A stretch of DNA of 64,000 nt from contig CACXES010000141.1 in NCBI GenBank assembly GCA_902766745.1, positions 62,001 to 126,000 of the forward strand. Direction: 5' to 3'. The notes beneath the pieces were generated by a model that worked only from the letters and a program-made list of their open reading frames with translations, was not told the DNA's origin and did no database searches. Shown here piece after piece: positions 1 through 64,000 of the stretch. Origin of the DNA: an uncultured Ruminococcus sp. GTDB lineage: Bacteria; Bacillota; Clostridia; Monoglobales; Monoglobaceae. Both the position numbers and the translations under genes were made by a program. Position 1 is the stretch's first letter; every line of letters begins with the position of its first letter.

Positions 1-1
1 T

Positions 2-226
2 GAAGGCGAAACCGTTACATTTGACAAGGTCTTGATTGTCGGCGGTGACGAGGTTAAGGTCGGCGCACCCTACGTTGACGGTGCATCGGTTGAAGCTTCT
101 GTTTTAAAGAACGGCAAGGATAAGAAGATTATTGTCTACAAGTATAAGCCCAAAAAGGGCTACCACAAAAAGCAGGGTCACAGACAGCCCTACACAAAGG
201 TTGAAATTAAAGCTATCAATGCGTAA
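2..226 (+). CDS. rplU: 50S ribosomal protein L21, 3' part (N-terminus outside window)
   Basis: The last 74 codons of L21, a structural protein of the large ribosomal subunit that binds 23S rRNA. The visible part carries the family signature: [18 protein letters not shown], and the basic C-terminal block [19 protein letters not shown]. The reading frame is open from base 2 and stops at 224-226. It is followed after 50 bases by rpmA, the usual order. In most Bacillota a gene for the cysteine protease Prp sits between rplU and rpmA; here the gap is too short to hold one. Identification is secure; the 5' end lies outside the window. Confidence 0.97.
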
Positions 227-276
227 GCGTTGTACGGCTTAAGCTTTTTACTTGAGTTTAAAAGGAGTGATATAAC

Positions 277-537
277 ATGGCTCATAAGAAAGGTATGGGA
301 AGCACCAAGAACGGCAGAGATTCCGAGTCCAAACGTCTCGGCGTGAAGAAGGGCGACGGTCAGCACGTTCTGGCAGGCAACATTATAGTTCGTCAGAGAG
401 GAACAAAAATTCATCCCGGAATCAATGTGGGAAAGGGCAGTGACGATACTCTCTTTGCATTGGTAAACGGTAAGGTTAAGTTTGAGCGTAAGGGCAAGAG
501 CCGCAAGCAGGTTTCTGTTTATGACATCGCTCAGTAA
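277..537 (+). CDS. rpmA: 50S ribosomal protein L27, short N-terminal form
   Basis: L27 (86 aa) reaches toward the peptidyl-transferase centre. The protein begins [19 protein letters not shown], so the conserved AHKKG...STKNGRDS start follows the initiator methionine directly. Most Bacillota make L27 with a short N-terminal extension that the protease Prp removes; no extension is encoded here, and no prp gene lies upstream. The start is set by a good Shine-Dalgarno sequence (AAAGGAGTGA, about 262-271). Stop at 535-537, followed by a terminator. Part of the rplU-rpmA operon, upstream of obg. Confidence 0.97.
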
Positions 538-549
538 TTATGACATATC

Positions 550-578
550 GGACGGACATTAATTGTCCGTCCTTTTTA
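550..578 (+). terminator. Intrinsic terminator after rpmA
   Basis: A perfect 9-bp stem (GGACGGACA at 550-558 with its complement at 564-572), a 5-base loop and a run of T. It should end most rplU-rpmA transcripts before obg. Confidence 0.85.
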
Positions 579-653
579 CTATACGGGATTTTTTGCTTCT
601 AAGTATGCGAAGGCGGCATAGGCGGCTTTCGCTGAGTAGAAAGGGGGAGGCTT

Positions 654-1925
654 ATGTTTTCGGATGTTGCGAAAATATTTGTAAAGGCCGGTGACGGCGG
701 AAACGGTGCAGTGACGTTCCACAGGGAAAAATATGTGGCGGCAGGCGGCCCTGACGGCGGCGACGGCGGCAGAGGCGGCGATGTGGTTTTGGTTGCGGAT
801 AAGGGAGTGAACACTCTTATAGATTTCAGATATAAGCGGAAGTATGCTGCGGAAAACGGCGGCGGCGGCAGAGACGGCAACCGCAACGGAAAATGCGGCG
901 AGAATCTTGAGATAAAGGTTCCTGTGGGCACGCTTGTGCGTGACTTGGAGTCGGGGCGCATAATATGCGACCTGAAGGAGGAGGGTCAGCGCACTGTGGT
1001 TGCCAGGGGCGGCATAGGCGGCTGGGGCAACGTTCATTTTGCCAATTCCACAAGACAGACGCCGAAGTTTGCAAAGCCGGGCGCACCGGGTGACGAGAGG
1101 GAGCTGGAGCTGGAGCTGAAGCTTATTGCCGACGTAGGGCTTTTGGGCTTTCCGAATGTTGGAAAGTCCACGTTTTTGTCAATGGTGAGCGATGCGAGAC
1201 CCAAAATCGCAAATTATCATTTTACTACCCTTGAGCCGAACCTCGGTGTGGTAAATATGGGTGACGGCGGCGGATTTGTTATCGCCGACATTCCCGGAAT
1301 AATCGAAGGTGCCCACGAGGGTATCGGTCTGGGTCACGAATTTCTGCGCCATGTGGAGCGCACACGGCTTCTGCTGCACTTTGTGGATGTGTCGGGCATA
1401 GAGGGCAGAGATCCCATAGAGGACTTTGACACGATTAACAATGAACTTAAATTGTACAGCGAGAGGCTGGCGGAAAAGCCGCAGATTGTCATTGCGAACA
1501 AGGCGGATATTCCGCAGTTTGACGATAATTTTGAGGCGTTCCGCAATGAGATGGAAAGCAGAGGCTATAAGGTGTTTAAAATTTCTGCCGCTACGAAGCA
1601 GGGCGTGCGCGAGGTGCTGAACTACACTCTCGAGCAGCTGTCGATTCTGCCCGAGGACGAGGAGGAGTATGAGCTTCTCGATATAGACGAGCTGAAGCGC
1701 AGCGGAGAGGAAATGCGGGTGGAGATTGAGGACGGTGTGTATTATGTCACGGGAGGACGTGTCAAGAGAATTGTCGGTTCAACGAACTTTGATGATTATG
1801 AGTCGCTGCAGTATTTCCAGAGGGCGCTTATCAAATGCGGAGCAATCAAAATGCTTGAGGATGCAGGAATAAAGGAAGGCGATACCGTCCATATCTACGG
1901 CGCGGAGTTCGACTTTGTAAAATAA
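654..1925 (+). CDS. obgE: GTPase Obg/CgtA
   Basis: Ribosome-associated GTPase (423 aa) that acts in 50S subunit assembly and stress control. Three domains are visible: the glycine-rich Obg fold (about 1-160, with GDGGNG, PDGGDGGRGGDV and NGGGGRDGN), a G domain with P-loop GFPNVGKST near residues 165-173, switch II DIPGIIEG and base-recognition NKAD, and a C-terminal OCT domain (about 345-423). Start is supported by GGGGGAGG just upstream (about 642-650). It follows rplU-rpmA, the usual neighbourhood, but a terminator lies between, so it may have a separate promoter or depend on read-through. Length is normal. Confidence 0.97.
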   Translation: MFSDVAKIFVKAGDGGNGAVTFHREKYVAAGGPDGGDGGRGGDVVLVADKGVNTLIDFRYKRKYAAENGGGGRDGNRNGKCGENLEIKVPVGTLVRDLESGRIICDLKEEGQRTVVARGGIGGWGNVHFANSTRQTPKFAKPGAPGDERELELELKLIADVGLLGFPNVGKSTFLSMVSDARPKIANYHFTTLEPNLGVVNMGDGGGFVIADIPGIIEGAHEGIGLGHEFLRHVERTRLLLHFVDVSGIEGRDPIEDFDTINNELKLYSERLAEKPQIVIANKADIPQFDDNFEAFRNEMESRGYKVFKISAATKQGVREVLNYTLEQLSILPEDEEEYELLDIDELKRSGEEMRVEIEDGVYYVTGGRVKRIVGSTNFDDYESLQYFQRALIKCGAIKMLEDAGIKEGDTVHIYGAEFDFVK

Positions 1926-1930
1926 AATAA

Positions 1931-1968
1931 AAAACAGGCTTGCGGATTTTTCGCAGGCCTGTTTGAGT
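1931..1968 (+). terminator. Intrinsic terminator after obg
   Basis: Stem AAACAGGC..TGCG paired with CGCA..GCCTGTTT around a T-rich loop, immediately after the obg stop. The rest of the 1926-2142 gap is AT-rich and holds no gene that I can support. Confidence 0.75.
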
Positions 1969-2142
1969 TTCAGTGAATCGTCATTTTCGGATTTTTAGCT
2001 GTTATATTTTTTTATTGTCTTTATCACTCATAAAATCAGACCTCTCTATAAATTGCTATATAATAATTATAGTATAATCAAAAGTTGAATGGCATTTTCT
2101 GTTCTGTTCGTATAGATACGCTCCGGGAGGTCATGTCATCAC

Positions 2143-2385
2143 CTATTTAATTTCCTGCTCCAATTCCTTAAATTCATCGGTATTAAAGAAATCCAATAGT
2201 GAAATTCCCAAACCGTCACAAAGAATTTTTATTGTAACAATTCCGGGATTTTTGCTTTTTCCATACAATATATTTTTAAGAGTCGATGGAGCAATACCCG
2301 ATTCGTTTGCTAATCTGTTGATTGTAAATCGTTTTTCTTCACATAAAGATAAAATTCTGTTCCTCACAAGCGTATACGTGTTCAT
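2143..2385 (-). CDS. Small XRE/Cro-CI family DNA-binding regulator
   Basis: An 80-residue single-domain helix-turn-helix protein. A five-helix lambda-repressor-like fold is evident: TINRLANESGIAPSTLKNIL forms the HTH (about 21-40), followed by GKSKNPGIVTIKILCDGLGI and an acidic tail. No ligand or protease domain is present, so it is probably a simple repressor. The start ATG at 2385 follows GAGGTGA on the minus strand. It is divergent from the SLOG gene at 2491, and the 105-bp gap holds a promoter and a palindrome, so autoregulation and control of the neighbour are likely (inference). The region is more AT-rich than the flanking housekeeping genes, which may indicate acquisition. Confidence 0.88.
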   Translation of the reverse strand: MNTYTLVRNRILSLCEEKRFTINRLANESGIAPSTLKNILYGKSKNPGIVTIKILCDGLGISLLDFFNTDEFKELEQEIK

Positions 2386-2398
2386 ATTGAATCACCTC

Positions 2399-2414
2399 AA
2401 ACTAATTATAGTTT
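2399..2414. promoter_or_regulatory. Inverted repeat, candidate operator of the XRE regulator
   Basis: AAACTA-ATTA-TAGTTT, 6-bp arms, just upstream of the regulator start codon and 8 bp before the -35 box of the SLOG promoter. A further TAGTTT half site follows at 2418-2423. The role as operator is inferred from position. Confidence 0.45.
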
Positions 2415-2421
2415 CTTTAGT

Positions 2422-2450
2422 TTGACAAAATAGGCTATATATGATACTAT
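2422..2450 (+). promoter_or_regulatory. Sigma-70-type promoter for the SLOG gene
   Basis: TTGACA (2422-2427), 17-bp spacer, TACTAT (2445-2450), 40 bp before the start codon of the 2491 gene. Confidence 0.65.
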
Positions 2451-2490
2451 TTAGACTATATAAAGACTGGGTGTAATAAGGAGATTGAAT

Positions 2491-2958
2491 ATGAATAATA
2501 AAATATGTTGTTTTGCGGGTCACAGCGGTATAATCGAAACCGAAAATCTCAAATTAAAGGTTTATGAAAAATGTGAGGAGCTAATAACAGATTGCGGCGT
2601 AACAATCTTTTGGGTAGGTCATTACGGCGACTTTGACCGTCTTGCGGCAAACTGTGTCCGAGAATTGAAAGAAAAATATCCGAATATACGGCTTGAACTC
2701 ATCTTGCCGTATGTCACAAAATCCATAAGCCGATGTAAAGAGATATTCTATCATAATTTTGACTGTATGATAATGGCGGGCATGAACGAAAAAATACCTA
2801 AGAGATACAGAATAATAAAATGCAACCAATATATGGTTAATAATTCGTCATACTTAATTGCATATGTAAATTACTCCTTCGGCGGTGCGGCAATGACGCT
2901 TGAATACGCGCGAAAAAAAGAAATAACAGTGTTTAATTTTGGAAATTGCAATCCGTAG
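2491..2958 (+). CDS. SLOG-family protein (YpsA/YoqJ, DUF1273-like)
   Basis: 155 aa. The pattern CCFAGHS near the N-terminus, a central FWVGHYGDFDRLAA segment and LILPYVT is typical of the YpsA/YoqJ branch of the SLOG Rossmann-like superfamily, whose members are thought to bind nucleotide-type ligands (NAD- or ADP-ribose-related). A conserved glycine-rich loop GGAAMTLEYA lies near the C-terminus. No enzyme activity can be assigned. I chose ATG 2491 rather than the in-frame TTG at 2485 because AAGGAG (2478-2483) is 7 bases from the ATG. Divergent from the XRE regulator; followed by a terminator. Related genes are common in Bacillota chromosomes and prophages; no phage gene is visible here. Confidence 0.82.
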   Translation: MNNKICCFAGHSGIIETENLKLKVYEKCEELITDCGVTIFWVGHYGDFDRLAANCVRELKEKYPNIRLELILPYVTKSISRCKEIFYHNFDCMIMAGMNEKIPKRYRIIKCNQYMVNNSSYLIAYVNYSFGGAAMTLEYARKKEITVFNFGNCNP

Positions 2959-2962
2959 AACA

Positions 2963-3003
2963 AAAATGACAGCAGAGCCGATTTGCTATGCTGTTATTTT
3001 TTA
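2963..3003. terminator. Terminator between the convergent SLOG and SLH genes
   Basis: 12-bp stem with one mismatch (2963-2974 with 2989-3000) followed by T-rich sequence; A-rich on the other side, so it can act in both directions between the convergent genes. Confidence 0.75.
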
Positions 3004-3023
3004 TTCCATATAAAATTTCAGTC

Positions 3024-5684
3024 TTATATACCAAAAATGTTAAAGAGCATTTTTGCAGCTTCGGCACGGGTTACGCCCTGCAGAGGACGCAGTGTTCCGT
3101 CGGGATAACCGCTCATAATTCCGCAGGAAACGGCGGTTTTCATACTCTCCTCTGCCCAGAAGGGAATGTCCTGTGCATCGGCTGCACTTATCGGTGAGGA
3201 TTTTAAACCCTTGGGCAGCATACGGTTCAGTGAAATGGCAAACTCCATACGGTTTATAACTGCGTTGGGATTGAAGGAGGTTCCGTACTGACCAAGCTGT
3301 CCCTGCATTATTCCGAGGCTGTACACTGCCTTTACCTTGTTTTCCGCCCACCATGGTATATCATCCTTATCAATGAACGGAAGCTCCGTATCGGCGTAGC
3401 TGTCCGGGTCAACGCCGAGATAGTTACACATCATTATGGCAAATTCAACCCTTTTCATCCTGTTGTCGGGATTGAATAAAATCAGGCCTTCACCCTCAAG
3501 ACTTCCGTTTACGGTGCCGCAGGAGGCGAGATAAGAAATATAGTCGCGTCCCCAATGATTTGTTGTGTCGGAAAAGACGTTGTCCACAGACGAAAGACTG
3601 CCTGCGTCAAGCATTTTAACGGCGGAGAGACCGCCTGCTGAGGTGACGGTTATGCATACGCGATGGTATCGGTCATCGGGGAGCGCACATCTTATCCCCG
3701 TGCCGTCAAACTCGAAATCGGCAGACTTGCTGTCAATACTGATTTTTATGCTGTCCTTGGTTATTCCCTCGCCGCTGATTTTGGCACGGACGGTGCAGTC
3801 CTCGGCGGAGGCAAGGATTGACGGATAGGAGTCCTCTCCCTGACCGGAGCCGCCGTTTATTGTAACGGGAATCTCGATAGAGCATATTCCGGCACTGACG
3901 GCAAGTGTTCCCGTTGCTCCTGTGTTTTCGGAGGCGATAAATACACCGTTATCGTCAAGGGTTCCGACTGAGCGGTCATTGCTGACCAACGTCCAGCGAT
4001 AGCAGGAGTTATCCGATACAAGCTCACGCCCGCCCCAGAAGCTCTTTGCGGTGAGGTTGACACGAGTATTTGCGCCGATTGAAAGCTCGTTTACCATATA
4101 TCCGTAGTCGGAATCGTAAAGCTCGATTTTCTCGGGTGTTGAAACGGATACTGCCGAAGCATGCCCCTCTGCCTCGCCGCCGGTTGCCGAAACATAAACG
4201 TCGCCGTTGCCGTAAACGGTAAGATAGCCGTTTTCGTCTATATACGAGGATCTTCCGGTTCCGTCGGGGGTTTCGGCATCATAATCTATCCTGTATTCAA
4301 TATCCGAGGGTAAATCCGTCTCCGTATAAGAGCTGTCACGGGCAATGACCGCCGCCATGGAAACGGAGGAGCCCGAGAGCATATAGCTTCCGTCATTTTC
4401 GAGGAACAGCTCATACGGGATTCCGTTCGGGTAGGGCTTTGTCAGAAACAGGAAGTTTGCGCAGCTTCTGAGAGCACCGTCAGACGGGGAGTTTACAACG
4501 TGCATATCAAGGCTTCCTGCACCGGAGACTGCCATTTGGGTCGAGCCGCCGCCGTCCAGGCTTATTGCTTCAACACAGCCCAGCTCAAGCAGCCGCCGTG
4601 CAACCGTTTCCTTGCGTGCACCGTAGCTGTAGCCGCTTTGTCTGCCGTCTATCGTATAGAAAATTATATTTCCGTTGGGCTTTATGCCGACAGCGGTTCG
4701 AGGTGCGGCGCTCTCGTCCTCATAGTCAAGCTGCCCGTTTGTGATAAGCTTTCCGCCAAGGGCACCGAGACCGTATACCGCCGTTTCCCACAGCTCCTGA
4801 TTTTCGGATGCGGTTGTCGTTATTTTGATTGTCTGTCCCTCGCTGAGTTTCGCAATTCTGCCGCGAAGCTCGTCAGAGGCATCAGCGGAAACGCTGAGTA
4901 TCATTTTTCCGTCCGGGATAGGCACTGAGCCGTCGTTTTCCGAAATACTCTCCACAACGGCAGTGATTTCACCGCCTATCTTAAGCTCGCCGGACACGCT
5001 TCCGAGGACCACGTCAATACCCTTGCCGGGTGAGTGGGTCTTGTCGGAAAAATCGCTGTTGAAAAGGTACAGAGCATACGGCTGACGATACTTGTTGATA
5101 CACTCAACCTGAAAGCCGGAGCCGTCCTCACAGGTTACCGTAGTGTAAATCGGGAATGTGGCGCAGAACGCAGTGCCGTTGGCACGAAAGCCGATTCCGG
5201 GACGCCAGGTTGAGTCGGCGGTGTAGATTCTGCCGTCGATTATGGTATTGCTCATCGGAACACCCGTCTGAAACGAGAAAAAGTCTGCATTCATACCCAT
5301 GGACGGGTTATATCCCTGCTGACGGAGTACGTCTGCCGCCTGAAGCACGGTGCGCTTGCCGAAGGCGCTCCACCCGTTGGTGAGGATTGGGTGAACAATT
5401 CCGTTGGGTGTATATTCCACATAGTGTTCGGTCTGCCTGCCCACGGAGCTGTCGTCAAAGACGTTTTTACGGTATGTGGTGTAGGGGGCAATTTTTTCCG
5501 ATTCCGCGGAAATGTGTGTGCCGAGGACATCGGCGTGTGCCGAAGTCGGAAGCGCAGTGGCTGCAAACACCGTAATCAGCAGAGCCGCCCCGAGCTTTTG
5601 GAGCTTTTTTATGTAGTTGCTTCTATATTTATAGGAAGAAACTCTGTCCTTTGATGTTCGCATTGAAAAAGTATTGTTTAGCAT
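3024..5684 (-). CDS. Secreted phosphodiester glycosidase-domain protein with SLH repeats
   Basis: An 886-aa surface protein. A signal peptide is visible (basic SNYIKKLQK, hydrophobic LGAALLITVFAATALP, cleavage near AHA at 49-51). Residues about 90-420 match the phosphodiester glycosidase (NAGPA/DUF2233) domain, with NADFF (132-136), FYTIDGRQ and the DGGGST loop (377-382). This family removes sugar-1-phosphate or phosphodiester-linked sugars or acts in exopolysaccharide turnover; the substrate here is unknown. A beta-rich Ig-like region follows (about 425-690). Three SLH modules (about 695-886, with FSDTTNHWG, IPWWAENKVKAV and YPDGTLRP..TRAEAAKM) should anchor it to secondary cell-wall polymer. 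The start has GGAGGT 7 bases upstream. Monocistronic and divergent from rpoB. Confidence 0.9.
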   Translation of the reverse strand: MLNNTFSMRTSKDRVSSYKYRSNYIKKLQKLGAALLITVFAATALPTSAHADVLGTHISAESEKIAPYTTYRKNVFDDSSVGRQTEHYVEYTPNGIVHPILTNGWSAFGKRTVLQAADVLRQQGYNPSMGMNADFFSFQTGVPMSNTIIDGRIYTADSTWRPGIGFRANGTAFCATFPIYTTVTCEDGSGFQVECINKYRQPYALYLFNSDFSDKTHSPGKGIDVVLGSVSGELKIGGEITAVVESISENDGSVPIPDGKMILSVSADASDELRGRIAKLSEGQTIKITTTASENQELWETAVYGLGALGGKLITNGQLDYEDESAAPRTAVGIKPNGNIIFYTIDGRQSGYSYGARKETVARRLLELGCVEAISLDGGGSTQMAVSGAGSLDMHVVNSPSDGALRSCANFLFLTKPYPNGIPYELFLENDGSYMLSGSSVSMAAVIARDSSYTETDLPSDIEYRIDYDAETPDGTGRSSYIDENGYLTVYGNGDVYVSATGGEAEGHASAVSVSTPEKIELYDSDYGYMVNELSIGANTRVNLTAKSFWGGRELVSDNSCYRWTLVSNDRSVGTLDDNGVFIASENTGATGTLAVSAGICSIEIPVTINGGSGQGEDSYPSILASAEDCTVRAKISGEGITKDSIKISIDSKSADFEFDGTGIRCALPDDRYHRVCITVTSAGGLSAVKMLDAGSLSSVDNVFSDTTNHWGRDYISYLASCGTVNGSLEGEGLILFNPDNRMKRVEFAIMMCNYLGVDPDSYADTELPFIDKDDIPWWAENKVKAVYSLGIMQGQLGQYGTSFNPNAVINRMEFAISLNRMLPKGLKSSPISAADAQDIPFWAEESMKTAVSCGIMSGYPDGTLRPLQGVTRAEAAKMLFNIFGI

Positions 5685-5702
5685 ATCTATGACCTCCGTA
5701 AT

Positions 5703-5731
5703 AAAATATGTGCAGTTTATGCATATTTCAA
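5703..5731 (-). promoter_or_regulatory. Possible promoter of the SLH protein gene
   Basis: Minus-strand TTGAAA (5731-5726), 17 bp, TATTTT (5708-5703), just before the start codon at 5684. The short leader still contains the ribosome binding site. A moderate match only. Confidence 0.4.
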
Positions 5732-5765
5732 CACAAGTTTTATGCAGTTTTTGACTTTAAAACAC

Positions 5766-5794
5766 TTGACAAGCTATGTTTTAAGTGGTATAAT
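5766..5794 (+). promoter_or_regulatory. Near-ideal promoter of rpoBC
   Basis: TTGACA (5766-5771), 17-bp spacer, TATAAT (5789-5794) with an extended -10 TGG. Every element is consensus. It drives rpoBC with a leader of about 215 bases. The leader (about 5800-6016) is AT-rich with an imperfect GAGAGATTTT/AAAATTTCTC repeat at about 5911-5934 and no clear terminator or RNA-motif match. Confidence 0.88.
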
Positions 5795-6016
5795 AATTAT
5801 CTGTTTATAGTGCGAAAGTTTGCGTATTTGCTTTTTTGTAACGATAAAAACGCACATTTGATTTGCGAATAGAGTTATTGTAGCACATTCCGCCGGATTT
5901 ATCAAGTGCGGAGAGAGATTTTGTAAAATTTCTCAAATGACTTTGCGCAAACGGAGCGGAAATACGATGATTTTCACAGCTTTTAAGAAAATATTATTAA
6001 TGAGGTGAGCGGTTTT

Positions 6017-9000
6017 ATGGTACATCCTGTGAAACTGGGTAAGAATACTCGTATGAGTTACGGCAAGATCAACGAGGTTCTGGAGATGCCCAATCTGATT
6101 GAAATTCAGATAAACTCGTACAACTGGTTTTTGGACGAGGGATTGAAAGAGGTTTTTCACGATGTTTCGCCTATTGCGGATTATAACGCAAATCTCCTTC
6201 TGGAATTCATTGACTACCGTTTGGACAAGGAACCGAAATACGATATTGAGGAATGCAAGGAGAGAGACGCTACCTATGCGGCTCCGCTTCGTGTGAAGGT
6301 TCGCCTTATCAACAAGGAGTCGGGTGAGATAAAGGAGCAGGAAATCTTTATGGGCGATTTCCCGCTGATGACACCGTCCGGTACGTTTATTATAAACGGT
6401 GCCGAGCGTGTTATCGTATCTCAGCTTGTGCGTGCGCCAAGTGTGTACTTCTCGCAGGAGTTCGATAAGCTTGGTAAAAAGCTGTTTTCGTCTCAGGTTA
6501 TACCCAACAGGGGTGCATGGCTGGAGTACGAAACCGACAGCAACGATATATTCTATGTGCGTATTGACCGTAACAGAAAGATGCCTGTTACGGTGCTTAT
6601 CCGTGCCTTGGGCTTTGGAACGGATGCGCAGATAGTTGACCTGTTCGGCGAGGATGCGCGGCTTATCGCCACAATGGAAAAGGATACGACCACATCGACA
6701 GATGAGGGTCTTTTAGAGATATACAGGAAGCTTCGCCCGGGCGAGCCTCCCACGGTCGAAAGTGCAAGTACGCTGATACAGAACCTTTTCTTCGACCCGA
6801 AGAGATATGACCTTGCCAGGGTCGGAAGATATAAGTTCAATAAGAAGCTGCGTCTTGCGAATCGTATCTGCGGATTTGTTTCGGGTCAGACCATTGCCGA
6901 TCCCGAAACCGGTGAGTTAATCGTCGCAGAGGGCGATGTGATTACAAAGGATATTGCTAAGGCTCTTGAGCGGGCAAAGGTTAACGATATAGTTCTGGAC
7001 GTTGACGGACAGAGGACGAGGGTTATCTCAAACAACATGGTTGATTTGAGTGATTATGTCGACTATAATCCGAGAGACTACGGCATTTACGAAAGAGTAA
7101 GAGCCATTGTCCTTGACGAGATACTTGCCGAGTATCCGGATATGAATTCGGATGAATTCAAGCAGGCTCTCACGGACAGACGGGATGAGCTTATTCCGAG
7201 ACATATATTAAAGGATGATATAATCGCCTCAATCTCGTATATGGGGAATCTTGCCGCAGGCGTGGGTGAGGTGGACGATATCGACCACCTGGGCAACCGT
7301 CGTCTTCGCAGTGTAGGCGAGCTTTTGCAGAACCAGTTTCGCATTGGTCTTTCTCGTATGGAACGTGCTGTCCGCGAGCGTATGTCTACACAGGATCTGG
7401 AGACGATTACGCCGCAGAACCTTATAAACATCAGACCCGTAACCTCCGCAATAAAGGAGTTCTTCGGTTCGTCACAGCTGTCGCAGTTCATGGATCAGAT
7501 CAACCCCCTGGGTGAGCTGACGCATAAGAGAAGGCTGTCGGCTTTGGGCCCCGGAGGTCTTTCGCGTGAGCGTGCCGGCTTTGAGGTGCGAGATGTTCAC
7601 CATTCACATTACGGACGTATGTGCCCCATCGAGACGCCTGAAGGACCGAACATAGGTCTTATCAACTCTCTGAGCGGATTTGCCAAGGTGAATGAGTACG
7701 GCTTTATCGAAACACCGTACAGACGTGTTGACAAGGAAACCGGAATTGTTACAAAAGAGGTTGAATATATGACTGCCGATGTGGAGGAGGGCTTCTATGT
7801 TGCTCAGGCAACGGAGCCGCTCGACGAGGACGGCAGATTTGTGAGCAAAAAGGTCGTAACGAGATATAAGGATGAATTTATCGAGGTTCCGCCGAAGCGT
7901 GTTGACTACATGGACGTATCTCCGAGACAGGTTATGTCAATCGCAACGGCGATGATTCCCTTCCTTGAAAACGATGACGCTAACCGTGCGCTGATGGGTT
8001 CAAACATGCAGCGTCAGGCTGTTCCGCTGCTCATGCCCGAGTCGCCGATTGTCGGCACCGGCATGGAGTACAAGGCGGCTCGCGATTCGGGCGTTTGTAT
8101 CCTTGCCAAGGAGGGCGGTGTTGTCGAAAAGGTTTCGGCAACTGAAATTGTTATAAAGAATGATAATCACGAACGTGATTTGTATAAGTTGATAAAATAT
8201 ACGCGCTCCAACCAGGGCACCTGTATCAATCAGCGGCCTATAGTGGCGGAGGGCGAAAGAGTAGAAAAGGGCGACATTATCGCCGACGGACCGTCCACTA
8301 AAAACGGTGAGATAGGTCTCGGTCGCAACATACTAATCGGATTTATGACCTGGGAAGGCTATAACTACGAGGATGCTATATTGATTAACGAGCAGCTTGT
8401 AAAGGACGATATATTCACTTCTATTCATATAGAGGAATATGAGATTGAGGCTCGTGAGACAAAGCTCGGTCCCGAGGAGATAACAAGGGATATACCCAAC
8501 GTGGGTGACGATGCTCTGCGTGACCTGGACGAGCGCGGAATTATCCGAATCGGTGCCGAGGTTGAGGCGGGAGATATTCTTGTCGGTAAGGTTACGCCGA
8601 AGGGCGAGACGGAGCTTACCGCAGAGGAAAGACTTCTCCGTGCAATATTCGGCGAGAAGGCGCGCGAGGTCCGCGATACCTCGCTGCGAGTTCCTCACGG
8701 TGAATACGGAATTATCGTCGATGTAAAGGTATTTACAAGGGCAAACGGAGATGAGCTTCCGCCGGGGGTTACGCAGATTGTCCGCTGCTATATTGCGCAG
8801 AAGAGAAAGATTTCCGTCGGTGATAAGATGGCGGGACGCCACGGTAACAAGGGTGTTATTTCCCGTATACTTCCGGAGGAGGATATGCCGTTCCTGCCTG
8901 ACGGAACTCCGCTTCAGATAGTTCTGAATCCTCTAGGCGTACCGTCTCGTATGAATATCGGTCAGGTGCTTGAGGTTCACTTGGGCTATGCCGCAAAGGC

Positions 9001-9787
9001 ACTGGGCTGGAAGATTGCCACACCTGTTTTCGACGGTGCAACCGAGGAGGATATCGTGGAGGCACTGGAGCAGGCAGGCTGCGACAGATCGGGTAAAACT
9101 ATTCTCTATGACGGACGTACCGGTGAGCCGTTCGATAACCCGGTAACGGTTGGATATATGCACTATCTCAAGCTTGCTCACCTGGTTGATGATAAGATAC
9201 ACGCACGTTCGACGGGACCATACTCCCTCGTTACGCAGCAGCCCCTCGGCGGTAAGGCGCAGTTCGGCGGTCAGCGTTTCGGTGAGATGGAGGTTTGGGC
9301 GCTTGAGGCTTACGGTGCGGCATACACTCTGCAGGAGATACTGACGGTTAAGTCGGATGATGTTGTGGGACGTGTTAAGACCTATGAGGCTATTGTGAAG
9401 GGCGAAAATGTTCCCGAACCCGGCGTGCCGGAATCCTTTAAGGTTCTTATCAAGGAGCTGCAGAGTCTTGCGCTTGATATCAAGGTGCTGGATAAGGATG
9501 ATAATGAAATTATACTCAAGGAATCCATAGATGATGATGACACGGATTTGCCTGTAAACATTGCGGACGTTGAGGAGGAAAATGCTGAAAATGAGCATGA
9601 TTTCTCCGAGGATGACTATGATGATGCAGATTCAGAGCTGGATGATATTCTCGGTGATGACGATGATCTGATGAATTCCATAATCGGCGACGATGAGGAT
9701 GATATTGATTATCTGGATGCTGAGGGAATTGAATCTCTTGACCGGATTGCTGAAGATGAAGATATGGATGAGGATGATATGTTCTGA
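6017..9787 (+). CDS. rpoB: DNA-directed RNA polymerase beta subunit
   Basis: About 1256 aa. The catalytic beta subunit of RNA polymerase. Visible hallmarks are the rifampicin-pocket segment ([24 protein letters not shown]), [23 protein letters not shown] and the C-terminal [18 protein letters not shown] clamp anchor. The rifampicin region looks like the sensitive wild type. The C-terminus carries an acidic Asp/Glu-rich tail of about 80 residues, as in many Clostridia. GTG 6005 is in frame, but ATG 6017 is preferred because GAGGTGAG lies 7 bases before it. Unusually, rplJL does not precede it; the neighbour upstream is a divergent surface-protein gene. Confidence 0.98.
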
Positions 9788-9878
9788 TCCACAGTAAGTC
9801 GCAGTAAAAGGCTTGGCTGTCTGTCAGGCTCACGGCAGACGGTGTGTGAAAATGTGAGACGGAAAGGTAGATATCAAT

Positions 9879-12800
9879 ATGAGTGAATATCAAAATTTTG
9901 ATGCTATTCAAATCGGACTTGCATCTCCCGAGAAAATAAGAGAATGGTCAAGGGGTGAGGTTAAGAAGCCCGAAACGATAAATTACAGAACCCTAAAGCC
10001 CGAAAAGGACGGCTTGTTCTGCGAGCGTATATTCGGTCCCCAGAAGGACTGGGAATGTCACTGCGGAAAGTATAAGAGAGTGCGCTATAAGGGTGTTGTC
10101 TGTGACCGCTGCGGCGTTGAGGTTACCCGCTCGAAGGTTCGCCGTGAGCGTATGGGACATATAGAGCTTGCTGTGCCCGTATCCCATATTTGGTATTTTA
10201 AAGGTATTCCGAGCCGACTGGGGCTTATGCTGGATATGTCCCCGAGGTCGCTGGAAAAGGTTTTGTACTTTGCGGCATATGTCGTAATTGACCCGGGCAA
10301 GACCTCACTCAGCAAGAACCAGATTTTATCCGAGAAGGAATACACTGAATACTACGAGAAGTACGGAGATGTTTTCCGCGCCGGCATGGGTGCGGAGGCA
10401 ATCCTCGAAATGCTTCAGGAGATAGACCTGGATCAGCTCTATGAGGAGCTTCGCGCCGATCTTGACGGCGCAAAGGGTCAGAAGAAAATCAGAACGGTAC
10501 GCCGCCTTGAGGTTGTTGAGGCGTTCCGCCATTCGGGGAATAAGCCGGAATGGATGATTATGACCGTTATTCCGGTAATTCCGCCGGAGCTCAGACCTAT
10601 GGTACAGTTGGACGGCGGCAGATTTGCCACCTCGGACTTAAATGATTTGTACCGCAGGGTTATAAACAGAAATAACAGATTAAAGCGTCTTTTGGATTTG
10701 GACGCACCCGAAATAATCGTCAGAAACGAAAAGCGTATGCTTCAGGAGGCTGTTGACGCACTTATCGATAACGGCCGCCGCGGCCGTCCCGTTACCGGAC
10801 CCGGTAACAGACCGCTCAAATCCCTTTCCGATATGCTTAAGGGTAAGCAGGGACGCTTCCGTCAGAACCTGCTCGGTAAGCGTGTCGACTATTCGGGACG
10901 TTCGGTTATCGTTGTCGGACCTGAGCTTAAGATTTATCAGTGCGGTCTGCCGAAGAAGATGGCGTTAGAGCTGTTCAAGCCGTTTGTAATGAAGAAGCTT
11001 GTAGAGAACGGCTTGGCTCATAATATAAAATCCGCAAAGCGCATGGTTGAACGAGTTAAGCCGGAGGTATGGGACGTTCTTGAGGACGTTATTTCGGAGC
11101 ATCCGGTGCTTCTGAACCGTGCACCAACCCTGCACAGACTCGGTATTCAGGCGTTTGAGCCTGTTTTGGTTGAGGGTAAGGCACTGAAGCTGCATCCTCT
11201 GGTATGTACTGCGTTTAACGCCGACTTTGACGGTGACCAGATGGCTGTTCACCTTCCTCTGTCCACAGAGGCACAGGCGGAGGCGAGATTCCTCATGCTG
11301 TCGGCTAACAACCTGATTAAGCCTCAGGACGGAAAGCCCGTAACCGTACCGACCCAGGATATGGTTCTCGGAAGCTATTACCTGACCTTGAAGGATGATA
11401 CGGAACCGGGAACGGGAAAGGTATTCTCGAGCCATGACGAAGCGGTGCTGGCATACAACAACCATGCGGTAGGTCTGCACGCACCGATTAAGGTTCGTGT
11501 TACCAAGACTGTAAACGGTGTTACCAAAACAGGAATGATAGATGCAACAGTCGGAAGATTGATTTTCAACGAAAAGATTCCGCAGGATTTAGGCTTTATA
11601 GACAGAAGTAAGCCGGAGAACGCTCTGCTTTTGGAAATCGGCGATAACGTTTTAAAGAAGCCGCCGGTTAAAGATGAAATAAATGATAATGTTGAGCCGG
11701 GTGTTGACAAGAAGCTGCTTGGAAAGATCATAAATGCGGCTATTAAAATCCACGGTATTACGGAGACTGCAACCCTGCTTGATAACATTAAGGCTATGGG
11801 TTATAAGTATTCGACCTTGGGCGCAATAACCGTATGTGTTGACGATATGCAGATTCCGGCTGCTAAGCAGGAGCTTCTCGGTGCTGCCGAAGAGCGTGTA
11901 GATAAGGTTATGAAGAAGTACCGCAGAGGTCTTTTGACCGATGAGGAACGTCACCGTCACATCATTTCTATCTGGAGCGAGACTTCAAACGAGGTCACCG
12001 ATGCGATGATGGATAACTTAAAACAGCTCAATCCTATATATATGATGGCTAACTCCGGAGCCCGCGGAAGCGTTAACCAGATGCGTCAGCTTGCCGCAAT
12101 GCGCGGACTTATGGCTGATACCTCGGGTCGTACGATAGAGATTCCTATTCGTTCAAACTTCCGTGAGGGTCTGACGGTGCTTGAGTACTTTATTTCAACT
12201 CACGGTGCGCGTAAGGGACTTACCGATACTGCTCTGCGTACGGCGGACTCGGGTTACCTGACCCGTCGTCTGGTTGATGTATCTCAGGAGGTTATTGTCC
12301 GTGAAGAGGACTGCGGAACAAGAGACGGAATCATTGTTTCGGACATCCGCGACGGAAATGAGATTATCGAGCCGCTGTCTGACAGACTTGAAGGAAGAAC
12401 AACCACAGAGGATATTGTAAATCCCGAAACGGGTGAGTTGATTGTTGCCGAAAATGAGATGATCAGTGCGGCACAGGCTAAGGAAATCGTCGATGCGGGC
12501 GTTAAAGAGGTTAAGATTCGTTCAGTGGTTAAATGCCGCAGTAAGATGGGTGTTTGTGCTAAGTGCTATGGTCATAACCTGTCCAACGGTACGCCGGTAA
12601 ATATCGGTGAGGCAGTCGGAATTATTGCCGCTCAGTCCATAGGTGAGCCGGGTACACAGCTGACAATGAGAACATTCCACGCCGGCGGTGTTGCAGGTGA
12701 CGATATTACACAGGGTCTTCCCCGTGTCGAGGAGCTGTTCGAGGCGAGACGGCCTAAGGGCGTTGCTATTATTTCCGAGGTATCGGGACGTGTTCGCATC

Positions 12801-13493
12801 ACCGAGGTTGCAAACAAGCGTGAAATCATTGTTATGAACGAGGAAACAGGTGAATCCGCAACATATATGATTCCCTTCGGTGCGAGAATAAAGGTTCGCG
12901 ATGAACAGGATATCAAGGCGGGCGATCCCTTGACAGAGGGTTCGCTGAATCCCCACGATGTACTTGCTATACTCGGTGCAACGGCTGTACAGAACTACTT
13001 TATTCAGGAAGTTCAGCGTGTGTACAGACTTCAGGGTGTTGATATCAATGATAAGCATATTGAGGTTATTGTACGTCAGATGATGCACAAGGTTAAGATC
13101 GAAAGTGCCGGTGACTCCGGCCTGCTTACCGGTGCGCTCATCAGCATGTATGAGCTTGAGGATATTAACAACAAGCTTATCGCTGAGGGCAAGGAGCCTG
13201 CTGAGTTCTCCATTCAGCTTATGGGTATTACCAAGGCGGCGCTTGCGACGGAGTCATTCCTGTCTGCGGCCTCATTCCAGGAGACAACACGTGTGCTGAC
13301 CGATGCAGCCATCAAGGGTAAGAAGGATCCGCTTATCGGACTTAAGGAAAACGTAATTATCGGTAAGCTTATTCCTGCCGGAACGGGCTTGAGTCAGTAT
13401 AACGATATCGAGGTTTACCCGACATTAGCTTCCGGCGTTGAAGGCGGGGAGAACGGTGAGTTTTCCGAGGAAGCTGCGGAAAGCATAGTATAA
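9879..13493 (+). CDS. rpoC: DNA-directed RNA polymerase beta' subunit
   Basis: 1204 aa. The catalytic beta' subunit. The N-terminal zinc motif (CHCGKYK...CDRCG), the Mg-binding [12 protein letters not shown] starting at residue 447, the second zinc site ([13 protein letters not shown]), the bridge-helix/trigger-loop region and [25 protein letters not shown] are all present. The start has GGAAAGG upstream. The gene follows rpoB after 91 bases and shares its promoter; a terminator follows. No large lineage-specific insertion was noticed. Confidence 0.98.
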
Positions 13494-13502
13494 AGTGATT
13501 AA

Positions 13503-13546
13503 AAGGGGACGGGCGGAATTGCGTAAGCTGCTGCCGCCCCTTTTTT
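13503..13546 (+). terminator. Terminator after rpoC
   Basis: GGGCGG (13511-13516) pairs with CCGCCC (13534-13539), flanked by an A-rich 5' side and a run of six T. Confidence 0.8.
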
Positions 13547-13577
13547 GACTTTTTAATACACAAAACGGAGGGATAGA

Positions 13578-14801
13578 ATGAAGAGCGTGATTATAGGTCA
13601 GTCCGGTGGGCCTACTGCCGCTATTAATGCTACTTTGGCGGGGGCGATATCGGAGGCGAGACGTCTTGGCGCCGAGAGGATATATGGGATGATCGGCGGA
13701 ATACAGGGATTTTCGGCAGGCAAGTATGTGGATTTAGATGAACATATCCAAAGTGACAGAGATATAAAGATATTGATGCAAACCCCCGCATCGGCTTTAG
13801 GGAGCTGCCGCTGTAAGCTGCCGAAGCCCGAGGAGGAGCCGGAAATATATCGGGATATCTTTGAGAGGCTTAATGCGCTGGATATATCTTGCTTTGTATA
13901 TATAGGCGGAAATGATTCCATGGATACTATTGCAAAGCTGTCGGAATACGGCGAAAGCTGCGGCAGTGATATACGGTTTGTGGGCGCCCCCAAGACGGTT
14001 GATAATGACTTGGCAGTGACTGACCACACACCCGGCTTCGGAAGTGCGGCTAAGTATATAGCTGCCTCGGTGAAGGAGATAATCTGTGACAGCTCGGTAT
14101 ATGATATAAAGTCGATTACCGTTATCGAAATCATGGGGCGCAATGCCGGCTGGCTGACTGCATCGGCTGCGTTGGCGCAAGGCGCAGACTGCGGCGGCGT
14201 TGACCTGATTTATCTGCCGGAGAGAGCCTTTGACCTTGAAAAATGTGTGAGCAGCGTCAGAGAATTACTGGATAAAAAGGATACGGTTGTAATAGCGGTG
14301 TCCGAGGCTCTGCGGAACGAAAACGGTGAATATATCTGTTCGAGCGGCGGCGTTCACGCAGGTCTTGATGCTTTTGGCCATAAGATAATGAGCGGTACGG
14401 GGCAATTTCTTGCGCAGTACCTCGGTAAGGCATTGGACGTCAAGGCACGGGGAATAGAAATCAGTACACTGCAGCGCAGTGCGGCGCACCTTGCCTCGGC
14501 ACAGGATATTGAGGAGGCAGCTTCGGCAGGAGCTGCTGCGGTGAGAGCCGCAGCGGAGGGCAGAACCGCAGAAATGTCTGTAATACGCCGCATTGCAGAC
14601 GGCGATGATTACAAATATACGATTGATACGGCGGATATAAAATCTATAGCAAATGCCGAAAAAACTGTACCGGATGAATGGATTATAAATGACGGAACCT
14701 ATGTTAGCGAGGATTTTATCAGGTACGCAAGGCCGCTTATTATGGGCGAGCCGGATATTATATACGAGAACGGCTTGCCGGTGCATATAAAAATAAAGTA
14801 G
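13578..14801 (+). CDS. 6-phosphofructokinase with PPi-type signature residues
   Basis: 407 aa, longer than the 320-aa ATP-PFK of E. coli. It phosphorylates fructose-6-phosphate in glycolysis. The N-terminal GQSGGPTAAINA loop, GGNDS (110-114), PKTVDND (138-144), the EIMGRNAGWL motif and the C-terminal sugar-phosphate site are visible. In the PFK family, glycine at the third position of GGDGS and glycine in PGTIDND mark ATP users, whereas Asp and Lys at these positions mark PPi-dependent enzymes. Here both are of the PPi type (D113 and K139), so pyrophosphate is the likely phosphoryl donor (inference). Start: CGGAGGG upstream of ATG 13578. It forms an operon with the TSCPD gene. Confidence 0.88.
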   Translation: MKSVIIGQSGGPTAAINATLAGAISEARRLGAERIYGMIGGIQGFSAGKYVDLDEHIQSDRDIKILMQTPASALGSCRCKLPKPEEEPEIYRDIFERLNALDISCFVYIGGNDSMDTIAKLSEYGESCGSDIRFVGAPKTVDNDLAVTDHTPGFGSAAKYIAASVKEIICDSSVYDIKSITVIEIMGRNAGWLTASAALAQGADCGGVDLIYLPERAFDLEKCVSSVRELLDKKDTVVIAVSEALRNENGEYICSSGGVHAGLDAFGHKIMSGTGQFLAQYLGKALDVKARGIEISTLQRSAAHLASAQDIEEAASAGAAAVRAAAEGRTAEMSVIRRIADGDDYKYTIDTADIKSIANAEKTVPDEWIINDGTYVSEDFIRYARPLIMGEPDIIYENGLPVHIKIK

Positions 14802-14825
14802 ATATTTCAGGAGGTATAATACAAA

Positions 14826-15083
14826 ATGAAAAGTTATAGCTATAAAACAAAGGGTACCTGCTCCCGTGAGATTGATTTCGAAACGGACGGCAGGACGGTA
14901 CATAATGTAAAGTTCTGCGGCGGATGCAGCGGAAACACACAGGGAATAGAGAAGCTTGCCGAGGGGATGGAGATTGACAAGCTGATTGAGCTTTTGAACG
15001 GAATAGACTGCAACGGCAGAGGAACCTCATGCCCCGATCAGCTTGCCTGTGCCTTGAGAGAGGTCAAGAATCAGGCTATATAG
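14826..15083 (+). CDS. TSCPD domain protein (TIGR03905 family)
   Basis: 85 aa. The sequence matches the small TSCPD family (named for TSCPDQLA, here at residues 66-73), which is also found at the C-terminus of some ribonucleotide reductases. Cysteines in FCGGCSGN, DCNG and TSCPD could bind metal. The function of the stand-alone family is unknown. AGGAGG lies upstream (about 14809-14814). It follows the phosphofructokinase after 24 bases, so the two are probably co-transcribed; a strong terminator follows. Confidence 0.88.
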   Translation: MKSYSYKTKGTCSREIDFETDGRTVHNVKFCGGCSGNTQGIEKLAEGMEIDKLIELLNGIDCNGRGTSCPDQLACALREVKNQAI

Positions 15084-15116
15084 CATCCTTGAGCGTATTT
15101 CTGTCTTTAACATAAT

Positions 15117-15156
15117 AAAACTGCCCGACCGATTTTGTTCGGTCGGGCAGTTTTTT
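15117..15156. terminator. Bidirectional terminator between TSCPD gene and secF
   Basis: Near-perfect stem AAAACTGCCCGACCGA with its complement around a short TTTTGT loop, with T runs on both strands. It serves the convergent plus-strand operon and secDF. Confidence 0.9.
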
Positions 15157-15178
15157 CGCCTGAATTAAAATTCTCGGC

Positions 15179-16294
15179 TTATGCCTTTTTCTTGGACTTA
15201 ACTCCTGCATCCTTCCAGGTTGCCCAGAGGGATCCTACATCGAATACAGAGGAGTAGAAGCCGATAACAATGCCTATTATAATCGGCAGAGCAAACTGCT
15301 TAATCGAGGATACACCGAGGATGTAAACCATGCCGATGGTCAGCAGGGTTGTAATCGTAGTGTTGATTGAACGATTGATTGTTTGAATAATACTCTTGTC
15401 CGCAATCTCCGCATAGGATTCCTTCCTTGCGTGTCTTGTGTTCTCTCTGATTCTGTCCATGATAACGATGGTGTTATTGATAGAGTAACCGAGAACCGTA
15501 AGAACTGCCGCAATAAAGTTTGTATCAACGGAAATTCTCGCAATTGAATAAATACCGAGCAGTATAACCACGTCATGCACAAGTGCAAAAACAGCAACAA
15601 CACCGGAGGTAAATTCAAAACGGATGGTTACATAAATCAGTATTGCCAGGCAAGCTAAAAGCGACATCCACAGTGCGGAACGAGCGAGATCGCGACCGGT
15701 GGTCGGCGAGATCAAATCCTGGCTCTTGAGTACAACCTTTACATCGGGTGCTGCCGCCTGTTCATTTGTGTCGGCCGCCTGTTCGTTTGTGTCGGCTGCC
15801 TGTTCGTTTGTGTCGGCTGCCTGTTCGTTTGTGTCGGCTGCCTGTTCGTTTGTGTCGGCTGCCTGTTCGTTTGCGTCAGCCGCCTGTGCATCTGCCGCCT
15901 TGTCCTCAGATACTGCGGTAGCGGGCTTACCTACGTTTTCGGGATCATACTTTTCCTGCAATGCTTTGGTAATAGCCGCAACCTTATTAAGTGAAAAGTC
16001 GGAATATTCCTTTTCGGTTTTAAGGCTGTTATCATAGCCGAACTTGATTACGACCTCATTATCACCCGAACGCTGAATTGAAGCGGGACTTTGATTTGAA
16101 CCGAGAGCCGTATCAACAATGCTTTCGATATCAGATGTTTCAAAACCGTCTTTGATTTCGTAGGTAACGGCAATACCGCCGGCAAAGTCAATATCAAGGT
16201 TAAAGCCTTGAATTACAAGTGACAGAACTGATGCAGCCATGAGAACCAAAGATATACCCATAAATATCCATTTTTTTCTTAAAATACAAGACAT
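15179..16294 (-). CDS. secF: Protein translocase subunit SecF with internal tandem repeat
   Basis: 371 aa. With SecD it uses the proton gradient to help Sec translocation. Six membrane segments are expected: TM1 (about 10-28), the first extracytoplasmic loop with FNLDIDFAGGIAVTYEI, then TM2-TM6, including GYSINNTIVIMDRIRE typical of SecF. Start ATG 16294 overlaps the secD stop (TAATG) and has GGAGG upstream; a longer in-frame ORF runs back into secD but is not the gene. The odd feature is a low-complexity insert at about residues 117-182, in the extracytoplasmic loop before TM2. It contains a seven-residue repeat (AADTNEQ) from a 21-bp DNA tandem repeat. Confidence 0.95.
   Translation of the reverse strand: MSCILRKKWIFMGISLVLMAASVLSLVIQGFNLDIDFAGGIAVTYEIKDGFETSDIESIVDTALGSNQSPASIQRSGDNEVVIKFGYDNSLKTEKEYSDFSLNKVAAITKALQEKYDPENVGKPATAVSEDKAADAQAADANEQAADTNEQAADTNEQAADTNEQAADTNEQAADTNEQAAAPDVKVVLKSQDLISPTTGRDLARSALWMSLLACLAILIYVTIRFEFTSGVVAVFALVHDVVILLGIYSIARISVDTNFIAAVLTVLGYSINNTIVIMDRIRENTRHARKESYAEIADKSIIQTINRSINTTITTLLTIGMVYILGVSSIKQFALPIIIGIVIGFYSSVFDVGSLWATWKDAGVKSKKKA
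15753..15878. repeat. 21-bp tandem repeat (6 copies) inside secF
   Basis: Six head-to-tail copies of a 21-bp unit (GCTGCCTGTTCGTTTGTGTCG on the plus strand; copies 3-5 identical, the others with one or two changes), then a degenerate seventh at 15879-15899. The unit is a multiple of three, so copy-number change alters SecF length by seven residues without breaking the frame. Confidence 0.95.
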
Positions 16295-17622
16295 TATGCT
16301 TTGCCTCCTTTCGTTTCCGCAACATCTGCTTTCTTGCTGATGCCGTAGAGCCACAGATTTTTAACGTTCATGCCTATCATCTGCTTAAGCAGGAACTTGG
16401 TAATAAATATCGCCGAAATCATAGAAACAACGATACCTATAAACAGTGTGATACCAAAGCCCTTGATTGTACCGGTACCGAGAACCCAAAGGATTACCGC
16501 AGAAATAATGGTGGTGATGTTTGAGTCGATAACGGCGGTCAGAGCTCTGTTGAAGCCTGCGTCAACCGCACTGCGTACTGTCTTGCCGAGGCGAAGCTCT
16601 TCCTTTATACGTTCGAATATTACGACGTTTGCATCAACCGCCATACCTACTGATAGGATAATACCTGCAATACCGGGCAGAGTGAGGTTGATGTGGAGGT
16701 TTGCCAGAATTATCAGCACGATGCCGAGGTATCCGGCAAGAGCCAAATCTGCAAGGAAGCCCATCAGACGATAGAATATCAGCATGAAGAGCATTACAAG
16801 GATAAGACCGATTATACCTGCCGTAACAGCCTTCTGAAGTGCGTCCTCGCCGAGGGTTGCACTTACGGTACGGATCTCAACCTGGTTAAGGTTAAAGGGG
16901 ATACGTCCGGATTTTATGTTCGCCGCAAGAGCCTTTGCCTCTTCCGCCGAAAATTCGCCGGTAATTACGCACTGGTTGCTGTCAATCTTGCTGTTTACCT
17001 TCGGTGCGGAAATTACGTTGTTATCCATTACAATGTATATGGGCTGGCCCACAAGTCTGCCGGTTGCCTCCGAGAACTTATCTCTGCCCTCGTCGGTAAG
17101 CGTCAGAGAGATGTAATATGAATTTTTTGCGGTTGCGCTTGAGTCGCTCTTGCCGTACTCGGCAACGGCGTCCTCAACCTGGTCGCCGGTCATTACCTCT
17201 TTGTCAACAACAACCTTGCTGGGATCATTGGGATCCGCCGATACGGTCTCGGCAAATATCAGCTGTGCCGTTGCGCCGAGTGTCTGAACCGCCTGGTCTG
17301 CGTTCTGAACATCGGGCAGCTCAACACGAACCTTATCGGTTCCCTGAAGGGTAACCGTCGCTTCGGTGTAGCCCTGCAAATCAAGACGCTTTCTTATAGT
17401 CTGTACTACGGTATCCATATCCTCCTCGGACGGATTTTCTGCATCCGCCTGGAATACGATTACGGTACCGCCCTTTAAATCAAGACCCTGTGTAATACCG
17501 CCTTCGTCGGTGATACCGGGGATTTTAAAGCTGTTTGAAAAATCCAGACCGGCGATACCCACGTATATAACGGCGGCAATTACCAGGATAATAGCCAAAA
17601 ACTTTGTTACGCTTTTGCCCAT
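16294..17622 (-). CDS. secD: Protein translocase subunit SecD
   Basis: 442 aa. Membrane component of the SecDF accessory complex. An N-terminal membrane segment (FLAIILVIAAVIYVGIAG), the GLDLKGGTVIVFQ motif of the SecD P1 base, the P1 head region and the C-terminal RND-like bundle (SVGMAVDANVVIFERIKEELR) are visible. The head domain is short, as in Gram-positive SecD. The start ATG 17622 has AAAGGAGG upstream. It overlaps secF by one base and forms the secDF pair. Confidence 0.96.
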   Translation of the reverse strand: MGKSVTKFLAIILVIAAVIYVGIAGLDFSNSFKIPGITDEGGITQGLDLKGGTVIVFQADAENPSEEDMDTVVQTIRKRLDLQGYTEATVTLQGTDKVRVELPDVQNADQAVQTLGATAQLIFAETVSADPNDPSKVVVDKEVMTGDQVEDAVAEYGKSDSSATAKNSYYISLTLTDEGRDKFSEATGRLVGQPIYIVMDNNVISAPKVNSKIDSNQCVITGEFSAEEAKALAANIKSGRIPFNLNQVEIRTVSATLGEDALQKAVTAGIIGLILVMLFMLIFYRLMGFLADLALAGYLGIVLIILANLHINLTLPGIAGIILSVGMAVDANVVIFERIKEELRLGKTVRSAVDAGFNRALTAVIDSNITTIISAVILWVLGTGTIKGFGITLFIGIVVSMISAIFITKFLLKQMIGMNVKNLWLYGISKKADVAETKGGKA

Positions 17623-17704
17623 TTTACTTCCTCCTTTAATAAATTAAATGTTTTTGAATAGAGTTAATTATTTTACAGTATTTATTACAATCAGACACAC
17701 GGTG

Positions 17705-18076
17705 TCAGCACCGCATTACCCGAAGGGTGTGTATAGTACGATTTTCGCCGCAGAAAATTATCCCGATGCATATTTCGTCCGGCATAAAAAGACAGATATC
17801 GCTCGGCATAAATACCTGAGCGGCACTGTCCGCTCTCGGTCGTATCGGCGGAGCGTATCGAGCCGCTGAAATTTCGGAGCAGTCCGAGCCGCTGTTGTTA
17901 TCGGGCGGCAGACACATATCCGAGCCTTGAGCATAAACGGGAATATTCTCCGTGTCCCGTTTGCCGCTCTCGGAGGAGGCATCGGCAAGATAGGGATAGT
18001 ACATGACCGCTGAAAATAATATAAACAGCACGGTTATATTGCATATGCGCACAATATTCTTTTTTGAAAATTGCAA
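17705..18076 (-). CDS. Small single-pass, cysteine-rich protein of unknown function
   Basis: 123 aa if translation starts at TTG 18076, which has a strong GAGGGGGGTG ribosome binding site; an in-frame ATG at 18124 is possible but has no such site. I do not recognise the protein. One hydrophobic segment near the N-terminus (about residues 8-28, NIVRICNITVLFILFSAV) suggests a membrane anchor or uncleaved signal. The remainder, predicted outside, contains cysteines spaced through GSDMCLPPD, GSDCSE, SDICLF, EICIGIIFCG and a C-terminal cysteine. A good promoter with an overlapping palindrome lies upstream (18141-18169), which supports it as a real gene. It reads toward secD. Confidence 0.5.
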   Translation of the reverse strand: MQFSKKNIVRICNITVLFILFSAVMYYPYLADASSESGKRDTENIPVYAQGSDMCLPPDNNSGSDCSEISAARYAPPIRPRADSAAQVFMPSDICLFMPDEICIGIIFCGENRTIHTLRVMRC

Positions 18077-18140
18077 GCCTTCACCCCCCTCTTCGGATAT
18101 GCTTGTCCGATGTTTTACGAACATAAATATACATTATATT

Positions 18141-18169
18141 ATTATACCTTTGACTTGCGATTAAGTCAA
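18141..18169 (-). promoter_or_regulatory. Promoter with overlapping palindrome
   Basis: Minus strand TTGACT (18169-18164), 17-bp spacer, TATAAT (18146-18141). The -35 box is part of a perfect inverted repeat, TTGACTT-6 bp-AAGTCAA (18150-18169), a likely regulator site. It serves the small cysteine-rich gene. Confidence 0.65.
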
Positions 18170-18223
18170 GTGTTTATATGAATTTGTAAATAAAAATTAA
18201 ATATGCATATTCGTGGGAGCATC

Positions 18224-19036
18224 TCATTTTCTTGTTTTATATGGAGATATGCCGTATTTTTGCTTGTAGACACGGCTGAAGTAGTTGTAGTCGGCAAAGC
18301 CGACTGCGTCGGCCACCTCGGAGACAGACATATCACCGGATTTCAGGTAGGTGTGGGCGGCGTTGAGCCGCTCATCCTTTATATAAGCCGCAACGCCCAG
18401 ACCCAAGTCGTGCCGAAATGCCTCATAAAGCTCGGTGCGGCAGGTCTTGGCATATGCGCATATATCGGATATCTTTATATCCTCACCCAGGTGTGCCGCA
18501 ATATACTCCCGTGCGTGGTCGGTTATCCCGGTGTTTTTCGGCTCAATCAGCTCCTTAAACAGAATGTAGTTGGTGCACATCTCCAAAAGCTTTGCTGCGG
18601 CGCTTATCTGACCTCGGCTTTTATATTTTATCCCCGATATATCACAATCCGTATTATACTGCCTGTTAAAGCTTTCGATGAATCGGGTGAGCTTTGCCTT
18701 GTCCTTTATATCCGTTATTTGTCCGAAGATAATATATCCGACAGTTACATTATCGAATTTCAGAGGTGCAGCAGCCTCGACCAGACCGGCATGGCATTTG
18801 TAAATGTACACATCCTGTGTTTTGCGGCACTGCTCAAAGGCGGCAATATCGGAGCTTGTGCATTTTTGCTCCAGTACGGAATCCGAACGCATCGAGCGGC
18901 AAAAGCTGCACGGCGTTTCGGGATAGGACAGGATTTCGCTGAAATCCTTGTCAAATACGGCGATTCTGATACCTGTCAGGGTGTTAAACGCCTTTAAAAC
19001 CTCACGCAGCTCGGGAATATTAAATTCAAGCTTCAT
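18224..19036 (-). CDS. AraC-family regulator with PocR-type sensory domain
   Basis: 270 aa. The N-terminal half (about 1-155) resembles the PocR ligand-binding domain: LKAFNTLTGIRIAVFD, then a cysteine set (CSFC, C at the KCTSSD segment, FEQC, YKCHAGL), and PLKFDNVTVGYIIFGQ. The C-terminal 100 residues are an AraC double helix-turn-helix (KISDICAYAKTCRTELYEAF and MSVSEVADAVGFADYNYFSR). The PocR family senses small ligands such as 1,2-propanediol in known cases. It is divergent from the GH36 gene with overlapping promoters, so it probably controls the 19181-26874 sugar operon and its own expression (inference). Confidence 0.9.
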   Translation of the reverse strand: MKLEFNIPELREVLKAFNTLTGIRIAVFDKDFSEILSYPETPCSFCRSMRSDSVLEQKCTSSDIAAFEQCRKTQDVYIYKCHAGLVEAAAPLKFDNVTVGYIIFGQITDIKDKAKLTRFIESFNRQYNTDCDISGIKYKSRGQISAAAKLLEMCTNYILFKELIEPKNTGITDHAREYIAAHLGEDIKISDICAYAKTCRTELYEAFRHDLGLGVAAYIKDERLNAAHTYLKSGDMSVSEVADAVGFADYNYFSRVYKQKYGISPYKTRK

Positions 19037-19065
19037 AACTTCGGCACCTCTTTTAAAAATATCCT

Positions 19066-19105
19066 AAATTTACGGACAAATTTACAAATTTAAAGATAAA
19101 TTTAC
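19066..19105. repeat. Four direct copies of AAATTTA(C/A) in the regulator leader
   Basis: Copies start at 19066, 19078, 19086 and 19098 (spacings 12, 8, 12) between the AraC/PocR promoter and its start codon. They could be an operator or only AT-rich leader; the regular spacing is the reason for listing them. Confidence 0.35.
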
Positions 19106-19106
19106 C

Positions 19107-19135
19107 TTGTATTATACCACATTATTTGATAAAAT
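19107..19135 (+). promoter_or_regulatory. Promoter of the GH36 operon
   Basis: TTGTAT (19107-19112), 17 bp, TAAAAT (19130-19135), about 46 bp before the GH36 start. It lies almost wholly within the divergent regulator promoter. Confidence 0.55.
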
Positions 19136-19138
19136 CAA
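19111..19138 (-). promoter_or_regulatory. Promoter of the AraC/PocR regulator
   Basis: Minus-strand TTGATT (19138-19133), 16-bp spacer, TATAAT (19116-19111) with extended -10 TGG. It overlaps the GH36 promoter, so polymerases cannot occupy both together. Confidence 0.65.
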
Positions 19139-19180
19139 GCCATAATCATAAAAATATGTATGACCTATGGAGGACTTGAG

Positions 19181-21175
19181 ATGCTTGAGTTTTGCAGAAA
19201 CGGAATAAATATAAATTTTACGGTTGAAGATGACGGAAGGGTTCGGCAGGTTAAGCTTGGGAAAGTCGGCGGTGCAGAGGAGACAAGCAGGTTTTTTGTA
19301 CCGTCGGAGGTTTTCATAAGCGGCGAAAACCCCAATGACCATCACGGGGCAAAGCACACGGGGAGTGCGGTATCGGATGAGCTGAAATACGTTTCTTGCA
19401 CCGAGGACGAGAAGGGACTTGCCCTGATTCTTAAAAGCGAGAAAATAAAAGTGGTGCAGCACTATGAATTTTATGACGATATTCCCGTTGTTCGTGCGTA
19501 TTGTGAGGTTAAAAACATATCAGAGGAGGCTTTGGGGCTTGAATATGTAAGCTCTGTATGCCTGTACGGCTTTGATGTGGACTATGTCTATCTCGCAAAT
19601 AATGCCTGGGAGCGGGAGCTTCAGTGGAGGCGGCACACTCCGGAGGAGCTCGGATATGACCGAATAACGGGATTTTCCACCAAGCGCATAGCCGTGTCCA
19701 ATACGGGAACATGGTCAACAAAGGAGTTTCTGCCCATGGGAATGATTGAAAATTCCGACGGAATGATATTTTGGCAGATAGAGAGCGGAACCTCGTGGAA
19801 TTTTGAAATCAGCGACATTGGCGGAGAGAATTATTTAAAGCTCAGCGGCGCATCCGAGCAGGAGAACGGCTGGTGGAAGTCGCTCTCGCCGGGCGAGAGC
19901 TTTACCTCCGCAAAATCCGCTGTATGCTTTGCGGACAGCTTTGACGAAGCTGTTGCCGCTATGACGGAGTACCGCAGGAAAATTGCTTATTCTAACAAGT
20001 CGGACGAGGCTTTGCCGGTGATTTTTAATGATTATATGGGCTGTCTGTGGGCAGACCCCACAACCGAGAGGATGATACCGGTAATCGATGCGGCGGCGCG
20101 GCTCGGAGCAGAGATATATTGTATGGATGCGGGCTGGTATGCTGACGGAACCTGGTGGGAGACGGTCGGCGAGTGGAAGGTCTGTGAAAAACGGTTCAGC
20201 GGTGGCATGGGCGAGGTTTTTGACTATATCCGCTCAAAGGGTATGCGCCCCGGGATATGGCTGGAGCCGGAGGTGATGGGAATCAGCTGCCCCATTGCGG
20301 ATCGGTTTGACGATTCCTGCTTTTTCATGCGGCACGGAAAGCGAGTGATCGACCACGGCAGATACCACTTTGACTTCAGGGCAAAGGCGGTCAGAGATTT
20401 TCTGGACGGCGTTGTGGACAGACTTATCGCCGATTACGGAATATGCTACTTTAAGTTTGATTACAATATTGACGGCGGTGTCGGAACTGAGATTGATGCC
20501 GACAGCTTCGGTGACGGACTTTTAAAGCACAGGGCTGCGTTCCTTGGCTGGATAGACGGAATTTATCGGCGGCACCCCGAGGTGATAATAGAGAATTGTG
20601 CAAGCGGCGGCATGAGAATGGACTATGAAACCCTTTCACATTTTTCGCTTCAGTCATTATCGGATGCGGAGGATTACAAGCCCACGGCAGTCATTGCCGC
20701 AATGTCTCAGACTGCTGTTATCCCGGAGCAGTCTGCGGTGTGGTGCCTGCCGAAAAAGGAGCACAGCCCGGGCGAGGTTGCGTTTAATATAGTAAATACC
20801 ATGCTTCGCCGAATGTATATAAGCGGCGAAGCCCATCTGCTGTCGAATAATTCATTTGAGCTGCTCCGCGAGGGAGTGGAGCTTTACAAGTCGCTGAGAA
20901 GCGAAATACCGAGGCTTAAGCCGTTTTACCCCATGGGTATAATCAACTTTGAAAGCGAATGGGTTTGCAGCGGCTTCCGCAGTGAAAATTATGACTATGT
21001 GTGCATAGGCAGATTCGGCGGCGAGGACAGCGCAGAGATAAATATCGGCAGAGACATTAAGGACATAAAATGCATTTATCCGATGTCAGCACCTGTAAAA
21101 ACGGAGGCTTGCGGTGATACTGTGCGGATTTTCCTCGGTGAAAATTCTGCTGTTGTGCTGAAGCTTTCTTACTGA
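19181..21175 (+). CDS. Alpha-galactosidase, GH36 family
   Basis: 664 aa, cytosolic (no signal peptide). A beta-sandwich N-terminal domain (about 1-270) precedes a (beta/alpha)8 barrel with GCLWADPTTE, YCMDAGWY, GIWLEPEVMG, YFKFDYN (probable nucleophile D427) and LSDAEDY (probable acid/base D495), all in GH36 order. GH36 enzymes remove terminal alpha-galactose or alpha-GalNAc by a retaining mechanism; the substrate cannot be fixed from sequence. ATG 19181 is chosen over ATG 19160 because GGAGG (19169-19173) is 7 bases before it. First gene of a six-gene plus-strand operon, divergent from an AraC/PocR regulator. Confidence 0.9.
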   Translation: MLEFCRNGININFTVEDDGRVRQVKLGKVGGAEETSRFFVPSEVFISGENPNDHHGAKHTGSAVSDELKYVSCTEDEKGLALILKSEKIKVVQHYEFYDDIPVVRAYCEVKNISEEALGLEYVSSVCLYGFDVDYVYLANNAWERELQWRRHTPEELGYDRITGFSTKRIAVSNTGTWSTKEFLPMGMIENSDGMIFWQIESGTSWNFEISDIGGENYLKLSGASEQENGWWKSLSPGESFTSAKSAVCFADSFDEAVAAMTEYRRKIAYSNKSDEALPVIFNDYMGCLWADPTTERMIPVIDAAARLGAEIYCMDAGWYADGTWWETVGEWKVCEKRFSGGMGEVFDYIRSKGMRPGIWLEPEVMGISCPIADRFDDSCFFMRHGKRVIDHGRYHFDFRAKAVRDFLDGVVDRLIADYGICYFKFDYNIDGGVGTEIDADSFGDGLLKHRAAFLGWIDGIYRRHPEVIIENCASGGMRMDYETLSHFSLQSLSDAEDYKPTAVIAAMSQTAVIPEQSAVWCLPKKEHSPGEVAFNIVNTMLRRMYISGEAHLLSNNSFELLREGVELYKSLRSEIPRLKPFYPMGIINFESEWVCSGFRSENYDYVCIGRFGGEDSAEINIGRDIKDIKCIYPMSAPVKTEACGDTVRIFLGENSAVVLKLSY

Positions 21176-21255
21176 TACGTTGGAGCTTTCGGAAATCAAA
21201 AAATATTTGAAAAGTAACAAATAAAATATATAATAAAGAAAGAGGTTATGTTATA

Positions 21256-22644
21256 ATGAAATTTGCACTTTACTTCGGAAACAGGGGATTCTTTCCCGAA
21301 ACGCTGATCGCCTCGGCGAGAGACGAGGTTGCGCAGGCGGTAAAAGCCGCCGGCTTTGAATACCTGATGCCGCCGGCAGAGATGACTCGATACGGCGCAG
21401 TGGAGACCAAGGACGAGGGTATGGTATACGCAAAATGGCTTAAAGAACATGAGGGTGAATATGACGGCGTAATTATGTCCCTGCCGAATTTCAGTGACGA
21501 GAACGGTGCGGTTGCCGCTCTCAGAGATGCCGGTGTGCCGATTTTGATTCAGGCATATCCCGATGAGATAGGCAAGATGGATTTCGAGCACAGACGTGAC
21601 TCCTACTGCGGAAAGTTCTCAATCTGTGATGTGTTCCACCAGTACGGGATTCAATATACAATACTGCCGCCCCATGTAGTGCATCCGCTGACACCGGAGT
21701 TTGACAAAAATCTTAAGGATTTTGCCGCTGTGTGCCGTGTCGTAAACGGAATGAGGAGGTTCACCATAGGCGTTATCGGTGCCAGAACCACTAAGTTCAA
21801 GACTGTACGCTATGACGAAATAACCTTGCAGAAGTACGGAATTACCTGTGATACATATGACTTGTCGGAGCTGTTTTATCGTGTTGAAAATCTTAGCGAT
21901 ACCGACGAGAGAGTATCGGCAAAGGTTGAGCGTTTGGTGAATTACACTGATTTTTCAAAGGTGCCTAAGGATAAGACCTTGACGCTTGCAAAGACATCGG
22001 TTGCCATAGACGATATGATAGATGAATATCATCTGGACTGCATAACCCTGCGCTGCTGGGAGGAGATGCAGACGGTTCTCGGTATTGCACCCTGCGTCCT
22101 CTTAAGTGAGCTGAATGACAGAGGAATTGTCGCCTCGTGTGAGATTGACCTGTGCTCGGCGATAAATATGTATTCCATGCAGCTGGCGTCCGAATTTCCG
22201 ACAGCGTGCCTTGACTGGAACAACAACTACGGTGACGACCTCGATAAGGTTATACTTTTCCACTGCGGCCCTGTGGCACAGAGCCTTATGGAAAAGAAGG
22301 GGACTGTCACCGACCACAAGATGTTTGCAAAGGGCTGTCCGGGCTGCGGCTGGGGCAGCAATGAGGGTAGGATTGCCGCATTTCCGATGACATATTCAAA
22401 CTGCAAGACGGAGGACGGAAAGCTGACCTTCTATGTTGACGAGGGTAAATTTACGGGAGAGCCGATTGAAACGGAATTCTTCGGCTGCGGCGGCGTTGCC
22501 GAAATCAGCGGCCTGCAGAACAAGCTTATCAAGCTGGCACGGAGCGGCTTCAGACATCATACCGCTGTCGGAAAAGGCAATATGGCGGATATCCTGCGTG
22601 AGGCGTTTGAAAATTACCTCGGCTATGATATGATTGAGCTTTGA
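21256..22644 (+). CDS. L-fucose/L-arabinose isomerase-family sugar isomerase
   Basis: 462 aa. The overall pattern matches the FucI/AraA-like family (COG2407). It has a two-domain Rossmann-like N-terminal part with IGVIGARTTKFKTVRYDE, then the metal-site region with CWEEMQ, the acidic CEIDLCSAINMY, and a C-terminal FRHHTAV histidine segment. Such enzymes interconvert aldoses and ketoses using Mn2+. It has unusual cysteines (KGCPGCGWGSNEGR, FFGCGG). The partner kinase next door suggests that it makes a ketose that is then phosphorylated. The sugar is unknown; fucose, arabinose-type and other deoxy or rare sugars remain open. Confidence 0.8.
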   Translation: MKFALYFGNRGFFPETLIASARDEVAQAVKAAGFEYLMPPAEMTRYGAVETKDEGMVYAKWLKEHEGEYDGVIMSLPNFSDENGAVAALRDAGVPILIQAYPDEIGKMDFEHRRDSYCGKFSICDVFHQYGIQYTILPPHVVHPLTPEFDKNLKDFAAVCRVVNGMRRFTIGVIGARTTKFKTVRYDEITLQKYGITCDTYDLSELFYRVENLSDTDERVSAKVERLVNYTDFSKVPKDKTLTLAKTSVAIDDMIDEYHLDCITLRCWEEMQTVLGIAPCVLLSELNDRGIVASCEIDLCSAINMYSMQLASEFPTACLDWNNNYGDDLDKVILFHCGPVAQSLMEKKGTVTDHKMFAKGCPGCGWGSNEGRIAAFPMTYSNCKTEDGKLTFYVDEGKFTGEPIETEFFGCGGVAEISGLQNKLIKLARSGFRHHTAVGKGNMADILREAFENYLGYDMIEL

Positions 22645-22661
22645 TGTCGCGGGAGGAGCTT

Positions 22662-24104
22662 ATGTATATCGGAGGACTTGATATAGGAACAAGCGGCTGT
22701 AAAATCGTGCTGTATGACGAGAAGGGCGACTTTGTGAAAAGCGAATACCGCGAATATGATGTAGCAAGGAGCGGCGGCCTGCATGAGATTGACCCGAACG
22801 CTCTCCTTGACGCAGTGGTTGAGGTCTTGTCGGCGGTGTCCGATTATGATATTTCGGCGATAGCGGTTACAAGCTTCGGAGAAAGCTTTGTTATGGTCGA
22901 CAGCGACGGAAAGCCGCTGAATCAAATCATGCTTTACACCGACCCGAGAGGGAGTGAGGAGTGCGAAACACTGAAGAAGCATTTCGGCGAGGAAAGGCTG
23001 TCGTACCTGACCGGAACAAAGCCCCATGAGATGTATTCTCTGCCGAAAATAATGTGGCTTAAGGCAAATAGATCGGAATTATACAACAGGGCGGCGGCAA
23101 TACTCCTGATACAGGATTATGTGGTGTATAAGCTGACGGGAAAGCGACAGATCGATTATTCGCTTGCGGCGAGGACGGCATGCTTTGATATTAAGAACAA
23201 GTGTTGGATAGATGAAATGCTTGACTTTTGCGGAATTGAAAAGAATTTGCTGTCCTGTCCCGTTCCGTCCGGAACGGCGGCGGGAGAGCTGACTGAGGCT
23301 GCGGCGAAGGTTACCGGCCTCGGCGAAAAGACAGTTATTGTCTCCGGCTGTCATGATCAGATTGCGGCAATGACGGGTGCCGGAGCCTTTGAAAACAGCC
23401 GTGTGATGGACGGTACGGGCACGGTGGAATGTGTTCCGCTTATCATGGACGAGGCTCCGGAGAATATGGAGCTGTATCGCTGCGGCTATTCGGTTGTGCC
23501 CCATATTAACGGAAAATACGCCTGCTATGTGCTGTCATATACCGGCGGCGCAACGCTGAAGTGGTTCAGAGACAGCTTTTCGGATTTGTCATATGCGGAG
23601 ATGGATAAGCAGGTTTCCGCCGAGCCGACAGGGCTGCTGATAATGCCTCACTTTGCCGGGGCGGCAACTCCGTATATGGACACGGGGTCAAAGGCGGCGG
23701 TTCTCGGGCTGACCTTTGAGCATGGAAAATACGATATATACAAGGCACTTATGGAGGGAACGGCATACGAAATCAAGGTCAATACAGAGCTTTTGAAGGA
23801 CTTCGGCATTGAGCCGAAAATGCTTGTGGCAACGGGCGGCGGAGCAAACTCCGATGTGTGGCTTCAGATTAAGGCTGACGTTTTGGGCATACCCGTGACG
23901 GCACTTGACGCCGGTGAGATAGGTGCCGCCGGAACGGCGTACCTTGCAGGGTTGGCAATCGGTGCGTATGACAAGGATATGCGCCTGACCTCGGAGAGGT
24001 GCGTTTTCCGTCCCGACGAGGAACGTCATAAAATTTACTGCCGCAATTATGAGAAGTATAAGAAAATTTACGGAGCGGTACGGGAGGTAATGTGTGATGA
24101 ATAG
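22662..24104 (+). CDS. FGGY-family carbohydrate kinase
   Basis: 480 aa, the usual length. FGGY kinases phosphorylate ketoses or polyols such as xylulose, fuculose or rhamnulose. Visible are the N-terminal phosphate loop GGLDIGTSGCKIVLYD, IAVTSFGES, the GCHDQIAAMTGAG region, and the C-terminal adenosine-site VATGGGANSDVWLQIKADVLGIPV. The start ATG 22662 with GGAGG at 22652-22656 fits the family N-terminus better than the upstream ATG 22644 that overlaps the isomerase stop. Substrate is inferred to be the ketose made by the preceding isomerase. The 3' end is close to the next start, so translational coupling is likely. Confidence 0.88.
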   Translation: MYIGGLDIGTSGCKIVLYDEKGDFVKSEYREYDVARSGGLHEIDPNALLDAVVEVLSAVSDYDISAIAVTSFGESFVMVDSDGKPLNQIMLYTDPRGSEECETLKKHFGEERLSYLTGTKPHEMYSLPKIMWLKANRSELYNRAAAILLIQDYVVYKLTGKRQIDYSLAARTACFDIKNKCWIDEMLDFCGIEKNLLSCPVPSGTAAGELTEAAAKVTGLGEKTVIVSGCHDQIAAMTGAGAFENSRVMDGTGTVECVPLIMDEAPENMELYRCGYSVVPHINGKYACYVLSYTGGATLKWFRDSFSDLSYAEMDKQVSAEPTGLLIMPHFAGAATPYMDTGSKAAVLGLTFEHGKYDIYKALMEGTAYEIKVNTELLKDFGIEPKMLVATGGGANSDVWLQIKADVLGIPVTALDAGEIGAAGTAYLAGLAIGAYDKDMRLTSERCVFRPDEERHKIYCRNYEKYKKIYGAVREVMCDE

Positions 24105-25092
24105 GTATATCGGGCATCCGTCACAGCTGTCCGGGGTTGAGGAGGTAACTCTCGCCCGGGGCAAGGGAAAGGGAATGACTCTGCTTGAGGTCAGAAACGG
24201 CAAGGGGCTTTGCTTCACATTGTCGGCGGACAGAGCAATGGACATTTCAAGAATGAGCTTTATGGGGATGAATATGGGTTACTTTGCCCCCTGCGGATAT
24301 GTGGCGCCGAGCTTCTATGACAACCGCGGAGACGGATTTTTAAAATCCTTCACCGCCGGGTTTATGACAACCTGCGGCTTGGCTGCGGTGGGCTCGCCTT
24401 GTGTTGATGAAGGGGAGGAGCTGCCGCTGCACGGAACGATTGCGAACACCCCGTGCGAAAGCTTTTCCTATTCCGAAACGGAAAACGATATAGTCATATG
24501 CGCAGCGGTGAGAGATGCGTCGCTTTTCGGAAGAAAGCTGGTGCTTGAGCGAAGATTTGTATGTTCAAAAACGGAGAATAAGCTTAAAATCACAGACAGC
24601 GTTAAAAATATCGGCGGCAAGGCAGAGCCGTGTATGCTGCTCTATCACTTTAACATGGGCTATCCGCTGCTGTCCGAGACGGCGAAGATATATATTCCGC
24701 ACAGCTCGGTTACACCGCGGAACGAGCACGCCCGTGAGGATATTGAAAACTGCCTGAAGCCCGAGAAGCCGCAGGCAGACTATGAGGAGAGATGCTATTA
24801 CTTCGATGTCAAGGATAAGGACGGCATTGCTTCGGTGGGGATATTTAATCCGAACATCGAAAAGGGTCTTAAAATGAGCTTTGACAAGGCGGCTCTTGAC
24901 TGCTTTACCGAGTGGAAGATGATGGGCGAGGGCGAGTATGTACTCGGTCTTGAACCGGCGAACTGTACCCCTGACGGCAGAGATGTAATGCGTCGTGAGG
25001 GCAGACTTAAGCTTGTGGATGTCGGCGAAAGCTATGACACGAGTATTGAACTTGAATTTATTGAAAGCGAGGATGTATTAAAATGCTTGTAA
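24097..25092 (+). CDS. DUF4432 aldose 1-epimerase-like protein
   Basis: 331 aa. The fold is the galactose-mutarotase-like beta-sandwich; motifs that fit DUF4432 include SADRAMDISRMSF, the LPLHGTIANTP histidine region, YHFNMGYPLL and the C-terminal GLEPANCTPDGR. These proteins probably interconvert sugar anomers before isomerisation or kinase steps; none of the activities is proven here. ATG 24097 is chosen (GGAGGT at 24083-24088) over GTG 24094. It overlaps the kinase gene by eight bases and the aldolase by ten, so the operon is tightly coupled. Confidence 0.85.
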   Translation: MNRYIGHPSQLSGVEEVTLARGKGKGMTLLEVRNGKGLCFTLSADRAMDISRMSFMGMNMGYFAPCGYVAPSFYDNRGDGFLKSFTAGFMTTCGLAAVGSPCVDEGEELPLHGTIANTPCESFSYSETENDIVICAAVRDASLFGRKLVLERRFVCSKTENKLKITDSVKNIGGKAEPCMLLYHFNMGYPLLSETAKIYIPHSSVTPRNEHAREDIENCLKPEKPQADYEERCYYFDVKDKDGIASVGIFNPNIEKGLKMSFDKAALDCFTEWKMMGEGEYVLGLEPANCTPDGRDVMRREGRLKLVDVGESYDTSIELEFIESEDVLKCL

Positions 25093-25916
25093 ATCTTAAA
25101 AATATATTAAAGGCGGCAGAGGCGAGAAAATGTGCAATTGGCTCGTTTAACACACCGAATCTGATGAGTATTAAGGCGGTAATCGGTGCCGCTGAAGAGT
25201 TAAATCAGCCGGTGATTATCATGCACGCTCAGGTGCATGAGGAAATGGGACTTTGCAAAATGGAGGAAATGGCGCCGATTATGCTTTTTATGGCGGAGCG
25301 TGCAAGCGTTCCCGTCTGCGTACACTTAGACCACGGCACGGATATGGATTATGTCAAGAGAGGTCTTGAACTTGGCTTTACCTCGGTTATGTATGACGGT
25401 TCGGAGCTGTCCGTTGACGAGAACAGGGCAAACACCTGTATGATCGTTGAGGCGGCGGAACGCTTCGGAGCCTCCGTTGAGGCGGAGGTCGGCTCTATGG
25501 GTGCAAGAGAGAGCGGCGGAGAAGGCGGAGAGAGTATTTACACCGATCCGTCTTTGGCAAAGGAATTTGTAGGTGATACCGGGATTGACGCCCTTGCCTG
25601 CGCCTTCGGTACGGCGCACGGACTGTATCTGACCGCACCGAAGCTGGATTTTGACAGGCTGTCGAAAATCAATGATATAATTGATGTGCCGATTGTCATG
25701 CACGGCGGCAGCGGTGTTTCGGAGGAGGACTACAAGGAGGTTATACGCCGCGGCGTCCGTAAGATAAATTATTATACCTATATGGCAAAGGCAGGCGGCG
25801 AGGCGGTTTCAAAGATGTCGGATATGACATTCTTCCATGATATTGCTGTTGAGGCGGAGCGCGGTATGCGTGAGAATGTGTCGGAGGCGATAAAGGTTTT
25901 TGCCGGCTTGAAGTAA
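25083..25916 (+). CDS. Class II (zinc) ketose-phosphate aldolase, FBA/KbaY/IolJ type
   Basis: 277 aa. Class II aldolase signatures are clear: GSFNTPN, HLDHGTD (catalytic D83, zinc ligand H84), the SVEAEVGSMG acidic segment with E134, FGTAHGLY (H179) and VMHGGSGV (H207). It cleaves a ketose 1-phosphate or 1,6-bisphosphate to dihydroxyacetone phosphate and an aldehyde. Whether the substrate is tagatose-1,6-bisphosphate, fructose bisphosphate or a ketose-1-phosphate made by the FGGY kinase cannot be decided; context favours the last. Part of the operon 19181-26874. Confidence 0.9.
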   Translation: MLVNLKNILKAAEARKCAIGSFNTPNLMSIKAVIGAAEELNQPVIIMHAQVHEEMGLCKMEEMAPIMLFMAERASVPVCVHLDHGTDMDYVKRGLELGFTSVMYDGSELSVDENRANTCMIVEAAERFGASVEAEVGSMGARESGGEGGESIYTDPSLAKEFVGDTGIDALACAFGTAHGLYLTAPKLDFDRLSKINDIIDVPIVMHGGSGVSEEDYKEVIRRGVRKINYYTYMAKAGGEAVSKMSDMTFFHDIAVEAERGMRENVSEAIKVFAGLK

Positions 25917-25947
25917 AGCTTTATACAAAAACGAAGGAGAGGTCTTT

Positions 25948-26874
25948 ATGAAGAAGCGGGTTTTGTACGGAACGGATATAGATGCCCTGCCTATTGCTCT
26001 CGGGACTGCGGATTTCGGAGCAAAGGTTTCAAGAGAGGATGCCTATTACATGATGGATAGGTTTGTGGACCTGGGCGGAAGCATCATAGATACGGCACTT
26101 ATATATTCCGACTGGATCCCTGGTGAGCGGTCGCGGAGTGAAAAGACGATCGGCGCATGGCTGAAGAAAAGCGGAAAGCGGAGTGAGGTCATAATTTCCA
26201 CAAAAGGCGCTCATCATGATATTGAAAACGGAAATGCGCCGCGGCTTAGGAGGGAGGATATCCTCGGTGATATAGAAAAAAGCCTGACACATCTCGGATG
26301 CGGCGTAATTGACATATACTGGCTGCATCGTGACTGTATCGATATGGAGGTCGGAGGAATTGTCGAAACTCTCGATTATATAGTAAGGAGCGGAAAGGCG
26401 AGATACTGCGGTGTGTCCAACTGGACAGCGGCGAGAATCGCCGAGGCGAACAGATTCGCCGAGGAGCACGGACTATACCCGATTTGTGCAAGTCAGATAC
26501 AGTATAATATTGCGGATAATGTTCCGGAGGTTGAGGACAAGACACTGGTCGCTATGAATGATGCCGAGTATGGGTTTTATAAGCAGACAAAAATGCCTGT
26601 ATTTGCATTTTCGGCGCAGGCAAAGGGCTTCTTCACAAAGCTGGATAAGATGGGAGCGGAGGAGCTTTCAAAGACCTCGTATGCCAAGTATCTGACCGAT
26701 AGAAATAAGGAAATCTATAATCACTTAAAGGAAGTAAGCCTGGACAGCGGTGTGTCTGTCAATGCGGCGGCTGTTGCGGAGCTGATACGCACCTCGGATT
26801 TTCAGGTTGTTCCTATTGCCGGCTGCAGAACGGTCGAGCAGCTTGAGGATACCATGACAGCCATGAATATATAA
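25948..26874 (+). CDS. Aldo/keto reductase
   Basis: 308 aa. A cytosolic TIM-barrel NAD(P)H oxidoreductase: catalytic tetrad Asp in IIDTALIYSDW with Tyr, the Lys in IISTKGAHHD and a His in WLHRD, plus the C-terminal coenzyme motif VVPIAGCRTVEQLED. In this operon it probably reduces, or oxidises, the aldehyde released by the aldolase, or works on the sugar itself (inference). GAAGGAGAGG precedes the ATG. Last gene of the operon, followed by a terminator. Confidence 0.87.
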   Translation: MKKRVLYGTDIDALPIALGTADFGAKVSREDAYYMMDRFVDLGGSIIDTALIYSDWIPGERSRSEKTIGAWLKKSGKRSEVIISTKGAHHDIENGNAPRLRREDILGDIEKSLTHLGCGVIDIYWLHRDCIDMEVGGIVETLDYIVRSGKARYCGVSNWTAARIAEANRFAEEHGLYPICASQIQYNIADNVPEVEDKTLVAMNDAEYGFYKQTKMPVFAFSAQAKGFFTKLDKMGAEELSKTSYAKYLTDRNKEIYNHLKEVSLDSGVSVNAAAVAELIRTSDFQVVPIAGCRTVEQLEDTMTAMNI

Positions 26875-26884
26875 TTATATGACA

Positions 26885-26917
26885 AAAACCCCCGACAGCA
26901 GCTGCGTCGGGGGTTTT
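26885..26917 (+). terminator. Terminator after the aldo/keto reductase
   Basis: 12-bp perfect stem AAAACCCCCGAC with its complement, then TTTT. It ends the GH36 operon; the next gene reads in the opposite direction. Confidence 0.9.
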
Positions 26918-26962
26918 ATATGAATCTCGGTTCGGAATTTCGGATAAAAGAGTTTTAGCGGA

Positions 26963-27859
26963 CTAAATCTCGTCAATATCTTCCCTCATCATTGCCTTTA
27001 TTGACATGGAATACTGGGTCGGGGTCATGCCCGACATACGCTTGAACTGCCGCGAAAAATAATGAACGCCCGAATAGCCGAGTATTTCTGCAATCTGCGT
27101 GACGTTGTAGTTGTCCTCACGCAGATATTTTTTTGCCAATTCGATTTTAAGCCGCAGAAAATATTCCACCGCACCCATGCTAAAGCTGTCACGGAATATG
27201 TTCTCTATGGCGGTGCGGTTTGTGCCGCTGTAATCGGCAAGCTCACGCAGTGTGATGCTTTTGGTTATGTTCTCCTTCATGTAGTTTACAAGCATATCCA
27301 CAGCGGAGTTTGTGTGGTTGATGGTAAACGCCGCCCGCTGCTCCGTTTCGGGGCTGCTGCGGAGAAAGGAGATCAAAAGCTCGCAGAGGTATAGCTTAAT
27401 CAGCTGCTCCGAGCAGACGGGCGCACCCTTGCGGCGTGAGAGCCTGTTCGTGTACGGGTCGTTTAATGCGGTGGAAAAAGCGTTTGTGTATTCAGCGATT
27501 ATCTTTGAAATCAATCTTTTTTGCTCCTGCCCGACAGTCAGTATTTTGTTTTCGAAAAACTTCATCTTGTCCGAGGTACATTCAAAGGTGACAATGGCGA
27601 TATTCGGTGCCGAGGTGCCGTTGGCATATACAGTGTGCCATTCGCCGGGCTTGTGGAAAATTATGCTGCCCTGCTTGAGAAGGTGATGGGTGTCATCGGC
27701 AACGGCGTACACTTCACCCTTGTCGGCATAGACAAATTCCCAGAAGTCGTGCTGCTCCCCGGGAAAGCTGTATTTCTTTGAATATTCATAATAATGAACA
27801 GTATATAGCTTTTTTATTACCAACTCGTCGCTCAGCCTGACGCCTATGTATTCCGCCAC
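26963..27859 (-). CDS. AraC-family regulator with cupin-type N-terminal domain
   Basis: 298 aa from GTG 27859. The N-terminal half holds a cupin fold (FPGEQHDFWEFVYADKGEV, GSIIFHKPGEWH) that binds a sugar in relatives. The C-terminal 100 residues form a double HTH (ITLRELADYSGTNRTAIENIF and YNVTQIAEILGYSGVHYFSR). An in-frame ATG at 27922 would give 319 aa, but the promoter at 27913-27941 should start transcription near 27906, downstream of it, and GAGGTGG lies 5 bases before GTG 27859. It is divergent from the GH123 gene and probably regulates that operon. Confidence 0.9.
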   Translation of the reverse strand: MAEYIGVRLSDELVIKKLYTVHYYEYSKKYSFPGEQHDFWEFVYADKGEVYAVADDTHHLLKQGSIIFHKPGEWHTVYANGTSAPNIAIVTFECTSDKMKFFENKILTVGQEQKRLISKIIAEYTNAFSTALNDPYTNRLSRRKGAPVCSEQLIKLYLCELLISFLRSSPETEQRAAFTINHTNSAVDMLVNYMKENITKSITLRELADYSGTNRTAIENIFRDSFSMGAVEYFLRLKIELAKKYLREDNYNVTQIAEILGYSGVHYFSRQFKRMSGMTPTQYSMSIKAMMREDIDEI

Positions 27860-27912
27860 TCGTACCACCTCACATATCGGGAAAATTAACCTCATATATC
27901 TCTCTGTGTCAT

Positions 27913-27941
27913 ATTTTATCACTTTCTTTTTTGAATTTCAA
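27913..27941 (-). promoter_or_regulatory. Promoter of the cupin AraC regulator
   Basis: Minus-strand TTGAAA (27941-27936), 17 bp, TAAAAT (27918-27913). It lies over the first codons of the longest ORF and so argues for the internal GTG start. Confidence 0.6.
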
Positions 27942-27990
27942 TACCTTTTGTACGATAGTATAAAATAAAATGTATTTTGTGCAAATACTT

Positions 27991-28017
27991 TTATGTAAAA
28001 CAGAGTTATTATGTAAA
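27991..28017. promoter_or_regulatory. Two direct copies of TTATGTAAA upstream of the GH123 operon
   Basis: Copies at 27991-27999 and 28009-28017, 18 bp apart, between the two divergent genes. Possible activator sites for the neighbouring AraC protein; weak evidence. Confidence 0.3.
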
Positions 28018-28087
28018 TAAAGTGAACTTTCTGCGGCGGTAAAGCGGAATTGCTGCCGGGTCAAAGTTTTTATAAAGGGGAAATATT

Positions 28088-29728
28088 ATGCATAAGTTTA
28101 GTTTGAAGAATTTATCTTCTCTCGAAAAGGTGATGCCTGCACTGTCACTTCCTTTGGCGGAGTATAACGGCGCAAGCTGTCTGCGCGGCGAGAGGTTTTC
28201 ATATCAGATAGCGATGATAGCGAACGGGGAGGATGTCGGACCGGCTGTTCGTGCGGATATAAGTGTATGCTCCGACCTCGATGTAAAGGTCTATGACGTG
28301 GTTTCGGTTCCGGTCAGCATGCCTGCGTTTGCGAATGAGTATGACAATGCTTTTATAACACGTGAAAGTGCTGTTATTCCCGATCTTTTAACCGTAAATG
28401 ACGGAACTGTGGCTGTATCGGCTTACTTTTATAAGGCACTGTGGCTCACGGTTGACGTTGGTAAGAATGCGGCTCCCGGTGAGCATAAAATCACGGTTAG
28501 CTTCGAGAAGGACGGAGAGGTGTTGGGCGAGAGTGTGTTCGGCTTAAATGTTATAGGTGCCGAGCTTCCGAAGCAGAAGCTTATCTTTACCCAATGGTTC
28601 CATTGCGATTGTATAGCGTCCTACTACGGCTTGGAGCCTTTGTCGGAGGAGCATTGGAGTTATATAGAAAGGTTTGTTAAAACCGCAGCGGAGTCGGGTG
28701 TGAATATGCTGCTTACGCCGATATTCACACCGCCTCTCGATACCAAGATCGGCGCGGAGAGGCCGACGGTTCAGCTGATTGACGTTACATATAAGGACGG
28801 GGTTTACGGCTTTGACTTCACAAAGCTGACACGATGGCTCGCTGTGTGCAGACGGAACGGAATAGAATATATCGAGATTTCACACCTGTTTTCGCAATGG
28901 GGTGCAATGTGCACACCGAAAATCGTTGTATACGAGAACGGCGGTGAGGTAAAGAAGTTCGGTTGGCATACCGATTCCCTGTCGGAGGAGTACAAGGACT
29001 TTTTGTCGCAGCTTTTGCCGAGGCTTACCGAATACCTTTCGGAGAACTGGGATAAGGACAAGGTTTATTTTCATATATCCGATGAGCCGAGCAGAGATCA
29101 TATTGAGCGTTACGGCGAGATACAGGAGTTTATAAAGCCGCTTATTGACGGATTTCACCATATGGATGCAATATCCGATTATGAAATATACGAAAAAGGA
29201 TTTATAGAAACTCCCGTGCCGACCATACGCACGATTGACAGCTTTATCGGCCGAGGAATAGAAAACCTTTGGGCGTACTACTGCTGCGGCGAGGGAAAGT
29301 ATAATCTCAGCAACAGATTTATTGCAATGCCGTCCTCAAGAAACAGGATTATCGGGGCGCAGCTTTACAAATATGACATAAAGGGCTTTTTGCAGTGGGG
29401 ATATAACTTTTATTATTCTCAGCTGTCAACAAGGCTTGTAAATCCGTATGTAATCAACGATGCGGACAGCGGCTTTCCGGCAGGGGATGCCTTCTCGGTA
29501 TATCCCGGGGCGGACGGCCCCGAGCCGTCGCTCAGACTTTTTGTGTTCGGTGATGCGCTTCAGGATATGCGTGCAATGCAGCTTTTGGAGAGCCTTTGCG
29601 GCAGAGCTGCAGTAACGGAGCTTATCGATTCGGAGGGCGAGATTGACTTTCGGACATATCCGCGCAGCGCAGAATATATTCTGAACCTGCGTGAGAGAAT
29701 AAACAAGATGATTGCGGAGAATATTTAG
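28088..29728 (+). CDS. GH123-like glycosidase (DUF4091 protein)
   Basis: 546 aa, no signal peptide. It has an N-terminal beta-sandwich (about 1-165) and a TIM-barrel-like domain (about 165-480) with WFHCDCI, a YFHISDEPSRDH segment and the C-terminal DUF4091 region. GH123 enzymes, for example N-acetyl-beta-galactosaminidase, use a neighbouring Asp-Glu pair with substrate-assisted catalysis; D332-E333 in SDEP fits. The next genes (nagB, nahK, nagA) handle N-acetylhexosamines, which supports release of GalNAc or GlcNAc in the cytosol. Relatives of DUF4091 with other substrates exist, so the exact specificity is open. AAAGGGGA precedes the ATG. Confidence 0.8.
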   Translation: MHKFSLKNLSSLEKVMPALSLPLAEYNGASCLRGERFSYQIAMIANGEDVGPAVRADISVCSDLDVKVYDVVSVPVSMPAFANEYDNAFITRESAVIPDLLTVNDGTVAVSAYFYKALWLTVDVGKNAAPGEHKITVSFEKDGEVLGESVFGLNVIGAELPKQKLIFTQWFHCDCIASYYGLEPLSEEHWSYIERFVKTAAESGVNMLLTPIFTPPLDTKIGAERPTVQLIDVTYKDGVYGFDFTKLTRWLAVCRRNGIEYIEISHLFSQWGAMCTPKIVVYENGGEVKKFGWHTDSLSEEYKDFLSQLLPRLTEYLSENWDKDKVYFHISDEPSRDHIERYGEIQEFIKPLIDGFHHMDAISDYEIYEKGFIETPVPTIRTIDSFIGRGIENLWAYYCCGEGKYNLSNRFIAMPSSRNRIIGAQLYKYDIKGFLQWGYNFYYSQLSTRLVNPYVINDADSGFPAGDAFSVYPGADGPEPSLRLFVFGDALQDMRAMQLLESLCGRAAVTELIDSEGEIDFRTYPRSAEYILNLRERINKMIAENI

Positions 29729-29796
29729 TATTTTACCGTATGTCATATGCCGATAATATACATTAGCAGACATTGGGAAAAGGAGTTTTTTGATTT

Positions 29797-30531
29797 ATGA
29801 ATATTATAGTATGCGACAGCTATGACGAGCTGTCTGAGAGTGCCGCAAAAATTGTGGCGAAGCAGGTGAATGAAAAGGCGGATTGCGTTCTTGGCCTTGC
29901 TACGGGTTCAACGCCTGTGGGTATGTACAATGTGCTTGCGAAAAAAAACAAGGCAGGCGAGGTGGACTTTAGCAGAGTAAGGTCCGTAAACCTTGATGAA
30001 TATTACCCGATTTCGCCGGACAATCCGCAGAGCTATCACTATTTTATGAAGGAAAACCTGTTTTCCAAAATAAACATTGATATGGCAAACACGCATATCT
30101 TAGACGGAATGTGCAAGGATGCCGAGGCGGAATGCGAACGCTTTGAAAGGCTGATAGAAAGCTTGGGCGGCGTTGACCTGCAAATCCTCGGTATCGGTCA
30201 GAACGGGCATATAGGCTTCAACGAGCCCGATTCAAGCCTTAATTCGCACACGCATCTGACGAAGCTTACGGAGAACACAATCAGCGCAAACTCTCGGTTT
30301 TTCGATGATATATCGGAGGTGCCGACTATGGCGCTTACAATGGGTATAGGCACGATTCTTGCCGCACGGAAGATAATACTTCTTGCAAACGGGGCGGCAA
30401 AGCGCAACGCAGTATCGGAGCTCTTGGATAACAGTATAACGACAGAGAGCCCTGCGTCAATGCTTAAGGTTCACAAAAACGTAATTCTTATCTGCGACAG
30501 GGATGCATATCCCGGCGGAGCGAATGTCTGA
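29797..30531 (+). CDS. nagB: Glucosamine-6-phosphate deaminase
   Basis: 244 aa. It converts glucosamine-6-phosphate to fructose-6-phosphate and ammonia in the cytosol. Family motifs are complete: GLATGSTPVGMY, SVNLDEYYPI (catalytic Asp), GIGQNGHIGFNEP with the catalytic histidine loop, and SMLKVHKNV at the C-terminus. AAAAGGAG precedes the ATG. The gene is the second of the operon GH123-nagB-nahK-nagA and acts after nagA. Length is like that of the short monomeric Gram-positive form, without the allosteric extension of E. coli NagB. Confidence 0.96.
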   Translation: MNIIVCDSYDELSESAAKIVAKQVNEKADCVLGLATGSTPVGMYNVLAKKNKAGEVDFSRVRSVNLDEYYPISPDNPQSYHYFMKENLFSKINIDMANTHILDGMCKDAEAECERFERLIESLGGVDLQILGIGQNGHIGFNEPDSSLNSHTHLTKLTENTISANSRFFDDISEVPTMALTMGIGTILAARKIILLANGAAKRNAVSELLDNSITTESPASMLKVHKNVILICDRDAYPGGANV

Positions 30532-30554
30532 GAAAGCGGCAGGGGAGGAGAAGC

Positions 30555-31631
30555 ATGAAAAAATATTCATTAAAAGAAATATGCTCGGTATTCAGTATAG
30601 AGACTAATATCGAGCCTTACGGAAACGGACATATAAACGATACATATCTGTGCGAGACCGCACCGAGGTTTATACTTCAGCGTATAAATTCAAATGTTTT
30701 CAAAAATCCCGGTGAGGTGATGGAAAATATTGCGAATGTGACCGGGTGGCTCGGGGAAAAGATTAAAGCGGAGGGCGGCGATCCGTCAAGGGAGACGCTT
30801 ACATTAATCAAGACCAAGGACGGAAAAAACTATTACGAGGCAGATCCCGAAAACTGCTTCAGAATGTATAAATTCGTTGAAAGATCGGTCAGCCGTGACA
30901 TTGCCGACGATCCGATTCAGCTTTATGAGGCAGGAAGGGCATTCGGGAAATTTCAGAGAATGCTCAGCGACTTCCCGGCGGATACGCTTCATGAGACGAT
31001 TGTGGACTTTCACAATACACCCGTGCGTGTAAAGCAGCTTGAGGCCGCTGTCGAAAGCAATGCGGCGGGCAGGCTGGCATCCGTTTCTGCGGAGGTGGAG
31101 TTTGCAAAACGCTACAGCAAGTATGCCTCGCGCGTGGTTGACGAAATGGCGGCAGGCAGAGTGCCTCTGCGTGTGACGCACAATGACACAAAGCTGAACA
31201 ATGTCCTGTTCGATGCTGACACGGGCGAGGGAATGTGCGTTATTGACCTTGATACGGTTATGCCCGGCTCGGTTTTGTACGACTTCGGCGACGCACTCCG
31301 CTTCGGTGCGTCCAGCGGAAGCGAGGACGAAACCGACCTCGATAAAATTTGGTTTGACCTCGAGAAGTTTGAGCAGTTTGCGAAGGGATTCCTGTCCGAG
31401 ACGGCAGCATGCCTGACGGAAACGGAAATTGAGCTTTTGCCGCTGTCGGCACTGCTTTTGACCTATGAATGCGGAATAAGATTTCTTGCCGACCACATAA
31501 ACGGGGATACGTACTTCAAGGTTCACCGTGAGAATCATAACCTCGACAGAGCGAGAACACAGTTTAAGCTTGTGGCGGATATCGAGAAAAAGCTTCCGAA
31601 GATGGCGGATATAATAAAAAAATATGTTTGA
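30555..31631 (+). CDS. nahK: N-acetylhexosamine 1-kinase (NahK/LnpB-like)
   Basis: 358 aa. NahK of Bifidobacterium phosphorylates GalNAc and GlcNAc at C1. The match runs along the whole protein: YGNGHINDTYL, RFILQRIN, YKFVERSVS, LRVTHNDTKLNNVLFD (catalytic Asp in HND), CVIDLDTVMPGSVLYDFGD and CGIRFLADH. It is a member of the aminoglycoside phosphotransferase fold. GGGGAGGAG precedes the ATG. Making HexNAc-1-phosphate requires a further mutase or uridylyltransferase to reach NagA's 6-phosphate substrate; no such gene is in the window. Confidence 0.9.
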   Translation: MKKYSLKEICSVFSIETNIEPYGNGHINDTYLCETAPRFILQRINSNVFKNPGEVMENIANVTGWLGEKIKAEGGDPSRETLTLIKTKDGKNYYEADPENCFRMYKFVERSVSRDIADDPIQLYEAGRAFGKFQRMLSDFPADTLHETIVDFHNTPVRVKQLEAAVESNAAGRLASVSAEVEFAKRYSKYASRVVDEMAAGRVPLRVTHNDTKLNNVLFDADTGEGMCVIDLDTVMPGSVLYDFGDALRFGASSGSEDETDLDKIWFDLEKFEQFAKGFLSETAACLTETEIELLPLSALLLTYECGIRFLADHINGDTYFKVHRENHNLDRARTQFKLVADIEKKLPKMADIIKKYV

Positions 31632-31641
31632 GGCGATATAG

Positions 31642-32781
31642 ATGAAGGCGATTATCAATGCGAAGGTTGTAACCGAAAATTCTGCGGCAGACGGTGGAAT
31701 CTTGTTTGATGAGCGAATATGCGAAATCGGCGATATACACGCAGGCGGGGCAGAGGTGATTGATGCCTGCGGCGCATATGTCATACCGGGGTTTGTAGAT
31801 GTTCATATCCATGGTTATAAGGGATTTGATACATCGGATGGGAATAAAAGCGGTATCGAGAATATCGCAAAGGCTTTGACATCGAACGGCGTCACCGCCT
31901 GGTGTCCCACAACAATGACCGTTTCCATGGAGGATATACAGACCGCTCTTGACCAAATCGGCGAGCTTATGCAAGGCGGCGAGGGGGCAAGGGTTTTGGG
32001 CGCAAACGTGGAAGGCCCGTTTATCAACCCCGAAAAAAAGGGAGCTCAGTCGGCGGAGTTTGTCAAGAAGCCAAATGCGGATTTTATAATTAAAAATAAA
32101 GATAGAATAAAGCTTGTAACACTGGCACCGGAGGTTGACGGCGGCATAGAGTTTATTAAACGTGTTACGGCAGAGACGGAGGTGAACGTGTCTGTCGGTC
32201 ATACAGCCGCAAATCTTAACCTGGCGTGCGCTGCCTTTGCTGCAGGGGCACGACAGGTGACACACCTTTTTAATGCAATGCCGCCGCTCAATCATCGTGA
32301 GCCGGGAGTTATCGGTGCGGCACTTACGGACGACAGAGTCTACTGCGAGCTTATTGCCGATACGTTCCATATAAACCCCGTTTTATTTAAAATCCTCGAT
32401 AAAGTAATTGGAGATAGGCTTGTGCTGATTACCGATTGTATGAGGGCGGGCGGTATGCCGGACGGAGAGTATACACTGGGCGGTCAGCCGGTAAGCGTTC
32501 GCGGCATCGAATGTCGTCTTTCGGACGGTACGATAGCAGGCAGTATTCTGACAATGAATATGGCTGTCAAGAACTTCATGGACGCAGTAGGATGTCCGAT
32601 ATGGGAGGCGGTGAAAAAAGCCTCGCTCAACCCGGCACGGTCGGTGGGAGAGGATGAGAATATCGGCTCTCTTGCGGTCGGTAAGCGTGCTGACATTGTT
32701 ATATGCGACAGTAATATAAATATTCAAAAAACTATTATCAGCGGCAGTCTTGCATATGATTGTAACAGGCAAATTGTATAA
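31642..32781 (+). CDS. nagA: N-acetylglucosamine-6-phosphate deacetylase
   Basis: 379 aa. An amidohydrolase that removes acetate from GlcNAc-6-phosphate to give glucosamine-6-phosphate for NagB. The metal-binding DVHIHGYKG, NVEGPFINP, VSVGHTAAN, NAMPPLNHREPG and the catalytic ITDCMRAGG are present. Residues around GPFINP and MPPLNHR fit substrate binding in family members. Start ATG 31642 is 11 bases after nahK with GAGG upstream. Last gene of the plus-strand operon. Confidence 0.95.
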   Translation: MKAIINAKVVTENSAADGGILFDERICEIGDIHAGGAEVIDACGAYVIPGFVDVHIHGYKGFDTSDGNKSGIENIAKALTSNGVTAWCPTTMTVSMEDIQTALDQIGELMQGGEGARVLGANVEGPFINPEKKGAQSAEFVKKPNADFIIKNKDRIKLVTLAPEVDGGIEFIKRVTAETEVNVSVGHTAANLNLACAAFAAGARQVTHLFNAMPPLNHREPGVIGAALTDDRVYCELIADTFHINPVLFKILDKVIGDRLVLITDCMRAGGMPDGEYTLGGQPVSVRGIECRLSDGTIAGSILTMNMAVKNFMDAVGCPIWEAVKKASLNPARSVGEDENIGSLAVGKRADIVICDSNINIQKTIISGSLAYDCNRQIV

Positions 32782-32789
32782 TATATTAC

Positions 32790-32836
32790 AAAGCGGTTTG
32801 GCTCACGAACATACGATGTGAACCAAACCGCTTTTA
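32790..32836. terminator. Bidirectional terminator between nagA and the minus-strand operon
   Basis: 12-bp stem AAAGCGGTTTGG (32790-32801) with its complement at 32823-32834, T-rich on the plus side and A-rich on the other. It separates convergent operons. Confidence 0.88.
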
Positions 32837-32851
32837 TGCTTTTTATAAATA

Positions 32852-34534
32852 TTAATCTATCGAATAGGTTTGCCTGTTATAGTCTACCGTGATTTTTCGT
32901 CCGTTCGAATAGGTAACCTCAAAGACATTTTCTGAAATTTCCTCATGCTTTAGTATATATTCGGTCTGCAAATCCGATACGGCGGCGTACTCATCACACG
33001 CACACTTTATAACCCTTGCCGCATGGCACAGATTCTCATCTGTGTCAAGGGTCAGATCCTCTTTGCCGAGCCAGTCGTCCTGATTTCCGCCCTTCATAAA
33101 TTTTGAATAAATATAAAACGCCGGGCGTGCGCCGTATTCCGTAATCGTAAGGCGGTTTTTCGCATCCTTTATGGGATAGTTCACCGTATCGGTAGTGGGA
33201 TTGGCGAGGATTATGCCGTGGTATACCAATGACCACAGCGGAATTTCGCGGTCGAGCATTTCGTCGGGGGTTGCGGGCCACGAAATATAAAGTCCGAAGT
33301 CGAGGTATTCCGATGCGAAGTCGAAAACGCCCTCCGAGGCAAATCCGCCGAAAAGCTTGTGGCAGTCATTCATAATATGCCTGTAATGCTCCAAGGTTTG
33401 GCGCGGATTTGAGGGATGCTCCGTATCATGGCACCAGCGGAGCGGAATGACGGACATAACGTCTATGTAGTGCAGACCCTCAAAGCCCAGCTCCGCCACC
33501 TTCGGCAGATCCTCTGCGGCGAACCGCTCTGCCGCAGTCGGACAGAGGTTGTACATTCTGCCGCCGCTCCATGCCATCGGATTTATACTGAGGCTGCCGT
33601 CGCTCTCCTTGGCGACTATGTCCTCGGAAAACCTGTCGGCAATGCTGTAACAGTCGGTGCTGTTTGTGTGACAGACTATTTTATAGCCACATTCCTTTGC
33701 ATAAGCGATAAGACTTTTGAGCTTGTCCTCGCCGCCGAGCCTCGGCTCAACGGGGAAAAGCTGCGGATAGCGGCCGTCATGACCGCTGACATTCCAACCC
33801 ACAAGACATATCTCTGCCTTTTCAACACCCTGACGTTTAAGCTCGGTTATAAACTCGCATACTCTGTCAAAGGTGCAGGCAACGTACATATCCGGCTCGT
33901 TTTCCTCTGTTTGCTCAAGTACGGCGGGCGGCGCAGGCTTCCAGCCCATGCGGATTCTGATTTCCGGAGCTTGCACCGCATAACGGAGAGCCTCTCGCTC
34001 CGCCTGCTTTTCAATAATCGGTCTGCATTCGCCTCGGCTCAGCTTGTATTCCCTGTATGCAGCCGCCATTTCCGAATAGCCGCCGTCAGGGTCAAGCTCA
34101 ATAATAACGGCGGATATATCCTCGTACGGGGCGCAGCCGTCTAAGACGAAGCGCAGCCGTGCGTAATATTTTCCGTCCCTTACTCCGAAAACAAGATGAA
34201 AGACTGCCGACATTCCGTCTGCGATAACAAGAGTGCAGCGGTTTTGAGTCTTTATTCCGAAAATCGGCATAAGAGCCTGACGAAAGCATCTCTCACCGTC
34301 AGGCTTATCGTTAAATAAGCAAAGGCGGCTGCCCTTAGCGTCGGCGTCGGATATGACATAGTACCCGCTCTCGCCTGCGCTTGCACAGATGCCGTCGCTG
34401 TACAAGTCAATATATTCCGTGCCGGCCGGCACCGCCGCAGCACTGACGGAGATGCGGCCGTTGTCGTATGTAGATTCTATCTCTTCGCCCAAATTGCTTT
34501 GGCCTTTAAAATTATTTAAAGCTGTCAAGGTCAA
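32852..34534 (-). CDS. TIM-barrel glycoside-hydrolase-like protein (GH101/GH129- or DUF5696-like)
   Basis: 560 aa, no signal peptide. An N-terminal beta-domain (about 30-190) precedes a barrel with ICLVGWNVSGHDGRYPQ, IAYAKECGYKIVCHTN, LHYIDVMS (D358) and GGFASEGVFDF (E401). A catalytic Asp on one strand and a Glu about 43 residues on, with the GHDGRYP context, recalls GH101/GH129 alpha-N-acetylgalactosaminidases and the DUF5696 proteins; the assignment is by motif, not by alignment. The start is uncertain: there is no ATG. TTG 34534 is close to a GGAG; TTG 34528 or TTG 34492 are alternatives. It overlaps the upstream gene and is the last of the operon 37438-32852. Confidence 0.6.
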   Translation of the reverse strand: MTLTALNNFKGQSNLGEEIESTYDNGRISVSAAAVPAGTEYIDLYSDGICASAGESGYYVISDADAKGSRLCLFNDKPDGERCFRQALMPIFGIKTQNRCTLVIADGMSAVFHLVFGVRDGKYYARLRFVLDGCAPYEDISAVIIELDPDGGYSEMAAAYREYKLSRGECRPIIEKQAEREALRYAVQAPEIRIRMGWKPAPPAVLEQTEENEPDMYVACTFDRVCEFITELKRQGVEKAEICLVGWNVSGHDGRYPQLFPVEPRLGGEDKLKSLIAYAKECGYKIVCHTNSTDCYSIADRFSEDIVAKESDGSLSINPMAWSGGRMYNLCPTAAERFAAEDLPKVAELGFEGLHYIDVMSVIPLRWCHDTEHPSNPRQTLEHYRHIMNDCHKLFGGFASEGVFDFASEYLDFGLYISWPATPDEMLDREIPLWSLVYHGIILANPTTDTVNYPIKDAKNRLTITEYGARPAFYIYSKFMKGGNQDDWLGKEDLTLDTDENLCHAARVIKCACDEYAAVSDLQTEYILKHEEISENVFEVTYSNGRKITVDYNRQTYSID

Positions 34535-35447
34535 AACTCCATTTCTCTCTTTTTCTGAACGGGGTCTTATACTTTTTCTTTAAAACGCCCTTTTCCTCAA
34601 GATGAACATAACATTCAACATCACAGGCTCTGCCGCATATTGAGCATTGATATGCGTGCTGTGCCGGTGGGTAGAAGTATATCTTGTCCAGTATCTTTTT
34701 TGCCGTGTCGGGCGTGACCTTTGCCTCGCCGGCTATTATCTCGAGGCGGTTGTCCATGTCCGAAAAAGCGTCAGGCGGCATAAATGGGTTGCGTGTACCG
34801 TTTGCGCCGTTGTAATATACTGCGCACTGCCATGGGTCAACCTTGCCGTTTTCGTCTATTGCTCCGCCGGGACAGGCAGAAATGCACTTTCCGCACTTGT
34901 CGCACAGGTGCGGAGTATACTCCTCGGTCGCAGCTATCTCGGCATCGGTTAGAATGAAGCAGTAACGTATCATCGGACCGAAGTCATCGTTTAAAAGTGC
35001 GCCGTGGAGACCCAGCTCACCCAAGCCGCATTTTACGGCGGTATGCTCAAAATCAATTTGGGTTTCCGCCGTTTTTCCGCGGTAGACTGCATCGTATGCA
35101 ACCTCGGGATTGGTGGAGTCCGTCTCTGCCATTATCTGCTGATGTCTGCGTTGGGGCAGAGCGATAAAGCCGTTTTCCTCAAGCATCATGGAGATTTTAA
35201 GCTGTGCCATGGGCATTACAGTCTCCTCCATGTTTTCAACAGCCATAGTGGTGTACTGATAGTAGGTGCTGCCCTCCTCAATACCCCTGTAAATCCCCCG
35301 AAGTATCCGAAAGCCCAAGCCGATAACCGTCTTTGTTTCGGGCATAATCTTGAATATGGGGTCGTCCTCTGAAAATCGGGTTGACGGCGCAAAGCCGACT
35401 GAGTCTGTGCCGTTTGCTTTTGCGAGTTCTATTATTTTTTTCTTCAT
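34512..35447 (-). CDS. QueG/reductive-dehalogenase-like Fe-S protein, copy C
   Basis: 311 aa, soluble, no Tat signal. Residues 139-160 (KCGLGELGLHGALLNDDFGP) resemble the corrinoid-binding core of reductive dehalogenases and epoxyqueuosine reductase. Two iron-sulfur sites follow: C182-x2-C185-x2-C188-x3-C192-P and C268-x2-C271-x3-C275-x3-C279, with C208 in WQCAVYY between. Start ATG 35447 overlaps the preceding stop (TAATG). The ORF can be extended upstream to 35522 but this lies inside the preceding gene. The natural substrate is unknown; reductive cleavage of an organic substrate by a cobalamin or Fe-S centre is inferred from the superfamily. Confidence 0.75.
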   Translation of the reverse strand: MKKKIIELAKANGTDSVGFAPSTRFSEDDPIFKIMPETKTVIGLGFRILRGIYRGIEEGSTYYQYTTMAVENMEETVMPMAQLKISMMLEENGFIALPQRRHQQIMAETDSTNPEVAYDAVYRGKTAETQIDFEHTAVKCGLGELGLHGALLNDDFGPMIRYCFILTDAEIAATEEYTPHLCDKCGKCISACPGGAIDENGKVDPWQCAVYYNGANGTRNPFMPPDAFSDMDNRLEIIAGEAKVTPDTAKKILDKIYFYPPAQHAYQCSICGRACDVECYVHLEEKGVLKKKYKTPFRKREKWSFDLDSFK

Positions 35448-36340
35448 TATATTTCCCCCACTATATGCCTGTAGCAGGCAATGTCGCATTTCCTTCCGCA
35501 TAGACAGGGCGAATAACCCCACTGAGTATTGGGAAGAAAGTTCATTTCCTTGTATATTTCCCGTGCGGATTCTGCGTCAAACCGCTTCTCACCGTTTATT
35601 ATCGCATCACGCTCCGGATTTCCCATGAGAAAATCGTCGGTCATAAACGGATTGGACTTGTGCGCACCCTTGTAGTAAACACTGCACTGCCAGGTGTCAA
35701 GACCGTTTTCGCTTATGGCGTGCCCCGGGCAGGCGGAAACACATTTGCCGCAGCGGTCGCAAACGCTTTCGCTCAGCGGCTCGTCACATTCAAGCGGCGC
35801 ATCGGTAATGATAAAGCAGTAGCGCATAAGCGGTCCGTACTTTCTGTTGACGATTTTTCCGCTCATACCCATTTCGCCTAAGCCGCACGCCTTTGCCGCC
35901 TTGCCGAAGTCGATAATCACGTCGGGAACGGGCTTGCCCTCTTCGACGGCCTCGGCATGAATCAATTCATAGGTGTCCAAAACCTCGGGATTGGTTTCCT
36001 TGTCGCCCTTTATCCTGAGGTTCGGAATTGACTTCTGCAGACAGGCGTCATAGCCTTCGTTTTCGATTAATGCACCCATTTTAAGCAGGAAAATCTCTGC
36101 CATTTCCTCGTCTATGTATTTTACCCCGATAGAGGTATATGTATAATATTGACTTCCCTTGTCCATTGCCTTGTAAATCCCTTTCGGAACGGCAAAGCCA
36201 AAGCCAATTATACACTTGGCGTTGGGCAGAATCATTTTCGGGTCACGCTGGGGATTTGGCTCTTCATATATATTGCCGATTCCACAGATTGTTGCGCCAA
36301 GTTCCTTCGCTCTTTGTTTAATATAATCACTCGTAATCAT
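35447..36340 (-). CDS. QueG/reductive-dehalogenase-like Fe-S protein, copy B
   Basis: 297 aa, the shortest of the three. It shares with copies A and C the KGSQYYTYTS segment (similar to EGTQFYQY), CGLGEMGMSG (152-161), KYGPLMRYCFIITDAPL, the cluster C194-x2-C197-x2-C200-x3-C204-P, DTWQC (C219) and NPFM. The C-terminal motif CLCGRKCDIAC (279-289) is spaced slightly differently from copy C. No membrane segment or Tat signal. It lies between copies A and C with gaps of 15 and -1 bases, so one mRNA is very likely. Function is unknown; the pairwise divergence suggests different roles or substrates rather than recent duplication. Confidence 0.75.
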   Translation of the reverse strand: MITSDYIKQRAKELGATICGIGNIYEEPNPQRDPKMILPNAKCIIGFGFAVPKGIYKAMDKGSQYYTYTSIGVKYIDEEMAEIFLLKMGALIENEGYDACLQKSIPNLRIKGDKETNPEVLDTYELIHAEAVEEGKPVPDVIIDFGKAAKACGLGEMGMSGKIVNRKYGPLMRYCFIITDAPLECDEPLSESVCDRCGKCVSACPGHAISENGLDTWQCSVYYKGAHKSNPFMTDDFLMGNPERDAIINGEKRFDAESAREIYKEMNFLPNTQWGYSPCLCGRKCDIACYRHIVGEI

Positions 36341-36355
36341 CTTTCACACCTCCGC

Positions 36356-37438
36356 TCATCTGTCCAGCTTCCACGCCTTTTTGGTGCGGAGCGGTTCCTT
36401 AAATCTGTCTTCCATGCAGCCGCCCTTTTTCTCCAGAACGGAAACGCAGGCTCTTATACAGCCGCCGCATTTAGCCATGTTATAGCCGACCCAGCTTGGA
36501 AAGTACTTTGAAAGTGCGGTGTAAACCTTCATGATTTCCTGCTCGTTTGCAACGTCGGTCACACCCTCCATAAGGTCAAGGCTGCCGTTTTCGTTTTTGT
36601 CCCAAACCTCTTTCGGCACAAAGGGATTGTAATATCTTCCGGCGTGGGTGTAGAATGCATAGCATCTCCACATATCGATGTCGCCCCACTCGCAGATTTT
36701 TCCGTCTAAATTAACCGTGATCTTCTTCCCGGAATTTAAGGACGGAATACAGCCGCCGGGACATTCGCGGACACAGGCGCCGCATCTGCGGCAAAGGGGC
36801 TTTCCGCTGTACATTTCATCGTACTCGAGCTCGGCGTCGGTGAAGATAAACGCAACACGCTGAAGCGGCCCGAACTGCGGCGTCAGCAGCATCTTGCTCC
36901 AGCCGATCTCGCCCAGGCCGCAGGCAACGGCGGCAAGCCTGAACTGAAACTGAAGATCGGGCGCAACGCTGTTTTCCTCCCTGGCAGGCCGTGTAAACTG
37001 CACGCTTCTGTGATGTGCGGTCGCTGTTTTGGCGTGCTCGTTTACTTCAATTTGCTCCTCGGGGGAGAGGGTGTTTCCGGGACTTCCGTCCATGTCGGAC
37101 ACTACGCCTCTTGCGCCCGTGTTCCTGTATACAAAGGCCTCATAGCCCTCATCCTCGATTATCTGTCCCACACGGTATAAAACCGCCGGGGCGAAGATTT
37201 CGTTTATTCCGCCGTATGCCATTGAGGGGTACTGATAGAACTGTGTTCCCTCCTCGATTCCCCTTTGGACTCCGCGAGGAATTCTAAACACAAAGCCGAT
37301 TACGCTTTTTGCCTCGGGAAACAAAAATTGCGGATTCATCTCATCGGGCGCACCGTCGAAACGTGACATGGGTCCGATGCCGCAGGCGTCGGCACCTGCG
37401 TCGAGAGCTGCCTGCTTGATCATTTCTGAGGTAAGCAT
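36356..37438 (-). CDS. QueG/reductive-dehalogenase-like Fe-S protein, copy A
   Basis: 360 aa, first gene of the operon and the longest. Features: EGTQFYQYPSM (63-73), CGLGEIGWSKMLLTPQFGP (173-191), a clear [4Fe-4S] motif C216-x2-C219-x2-C222-x3-C226-P, MWRC (C259), NPFVP and a second site C324-x2-C327-x3-C331. It has two inserts relative to copies B and C: about residues 110-160 before the core, and a region after cluster 1 (about 232-255). It lacks a Tat signal. AAAGGGTGG upstream of ATG 37438. Divergently transcribed from an AraC-type regulator gene 37569. Confidence 0.75.
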   Translation of the reverse strand: MLTSEMIKQAALDAGADACGIGPMSRFDGAPDEMNPQFLFPEAKSVIGFVFRIPRGVQRGIEEGTQFYQYPSMAYGGINEIFAPAVLYRVGQIIEDEGYEAFVYRNTGARGVVSDMDGSPGNTLSPEEQIEVNEHAKTATAHHRSVQFTRPAREENSVAPDLQFQFRLAAVACGLGEIGWSKMLLTPQFGPLQRVAFIFTDAELEYDEMYSGKPLCRRCGACVRECPGGCIPSLNSGKKITVNLDGKICEWGDIDMWRCYAFYTHAGRYYNPFVPKEVWDKNENGSLDLMEGVTDVANEQEIMKVYTALSKYFPSWVGYNMAKCGGCIRACVSVLEKKGGCMEDRFKEPLRTKKAWKLDR

Positions 37439-37482
37439 TATACCACCCTTTCTGATTGCTTTTTTTGATTTAATTATTCATC

Positions 37483-37511
37483 TTGATTTTATAATATTAA
37501 TATGTTATAAT
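37483..37511 (+). promoter_or_regulatory. Promoter of the divergent AraC regulator
   Basis: TTGATT (37483-37488), 17-bp spacer, TATAAT (37506-37511), about 58 bp before the start at 37569. Confidence 0.7.
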
Positions 37512-37514
37512 CAA
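37486..37514 (-). promoter_or_regulatory. Promoter of the Fe-S protein/glycosidase operon
   Basis: Minus strand TTGATT (37514-37509), 17-bp spacer, TAAAAT (37491-37486). Its elements interlock with those of the opposite promoter: the -35 of one overlaps the -10 of the other, so the 32-bp region is nearly palindromic. Confidence 0.7.
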
Positions 37515-37519
37515 TGAAT

Positions 37520-37553
37520 AAAACAAATATATTTTTGCACAAAACAAATATAT
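37520..37553. promoter_or_regulatory. 13-bp direct repeat 21 bp apart, candidate AraC-type operator
   Basis: AAAACAAATATAT occurs at 37520-37532 and again at 37541-37553, exactly 21 bp start to start (two helical turns). AraC-family half sites are typically 21 bp apart. It lies in the leader of the AraC gene, next to the divergent promoters. Confidence 0.6.
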
Positions 37554-37568
37554 AGGAAGGTGAAAATT

Positions 37569-38417
37569 TTGAGAGCGGCAGATGTAAATCCATATATACG
37601 CTATGCGGCAAGGGTGCAGCTGTTTGCGTGGGATACGCCGACGATGGCGTATGACTGTCGGCTTTTGTATATAACAAACGGAAGCTGTACAATATACATT
37701 GGCGGAAGCCCGTATACGCTGAGCGGCGGTGATCTTGCCGTGTGGCGGCCGGGAACCGAGTATCGTTTTACAGAGGCGGAGGCATGCGAGGGGTATATTA
37801 TAAATTTTGATTTTACTCGGGATAACTCGGATTTAAGTGAGGTGTTTCCTCCGTCTGCTTCAGAGAGCTTTGATTCAGTGCATCTTATTGCCGCACCCGA
37901 GTTTACGGATTGCGGCGTTTTAAATATGCCGATTATTCGCCGCCGTGCCGACGGAATGCGGAGCAGTATAAGAAATTTATGCGGTGAGTTCAATCAGAAA
38001 AAGGTATTTTACAGTGAAATCTGCGGAGCGAAGCTAAAGGAGATTATATTTGATATCCTGCGTGAGATGCTTTTTCCGTCAAGCTCCACGAGTGAGATGC
38101 TTGACACCGTACTGAATTATATTAAGGAGCATTATCGTGAAAATATCACAAATGAAAGTCTTGGTGCGCTTATCGGCTATCACTCATATTATATAAATAA
38201 GCTTATGCTCGACTATGTACATACAACGCTGCACCAGTATCTGCTGAATTATCGAATGGAGGTTGCACAGGGAATGCTTTTAAATCCCGATAAGACCATA
38301 GGCGATATTGCCCGAGAGTGCGGCTTCGGTTCGATTTACTATTTTTCAAGGTATTTTAAGAAGAAAACAGGGGTAAGCCCTGCACAGTACAGAAAGCTGC
38401 GCCACTCTATGATATAG
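37569..38417 (+). CDS. AraC-family transcriptional regulator
   Basis: 282 aa. An N-terminal cupin-like domain (YDCRLLYITNGSCTIYIGG, YTLSGGDLAVWRPGTEYRF) and a C-terminal double HTH (NESLGALIGYHSYYINKLM and KTIGDIARECGFGSIYYFSR). The start TTG 37569 is preferred over GTG 37560 because AGGAAGG ends just before the latter; ATG is absent near the 5' end. It reads away from the operon 37438-32852 from an interlocking promoter, so it is the probable activator of that operon, responding to an unknown small molecule. Confidence 0.88.
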   Translation: MRAADVNPYIRYAARVQLFAWDTPTMAYDCRLLYITNGSCTIYIGGSPYTLSGGDLAVWRPGTEYRFTEAEACEGYIINFDFTRDNSDLSEVFPPSASESFDSVHLIAAPEFTDCGVLNMPIIRRRADGMRSSIRNLCGEFNQKKVFYSEICGAKLKEIIFDILREMLFPSSSTSEMLDTVLNYIKEHYRENITNESLGALIGYHSYYINKLMLDYVHTTLHQYLLNYRMEVAQGMLLNPDKTIGDIARECGFGSIYYFSRYFKKKTGVSPAQYRKLRHSMI

Positions 38418-38466
38418 CGGCGCAGCTTGAAAATTATTATCAATATGAATGTACGGCGATGGGCAG

Positions 38467-39174
38467 CTACGCTGCTTTGAGATATTTGTAAACGATAGCC
38501 GCAAGGGCAGCACCGAGCAGAGGGCCGACAATGAATATCCAAAGGCAGGATATAGGTGCGCTGTTGCCGGAAATCAGTGCAGCAACTGCGGGGCCGAGGC
38601 TTCTTGCCGGGTTCACGGAGGTGCCGGTCAAGCCGATACCGAGAATGTGAACCAGAGTCAGAGTAAGGCCGATAAGAAGTCCGCCGAAGGAGCCGTGCGC
38701 AGCTTTCTTTGAGGTCACGCCCAAAACAGTAATAACAAATACAAATGTAAGAACTGCCTCGACCAAAAGCCCTGCCGCCCAGCTGTCACCCACGCCGGAG
38801 AGCCCGTTCGAGCCGAAGCCGAATGCGGCGTTTACCGGAGCGGTCATATCGGCAACGGAGCCGGAGACGAAAATAATTGCGAGAATCCCTGCGCCCGCAA
38901 GTGCGCCGAGACACTGTGAAATAACATAACCTATAAAATCCCGCACCGACATCTCACCGCCGATAAAAACGCCGAGAGATACTGCCGGATTGACATGACA
39001 GCCCGAAATATTACCGACAGAGTATGCCATTCCCACAACAGCAAGACCAAAGGCAAGTGCGGTCAGAATATATCCGCAGCCCTGATTTGCGCCGCAGCCG
39101 ACCAGCATTGCCGTTCCGCAGCCCATGATTACCAAGACCATTGTACCGATAAATTCAGCAATATATTTTTTCAT
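38467..39174 (-). CDS. Aquaporin/MIP-family channel
   Basis: 235 aa, six membrane segments with two half-helices. Both signature motifs are present: HVNPAVSLG and SVNPARSLGPA. The histidine before the first NPA and Arg after the second fit the water-channel (AqpZ-like) branch more than the glycerol facilitator, which usually carries Asp after the second NPA. The start ATG 39174 has GGGAGAG upstream. It is convergent with the AraC gene (only 49 bp apart) and has its own promoter. A role in osmotic balance, or in passage of small uncharged metabolites, is inferred. Confidence 0.92.
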   Translation of the reverse strand: MKKYIAEFIGTMVLVIMGCGTAMLVGCGANQGCGYILTALAFGLAVVGMAYSVGNISGCHVNPAVSLGVFIGGEMSVRDFIGYVISQCLGALAGAGILAIIFVSGSVADMTAPVNAAFGFGSNGLSGVGDSWAAGLLVEAVLTFVFVITVLGVTSKKAAHGSFGGLLIGLTLTLVHILGIGLTGTSVNPARSLGPAVAALISGNSAPISCLWIFIVGPLLGAALAAIVYKYLKAA

Positions 39175-39227
39175 ATAAACTCTCTCCCTTTTATGTAAAT
39201 TCTTCCAAGCTAAAATCGGTATGGTAT

Positions 39228-39256
39228 ATTATACACCATGTTAGCTAAAAAATCAA
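39228..39256 (-). promoter_or_regulatory. Promoter of the aquaporin gene with overlapping palindrome
   Basis: Minus strand TTGATT (39256-39251), 17 bp, TATAAT (39233-39228). The -10 sits within a near-perfect palindrome of ATGGTGTATAATATACCAT (about 39221-39239), a possible regulator site. Confidence 0.6.
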
Positions 39257-39339
39257 GTTGAATTAATAATTTGAGCTTCCCTATTTTTTACGCAAATCAT
39301 ATTTTTTGAAATATTTATACATTGCCGACCGGGCTTTTC

Positions 39340-39361
39340 GGGACGATGTGGGCATCGTCCC
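39340..39361. repeat. Short palindromic intergenic element
   Basis: GGGACGATG-TGGG-CATCGTCCC followed by CTACA. Perfect 9-bp arms. GC-rich palindromes of this kind are scattered as short repeats in gut Bacillota genomes; only one copy is in this window. The rest of 39260-39545 is AT-rich and I see no gene in it. Confidence 0.45.
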
Positions 39362-39546
39362 CTACAAACGGGCGCAGGGCAATTATTCAATAAAATTATT
39401 TTAAAATTCATCAGTGTATCAAATCGCAGATAATTTCAAATTTGAATTTGCGTTTTTCCTTGTACTTGCGCTGTTTATTGCAATTTTGTCTTCAAATTTC
39501 GGAGAAACTCAAAGAATTAATAAAGATTTTACATATTTTATATAAT

Positions 39547-39596
39547 GGGGCTGCTGCAAATGAGCATTTTTAAGATGCTCATTTGCAACAGCCCCT
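39547..39596. terminator. Long hairpin between the aquaporin promoter region and rarA
   Basis: About a 20-bp stem (GGGGCTG..TGCAAATGAGCAT with its complement, one mismatch) around TTTTAAG. It directly follows the end of rarA on the minus strand, with a short A/T-rich tail. It probably ends rarA-glyA transcription. Confidence 0.75.
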
Positions 39597-39601
39597 TATT
39601 C

Positions 39602-40873
39602 TCAATTCTTATGCTTTATTCTGTCCCAGTATTCCTTTGCGCTCTGTTCGGTCTTGTTCTCGCCGTATTCGTAGTATTTCTTATCCCTGATCTTGTCGGG
39701 AAGGTACTGCTGCTCGGTGTAGTGGTTGGGATAATCGTGAGGATATAAATAATTCTGTCCCTTGGGAAGAGTGCCTTCGCCGTCATAATGCTTGTTTTGA
39801 AGCTGCCTCGGGATTGTCCCTGTGTCCATATGCTCTATATCGTACAGAGCGGAATTGACCGCAAGGTATGCCGAGTTGGACTTCGGCGCAGTTGCAAGCA
39901 GAATTACCGCCTCCGCAAGGGGAATACGTGCCTCGGGGAAGCCGAGCATAAGCGCACTGTCCACGCACGCCTTTACAACGGTTATCGCCGTGGGATAGGC
40001 AAGCCCTACATCCTCACAGGCAATAACCATAAGCCTGCGGCATATGGACTGAAGGTCGTCCGCCGCAATAAGCCGAGCAAGGTAATGAACCGCCGCGTCA
40101 GGGTCGCTGCCGCGGATTGACTTCTGAAAAGCGCTCAGAATATCGTAATGGCTGTCGCCCATCTTGTCGTATTGCATTACCTTTTTCTGAGTGCATTGCT
40201 CCGCGGCGTCAACGCCGAGGTGTATTACTCCGCCGCCGGACGGAGGAGTGTAGCGCACGGCAAGCTCAAGAGAATTGAGTGCGCGCCGCACATCACCGCC
40301 GGATTTTTCGGCGAGAGTTTTCAGAAAATCGTCCTCGGTTTCAATCGTGCCGCCCAATTCGCCGCGCAGAATGTCGGCCGCGCGGCGGAGCGCTGCCTCT
40401 ATATCCGCAGTTGTCAGCGGCCTGAACTCAAAGACGGTGCTTCGGCTGAGTATCGCGTTGTAAACGTAGAAGTACGGGTTTTCCGTGGTGCTGGCAATCA
40501 GCGTGATTCTGCCGTTTTCGGTGTATTCCAAAAGCGACTGCTGCTGCTTTTTGTTAAAGTTCTGAATCTCGTCCAGATAGAGCAGAACCCCTTCGCCGCC
40601 GAGAAGACCTTCACTCTCCTTGACAACCGCCTTTACATCGGCAACCGATGCATTTGTGGCGTTGAGCCGATACAGCGGCCGGTTTGAAATCTGTGCCGCT
40701 ATGTTGGCAACAGTGGTCTTGCCCGTGCCGGACGGCCCGTAGAATATCATACTCGGGATATTTCCGCTCTCTATTATATTCCGCAAAATTCTGCCCTTGC
40801 CCAAAATGTGCTGCTGACCGACTACATCGTCGAGGGTCTTCGGGCGAATCCTGTCCGCGAGAGGCTTATTCAT
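39602..40873 (-). CDS. rarA: Replication-associated recombination ATPase RarA (MgsA)
   Basis: 423 aa. A clamp-loader-like AAA+ ATPase acting at stalled replication forks. N-terminal [16 protein letters not shown], Walker [10 protein letters not shown], Walker [11 protein letters not shown] and sensor STTENPYF are clear, with the C-terminal MgsA tetramerisation region ([13 protein letters not shown]). The start ATG 40873 overlaps the last 8 bases of glyA; the longer ORF (to 40969) is inside glyA. Length is normal. Co-transcribed with glyA. Confidence 0.94.
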
Positions 40874-42104
40874 AAAGCGGATGCTTTGCGCAGAGCGCCT
40901 GGACACGCTCTGCCGCAGCCGAGCGGTTACCCTCAAAGTTCTTGATAACCATCGAGATGATTTCCGCAATCTCGGTCATATCCTCTTCGACAAAGCCACG
41001 GGTGGTAACGGCAGGAGTACCGAGCCTTACGCCGCTTGTGACAAACGGACTCTTGGGGTCGTTGGGGATGGTGTTCTTGTTGCAGGTAACACCGATTTCG
41101 TCGAGGTTATGCTCAACCTCCTTACCGGTCTTGTCCTGCTTGAGCAGGCTGACGAGCATAAGGTGGTTGTCGGTGCCGCCGGATACAATGTCCAAATCAC
41201 GAGCCATAAGCTCTTCGGCAAGCTTTGCGGCGTTTTTCTTGACCTGAAGCTGATAAGCCTTAAATTCGGGAGACAGCGCCTCCTTAAGGCATACCGCCTT
41301 GCCGGCTATAACGTGCATGAGGGGGCCGCCCTGACAGCCGGGGAATACAGCCTTGTTTATTGCCGCACCCAATTCTTCCTTGCAGAGGATAAGTCCGCCT
41401 CTCGGACCTCTCAGCGTTTTGTGAGTGGTGGTGGTTACCACATCGGCATAGGGAACGGGGTTCATGTGCAGACCTGCCGCAACAAGGCCTGCGATATGTG
41501 CCATATCAACCATGAGATATGCGCCGACTTCGTCTGCGATTTCGCGGAATTTTGCAAAGTCGATCTCTCTTGCGTAGGCGCTTGCGCCGGCAAGAATGAG
41601 CTTAGGCTTATGCTCATGAGCAAGACGTCTTACCTCGTCATAGTTTATCATGTGGGTTTCGTCGTCAACGCCGTAGGGAACAACGTTAAAATACTTGCCG
41701 GAGATATTTACGGGCGAGCCGTGGCTCAAATGTCCGCCGTGGGCAAGGTTCATACCGAGATATGTGTCGCCCGGCTCCATAAGAGCGAAAAATGCGGCAA
41801 GGTTTGCCGAAGCGCCGGAGTGAGGCTGAACATTGGCAAATTCCGCACCGAAAAGCTCCTTCGCACGGTCTCTCGCCAAATCCTCAACAACGTCCACAAA
41901 TTCACAGCCGCCGTAATAGCGCTTGCCCGGATAACCCTCTGCATACTTGTTGGTAAGAGGTGTTCCCATCGCTTCCATAACTGCGGGGCTTACAAAGTTC
42001 TCCGACGCGATAAGCTCAATCTTGCTGCGCTGTCTGCCTATCTCGTTCAAGATTGCCTCCGCAATCTGAGGGTCGGTTTTTTTAATGTTCTCAAGTTCAA
42101 ACAT
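40866..42104 (-). CDS. glyA: Serine hydroxymethyltransferase
   Basis: 412 aa. A pyridoxal-phosphate enzyme converting serine and tetrahydrofolate to glycine and methylene-tetrahydrofolate. The N-terminal [32 protein letters not shown], the HSGASAN phosphate region, and [14 protein letters not shown] with the PLP lysine are present. AAAGGATG upstream of the ATG. It shares an overlapping divergent promoter with nth, and rarA follows in the same direction. A large antisense ORF through this gene is not a gene (see rejected). Confidence 0.97.
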
Positions 42105-42162
42105 TTGAATTTCATCCTTTCCGGTGCCTGCGGCACTATATATATTTTCCTTACGAATAATA

Positions 42163-42191
42163 TTGCAAATTATTCTATTTTATATTATAAT
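42163..42191 (+). promoter_or_regulatory. Promoter of nth
   Basis: TTGCAA (42163-42168), 17-bp spacer, TATAAT (42186-42191), about 67 bp before the nth start. Confidence 0.65.
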
Positions 42192-42212
42192 ATTAAATGT
42201 TGTATTTTGCAA
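42184..42212 (-). promoter_or_regulatory. Promoter of glyA
   Basis: Minus strand TTGCAA (42212-42207), 17-bp spacer, TATAAT (42189-42184). Its -10 overlaps the nth -10 on the other strand, so the two form a symmetric bidirectional promoter. Confidence 0.65.
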
Positions 42213-42257
42213 GGGTTATTTGCGGAATTTTGTATAATTTTAAAGGGGGTATCCCAA

Positions 42258-42902
42258 ATGCGGGAGAGTATAAAGAAAAAAAGTGAGCGCGCGGCGGAAA
42301 TATTCGAGGTTTTCGGACAGGTCTATGAGAATGCGGACTGTACACTCGATTATGATAACGCGCTGGAGCTTCTCATTGCAACGCAGCTTGCTGCTCAGTG
42401 TACCGATGCCCGGGTGAATATGGTTACACCGGCGTTGTTTAAAAAGTACCCTGATGTGTATGCTTTTGCCGCGGCGGACGAGCTGGAGCTTAGGGAGGAT
42501 ATACGCTCCACCGGATTTTACAGGAATAAGGCGAAGAACATCATCGGCTGCTGCAGAATGCTGATTGACGAGTTCGGCGGTGAGGTTCCCCATACCATGG
42601 AGGAGCTTCTGCGGCTTCCCGGAGTCGGCAGAAAGACCGCGAACCTTGTTTTAGGCGACTTTTTCGGAATACCCGGGGTTGTGGTCGATACCCATGCGAC
42701 GCGGCTGTCCAACAGAATGGGGTTTACACGCGAGACCGACCCCTACAAGATAGAGCTTGATTTGCAGAAAATTCTGCCGCCGGAGAACTGGGCGGCATTC
42801 TGTCACTGCCTTGTGTATCACGGCAGGGCGTATTGCACGGCACGCTCACCCAAGTGCGATACCTGTCCGGTTGAGCATCTGTGCCCGAAGCGCGGCGTGT
42901 GA
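42258..42902 (+). CDS. nth: Endonuclease III (DNA glycosylase/AP lyase)
   Basis: 214 aa. Removes oxidised pyrimidines. The helix-hairpin-helix LLRLPGVGRKTANLVLGD with catalytic Lys, the catalytic Asp in VVDTHATRLSNRMG, and a C-terminal [4Fe-4S] motif (C-x6-C-x2-C-x5-C, CTARSPKCDTCPVEHLC) are complete. ATG 42258 is preceded by GGGGGT (42245-42250). It reads divergently from glyA. A 673-codon ORF in this frame starts far upstream, but that part is antisense to glyA and is not translated from the nth start. Confidence 0.96.
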   Translation: MRESIKKKSERAAEIFEVFGQVYENADCTLDYDNALELLIATQLAAQCTDARVNMVTPALFKKYPDVYAFAAADELELREDIRSTGFYRNKAKNIIGCCRMLIDEFGGEVPHTMEELLRLPGVGRKTANLVLGDFFGIPGVVVDTHATRLSNRMGFTRETDPYKIELDLQKILPPENWAAFCHCLVYHGRAYCTARSPKCDTCPVEHLCPKRGV

Positions 42903-42978
42903 TTTTATTTGTCAGTCAAACGGAATGAGCTTTGGCTGAGATGATTTTAACAAATTTGTAAACGATACAAAATTTTGA

Positions 42979-43007
42979 TTGACTGTAAAGATTAAAAGTG
43001 ATATAAT
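42979..43007 (+). promoter_or_regulatory. Promoter of the his operon
   Basis: TTGACT (42979-42984), 17 bp, TATAAT (43002-43007) with extended -10 TGA, about 75 bp before the hisZG start. No T-box, leader peptide rich in His codons or terminator could be seen in the leader. Confidence 0.72.
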
Positions 43008-43082
43008 AAATTAGTTTAAATATATACTTTTTTCGACGCGGATTTTAACGCGGCGGAAAATCAAATCAGGGAGAGTGATAAC

Positions 43083-44735
43083 ATGACAGGCAACAGAAAC
43101 ACTCATACTCCGGCAGGGCTTACGGACATGCTTGTGGAGGAGAGCGAAACAAAGTTCGAAATCGAAACATCGGCGAGGGAGGTTTTTGCCCATCACGGAT
43201 ATCATGTTGTTCAGCCCCCGACATTTGAATATTATGATGTATATGACGCCGCGGTGACCAAGGCGGAGAATATGTTCAAGTTTTTTGACAGCAACGGGCG
43301 TATGCTTGCGCTCCGTCCGGATCTTACCACCTCGGTTGCGAGAATGGCGGCGACCAAGCCCTTGGGTGAGCTGCCCTACCGCATTGCATATTCGGGGAGT
43401 GCTTTCAGAAACGACGAGGCGTTCAGCAATGCGCGTCAGAGGGAGTTCTCTCAGGTGGGGATCGAGCTTATCGGCAACGGCGGCGCTGAGGCGGACGCAG
43501 AGGTTATAGAGATTGCCATTGAGGCGCTTTTGAAGTTTGGTGTCAAGGAGTTTCAGATAGACATCGGTCAGGTGGATTTTTACAAAGGACTTGCGGAGCT
43601 TGCCGGCCTTGATGATACGGCGAGTGACGAGCTTCGCGGTAAGATAAACGACAAGGATTTTGTGGCGATAGAGGCGCTTCTTGCCGAAATGAGTATTTCG
43701 GACGAGCTGAAAGCGGTTTTTCTTGAGCTTCCGAAGATGTTCGGCGGGATAGAGGTCGTAAAGACTGCCGCAGAGAATCCGATTCTGTGCGGCAAGTCAA
43801 AGGCTGCTCTTGAAAACCTGGCTCAGGTGTATGATATTTTAAGGGACAAGGGTCTTGAAAAATACCTGGCGGTGGATTTGGGAATGGTTCCGAATCTCGA
43901 TTACTATACGGGGATTATCGTCAAGGGCTTTGCCAAGGGGGTTGCCTTCCCCGTATGCTCCGGCGGAAGATACGATAACCTGACCGAGAAGTTCGGCAGA
44001 CGGCTCCCGGCGACCGGGATTGCCATAGGAATAGAGCGTGTTATGACCGCTCTGTCCGAGAATGTCGGCGGCGAAGATAAAGCCGAGTCGGAATATATAA
44101 CCGTTGCCTTGGCGAAGGGCAGGCTTGCGGAATTGTCGGTCGGAATTTTCGAAAAGTTAGGCTTTGACGTGGCGGAGCTTAAGTCAAAGACACGGAAGCT
44201 TATATTCACCGATGAAAAGAATAAGTTTAAGTTCATACTGGTCAAGGCGTCGGACGTTCCGGTATATGTGGAATACGGAGCGGCGGATATAGGGATAGTC
44301 GGAAAGGACACTCTGCTCGAGAGCGGTAAGGACGTTTATGAAATACTGGATCTCGGCTTCGGAAAATGCAAAATGGCGGTTGCCGGCCCGGCGGAGCTCA
44401 AAGGCAGACTTGACGGCAGAAACATAATGCGTGTCGCCAGCAAGTATCCGCGCATTGCGCGTGACTACTTCCACAGGGTGAAGGGACAGACGGTGGATAT
44501 AATTAAGCTTAACGGCTCGGTTGAGCTGGGGCCGCTGGTCGGTCTGTCCGAGGTCATTGTGGATATAGTGGAGAGCGGAAAGACCCTGCGCGAAAACGGC
44601 CTTGAGGTTCTTGAGGACATCTGCGAGCTGTCCGCAAGGCTTGTGGTGAACAGGGTCAGCCTTAAAATGCACCGCGAGCGGATTTTAAAGCTTATGACGG
44701 ATATTAAGGCGGAGCTTGAGAGGGAGAGGAGCTGA
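43083..44735 (+). CDS. hisZG: HisZ-HisG fusion: ATP phosphoribosyltransferase regulatory and catalytic subunits in one chain
   Basis: 550 aa. Residues 1 to about 325 are HisZ, a histidyl-tRNA synthetase paralog lacking aminoacylation function: [23 protein letters not shown], a GRYDNL loop, and GIAIGIERV. From about 338 a complete short-form HisG follows: [33 protein letters not shown] and the phosphoribosyl-binding [20 protein letters not shown]. HisG catalyses the first step of histidine synthesis (ATP + PRPP). Short HisG normally needs a separate HisZ to form an octamer. Here no stop, start or frame change lies between; the linker [13 protein letters not shown] is flexible. Start ATG 43083 follows AGGGAGAG. 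First gene of the his operon. Confidence 0.93.
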
Positions 44736-44743
44736 ATACAGAG

Positions 44744-45469
44744 ATGAGAATTTATCCGGCGATTGATATTATAGACGGGGCGTGTGTGCGTCTTGTCAGG
44801 GGAGATTATTCAAAAAAGACGAAGTTTGCCGACGACCCGTGCGAGGTTGCAAAAAAATGGGAGAGCGACGGCGGCGAATTTATACATATAGTTGATTTGG
44901 ACGGCGCAAAGAGCGGCACAATGCCGAACTATGAACTGATTTGCAGGATTGAGGCATCTGTAAATGTGCCGATTGAGGTCGGCGGCGGCATACGCAATAT
45001 GGAGGCGGTTGAAAAATATCTCGGCGGCGGTGTTGAGAGAGTTATTATCGGAACATCGGCACTGAGCAATCCCGAATTTGTGGGCGAGGCGGTCAGACGC
45101 TTCGGCGGCAGAATTGCGGTCGGGATAGACGCAAAAGACGGCATGGCGGCGGTTAACGGCTGGGAGGAGGTAAGCTCCGTACCGGCGGTTGAGCTTGCAA
45201 AAAAAATGAGCGGTCTGGGCGTTAAAAATATTATATATACCGATATTGCAACAGACGGGATGCTGAACGGGCCGAACGTTGCCGCAATGGCGGAAATGGT
45301 TTCGGCTGTACCGGATGTTAATATAATTGCATCAGGCGGTGTCACCTCCGAGGAGGATGTTGCCGCACTCCGTGAAACGGGGGTCGAGGGTGCAATAATC
45401 GGAAAGGCATTATACACGGACAGAATTACAATTGCGGCGGCAATGGCTGCGGCAAACAAAGAGAAATAA
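44744..45469 (+). CDS. hisA: HisA isomerase (ProFAR isomerase)
   Basis: 241 aa. TIM-barrel isomerase of histidine synthesis, converting ProFAR to PRFAR. Hallmarks: YPAIDIIDGACVRLVRGDY with catalytic Asp, HIVDLDGAKSG, PIEVGGGIRN, VIIGTSAL, and a C-terminal half IIYTDIATDGMLNGPN with IIASGGVTSEED. The second catalytic Asp of HisA lies in TDIATDG, as expected; HisF would have NSMDRDG-type motifs, and these are absent. Follows hisZG after 8 bases. hisF and hisH, normally alongside, are missing here. Confidence 0.94.
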   Translation: MRIYPAIDIIDGACVRLVRGDYSKKTKFADDPCEVAKKWESDGGEFIHIVDLDGAKSGTMPNYELICRIEASVNVPIEVGGGIRNMEAVEKYLGGGVERVIIGTSALSNPEFVGEAVRRFGGRIAVGIDAKDGMAAVNGWEEVSSVPAVELAKKMSGLGVKNIIYTDIATDGMLNGPNVAAMAEMVSAVPDVNIIASGGVTSEEDVAALRETGVEGAIIGKALYTDRITIAAAMAAANKEK

Positions 45470-45492
45470 TTTTTTATGAAGGGTGAATAAAA

Positions 45493-46143
45493 ATGGCAAA
45501 TACTGATTTTATCAAAAACTTGAAATTCGATGACAGAGGTTTGATTCCGGCAGTGGCGCAGGACGCGGTGAGCGGAGAGGTTTTAATGCTCGCTTATATG
45601 AATGAGGAGAGCATCAAGATGACACTTGAGAGCGGACACGCAACCTACTTCAGCCGCAGCCGTCAGGAGCTTTGGGAAAAGGGCTCGCACTCGGGACATC
45701 TGCAGCTGGTAAAGGAAATCCTTGTGGACTGTGATATGGACGCGATTGTGCTTAAAATAGAGCAAATCGGTGCGGCGTGCCATACCGGAAACGTTTCCTG
45801 CTTCTACCGCAGGGTTGTTGACGGAAGGCTTGTTGAAATTCCCACGGGTATAGACACAAATCCGAAGATTCTATACGATGTATATAATATTATAGTAGAC
45901 AGAGTTAAAAATCCCAAGGAGGGATCGTACACTAATTATCTCTTTGAAAAGGGAATTGACAAGATGCTGAAGAAGGTCGGCGAGGAGTCGGCAGAGGTTA
46001 TTATTGCATCAAAGAACTATGTTAAATCCGAGGTACAGTACGAGACGGCTGATTTGCTTTATCATCTGTCGGTTGTTTTGGTTGAGCAGGGCTTGACCTG
46101 GGACGATATTTTTGCTGAGCTTCGGTCGAGATATAATAAGTAG
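45493..46143 (+). CDS. hisIE: HisI-HisE bifunctional phosphoribosyl-AMP cyclohydrolase/ATP pyrophosphatase
   Basis: 216 aa. The N-terminal half is HisI ([49 protein letters not shown]); the C-terminal half from about residue 122 is HisE ([21 protein letters not shown] and the [13 protein letters not shown] motif). It does steps two and three of histidine synthesis, opposite to the usual order in the chain but as in other HisIE proteins. Zn-binding cysteines and histidines are in place. AGGGTGAAT precedes the ATG. hisB, hisC, hisD, hisF and hisH are not in the window. Confidence 0.94.
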
Positions 46144-46157
46144 TTATATACAGCGAT

Positions 46158-46559
46158 ATGAAGAGGTTTTATAAGCTGCTGATTATTCCGTGCATAGTCG
46201 CAGTTGTGGGACTGTATGTCATAGGTGCAAATTGTGTTCTCCGCATTGACAGAACGGATTCGGTGCAGGAAAGAGCAGAGGAGGTTTCAGACAGAAATTC
46301 CGCCGTCACGGCAGACACTGAAGCCGACGGCTCGGTGGAAGCTGCTGATGCCTCCGAAGGCGAGAGCAGGGTTAACATTAACACGGCAACTAAGGAAGAG
46401 CTTATGACAATAGACGGGATAGGAGAGATATACTCCAAGCGAATAATAGAGCTGCGTGAGAGAATCGGTGGATTTACCTCTGTGGAGCAGCTTCTGGAAG
46501 TAGAAGGAATATCGCAGAAAAAGCTTGACAGAATAAGAAACTACATCACAGTTGAATAA
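46158..46559 (+). CDS. ComEA-like helix-hairpin-helix membrane protein
   Basis: 133 aa. An N-terminal membrane segment (LLIIPCIVAVVGLYVIGANCVL) is followed by an acidic, low-complexity linker (about 35-70) and a pair of helix-hairpin-helix motifs (VNINTATKEELMTIDGIGEIYSKRI and FTSVEQLLEVEGISQKKLDRI). ComEA binds DNA outside the membrane during natural transformation; the short form here lacks the SLBB domain seen in some Bacillus ComEA. Other competence genes (comEB, comEC) are not adjacent. The start has no strong Shine-Dalgarno sequence; ATG 46158 is 14 bases after hisIE. Confidence 0.85.
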   Translation: MKRFYKLLIIPCIVAVVGLYVIGANCVLRIDRTDSVQERAEEVSDRNSAVTADTEADGSVEAADASEGESRVNINTATKEELMTIDGIGEIYSKRIIELRERIGGFTSVEQLLEVEGISQKKLDRIRNYITVE

Positions 46560-46626
46560 GGCAGTACGAAGCAAAAGTGACAAATACGCCGAGGACGCAG
46601 AAAAATGAAAGAATGGAGAGAGAAAA

Positions 46627-47553
46627 ATGGGATTTTTTTCAAACAGGTACACAAAGCCGGGACCCGGGGTTGATCCGGACGCACCGCAGAAGAGAGCGTT
46701 TTTCAGGTTTTTTGATATATTCTCCAGAAAGCCGATGCATTTTATAAAGGTAAATCTGTTATATGCCGTAACGGGCTTTATTACCACTTTGCCTGTTTTT
46801 GTTTTGATTTTTACGGTATTCGGCTCTGTTGTATACGGAAATGAGGATCCTCAGGGAGCGGCGTATGCGGCGTTGATTTTGGCGTTTTTTTGTACAAACT
46901 TATATGTTACCGTTATGGGCGTAGGTCCTGCAACCGCAGGCATAACATATATTCTGCGAAACTTTGCCCGAGAGGAGCACGCATGGATATGGAGCGATTT
47001 CAAGGATGCCTTCAAGGGGAATTTTAAGCAGGCGGCAGCGGTCTATCTGATTGATCTGGTGTCGATCGTGCTTTTGTACGTTGCTCTTGCGTTTTACACT
47101 CAGTCATCGGGATTTTTGGGATATTTAAGATATTTTGTGTATATTATAATCTTCATATACGCAATGATGCATCTTTATATTTATCCCATTATGGTAACGT
47201 TTAAGCTGTCGCTTAAGGATATATACAGGAATGCCCTTTTGTTTGCAATGGGGAAGCTGCCCTCAAATATGCTTATACTGATTATTGCGGCATTTGTCCA
47301 TGTGGGACTGCCTTACTTTTTGATTCCGGTATGCGGAAATTATTTTGTGATAATGCTTGTGATATTTGCCGCACTCGAGATTTTTGTAACACAGGCGTTG
47401 ATGTCATTTATGGTGAACTTCGGTGTGTATCCGAAGCTTAAAACCTATATGCTTGACCCTGCCATGAGCGGCGAAGAGAAAAAACGTGAGGAAACATTGT
47501 TCGATGATGATATAAGACAAAAAAACAGAGGAAGAAACGAGCAATCCGAGTAA
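46627..47553 (+). CDS. YesL/DUF624-family membrane protein
   Basis: 308 aa, with about five to six hydrophobic segments (for example VNLLYAVTGFITTLPVFVLI, YAALILAFFCTNLYV, FKQAAAVYLIDLVSIVLLYV). The N-terminal FFDIFSRKPMHFIKVNLLY and the NFKQAA region fit DUF624, found near sugar-import genes in Bacillota but with no known activity. The C-terminus is charged and cytoplasmic-like. GGAGAG precedes the ATG. No carbohydrate gene lies next to it here, so its local job is unclear. Confidence 0.8.
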   Translation: MGFFSNRYTKPGPGVDPDAPQKRAFFRFFDIFSRKPMHFIKVNLLYAVTGFITTLPVFVLIFTVFGSVVYGNEDPQGAAYAALILAFFCTNLYVTVMGVGPATAGITYILRNFAREEHAWIWSDFKDAFKGNFKQAAAVYLIDLVSIVLLYVALAFYTQSSGFLGYLRYFVYIIIFIYAMMHLYIYPIMVTFKLSLKDIYRNALLFAMGKLPSNMLILIIAAFVHVGLPYFLIPVCGNYFVIMLVIFAALEIFVTQALMSFMVNFGVYPKLKTYMLDPAMSGEEKKREETLFDDDIRQKNRGRNEQSE

Positions 47554-47566
47554 GAGGTTACACAGT

Positions 47567-47623
47567 GCAAATAAACGGATAGAGCAAATAAACGGATAGA
47601 GGAAATAAACGGATAGAGGAAAT
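47567..47623. repeat. 17-bp tandem repeat (3 copies) just before dxs
   Basis: CAAATAAACGGATAGAG at 47567-47583 and 47584-47600, then a copy with one change at 47601-47617 and a further partial unit to 47623. Each copy carries an AGAG(G) purine tract; the last forms the ribosome binding site of dxs (start 47627). Confidence 0.9.
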
Positions 47624-47626
47624 ACA

Positions 47627-49462
47627 ATGCTTGAGAAAATTCACGGCCCACGGGACTTAAAAAACCTGAATAAGAGTGAGCTAAATGCCCTGGCGCAGGA
47701 GATAAGCGTCTTTTTGGTAGAACATATTTCCAAGGCGGGAGGGCATCTCGCCGCAAATCTGGGTGTAATTGAGTTGACTGTTGCGCTGCTTTTGGAATTT
47801 GACCCGTACAGTGATAAAATCGTCTGGGATGTCGGACATCAGTCCTATGTATATAAGATACTGACCGGCAGAGCCGGCAGGTTTGACACACTGAGAAAGG
47901 AAGGCGGAATTTCCGGCTTCCCGAAAATCTCTGAGAGTGCGGCGGATGTATTCAATTCGGGACACAGCTCAACCTCGGTATCGGCAGCGGCAGGGTTTGC
48001 CGCTGCGGCAAGGATAAGAGGGACCTCGGAGCGGGCCGTCGCCGTCATAGGTGATGGGGCAATGACCGGAGGAATGGCTTTTGAAGCCTTGAACCATGCC
48101 GGAAGTGAAAGGCTCCCTGTAATTGTGATTTTGAATGATAACGGTATGTCAATCTCAAAGAATGTGGGCGGTATTTCAAACAGCTTAAAAAAGCTCAGGT
48201 CAACATCGAAGTATCTGCGGCTTAAAACCAATGTAAAGTCTACGCTTGACGGCATTCCGCTGATAGGGACACCGCTGAAAAAAGCAATACAAAGCATAAA
48301 GGGACGAATCAGACGAGTTATTTTGCCGAGCGTTATATTTGAGGATTTCGGCTTTAAATATCTCGGTCCGGTATACGGACACGACATTGAAAAGCTGCGA
48401 GAGGTTTTAGAACAGGCGAAAAGGATGAATGAGCCTGTTCTGATTCACGTTCACACGAAAAAGGGGCGAGGATATCCGCCGGCGGAGAAGAACCCCGACT
48501 TCTTTCACGGGGTATCCGCGTTTGATGAAAAAACGGGAAAGTGCCGTGAAACGGTAGGCGAGACATGGTCCGAGTTTTTCGGAAAGCAAATGTGCGGTAT
48601 GGCTGAAAAAAACGACAGGCTTGCCGCAGTAACCGCGGCAATGCCGCTGGGTACGGGGCTTTCGGAATTTGCACACAGATTTCCGAACAGGTTTTTCGAT
48701 GTGGGGATTGCCGAACAGCACGCCGTGACATTTTGTGCGGCGGCGGCACAGGCGGGTCTTGTGCCTGTGGCGGCAATATATTCGACATTTCTGCAAAGGG
48801 CGTACGACCAAATCTTGCATGATGTTTCGCTTATGAAGCAGCATGTTATATTTTGCATCGACAGATGCGGCCCGGTGGGAAGCGACGGAGAGACGCACCA
48901 GGGACTTTTTGATATTGCATATATGTATCAGATGCCGTACATGACGATTTTGTCGCCGTCAAACAGCGCAGACTTTACGGAGATGCTCCGATATGCGGAG
49001 CAGGCGGATTCGGCAGTGGCAGTGAGATATCCGAGAGGTGAAATTTTTGAAGCGGAGAGCAGCGGAGTAAGCGTTACGAGGTCGAGACTTGTCCGCAAAG
49101 GCAGTGATGTGCTTATCTGCGCAGTGGGAATCACGGTGCATGACGCAAATGCTGCGGCAGAGCTTTTGGCACAGCGGGGGATTTCGGCGGCAGTGGCTGA
49201 TGTGCGCTGTGTAAAGCCCATAGACGAGGAGTTTATGTTGCAAAACTCAAAAGTGGTTCGTGCCGTTGTGTCGCTTGAGGACGGAATAGAAATCGGCGGC
49301 TTCGGCGAGCAGCTTGAAAATCTGCTCGGAGTCGGGGTTCTAAAGCTTGCCTATCCCGACGAGCCGGTGACTCAGGGGAGCGTTGAGCAGATAAAGAAAA
49401 GATATGGCTTGGATACAGAGAGCATTGCGGACAGAATAGAGAAATACTTGACTCGGATATAG
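47627..49462 (+). CDS. dxs: 1-deoxy-D-xylulose-5-phosphate synthase
   Basis: 611 aa. A thiamine-diphosphate enzyme making DXP from pyruvate and glyceraldehyde-3-phosphate, first step of the MEP isoprenoid route. Motifs: HISKAGGHLAANLGVIELTVALL, WDVGHQSYVYKILTGR, GDGAMTGGMAFEALNHAG with NDNGMSIS (ThDP-Mg site), and the transketolase pyrimidine domain with DVGIAEQHAVTFCAA (catalytic Glu), RCGPVGSDGETHQG. A C-terminal domain follows. The gene starts right after the 17-bp repeat array. It leads the dxs-tlyA-nadK-recN set; upstream xseA/xseB/ispA are absent. Confidence 0.96.
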   Translation: MLEKIHGPRDLKNLNKSELNALAQEISVFLVEHISKAGGHLAANLGVIELTVALLLEFDPYSDKIVWDVGHQSYVYKILTGRAGRFDTLRKEGGISGFPKISESAADVFNSGHSSTSVSAAAGFAAAARIRGTSERAVAVIGDGAMTGGMAFEALNHAGSERLPVIVILNDNGMSISKNVGGISNSLKKLRSTSKYLRLKTNVKSTLDGIPLIGTPLKKAIQSIKGRIRRVILPSVIFEDFGFKYLGPVYGHDIEKLREVLEQAKRMNEPVLIHVHTKKGRGYPPAEKNPDFFHGVSAFDEKTGKCRETVGETWSEFFGKQMCGMAEKNDRLAAVTAAMPLGTGLSEFAHRFPNRFFDVGIAEQHAVTFCAAAAQAGLVPVAAIYSTFLQRAYDQILHDVSLMKQHVIFCIDRCGPVGSDGETHQGLFDIAYMYQMPYMTILSPSNSADFTEMLRYAEQADSAVAVRYPRGEIFEAESSGVSVTRSRLVRKGSDVLICAVGITVHDANAAAELLAQRGISAAVADVRCVKPIDEEFMLQNSKVVRAVVSLEDGIEIGGFGEQLENLLGVGVLKLAYPDEPVTQGSVEQIKKRYGLDTESIADRIEKYLTRI

Positions 49463-49481
49463 AGGTTGTAAGAGGTGTGAT

Positions 49482-50276
49482 ATGGCAAAGCAGAGACTTG
49501 ACGTATACCTTGCGGAGCACGGCATGGCAAAGAGCCGAAGCGAGGCGCAGGCGCGAATCATGGCGGGCGAGGTATATGTGAATAACCAAAAGGCAGCGAA
49601 GGCAGGGGAGCAGATCTGCGGCGATGAGAAAATCGAGGTCAGATGCAGCGGCGGTAAATATGTGAGCCGCGGCGGCTTGAAGCTTGAAAAGGCGATGGAG
49701 GTCTTTCCCGTATCCCCGAAGGGGAAGATATGCATGGATATAGGTGCGTCAACGGGCGGCTTTACCGATTGTATGCTGAAAAACGGAGCAAGGAAGGTTT
49801 ATGCGGTGGACGTTGGCTACGGACAGCTTGCATGGGCACTGCGCTGTGACGAGAGGGTCGTGAATATGGAACGCACCAATATAAGATATGTTGAAAGTGA
49901 CGACTTGGATGATAAGATAGAGTTTTTTTCGGTGGATGTATCGTTTATATCATTGTCTCTTGTGCTGCCTGCCGCACACAGAATTTCGACTGAGGATGCA
50001 TCGGGCGTATGCCTTATAAAGCCGCAGTTTGAGGCAGGACGCGGCAAAGTGGGCAAGAAGGGCGTTGTGCGTGAAGCCTCGGTGCATAAGGAGGTTATAC
50101 ACCGAGTTTTCGAGTTCACGAGGGAGATCGGATTTAAAATTTTAGGGCTTGATTTTTCGCCCATAAAGGGACCGGAGGGTAATATCGAGTACCTGATGTA
50201 CATTTCTAAGATAGGCGATGAGCCGGAAATTGATATAGACGAGCTTGTGGACAGATCGCATGAGCTTGCAAGATAG
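49482..50276 (+). CDS. tlyA: TlyA-family rRNA methyltransferase (hemolysin-A homolog)
   Basis: 264 aa. An S4 RNA-binding domain (QRLDVYLAEHGMAKSRSEAQARIMAGEVYVN) precedes an FtsJ-like methyltransferase domain with the SAM motif MDIGASTGGFTDCMLKNGA and the KPQFEAGRGKVGKKGVVRE segment carrying the K-rich catalytic region. Mycobacterial TlyA methylates 16S and 23S rRNA at cytidine ribose; that activity is inferred. AGAGGTG precedes the ATG. It lies between dxs and nadK as in many Clostridia. Confidence 0.92.
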   Translation: MAKQRLDVYLAEHGMAKSRSEAQARIMAGEVYVNNQKAAKAGEQICGDEKIEVRCSGGKYVSRGGLKLEKAMEVFPVSPKGKICMDIGASTGGFTDCMLKNGARKVYAVDVGYGQLAWALRCDERVVNMERTNIRYVESDDLDDKIEFFSVDVSFISLSLVLPAAHRISTEDASGVCLIKPQFEAGRGKVGKKGVVREASVHKEVIHRVFEFTREIGFKILGLDFSPIKGPEGNIEYLMYISKIGDEPEIDIDELVDRSHELAR

Positions 50277-50300
50277 CTGCAAACAAAGGAGATAGGGCGC

Positions 50301-51146
50301 ATGAAAGATATAGCTGTTATACCAAATGACACACGAGACATCGACCTTGCCGAGACTAAAAAGGTTGTGGAGATTCTGCACGGTTACGGGGCGGAGGTTC
50401 GGATGGAGCAGAAGTTCCGAGGAAAAGCAGAGAACGTTCGCTTCGGTTCGATGGAGCAGATACTGAGGACGGCAGATGCGGCTGTGGTGCTGGGCGGCGA
50501 CGGAACAATTCTCGGAGTGGCGGCAAAGGCGGCTGTGCACGGCGTACCGATTCTCGGTATCAATTTGGGGAATCTCGGATTTCTCGCACAGGCGGAAAAG
50601 GGCGATTATTCGGTCTTTAAAAGTCTGTTTGACGGAGATTACAGTGTTACCAGCTGTATGATGCTTGATGCCGTTATTGTTAAGCAGGGAGTCGAGGGAA
50701 AGAGGTGTCTTGCTCTTAACGATATGGTGGTTACGGCGTGCGGAAGCTCACGCATGATTACCGTTTCGGCTGCGGTCAACGGAACAAATATTGGTTCGTA
50801 CCCTGCGGACGGACTTATCGTTGCCACGGCTGTTGGCTCGACGGCGTATTCCCTGTCGGCAGGGGGTGCGGTCCTGCACCCGGATTTGGATGCGATGATT
50901 ATTACGCCTGTCTGCCCTCATACACTGAAGGCGAGGAGTACGGTTATACCCGGCGATGATGAAATATGGCTCAGTCCGGCTCGGCCGCGGCGGTCGGAAA
51001 TGATGCTGCTGGCGGACGGAAAGCCGGTGGACGTGCTGAAAGACGGAGAATTTATTAAAATAACAAAAGCAAAATACAGAACGAGGCTTATAAAGCCGAG
51101 AAACAGAAACTTTTTTGACGTGCTTAGAGAAAAGCTTGCGGATTGA
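50301..51146 (+). CDS. nadK: NAD kinase
   Basis: 281 aa. It phosphorylates NAD+ to NADP+. The GGDGTILGVA phosphate-binding loop, GINLGNLGFLAQAE, the LNDMVVTACGSSRM segment (family NE/D motif), and the glycine-rich TAVGSTAYSLSAGG region are present. The C-terminal HTLKARSTVI region fits ligand binding. AAAGGAG precedes the ATG. In the usual clostridial order argR lies between nadK and recN; here recN follows after 30 bases with no argR. Confidence 0.96.
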   Translation: MKDIAVIPNDTRDIDLAETKKVVEILHGYGAEVRMEQKFRGKAENVRFGSMEQILRTADAAVVLGGDGTILGVAAKAAVHGVPILGINLGNLGFLAQAEKGDYSVFKSLFDGDYSVTSCMMLDAVIVKQGVEGKRCLALNDMVVTACGSSRMITVSAAVNGTNIGSYPADGLIVATAVGSTAYSLSAGGAVLHPDLDAMIITPVCPHTLKARSTVIPGDDEIWLSPARPRRSEMMLLADGKPVDVLKDGEFIKITKAKYRTRLIKPRNRNFFDVLREKLAD

Positions 51147-51176
51147 TTTTTAAGAATAAGGAGCGGAGGGTCGAAA

Positions 51177-52877
51177 ATGCTGAGAGAGCTTCATATTAAG
51201 AACATAGCGGTAATAGAGGAAACCTCGGTCGAGTTTAACGAGGGATTTCAGGCGTTAACCGGAGAAACGGGTGCAGGTAAATCAATACTTATCGATTCAA
51301 TCGGAATGGCTCTCGGCGGCAGAACCAGCCGTGAGCTTATTCGCACCGGAGCGGACTGGGCGGCGGTTGATACGGCGTTTGAGATTGATAACGACGAAAC
51401 GGTGAAAAATCTTTCGGAGCTCGGGATAGACTGTGAGGACGGCACCGTTGTCATCAGCCGCAAAATATATGCCGACGGCAAGAGCAGATGCCACATCAAC
51501 GGCAGACTTACACCGCTCAACGTAGTGCGCGAGGCAGGAGCATTGCTTTTGACGATACACGGTCAGAATGATAATCAGAGCATTTTGTCACCCAAGACGC
51601 ATATTAGGTTTGTGGATGAATACGGAAACAACTATGCGCTTTTGGAGGAGTATCGGAAGCAGTTTTCGGCAGTACGAGAGATTAAAACATCTCTTGCCGC
51701 CCTTGAGAGCGATGAACGGGAAAAGGATAAGCTTATCGAGCTTTTGACCTTCCAGACCGAGGAAATATCTGCGGCAAGGCTGAAAAGCGGCGAGGAGGAG
51801 GAGCTTGAGGAGCGACGGAGTCTTCTTCAGAACGCCGAGGAAATCTCCGATGCGGCACAGGGGGCGTACTATGCCCTTCAGGGCTCCGACGAGGGAGGAG
51901 GAGCCTGTGACTATGTGGCGGAGGCATTGCGCAAGCTGGAGGCGGCAAAGGATTTTGCGCCCAAGCTTTCCGAATGCTATGAAACGCTGTCATCGGTTAT
52001 GGCGGACATGGATGATGCAAAGCACGAGCTTTATGTCTTTGCGGACGGTGTGGAGTATGACCGTTCCGAGCTTGATAATATAGAGAGCAGATTGAGCCTT
52101 ATTTTCAATCTAAAGCGGAAGTACGGCAAAACGGTGGATGAAATACTCGAATACGGCGAAAAGTCGGCGGAGCGGTTGGCGGCGATACAGAAAAGCGATG
52201 AAAGGCGTGCCGAGCTTAAGGCGGAGCTTGACAAGCAGCTTGGGATTCTCTCTGAAATTGCGTCAAGACTCACCTCGGCAAGAGTGGAGGCGGCGCTTAA
52301 GCTTCAGGAATCCATAATGAACGAGCTTGCCGACCTTGATATGCAGAAGATGAGATTTTCGGCGGAGATAGGGCATCTGACCGAGGCGGACGGATCAACA
52401 AAATTTACGGCGGACGGATGCGACAGTGTGGAATTTCTGATTTCCGCAAATCCCGGTGAGGCGTTAAAGCCGCTGTCGAAAATTGCCTCGGGCGGTGAGA
52501 TGTCGAGGATTATGCTTGCAATAAAGTCGGTGCTTTCCGATACCGACAGCGTTGAAACAATGATTTTTGATGAAATAGACACCGGTGTAAGCGGCAGAGC
52601 CGCTCAGAAGATTGCGGAAAAGATGGGAAAGCTGGCAAGGGTCAGACAGATTCTTTGTATAACTCACCTTGCACAGATTGCGGCAATGGCGGATGATCAG
52701 TATCTGATAGAAAAGAACACTGACGGCGACAAGACAAGCACCACCGTTTCAGGCGTCACCGGCGAGGCAAGGCGTGTGGAGCTTGCGCGTATCATAGGCG
52801 GTGTGAAGGTTACGGAGCTTACGCTGAACGCCGCACAGGAGATGCTTGACATGGCAGAGGAGTACAAGCGCGGATAA
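51177..52877 (+). CDS. recN: DNA repair ATPase RecN
   Basis: 566 aa. An SMC-like protein for double-strand-break repair. Walker A TGETGAGKSILIDSIGMALGG, a helical coiled coil from about 150 to 390 (rich in Glu, Lys and Ala), Q-loop HGQNDNQSIL, signature LSKIASGGEMSRIMLAIKSVL and Walker B MIFDEIDTGVSGRAAQ are complete. GGAGCGGAGGG precedes the ATG. Last gene of the dxs set; followed by a degenerate 19-bp repeat array before the next gene. Confidence 0.96.
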   Translation: MLRELHIKNIAVIEETSVEFNEGFQALTGETGAGKSILIDSIGMALGGRTSRELIRTGADWAAVDTAFEIDNDETVKNLSELGIDCEDGTVVISRKIYADGKSRCHINGRLTPLNVVREAGALLLTIHGQNDNQSILSPKTHIRFVDEYGNNYALLEEYRKQFSAVREIKTSLAALESDEREKDKLIELLTFQTEEISAARLKSGEEEELEERRSLLQNAEEISDAAQGAYYALQGSDEGGGACDYVAEALRKLEAAKDFAPKLSECYETLSSVMADMDDAKHELYVFADGVEYDRSELDNIESRLSLIFNLKRKYGKTVDEILEYGEKSAERLAAIQKSDERRAELKAELDKQLGILSEIASRLTSARVEAALKLQESIMNELADLDMQKMRFSAEIGHLTEADGSTKFTADGCDSVEFLISANPGEALKPLSKIASGGEMSRIMLAIKSVLSDTDSVETMIFDEIDTGVSGRAAQKIAEKMGKLARVRQILCITHLAQIAAMADDQYLIEKNTDGDKTSTTVSGVTGEARRVELARIIGGVKVTELTLNAAQEMLDMAEEYKRG

Positions 52878-52883
52878 AGCGCA

Positions 52884-52941
52884 TATATTCAAATAAAATC
52901 AGTATATTCAAATAAAATCAAGTGTATTCATATTAAAGCAG
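52884..52941. repeat. 19-20-bp imperfect tandem repeat (3 units) between recN and the rseC-like gene
   Basis: TATATTCAAATAAAATCAG at 52884-52902, a nearly identical copy at 52903-52922, and a diverged one at 52923-52941. It fills most of the recN to rseC-like gap. Confidence 0.8.
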
Positions 52942-52955
52942 AGAAGTGATGAAGT

Positions 52956-53372
52956 TTGAAACAGACGGGGTATGTTACGGAGGTTTTCAGAGACAGGATA
53001 AAGGTCAGGGTCGAGAGAGAATCCTCCTGCGGCGGACATTGTGCAAGCTGCAAGGGCTGTCCCTCAGGTGTGCAGCTTACGGAATGTAAAGGCTATGATG
53101 GTGTGCGTGTGGGAGACCGTGTGGAGCTTATAACCTCCTCAAAGGGATTTTATACAGGGGTTTTGCTGGGCTACGGCCTGCCGGCGGCTTCAGCTGTTGC
53201 CGGTGCGGTTGTCGGGTATATGCTGTTTAAAAGCGAAAGCCTGTCGGTGCTTTGCACTGCGGCGGGACTTGCCGCAGGTCTGACGACCGCCAAGGCGGTT
53301 TCTTCAAAACACGCTATGACCATAGAGGCGCAACCGATAGATGACAAAAAAGAAAATAAACGGATGGGATAA
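52956..53372 (+). CDS. RseC/MucC-family membrane protein
   Basis: 138 aa. The N-terminal part has a cysteine set C25, C29, C32, C35 (SSCGGHCASCKGC) matching the RseC/SoxR-reducing family, followed by a soluble KGYDGVRVGDRVEL segment and two membrane helices (VLLGYGLPAASAVAGAVVGYML and LSVLCTAAGLAAGLTTA). RseC proteins are linked to Rnf complexes and sigma-E control in Gammaproteobacteria; in Clostridia the role is open. Start TTG 52956 is chosen because no in-frame ATG lies near. It is followed by the ABC-F gene after 9 bases. Confidence 0.82.
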   Translation: MKQTGYVTEVFRDRIKVRVERESSCGGHCASCKGCPSGVQLTECKGYDGVRVGDRVELITSSKGFYTGVLLGYGLPAASAVAGAVVGYMLFKSESLSVLCTAAGLAAGLTTAKAVSSKHAMTIEAQPIDDKKENKRMG

Positions 53373-53381
53373 CGGAGAATT

Positions 53382-55289
53382 ATGTTAATTTCGGCACATG
53401 AAGTAACAAAAAGCTTTGCGGATAATATTGTATTCGAGAGGGTAAGCCTGACCATTGAGGAGGGCTGTCGCTACGGCTTGATAGGCGTAAACGGAGCCGG
53501 CAAGTCAACGCTGCTTTCGGTGCTTTTGGGCGAGGCGGACTATGACAGCGGCGAGGTATATTTGAAATCCGGATTAAACGCAGGGGTCTTAAAACAGAAT
53601 TCCGGGTTGGAGCGAGACAGCACGATAATTGCGGAGATGCGGAAGGCGTTCGACGATGTTATTGCGGCGGAGGATGCCATGCGCGAAATTGAAGCTAAGC
53701 TGGCGGATACGGACGCAAAGAGCGATGAGTATCGCCGCCTGACTGCGGCTTATTCGGCGAAGCAGGCGTATATCGACAGTCGTGACGGCTATAATATTGA
53801 TGTGAAAATCAAGACCGTTCTGACAGGTATGGGGTTTGCGGATAAGTCGGAGGATTCGCCGATTATGCAGCTCAGCGGCGGCGAAAAGACAAGACTTGCC
53901 ATAGCAAGGCTTCTGCTGGAGGAGCCGGAGCTTCTCGTTCTGGACGAGCCGACAAACCATCTTGACTTTAAAACCCTGAATTGGCTTGAGGATTACTTAT
54001 CGACTTACAAGGGTGCGATTTTCGTAATATCCCATGACAGATACTTTCTTGACAAAACGGTGGACAATGTATTTGAACTGTCAAGGCACAGGCTTTCATC
54101 GTATAAGGGGAATTATTCCGCTTATTTAAGGCAAAAGGCGGAGCGGTATGAGCGCAGTCTGAAGGAGTATAAGGCGCAGCAGGAGGAGATTGCCGCACTG
54201 CAGATGTATGTGGATAAGAATATGGCGCGCGCATCAACCTCGGCGAGTGCAAAGTCAAGGCTTAAAATCCTCGAGAATATGGAGGTTTTGGAAAACCCCG
54301 AATTTTCGGAGAGGCATATAAAGCTGAGATTTGAAAAGACAAAGGATCCGTATAAGGACGTGCTTTCGGTAAAGGAGCTGACGGTGGCTGTCGGTGCGGA
54401 GAAGAAGGAGCTGTGCTCAGGCATTAATCTTGAGGTGAAGCGTGGGGAGAAAATAGCAATAATCGGCGATAACGGCATAGGAAAGTCATCGTTTTTCAAG
54501 ACGGTGCTTGATATAATTCCGCATTATGCGGGGACGGTTGAATGGGGTAAAAATACAACCGTAAGCTATTACGAACAGGAAAACCTGAATCTCGACCCCG
54601 AAAAACAGGCAATAGATGAGATCTGGGACAGGTTTCCCCATATACCCGAGGCGCAGATACGAAAGATGCTCGGAAGTGTCCTTTTGACCCGAGAGGAGGT
54701 TTTTAAGCCCGTCAAGGTTATAAGCGGCGGCGAGAGAGCAAGGCTTGCTCTGTGTATAATCATGCTTGAAAAGTCCAATGTTTTGCTTTTGGACGAGCCG
54801 ACCAACCATCTCGACTTAAATTCCAAGGAGGAGCTGGAGCGTGCCTTGTCGGAATTTGACGGAACGGTGATATTTATCTCCCATGACAGATACCTTTTGA
54901 ATAAGGTTCCCGATAAAATCGTAGAGATAACCCGAAACGGTGCGGTGGTGTATGACGGGAATTATGAGTATTACAAAGAACGGCTTATACAGACAAGGGC
55001 GGCGGAGGCAAAACCGAGGACAGAGAAGAAAAAGGCAGAGACTACCTACAGAAGCCGCGAAATGCGCCGTGCCGACGTTCAGAGAAAGCAGAGAATAAAG
55101 GAGCTTGAGAACGAAATTTCGTATCTTGAGGAGCTGTGTCACGTTCTGGAGCAGGAGCTTGCCTGTGAGGAGGTTTACAGCAGCTTTGAGCTGACAACGG
55201 AGAAGTCTTTGCAGCTTGAGGAGGCAAACAAAAAGCTTGAGGAATACCTTGCGGAGTGGGAGACTCTTTCAGAGGAACAGGACGGCTGA
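53382..55289 (+). CDS. ABC-F family ATPase
   Basis: 635 aa, soluble, two ABC cassettes in tandem and no membrane segment. Cassette 1: Walker A VNGAGKST, signature LSGGEKTRLAIA, Walker B LLVLDEPTNHLD. Cassette 2: Walker A DNGIGKSS, signature SGGERARLALC, Walker B LLLDEPTNHLD. The interdomain linker (about 230-290, basic and helical) and C-terminal coiled coil (about 560-635) are ABC-F features. These proteins bind the ribosomal E site; some confer antibiotic resistance and others (EttA-, Uup-type) tune translation. Subfamily cannot be fixed. GGAG precedes the ATG. Confidence 0.93.
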   Translation: MLISAHEVTKSFADNIVFERVSLTIEEGCRYGLIGVNGAGKSTLLSVLLGEADYDSGEVYLKSGLNAGVLKQNSGLERDSTIIAEMRKAFDDVIAAEDAMREIEAKLADTDAKSDEYRRLTAAYSAKQAYIDSRDGYNIDVKIKTVLTGMGFADKSEDSPIMQLSGGEKTRLAIARLLLEEPELLVLDEPTNHLDFKTLNWLEDYLSTYKGAIFVISHDRYFLDKTVDNVFELSRHRLSSYKGNYSAYLRQKAERYERSLKEYKAQQEEIAALQMYVDKNMARASTSASAKSRLKILENMEVLENPEFSERHIKLRFEKTKDPYKDVLSVKELTVAVGAEKKELCSGINLEVKRGEKIAIIGDNGIGKSSFFKTVLDIIPHYAGTVEWGKNTTVSYYEQENLNLDPEKQAIDEIWDRFPHIPEAQIRKMLGSVLLTREEVFKPVKVISGGERARLALCIIMLEKSNVLLLDEPTNHLDLNSKEELERALSEFDGTVIFISHDRYLLNKVPDKIVEITRNGAVVYDGNYEYYKERLIQTRAAEAKPRTEKKKAETTYRSREMRRADVQRKQRIKELENEISYLEELCHVLEQELACEEVYSSFELTTEKSLQLEEANKKLEEYLAEWETLSEEQDG

Positions 55290-55325
55290 CGGAGGACGGG
55301 TTTTATATATTCGTGTGAAAAATAA

Positions 55326-55354
55326 TTGAAAAATGTATTATTATGGTGTATAAT
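55326..55354 (+). promoter_or_regulatory. Promoter in front of the DUF1846 gene
   Basis: TTGAAA (55326-55331), 17 bp, TATAAT (55349-55354). The expected start point falls at the base of the hairpin at 55359-55386. Confidence 0.6.
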
Positions 55355-55358
55355 AATT

Positions 55359-55386
55359 ATGCCGCAGTTATATGCTCGTGCGGCAT
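55359..55386 (+). terminator. 8-bp perfect hairpin followed by TTTT
   Basis: ATGCCGCA (55359-55366) pairs with TGCGGCAT (55379-55386), then TTTTG. Either a terminator for the ABC-F operon or, if the promoter just upstream is active, a structure at the 5' end of the DUF1846 mRNA. Confidence 0.55.
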
Positions 55387-55508
55387 TTTGTGAATAAGTT
55401 AATATTCCGCAGCTTGCGTGCCGTTCTGCCCGAAACGGCGGCAGAGCTGCGTTTGCGGTGTTTGCCGCGGTAAAATTTTTGAGGGCGGAAAGGCAGTGGG
55501 GAGTTATT

Positions 55509-57005
55509 GTGAATAAAATAGGTTTTGATAATGAGAAGTATTTGCGTATGCAGTCGGAGCATATCCGTGACAGAATTTCCAAGTTCGGCGGCAAGCTTTA
55601 TCTGGAATTCGGCGGAAAGCTTTTTGACGATTATCATGCGTCAAGGGTTTTGCCGGGATTCAAGCCCGACAGCAAGCTGCGTATGCTTCTGCAGCTTAAG
55701 GACAGGGTTGAAATTGTTATTGCAATAAATGCGGCAGATATTGAGAAGAACAAGCTGCGCGGCGATTTGGGTGTTACATACGACATGGATGTCATACGCC
55801 TGATTGACTGCTTCCGAAAAATAGGTTTGTATGTGGGGAGCGTGGTTATTACCCGCTTCGACGGTCAGCCCAAGGCAGAGGCGTTCCGCAAGAGGCTGAA
55901 GGCACTGGGTATTCCGGTGTATCGGCACTATTCCATAGACGGCTATCCGTCGGACATCGCAAAAATAGTCAGCGATGACGGCTACGGAAAAAATGATTAT
56001 ATCGAAACACATCGGGAGCTGGTTGTTGTAACGGCTCCGGGACCGGGAAGCGGAAAAATGGCGACCTGTCTGTCACAGTTGTACCATGACAACAAGCGCG
56101 GCATACGTGCGGGATATGCAAAGTTTGAAACCTTCCCCATTTGGAATATTCCGCTGAATCATCCGGTGAACCTGGCATATGAGGCGGCAACGGCGGATTT
56201 GAATGATGTAAATATGATTGATCCGTTTCATCTTGAAGCATACGGCGAGACAACGGTAAACTATAACCGTGATGTGGAGATTTTCCCCGTTGTGACCGCC
56301 ATGCTCGAAAAGATAATGGGAAGCTGCCCGTATAAATCGCCCACCGATATGGGTGTAAATATGGCAGGAAACTGTATAATAGACGATGACGCAGTCTGTG
56401 CGGCGTCAAGGCAGGAAATACTTCGAAGATATTACACTGCCTTATGTGATGAAAGAAAGGGACATTGCAGCCAAGAGACGGTTTTAAAGCTTGAGCTTCT
56501 TATGAACAAGGCAGGTATCACGGCAGGGGACAGACCGGCCGCAGCGGCGGCACTGGTCAAGGCGGACGTTACCGGTGCGCCGGCTGCCGCTATTGAGCTT
56601 CCGGACGGTACGATCGTTACGGGAAAAACCTCGGAGCTTCTGGGGGCGTCCTCTGCGCTGCTTTTGAATGCACTGAAGCAGCTTGCCGGGATTTCGGACG
56701 AGGTGCATCTGATTTCGAGGTCGGCAATCGAGCCGATTCAGCGGCTTAAGGTTGAGCATCTGGGCAACAGGAATCCGCGACTGCATACGGATGAGATTTT
56801 GATTGCGCTGTCGATTTGTGCGGCGAGCGACGAAAACGCCGAGGCCGCCATGCAGCAGCTGGACAAGCTTCGGGGCTGCGAGGTTCATTCCTCGGTAATC
56901 CTGTCTGCGGTGGATGAGAAGATTTTCAGGCGGCTGGGTGTAAACCTCACCTGTGAGCCGAGGTATCAGGAGGCAGGAGCAGAGGAGGATACAAAGAGCT
57001 TCTGA
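55509..57005 (+). CDS. DUF1846 protein
   Basis: 498 aa from GTG 55509. The protein begins with (V/M)[22 protein letters not shown], the typical DUF1846 opening, and contains [25 protein letters not shown], a [18 protein letters not shown] loop similar to a phosphate-binding P-loop, and a C-terminal [13 protein letters not shown] region. DUF1846 members occur in Bacillota; structures suggest a P-loop nucleotide-binding fold, but I know no defined function. An upstream in-frame TTG at 55458 would add 17 residues that do not fit the family. GGGGAG lies before GTG 55509. Confidence 0.85.
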
Positions 57006-57059
57006 TTTAGATATACAATATATTTAAGCGGCAGTCTGTAAGACACCGCACAGTGAGAA

Positions 57060-57093
57060 CTGCCGAATCGGTGTCGGCGCATCGATTCGGCAG
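57060..57093. other. Hairpin with 11-bp stem after DUF1846
   Basis: CTGCCGAATCG with its complement CGATTCGGCAG at 57083-57093 around a 12-base loop; no T run follows at once. It may act as an RNA stability element or a weak terminator. Confidence 0.45.
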
Positions 57094-57116
57094 GCATTTG
57101 TGAATCAACATAAAAT

Positions 57117-57167
57117 AAAGAAGCGTATTTCCGTCGAGCAGTATGCTCAACCGGGATACGCTTCTTT
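57117..57167. terminator. Terminator for hup (and plus-strand transcripts)
   Basis: 12-bp outer stem AAAGAAGCGTAT (57117-57128) with its complement (57156-57167) and an inner GAGCA/TGCTC stem. On the minus strand a T-rich tail follows, so it is best placed to end hup transcription. Confidence 0.8.
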
Positions 57168-57193
57168 GCTTATGCCATTTAGAACAGCATAGT

Positions 57194-57472
57194 TTATTTT
57201 CCGTTTACAAGATCCTTAAGACCTCTGCCTGCTTTAAATGCAGGAACCTTTGCAGCATCGATTTTCATTTCTTCGCCGCTCTGAGGATTTCTGCCTGTAC
57301 GAGCAGCTCTCTCTCTTACTTCAAAGCTTCCGAAACCTACGAGCTGAACCTTATCGCCCTTCTTGAGAGCATCCTCAACTGCGCTGATAAATGCAGTCAA
57401 AGCAGCCTCTGCATCCTTCTTTGTAAGGTTTGCATTTTCAGCAATAGCCGAAATTAATTCCTGTTTGTTCAT
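57194..57472 (-). CDS. hup: HU-family nucleoid protein
   Basis: 92 aa. Small dimeric DNA-binding protein. [47 protein letters not shown] (beta arm) and FKAGRGLKD are all as in HU. The beta arm has the RNPQ-type tip used in DNA bending. AAAGGAG precedes the ATG. Single gene with a terminator downstream; the upstream region to ftsK holds an AT-rich promoter area with no clear single match. Confidence 0.97.
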
Positions 57473-57640
57473 TTCAAAAACTCCTTTGAATAAAAATATT
57501 ATATGTCTATTTTACTATAAAAAATGCGAAATTGCCATACATTTTTTAAAATTTAGATAAATTTGTATGTTTGCACAATTTTTGTAGAATGGATATAGTA
57601 ATTTTGCTTAGAAAATCTATATTTTATGCGTGTTTTCGGG

Positions 57641-60397
57641 CTATTCCTCGGATAAATTCATACGCATTTCGTTAAATTCCTGACGAGTGATTAAGACCTG
57701 ACGAGGTTTTGTGCCCTCATACGGACCGATGATTTTATACTTCTCCATCTGATCGATAAGCTTCGCCGCCCTCTGATAACCCATTTTAAACTTGCGCTGA
57801 AACATTGCGACCGAAGCCTGTCCGTTTTCGAGAACAAACTCAACTGCCTCGACAAACTGCTTGTCCAAATTCTCGCGGGTATCTCCTTCGTCGGACGAAA
57901 GCTCGGCGTTTGCCGCAACCTGTTCACGCTCACGCTCGATATTTTCGATTATTGCTTCATCGTAATTCGCCTCATACTGCGACTTGATATAGTCGATAAC
58001 CGCTTCCCTTTCGGCATCGGATACAAAGTTACCCTGTATTCTTATGGGCTTTGCGGTGCCTCGCGGACTGTAAAGCATATCACCCTTGCCGAGAAGCTTC
58101 TCGGCACCTACACAGTCGAGGATTGTACGGCTGTCTACATTGGAAGTCACAGAGAAGGCGATTCGCGTGGGGATGTTATTCTTGATAACACCGGTGACAA
58201 CGTTTACGGACGGACGCTGAGTCGCAATAATAAGATACATTCCTGCGGCTCTGGCAAGGGCGGCAAGACTGTTTATTGCACCCTCGACCTCGTTCTTTGC
58301 CGCCATCATCAGGTCGGCAAGCTCGTCTATGATAATCACAATTTCAGGCAGCTTGCTGTCCGGTTCGCCGATCTCGTCCATAAGGCGGTTGTAGCCTTGA
58401 AGGTTTCTGACCTTGTTTTCGTTCAGCAGCCGATAACGGTTTTTCATCTCGCCCACCGCCCAGTTAAGTGCGCCTGCTGCGTGACGAGGGTCGGTCACCA
58501 CGGGAATGAGAAGATGAGGGATACCGTTGTAGACGCCCAGCTCGACCATTTTCGGATCGACCATTATCATTTTTACCTCATCCGGCCGAGCCTTAAACAG
58601 TATGCTGATGATCAGAGAGTTGATACAAACACTCTTGCCCGATCCGGTAGCACCGGCAATCAGGCCGTGAGGAAAGTCTGCAATATCGGCAACCACACAG
58701 CTTCCGCTTATATCCTTGCCAAGTGCAAAGGCGGTCTTTGACTTAAAGCCTCTGAACTTCTCGCTTGATATGACCTCGCGTATGGGGACGGGAGTGGCAA
58801 CCTTGTTCGGAATTTCAATGCCTATTGCCGATTTTCCGGATACCGGCTCGATTCTGACACCGGATGCGGCGAGGCTCAGAGCAATGTCGTCCGAGAGATT
58901 TGTGATTTTTGAGACCTTTACGCCGGGGCCGGGCTGAAGCTCAAATCTTGTAACCGAAGGTCCCTGAGTTATGTTGACGATTTTTGCCTCAACCTTGAAG
59001 CTTGCCAGTGTGTGAAGAAGGCGGTTCGCCTTTTCCTCAAGCTCTGCTTTTACCTCGGCGGGGCTCTTCTTGGCGGGCTTGGGTGCGGCGAGAAGCTCAA
59101 TATTCGGCAGACGATATACGATATTCCTGGGTGTCTCTGTTTTCCTGTCCTCGATCTCCTTTTTTATCTGCGCTTCGGGTGTTTCCTCCTCGGCGGCTTC
59201 TACGGCGAGACGTCTGCCTGCCACAACGGCTCGGTCAAGGTCGTAGCCTGCGTCCATTGCCTTTTTTGTCATGGGATCCGGTGTATCCTCAAGCTTTGCC
59301 TCGGAGGGCGGCTCGTAATCGGTTCCTTCCTCGTTCTCTACCGGCGGATGATAATTTCCGTCCTCATCGGGGAGCTCGGTTAAAACACCGGTTTTCAAGC
59401 TGTCGAGAGTAAACGGCAGGTCAGGAGCATCGGTGTATGATGAATTGTCGCCGAAAAGGTCGTCCGGCTGTGACGGATCCTCGGAAAATTCAAACCTCCT
59501 CGGGATAGGCTCGATTTCGGGATCGGTTTTTGCTTCGGTCTCGGAGGCAGTCTCGAGAGTTTCGCCGCCCTTGAAATACTTGTCGAAAAAGCGCTTGCGC
59601 TTGTGCGGCTCAGGGGCTTGTCCGTTTTCCTCGGCACGGCGTTTTGCCAGCTTATCGCGAACCGTCTGTGACTGCTGCGTATATTCGGGCAGTTCAAACT
59701 CCACCTCGCTGTCGGCAACCTCGCGGTAATCCGACTTTCTGCGGCGGAATACGGCGGCAATTTTTCTTCCGGTTTTTTCGAGGGATATTTCTGTCAGAAG
59801 CATTACCAGTATTATTTCCGCTGCAATGGATAAAACCCAGGTTCCGGCAGGCCCAATCAGCAGATTTAAAAGGCAGCATATGCCGCCGCCGATCAGACCG
59901 CCGCCCTCGGCACTTTTGCCTGCGTTCCACAGAGCGGTAATGTTTTCTGCAAGAGAGCTGCCCTCGAACTCGGTGCTGCCGCTTGCCATTGATACAATCA
60001 CCGAGGTGAAAATGAGCAGCAGAGCAAGCAGAACAAAACGGAAAACGTTTTTTTCGCCCGGCTTATCGAGAAACACCTGAATGCCTGTTACGATAATGAA
60101 AACGCAGCTTATGGCAATGGACATTCCGAACGTGCCGTAGCACACATCCTTGACAAACGAGCCCACCGCTCCTGCCGCCTCGGTCAGAAACGAGAATGCA
60201 AGGAACAGACCGACCGCAATGGTAACGATTCCCTTTATCTCGTTGGCAAGCTTTTTCCGACGGGGGTCGGATGCCTCCTTCCTCGCCTTTGCGGCAGAGG
60301 CGGAGGAGGCACTTCCGCCTGCGTTTTTTTTGCTTTTGGCGGCGGAGGTCTTGCTGCGTGTCTTGACGTCTGCCGCCTTTTTGCTTTTTTCAGCCAT
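57641..60397 (-). CDS. ftsK: DNA translocase FtsK/SpoIIIE
   Basis: 918 aa from ATG 60397 (GGGAG about 12 bases upstream). A basic, Ala/Ser/Lys-rich N-terminus precedes four hydrophobic segments (about 57-205), then a linker rich in Glu, Pro and Asp (about 225-430), the motor domain with Walker A GATGSGKSVC, Walker B VIIIDELADLMM, and a C-terminal winged-helix gamma domain (KMGYQRAAKLIDQMEKYKIIGPYEG). It pumps chromosomal DNA during division or sporulation; sequence does not separate FtsK from SpoIIIE. The start is preferred over ATG 60415. dac lies 165 bp upstream in the same direction. Confidence 0.95.
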   Translation of the reverse strand: MAEKSKKAADVKTRSKTSAAKSKKNAGGSASSASAAKARKEASDPRRKKLANEIKGIVTIAVGLFLAFSFLTEAAGAVGSFVKDVCYGTFGMSIAISCVFIIVTGIQVFLDKPGEKNVFRFVLLALLLIFTSVIVSMASGSTEFEGSSLAENITALWNAGKSAEGGGLIGGGICCLLNLLIGPAGTWVLSIAAEIILVMLLTEISLEKTGRKIAAVFRRRKSDYREVADSEVEFELPEYTQQSQTVRDKLAKRRAEENGQAPEPHKRKRFFDKYFKGGETLETASETEAKTDPEIEPIPRRFEFSEDPSQPDDLFGDNSSYTDAPDLPFTLDSLKTGVLTELPDEDGNYHPPVENEEGTDYEPPSEAKLEDTPDPMTKKAMDAGYDLDRAVVAGRRLAVEAAEEETPEAQIKKEIEDRKTETPRNIVYRLPNIELLAAPKPAKKSPAEVKAELEEKANRLLHTLASFKVEAKIVNITQGPSVTRFELQPGPGVKVSKITNLSDDIALSLAASGVRIEPVSGKSAIGIEIPNKVATPVPIREVISSEKFRGFKSKTAFALGKDISGSCVVADIADFPHGLIAGATGSGKSVCINSLIISILFKARPDEVKMIMVDPKMVELGVYNGIPHLLIPVVTDPRHAAGALNWAVGEMKNRYRLLNENKVRNLQGYNRLMDEIGEPDSKLPEIVIIIDELADLMMAAKNEVEGAINSLAALARAAGMYLIIATQRPSVNVVTGVIKNNIPTRIAFSVTSNVDSRTILDCVGAEKLLGKGDMLYSPRGTAKPIRIQGNFVSDAEREAVIDYIKSQYEANYDEAIIENIEREREQVAANAELSSDEGDTRENLDKQFVEAVEFVLENGQASVAMFQRKFKMGYQRAAKLIDQMEKYKIIGPYEGTKPRQVLITRQEFNEMRMNLSEE

Positions 60398-60484
60398 AAT
60401 AATTGTATCTCCCATTCTGTGTTATAATAGTTATAAAACCTATTTGACTTAAACTGCCAAACAGTTACTTTTCTGCAATTATAT

Positions 60485-60493
60485 ATTATAACA
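60485..60493 (-). promoter_or_regulatory. Extended -10 element upstream of ftsK
   Basis: Minus-strand TGT-TATAAT (60493-60485) about 88 bp before ftsK; no good -35 match was found at 17 bp. Confidence 0.4.
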
Positions 60494-60562
60494 TAGATTT
60501 TCGCTCAGAGATATTACAATTTTATTTCAAATATCAAAAAATATATATTTTTTTGGCGGAAT

Positions 60563-61744
60563 TTAAAGAGTTATCCAGTCGTTTAGGTTTCTGATAAACA
60601 TTTGCATCAGATTTATCCTCGGAATGTCCTCATCAGCACAGACATCGCGGCGTGCCGCTTCAATTCCGTCAACCGTGTATATTACCTCGCCAAGCTTTTG
60701 ACCCTTTGTGAGCGGAGCGTCAACGGACTCGGCAAGCTCGAATCGGGTTTCGATTCTGTCGCGGCAGCCCTTTTTGACAATAAATCCGTCGCCGTTGATT
60801 TTCGGTGCAGTCTGCTCCGAGATGCCTCCCGTTACTCTGACATACGGTGCGGGCAGATCGGTAAAGCCCTCTCCGACCGCATCAAAATTGGCAAAGCCGA
60901 AGTCTAAAAGAGCGGAGGCGGAGGAAAACCTGTCGGCGGTAGTGGGTGCGGCGATTATGACAGCGATAAGCTGCATCCCGTCACGCTCCGCAGTGGCGGA
61001 AAGGCAGTATTTTGCGGTGCTTGTGGAGCCGGTCTTAAGTCCGTTGGCACCCTTGTAGAAGCGTATGAGCTTATTTGTGTTGGAAAGCCCGAAGTTGCCG
61101 CCTCGGAGACTGTCCATCCATATGGTGGTATAGTCAAAGATTTTTTTATGGGAAATCAGCGCCCGTGAAATTAATGCCACATCTCGGGCTGTGCTGTAGT
61201 GTTCCTCGGTTTCGTCAAGGCCGTTGCAGTTGATAAAGTGAGTGTTCGTGCAGCCGAGCTCTGCCGCACGCTTGTTCATTTTTTCAACAAAGGCACCCTC
61301 GCTTCCGCTTACAAATTCGGCCATGGCTACGGCTGCATCGTTGCCGGATGCTACGGCGATTGCCTTGAGCATATCATCGGCACTCATTTGCTCGCCTACC
61401 TCCAGAAATACCTGAGAGCCGCCCATGGAAGCCGCATACTCACTGACCGTCACCGTATCGTTTAGGCTTATCTTGCCCTCGTCCAGGGCCTCCATAATAA
61501 GAAGCATGGTCATGGTTTTCGTGACGCTTGCAATGGGAAGTCGCTCGTCGGCGTTTTGCTCGTACAGGACTTCACCTGTTGATGCTTCCATAAGGATTCC
61601 GGATTTTGCGTTGATAAGCTGTGCCGATGTCTTTGCATCCGCTGCGGCGGACAGCTCGGCATATGCCGCTGTTGAAGAAAAAAGCAGAGCAAGGCTCAGT
61701 ACGGCGCAGAGTTTGAATTTTAATCTGAATAAAATACCATGCAT
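60563..61744 (-). CDS. D-alanyl-D-alanine carboxypeptidase (peptidase S11, PBP5/DacF type)
   Basis: 393 aa. A signal peptide (LKFKLCAVLSLALLFSSTAAYA) is followed by a serine-type penicillin-binding domain with S73-V-T-K76, S133-G-N135 and K237-T-G; all three catalytic motifs are intact. A C-terminal PBP5_C-type beta domain ends in VTGGISEQTAPKINGDGFIVKK, and a final DIPRINLMQMFIRNLNDW amphipathic helix suggests membrane attachment. It trims the terminal D-Ala of peptidoglycan and limits cross-linking. GGAAAGGAACG precedes the ATG. Near ftsK and convergent to no gene. Confidence 0.94.
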   Translation of the reverse strand: MHGILFRLKFKLCAVLSLALLFSSTAAYAELSAAADAKTSAQLINAKSGILMEASTGEVLYEQNADERLPIASVTKTMTMLLIMEALDEGKISLNDTVTVSEYAASMGGSQVFLEVGEQMSADDMLKAIAVASGNDAAVAMAEFVSGSEGAFVEKMNKRAAELGCTNTHFINCNGLDETEEHYSTARDVALISRALISHKKIFDYTTIWMDSLRGGNFGLSNTNKLIRFYKGANGLKTGSTSTAKYCLSATAERDGMQLIAVIIAAPTTADRFSSASALLDFGFANFDAVGEGFTDLPAPYVRVTGGISEQTAPKINGDGFIVKKGCRDRIETRFELAESVDAPLTKGQKLGEVIYTVDGIEAARRDVCADEDIPRINLMQMFIRNLNDWITL

Positions 61745-61888
61745 TTTTATCGTTCCTTTCCGTCAGACTTACCTGATTTATATACGCCGCCGTGCGGCGC
61801 TGATGCTTTGTTTATATGTATATGCGCCCCGTTGGGAAATATACACTTGGCGAAAATCTTAACTTTTTATTACAAAACAATAACATTC

Positions 61889-61917
61889 TTGCTTTTTTTC
61901 GGATTTAGATGTATAAT
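61889..61917 (+). promoter_or_regulatory. Promoter of the RCC1-repeat gene
   Basis: TTGCTT (61889-61894), 17 bp, TATAAT (61912-61917). A short CCGCC-TCTTT-GGCGG hairpin (about 61984-61998) follows in the leader. The rest of 61745-62047 shows nothing further that I can support. Confidence 0.55.
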
Positions 61918-62047
61918 AGGTGCATATACTTGGATTATAGGGTGTATCTACATATTATATTATAACCTGTGAGCAGATGTCCCCCGCCTCTTTGGCGGCG
62001 GATTCCGGTTCAGAATTATTTATGAATATTGAAATGCAGGTGACGAA

Positions 62048-63769
62048 ATGGAACTTTTGCAAACAATTACGCAGTTTAATAATACGGAGAAGGATTGCCC
62101 CATTTCGGCAGGGGAGTGTAAGCTGTACTTTGATACGGATAACACACGAATAGCCTTGAAATTGGAGTTTAATGCCTTGCGTGATGATATTGCCGATGCG
62201 AAGCTCGATGTCTGCTGCTATGGCGGTGACGGGTACAGGCTTACGGTTTTGAAGGATGTTCCGTACATGGCAGAGGGGATGCTTCTGGAGCTTCCGTCAC
62301 TTATGACCAAGGCGGTGCAGATACAGGTAAAAAGTGTCGTATTTTCGGACGGGAGTATATGGCACAGCGGTACGGAGTTGCCGGACAGGACAGAAACGGA
62401 GGACCTCGGTGACGTTACCGAAAAATATGATTTCAGTGATGCTCTGCCCGATGATACAGAGGATTTCGTCAGCTTTGAGGAGGAGGTTCCCGGCAGGCGT
62501 CTGACCCGTGCGGAGCGAAAAGAGAGACGGAGACAGCGTATTGCCGAAGAGGAGGAGATACGCAATTTTATAAAGCATGACCCCGGGGAGAGAAAGAAAA
62601 GAATAATAAAACGGGTGGTTGTGCTTGCGGTGCTTGTGGCTGCGGTAATTGGCGGACGATATGTGCTTGTGTACAAGGCAGAGGCCGATGCGGCATACAG
62701 CAAGGGCATGAATCTGTATAACAGCGGAAAGTTTGCCGATGCGGCGGTCGTGCTTGAGGAGGCGGAGAAATATAAGTTTTTCGGCGAAAAGAAGGACGAG
62801 CTGGACTGGTGCCTTGCCATGAGCTGCGCGAGAGAGCGTAATTTCAATAAGGCGGCTGTATACTTCAAGAAGCTTGACGGTTACAAGGAAAGTCGTGAAA
62901 ATTACCGCAGTATAACTGAAGCGTACTCGGGTATTATCGCCGCAGGCAAGGCTCATACTGTGGCTCTGCGGAGCGATGGTACCGTTGCGGCGGCAGGCTC
63001 TGACGATAAGGGTCAGTGTAAGATCACAGCGTGGAATGATATAGTAAAGCTTGCGGCGGGCGGAGAGCATACCGCCGCAATAAAAAGAGACGGAACGGTT
63101 ATTGCCGCCGGAGATAATTCCAAGGGACAGTGCGATGTAAAGAGATGGAGCAATATCATAGATATTGCCGCCGGCGGTGTCCATACGGTGGGTGTTGAAA
63201 ATACGGGCAGAGTTGTTGCGGCAGGTGATAATTCCGACGGTCAGTGCGATGTTGAAGGCTGGTCCGGGGTTGTGTCGGTTGCGGCAGGCGAAACCCATAC
63301 TGTCGGACTTAAAATTGACGGAACGGTTATTGCGTCAGGGAGCAACAGCTTTGGGGAGTGCAATGTAGGAGGCTGGAGCAATATTGTGATGGTTGCGGCA
63401 GGGAACGGCTTTACGGCAGGGCTTACCTATGACGGCAAGCTTGTATTCACCGGTGATAACAGCAGGGGTGCGGCAGATGCAGCGTCGGTAAAGGACGCAT
63501 ACTGTATCTCGGCAGGCTCGCATAATATTATTGTAACGGATATAAGCGGCCATACCCGTGCCTTCGGCGGCAACGACAGAAATCAGAGTGTGACGGATTT
63601 ATGGAAAAACATAGTTGCATCTGCCGGCGGAGAAACGCACAGTGTGGGTGTAGCCTTGGATGGAACCGTGTTCGGTTCGGGCTCAAACGACAGCGGACAG
63701 ATTTCCCTCGGCAGTTGGTCCGGGATAGGTCTGCCGAGCGGTACGGTTACAATCCGCAAGGGAGAATAA
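62048..63769 (+). CDS. Membrane protein with RCC1 repeats
   Basis: 573 aa. An acidic N-terminal domain (1-about 160) with no family I recognise, a basic patch (RAERKERRRQRI, ERKKRIIKRVVV), one membrane helix (VVVLAVLVAAVIGGRYVLVY, about 190-208), a short helical TPR-like stretch (about 215-295), and then six or seven RCC1 repeats (about 300-560). Each repeat has the pattern SDGTVAAAGSDDKGQC followed by a W and an AAGG.HT turn. RCC1 propellers usually bind proteins; the extracytoplasmic or cytoplasmic side is not certain. GCAGGTGA precedes the ATG. Confidence 0.85.
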   Translation: MELLQTITQFNNTEKDCPISAGECKLYFDTDNTRIALKLEFNALRDDIADAKLDVCCYGGDGYRLTVLKDVPYMAEGMLLELPSLMTKAVQIQVKSVVFSDGSIWHSGTELPDRTETEDLGDVTEKYDFSDALPDDTEDFVSFEEEVPGRRLTRAERKERRRQRIAEEEEIRNFIKHDPGERKKRIIKRVVVLAVLVAAVIGGRYVLVYKAEADAAYSKGMNLYNSGKFADAAVVLEEAEKYKFFGEKKDELDWCLAMSCARERNFNKAAVYFKKLDGYKESRENYRSITEAYSGIIAAGKAHTVALRSDGTVAAAGSDDKGQCKITAWNDIVKLAAGGEHTAAIKRDGTVIAAGDNSKGQCDVKRWSNIIDIAAGGVHTVGVENTGRVVAAGDNSDGQCDVEGWSGVVSVAAGETHTVGLKIDGTVIASGSNSFGECNVGGWSNIVMVAAGNGFTAGLTYDGKLVFTGDNSRGAADAASVKDAYCISAGSHNIIVTDISGHTRAFGGNDRNQSVTDLWKNIVASAGGETHSVGVALDGTVFGSGSNDSGQISLGSWSGIGLPSGTVTIRKGE

Positions 63770-63870
63770 TTCAAAAGAGGCTTTGTACCCGTTTCCGCAT
63801 GAGCTGCCTGCGGCTTATGCGAAACGGTAAATACATTAAGTATATGCAGGCGGAAAGGTTATGGTAGGTT

Positions 63871-64000
63871 ATGGATGTTTTTGTTGAACAGTTGGTTGTC
63901 AGAAAGAGGACGGGAGGGGATTACCTTATTATTGCCGGATGTATATTGACGGCACTTTTGGTATGCTTTTTTATTCCGTTATTTCTCGGAAGGTTTTTGG
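63871..64000 (+). CDS. Start of a membrane protein, truncated by the window end
   Basis: 43 codons without a stop from ATG 63871. After a charged N-terminus (MDVFVEQLVVRKRTGGD) comes a hydrophobic stretch (YLIIAGCILTALLVCFFIPLF), so it begins like a membrane protein. The Shine-Dalgarno sequence is weak (AGGTT). It follows the RCC1 gene by about 100 bases in the same direction and may form an operon with it. No family can be named from the visible part. Confidence 0.6.
   Translation, partial: MDVFVEQLVVRKRTGGDYLIIAGCILTALLVCFFIPLFLGRFL

Follow-up and report, generated by a model that had tools for sequence, protein, structure and literature searches.

Three tandem paralogues in a gene module of gut bacteria as a candidate third branch of class III cobamide-dependent reductases

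Introduction

To our knowledge, only two kinds of class III B12-dependent reductases have been characterised, the reductive dehalogenases (RdhA), among them PceA of Sulfurospirillum and NpRdhA, and epoxyqueuosine reductase (QueG). Further class III families were considered probable when the structure of QueG was described, and hard to spot without a cobamide motif, none of which exists for the class (PMC4646009). In the same study the equivalent of PceA Tyr246 was found to be common to class III, and that of PceA Arg305 to be absent in QueG (PMC4646009).

Here we describe three paralogous genes, A, B and C, in a stretch of 64,000 nucleotides from an uncultured Ruminococcus sp. (the window). 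On balance, their products appear to be a new cytosolic third branch of class III cobamide-dependent reductases within a transferable catabolic module. As a candidate third family they are concrete and well delimited: the gene set is fixed, a regulator belongs to it and many genomes carry it, so that the question of such a family becomes testable. In agreement with the original prediction, which had been made from the sequence alone, no described system with the A-B-C layout was found in the open-access literature, and none of the open-access papers found named DUF5696.

Results

Genes A, B and C form a minus-strand operon with a gene for a glycosidase of the GH129/DUF5696 type, and a divergent gene for an AraC-family regulator lies in front of it and is transcribed away from the operon (Table 1). 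The open reading frames were confirmed at the positions given originally, on the minus strand. The ATG of A is preceded by an AGAAAGG-type ribosome site, the start of C overlaps the stop of B in a TAATG junction, and the glycosidase-like reading frame overlaps C by about 22 bases. No Rfam matches were obtained within the window. A neighbouring GH123-NagB-kinase-NagA cluster was considered as a pointer to an amino-sugar substrate, but looks incidental because it is almost absent near related loci, a NagB-like gene being found near only one of them and GH123, kinase and NagA genes near none.

Table 1. Coordinates of the features of the A-B-C locus within the window
Feature	Position	Strand	Description
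AraC-family regulator	37560..38417	+	285 aa, GTG start; HTH_18 6e-19, AraC_binding 3e-5
Divergent promoter region	37439..37559	.	121 bases, A+T-rich gap between regulator and A; assigned from sequence
Gene A	36356..37438	-	360 aa, RdhA/QueG-superfamily protein
Gene B	35447..36340	-	297 aa, paralogue of A
Gene C	34512..35447	-	311 aa from the ATG inside TAATG, paralogue of A
Glycosidase-like TIM barrel (DUF5696, GH129/GH101-related)	32852..34534	-	560 aa, TTG start

The three paralogues share approximately 36-37% pairwise identity, and each contains the CGLGE(I/M/L)G core, the CxxCxxCxxxCP cluster, the WxC and the second Cys cluster that had been noticed originally. Likewise, the predicted lack of a Tat signal was upheld on inspection of the sequences, in which no twin-Arg is visible and A, B and C begin directly with the domain. 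A Pfam search yielded no family for A, and nothing more specific than general ferredoxin hits for B and C. A sequence profile of A/B/C matched RdhA at 3e-18 and QueG at 5e-16. The scores against TIGR02486 (RdhA; A 36.6, B 56.5 and C 37.7 bits) and TIGR00276 (QueG; 27.3, 43.4 and 42.1 bits) lay far below the curated cut-offs of 160.35 and 200, respectively.

The predicted model of A (pLDDT 82, pTM 0.84, with low confidence in the conserved stretch of about residues 105-165) combines the fold of the cobamide domain with the ferredoxin module, as do the class III cobamide enzymes. It matched RdhA and QueG with VIA Z scores of 15-16 over approximately 208-232 aligned residues at 2.9-3.8 Å, followed by MMACHC (Z 8-8.7) and CblD (Z of about 7), while FMN nitroreductases (Z 4-5) ranked well below these B12 proteins. 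Together with the profile matches and a Foldseek result for the model (E 8e-8), this comparison bears out the proposed membership in the RdhA/QueG structural superfamily. As class III has no cobamide motif, cobamide binding is unreadable from sequence, and the model carries no ligand.

The eight cluster Cys, which in A are residues 216, 219, 222, 226, 259, 324, 327 and 331, are kept in nearly every complete row of A, B and C in the alignment of module loci. In addition, Tyr70, Asn106 and Arg194 of A match PceA Tyr246, Asn272 and Arg305. Among the module loci and references, Tyr70 is kept in 86/86 A, 83/84 B, 82/83 C and 14/14 RdhA sequences, and Arg194 in 86/86 A, 83/84 B and 82/82 C sequences, 10/10 distant relatives and 13/14 RdhA, but in none of six QueG sequences. 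Asn106 is kept in A (84/86) and RdhA (11/14), its position being occupied mostly by S/A/T in B and mostly by R/K in C. The eight Cys, the Tyr and the Arg are thus shared with RdhA, the equivalence of Tyr70 being based on a motif alignment that requires about 10-11 extra residues in a helix. In the ungapped register it is Glu80, not Tyr70, that falls at the position of PceA Tyr246.

In the phylogenetic tree, A/B/C and their distant relatives formed one branch (100/100) apart from both RdhA and QueG, within which A, B and C each formed a single branch of their own, so that each paralogue has a single origin. The RdhA branch (97/88) excludes A/B/C; branches between the groups are long and the deep root is not fixed. 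A/B/C share with RdhA the fold, two [4Fe-4S] clusters held by eight Cys, the active-site Tyr and Arg (and, in A alone, the Asn) and an [A/C]GLGE core, in which the residue before GLGE is Cys in A/B/C and Ala in RdhA. They differ from it in being shorter, in the missing Tat signal of the respiratory type, the scores far below the cut-off and the separate branch, and in forming three tandem paralogues accompanied by a U32-fold protein and an AraC switch. Among the recurring neighbours, none was recognised as RdhB, the membrane anchor protein encoded next to RdhA of the respiratory type. Fold, cluster ligands and cytosolic location are shared with QueG. Unlike A/B/C, QueG lacks the Arg, carries the DYH motif and ends in a repeat domain at its C-terminus.

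Relatives of A were found at 184 loci, and the following module counts refer to the best 80 of these, across which A is 82-93% identical. The order A-B-C occurred at 78 of the 80 loci, the two remaining contigs ending early, and this constancy of paralogue order speaks against a chance arrangement. A divergent AraC gene was present at the equivalent place in 65/80 loci and a gene for a U32-fold protein directly upstream of A-B-C in 75/80, while a GH129-like glycosidase gene was present in only 21/80. Of the four-gene order proposed originally, the A-B-C part was therefore recovered and the glycosidase as fourth gene was not; several kinds of neighbour can stand in for one another here, the glycosidase does not define the module, and it was rejected as a core component. 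What stays constant beside A-B-C is the U32-fold protein together with the AraC regulator. The U32-fold protein had escaped the first reading since its gene lies outside the window, in this genome on another contig (G000:C22:6323-7333), unlinked to the operon.

Within the family of the window's genome the module is patchy (7/38 genomes), and its hosts are gut bacteria sampled mainly from herbivore mammals. Searches for the module on plasmids and on viral contigs gave no match. The U32-fold gene was found in 6/7 module-bearing genomes of the family and in 0/31 of the others (Fisher p of about 2.5e-6, relatedness ignored). Taken together, A/B/C, the U32-fold protein and the AraC regulator are best read as one transferable, inducible catabolic module.

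The U32 family, which takes in the Mk0906 peptidase, UbiU/UbiV and RNA-modifying O2-independent hydroxylases, shares with the module protein the TIM-barrel fold (Z 19.1 to 5d88, next match 12.7) and four conserved Cys. In the module protein Cys 80, 189, 193 and 222 are invariant, and their spacing (C80, C189-X3-C193, C222) does not follow the CX6CX15CX3C pattern described for U32 oxidases (PMC11574389). The module protein is further set apart from the family by marginal matches to PF01136 (16/65 members, best E 0.0023) and by the catabolic-looking module in which it occurs.

Discussion

The preferred reading of A/B/C as a third class III branch suggests the following course of events. The AraC regulator would turn the module on in response to a compound that is probably either a glycoside from plants or a sugar of an unusual kind. 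Glycosidases that vary from locus to locus, or a dehydrogenase of the Gfo/Idh type, may prepare this compound. The nitroreductase-like domain of A, B and C would each hold a base-off cobamide, to which the ferredoxin domain with its two [4Fe-4S] clusters would pass electrons. A, with its full RdhA-type Tyr-Asn-Arg set, might cleave a C-O or other C-X bond reductively via cob(I)amide, while B and C could provide further steps or serve as electron-relay or partner subunits. The reaction of these enzymes is probably the breakage of one particular bond in a compound of plant or sugar origin. If so, the module would point to a reductive reaction so far overlooked in the metabolism of the gut, mainly that of herbivores, and offer a metabolic setting for a U32-fold protein. 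More tentatively, the A-B-C cobamide/[4Fe-4S] reductase and the U32-type Fe-S enzyme could form one anaerobic pathway in which oxygen functions of plant glycosides are removed or rearranged in the gut; this possible joint pathway would bring a new class III B12 reaction type and a catabolic role for the U32 fold.

Alternatively, A/B/C might perform no cobamide chemistry and simply pass low-potential electrons to a catalytic U32-fold Fe-S protein, which would carry out an O2-independent hydroxylation or dehydroxylation. The co-occurrence of this protein with the module, its four invariant Cys and the Fe-S hydroxylases in its fold family (PMC11574389) are in line with such a relay, as is the two-gene form found in other lineages (L053, L149), in which a U32-fold protein is accompanied by one A-like protein, as expected of an enzyme and its reductase. 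However, the RdhA-type Tyr and Arg, in A also the Asn, are kept far beyond the needs of an electron carrier, the nearest folds to A are all B12 proteins, and the Cys spacing of the partner departs from the oxidase motif, which makes an electron relay rather unlikely. A role in corrinoid handling, in which the proteins would act on cobamides in the manner of MMACHC/CblD, by reductive dealkylation, decyanation or chaperoning, or would activate another corrinoid enzyme, and would not serve carbon-source use, is improbable. MMACHC and CblD, with their related B12-binding domain fold (Z of about 7-9), are indeed the next structural matches, but are about half as strong as RdhA/QueG; MMACHC has no ferredoxin domain (PMC4646009) and the context of MMACHC/CblD is different. 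Moreover, the recurring neighbours included no gene recognisable as one for a corrinoid methyltransferase or for corrinoid uptake, no cobalamin riboswitch was detected within the window, and the window genome gave a single B12-binding-domain match. In favour of the third-branch reading, cobalamin riboswitches, a sign of corrinoid handling, were found in 6/7 module genomes of the family, including that of the window. Against it count the one module genome without any, G032 (82% complete), and their presence in most family genomes that have no module, for which reason they were discarded as a module marker.

The original prediction had also allowed for an aglycone being dehalogenated or a nucleoside being processed. 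A true reductive dehalogenase activity on some naturally occurring organohalide, which might be released from a glycoside, would suit the fold and the Tyr-Asn-Arg set of A, yet seems quite implausible given the branch separate from RdhA, the TIGR02486 scores of 36.6-56.5 bits against a cut-off of 160.35, and host bacteria that come mostly from herbivore guts and carry glycosidases of various kinds; no halide-specific neighbour was recognised, and nothing pointed to halogenated substrates. Duplicated housekeeping QueG-type enzymes of tRNA or nucleoside modification could account for the weak TIGR00276 matches (27.3-43.4 bits), and a full-score QueG was not found elsewhere in the window genome. 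This explanation is nevertheless extremely improbable: housekeeping QueG identity is ruled out by scores far from the 200-bit cut-off and by the separate tree branch, A/B/C carry the RdhA Arg missing in QueG, and they end about 8 to 31 residues past the last cluster Cys, without the C-terminal helical repeat that in QueG is associated with tRNA. The module is, moreover, AraC-linked and patchy, and its genes did not lie apart in relatives or match housekeeping QueG, the outcome that had been named as counting against the original idea.

The accessory enzymes are the variable part of the module. The glycosidase-like protein of the window matched PF18952 with 147.2 bits (cut-off 25.6) and NagBb (5wzn) with a phmmer value of 1e-14. 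Its Asp358 and Glu401 align with NagBb Asp435 and Glu478, which we take to be the two catalytic acids. It thus shares the barrel and both catalytic acid positions with the GH129 alpha-N-acetylgalactosaminidase NagBb (and GH101), but matches it distantly in sequence and is a putative glycosidase. At other loci its place is taken by GH43, GH116, GH106-like, weakly GH88-like or Gfo/Idh proteins. While such variable glycosidase links could be plain gut-genome background, the varied glycosidases, sugar importers, aldose epimerase and Gfo/Idh genes found downstream of the module speak for a catabolic context.

Operon structure and gene neighborhood

The genes for three paralogous proteins of the reductive dehalogenase (RdhA)/epoxyqueuosine reductase (QueG) superfamily, A, B and C, and a glycosidase-like gene lie head to tail in the window (see table). 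A and B are 15 bases apart, the stop of B and the start of C overlap in TAATG, and C shares about 22 bases with the glycosidase-like gene; 121 A+T-rich bases separate the operon from a divergent AraC-family gene. Sequence identity to A is 36-37% for B and C, and a CGLGE core, a CxxCxxCxxxCP cluster, a WxC and a second Cys cluster are common to the three proteins. The tandem operon described in the original prediction is thus borne out by coordinates, junctions and motifs. An aquaporin/glycerol-facilitator-like gene adjoins the AraC regulator and was seen in none of the related loci, and the amino-sugar cluster lying tail-to-tail with the operon is likewise not conserved there.

Features of the operon and its surroundings in the window
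Feature	Position	Strand	Description
A	37438-36356	minus	360 aa, RdhA/QueG-superfamily protein
B	36340-35447	minus	297 aa, paralogue of A
C	35447-34512	minus	311 aa, paralogue of A
Glycosidase-like gene	34534-32852	minus	560 aa
AraC-family gene	37560-38417	divergent from operon	
Aquaporin/glycerol-facilitator-like gene	38467-39174		
Amino-sugar cluster	28088-32781		GH123, NagB, APH-type kinase, NagA

When one genome per species was scanned for relatives of A, 184 loci were obtained, of which the best 80 (82-93% identical) were kept, a list biased to close relatives because the search patterns were derived from A. Almost all of these 80 loci belong to uncultured Clostridia, and where a source is named, it is most often the gut of deer, goat, sheep, cattle or buffalo. 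A, B and C occur in this order at 78 of the 80 loci, the remaining two contigs stopping before B or C is complete. Immediately upstream, one further gene, encoding a U32-fold protein, is present at 75 loci, and the divergent AraC gene at 65, while a small cupin was found at 30. A GH129-like gene and a Gfo/Idh/MocA dehydrogenase each occur at 21 loci, together at only one, and additional downstream neighbors include GH43, GH116, a weakly GH88-like protein, an aldose epimerase accompanied by sugar importers, and beta-lactamase-fold serine hydrolases. Since the GH129-like gene is confined to 21 of the 80 loci and other genes follow elsewhere, the glycosidase of the window occupies a variable slot and is not the defining partner it had been taken for. 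L107 and L117 have an additional gene, encoding about 300 aa, between cupin and B. At L028:164-7400, genes for a glycyl radical enzyme and its activase, a Gfo/Idh-like protein and an FAD oxidoreductase directly precede the module's AraC gene, and a run of gene lengths upstream at L114 resembles this arrangement.

Relationship to RdhA and QueG

The curated profiles indicate only a distant sequence kinship, with 36.6, 56.5 and 37.7 bits for A, B and C against TIGR02486 (RdhA; cut-off 160) and 27.3, 43.4 and 42.1 bits against TIGR00276 (QueG; cut-off 200). Searched against the PDB, a profile built from 68 A/B/C sequences hit structures of RdhA (3e-18) and QueG (5e-16). The structural model of A (pLDDT 82, pTM 0.84; residues ~111-162 poorly modeled) matched RdhA and QueG best (Z 15-16), followed by MMACHC (Z 8-9), CblD (Z 7) and FMN nitroreductases (Z 4-5). 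In the tree, A, B and C each form a single branch (100/100, 99/100 and 100/99) and, together with distant relatives, one branch (100/100) separate from RdhA and QueG, although the deep order is uncertain because of long branches between the groups. Because A, B and C fall outside both families by score and by branch, and show the superfamily features examined, they are candidates for a third family within class III, set in a gene neighborhood of a new kind; the open-access papers searched contain no description of this layout.

Active-site residues and proposed function

The eight cluster cysteines are conserved in nearly every complete sequence from the module loci. In an alignment including RdhA and QueG proteins from other genomes, all A (86/86) and C (82/82) sequences, 83 of 84 B sequences, all ten distant relatives and 13 of 14 RdhA proteins carry Arg194, which none of six QueG proteins has. 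Its counterpart in the RdhA protein PceA is Arg305, for which QueG is stated to have no equivalent (PMC4646009). Tyr70 (A 86/86, B 83/84, C 82/83, RdhA 14/14) corresponds to PceA Tyr246, a residue carried by class III enzymes in general (PMC4646009); this assignment is likely rather than certain, since it needs 10-11 extra residues in one helix and an ungapped alignment places Glu80 there. Asn106, the counterpart of PceA Asn272, which is Asp in QueG (PMC4646009), occurs in A (84/86) and RdhA (11/14) and is missing from most B and C.

Fold, cluster ligands, active-site residues, a fixed gene set and a regulator are established here, and we slightly favor the view that A, B and C are class III cobamide/[4Fe-4S] reductases. 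Base-off cobamide would be bound by all three, or at least by A, and a cytosolic ferredoxin-type donor would pass electrons through the two clusters to cob(I)amide, with which a C-X bond such as C-O would be split reductively. Because most of them lack the Asn, B and C may catalyze later steps or be partner subunits. The U32-fold protein may be a second Fe-S enzyme of the same pathway, and AraC may sense a glycoside or sugar and induce the operon. A cobalamin riboswitch in six of the seven module genomes of the family, including the window genome, indicates that these genomes handle corrinoids, but it is also present in most relatives that lack the module.

The upstream partner, of about 330 aa, lacks a dedicated Pfam family (weak PF01136 matches in 16 of 65 members), and its model (pLDDT 95) matched the U32 protein Mk0906 (Z 19.1; next best 12.7). 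Its invariant cysteines (80, 189, 193, 222) differ in spacing from the CX6CX15CX3C motif reported for U32 oxidases (PMC11574389). The gene is absent from the window locus, one copy lying on a different contig of that genome. Within the window's family it occurs in 6 of 7 A-B-C genomes and in none of the 31 others; in a 398-genome sample of the phylum, only the window genome and G082, which also has A-like genes, gave strong matches, and there was one weak partial match in G072.

Distribution and simpler forms

A-B-C is patchy, occurring in 7 of 38 family genomes and, at E 1e-20, in 5 of the 398 phylum genomes. In four genomes (G011, G034, G035, G023) A is 90-93% identical, compared with 84-87% for serine hydroxymethyltransferase, which, together with the patchy presence, suggests that A has spread horizontally or is under very strong constraint. 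Full-score QueG was found in 0 of 38 family genomes, where matches were weaker and QueG-like, as against 41 of 101 phylum genomes. The window genome has a second A-B-C cassette (L022, G000:C42:87891-90787), whose A is 67% identical; its C is followed directly by a radical SAM/SPASM gene that is 66% like that of locus L023. In other lineages a minimal form lacks B and C and pairs the U32-fold gene with a single A-like neighbor (L053:2007-4409; L149:8417-10458). Two tandem A-like genes, with no U32-fold gene recognized nearby, apparently represent a sister arrangement (L054, L147, L148, L150); at L147, a LacI-type regulator adjoins the pair.
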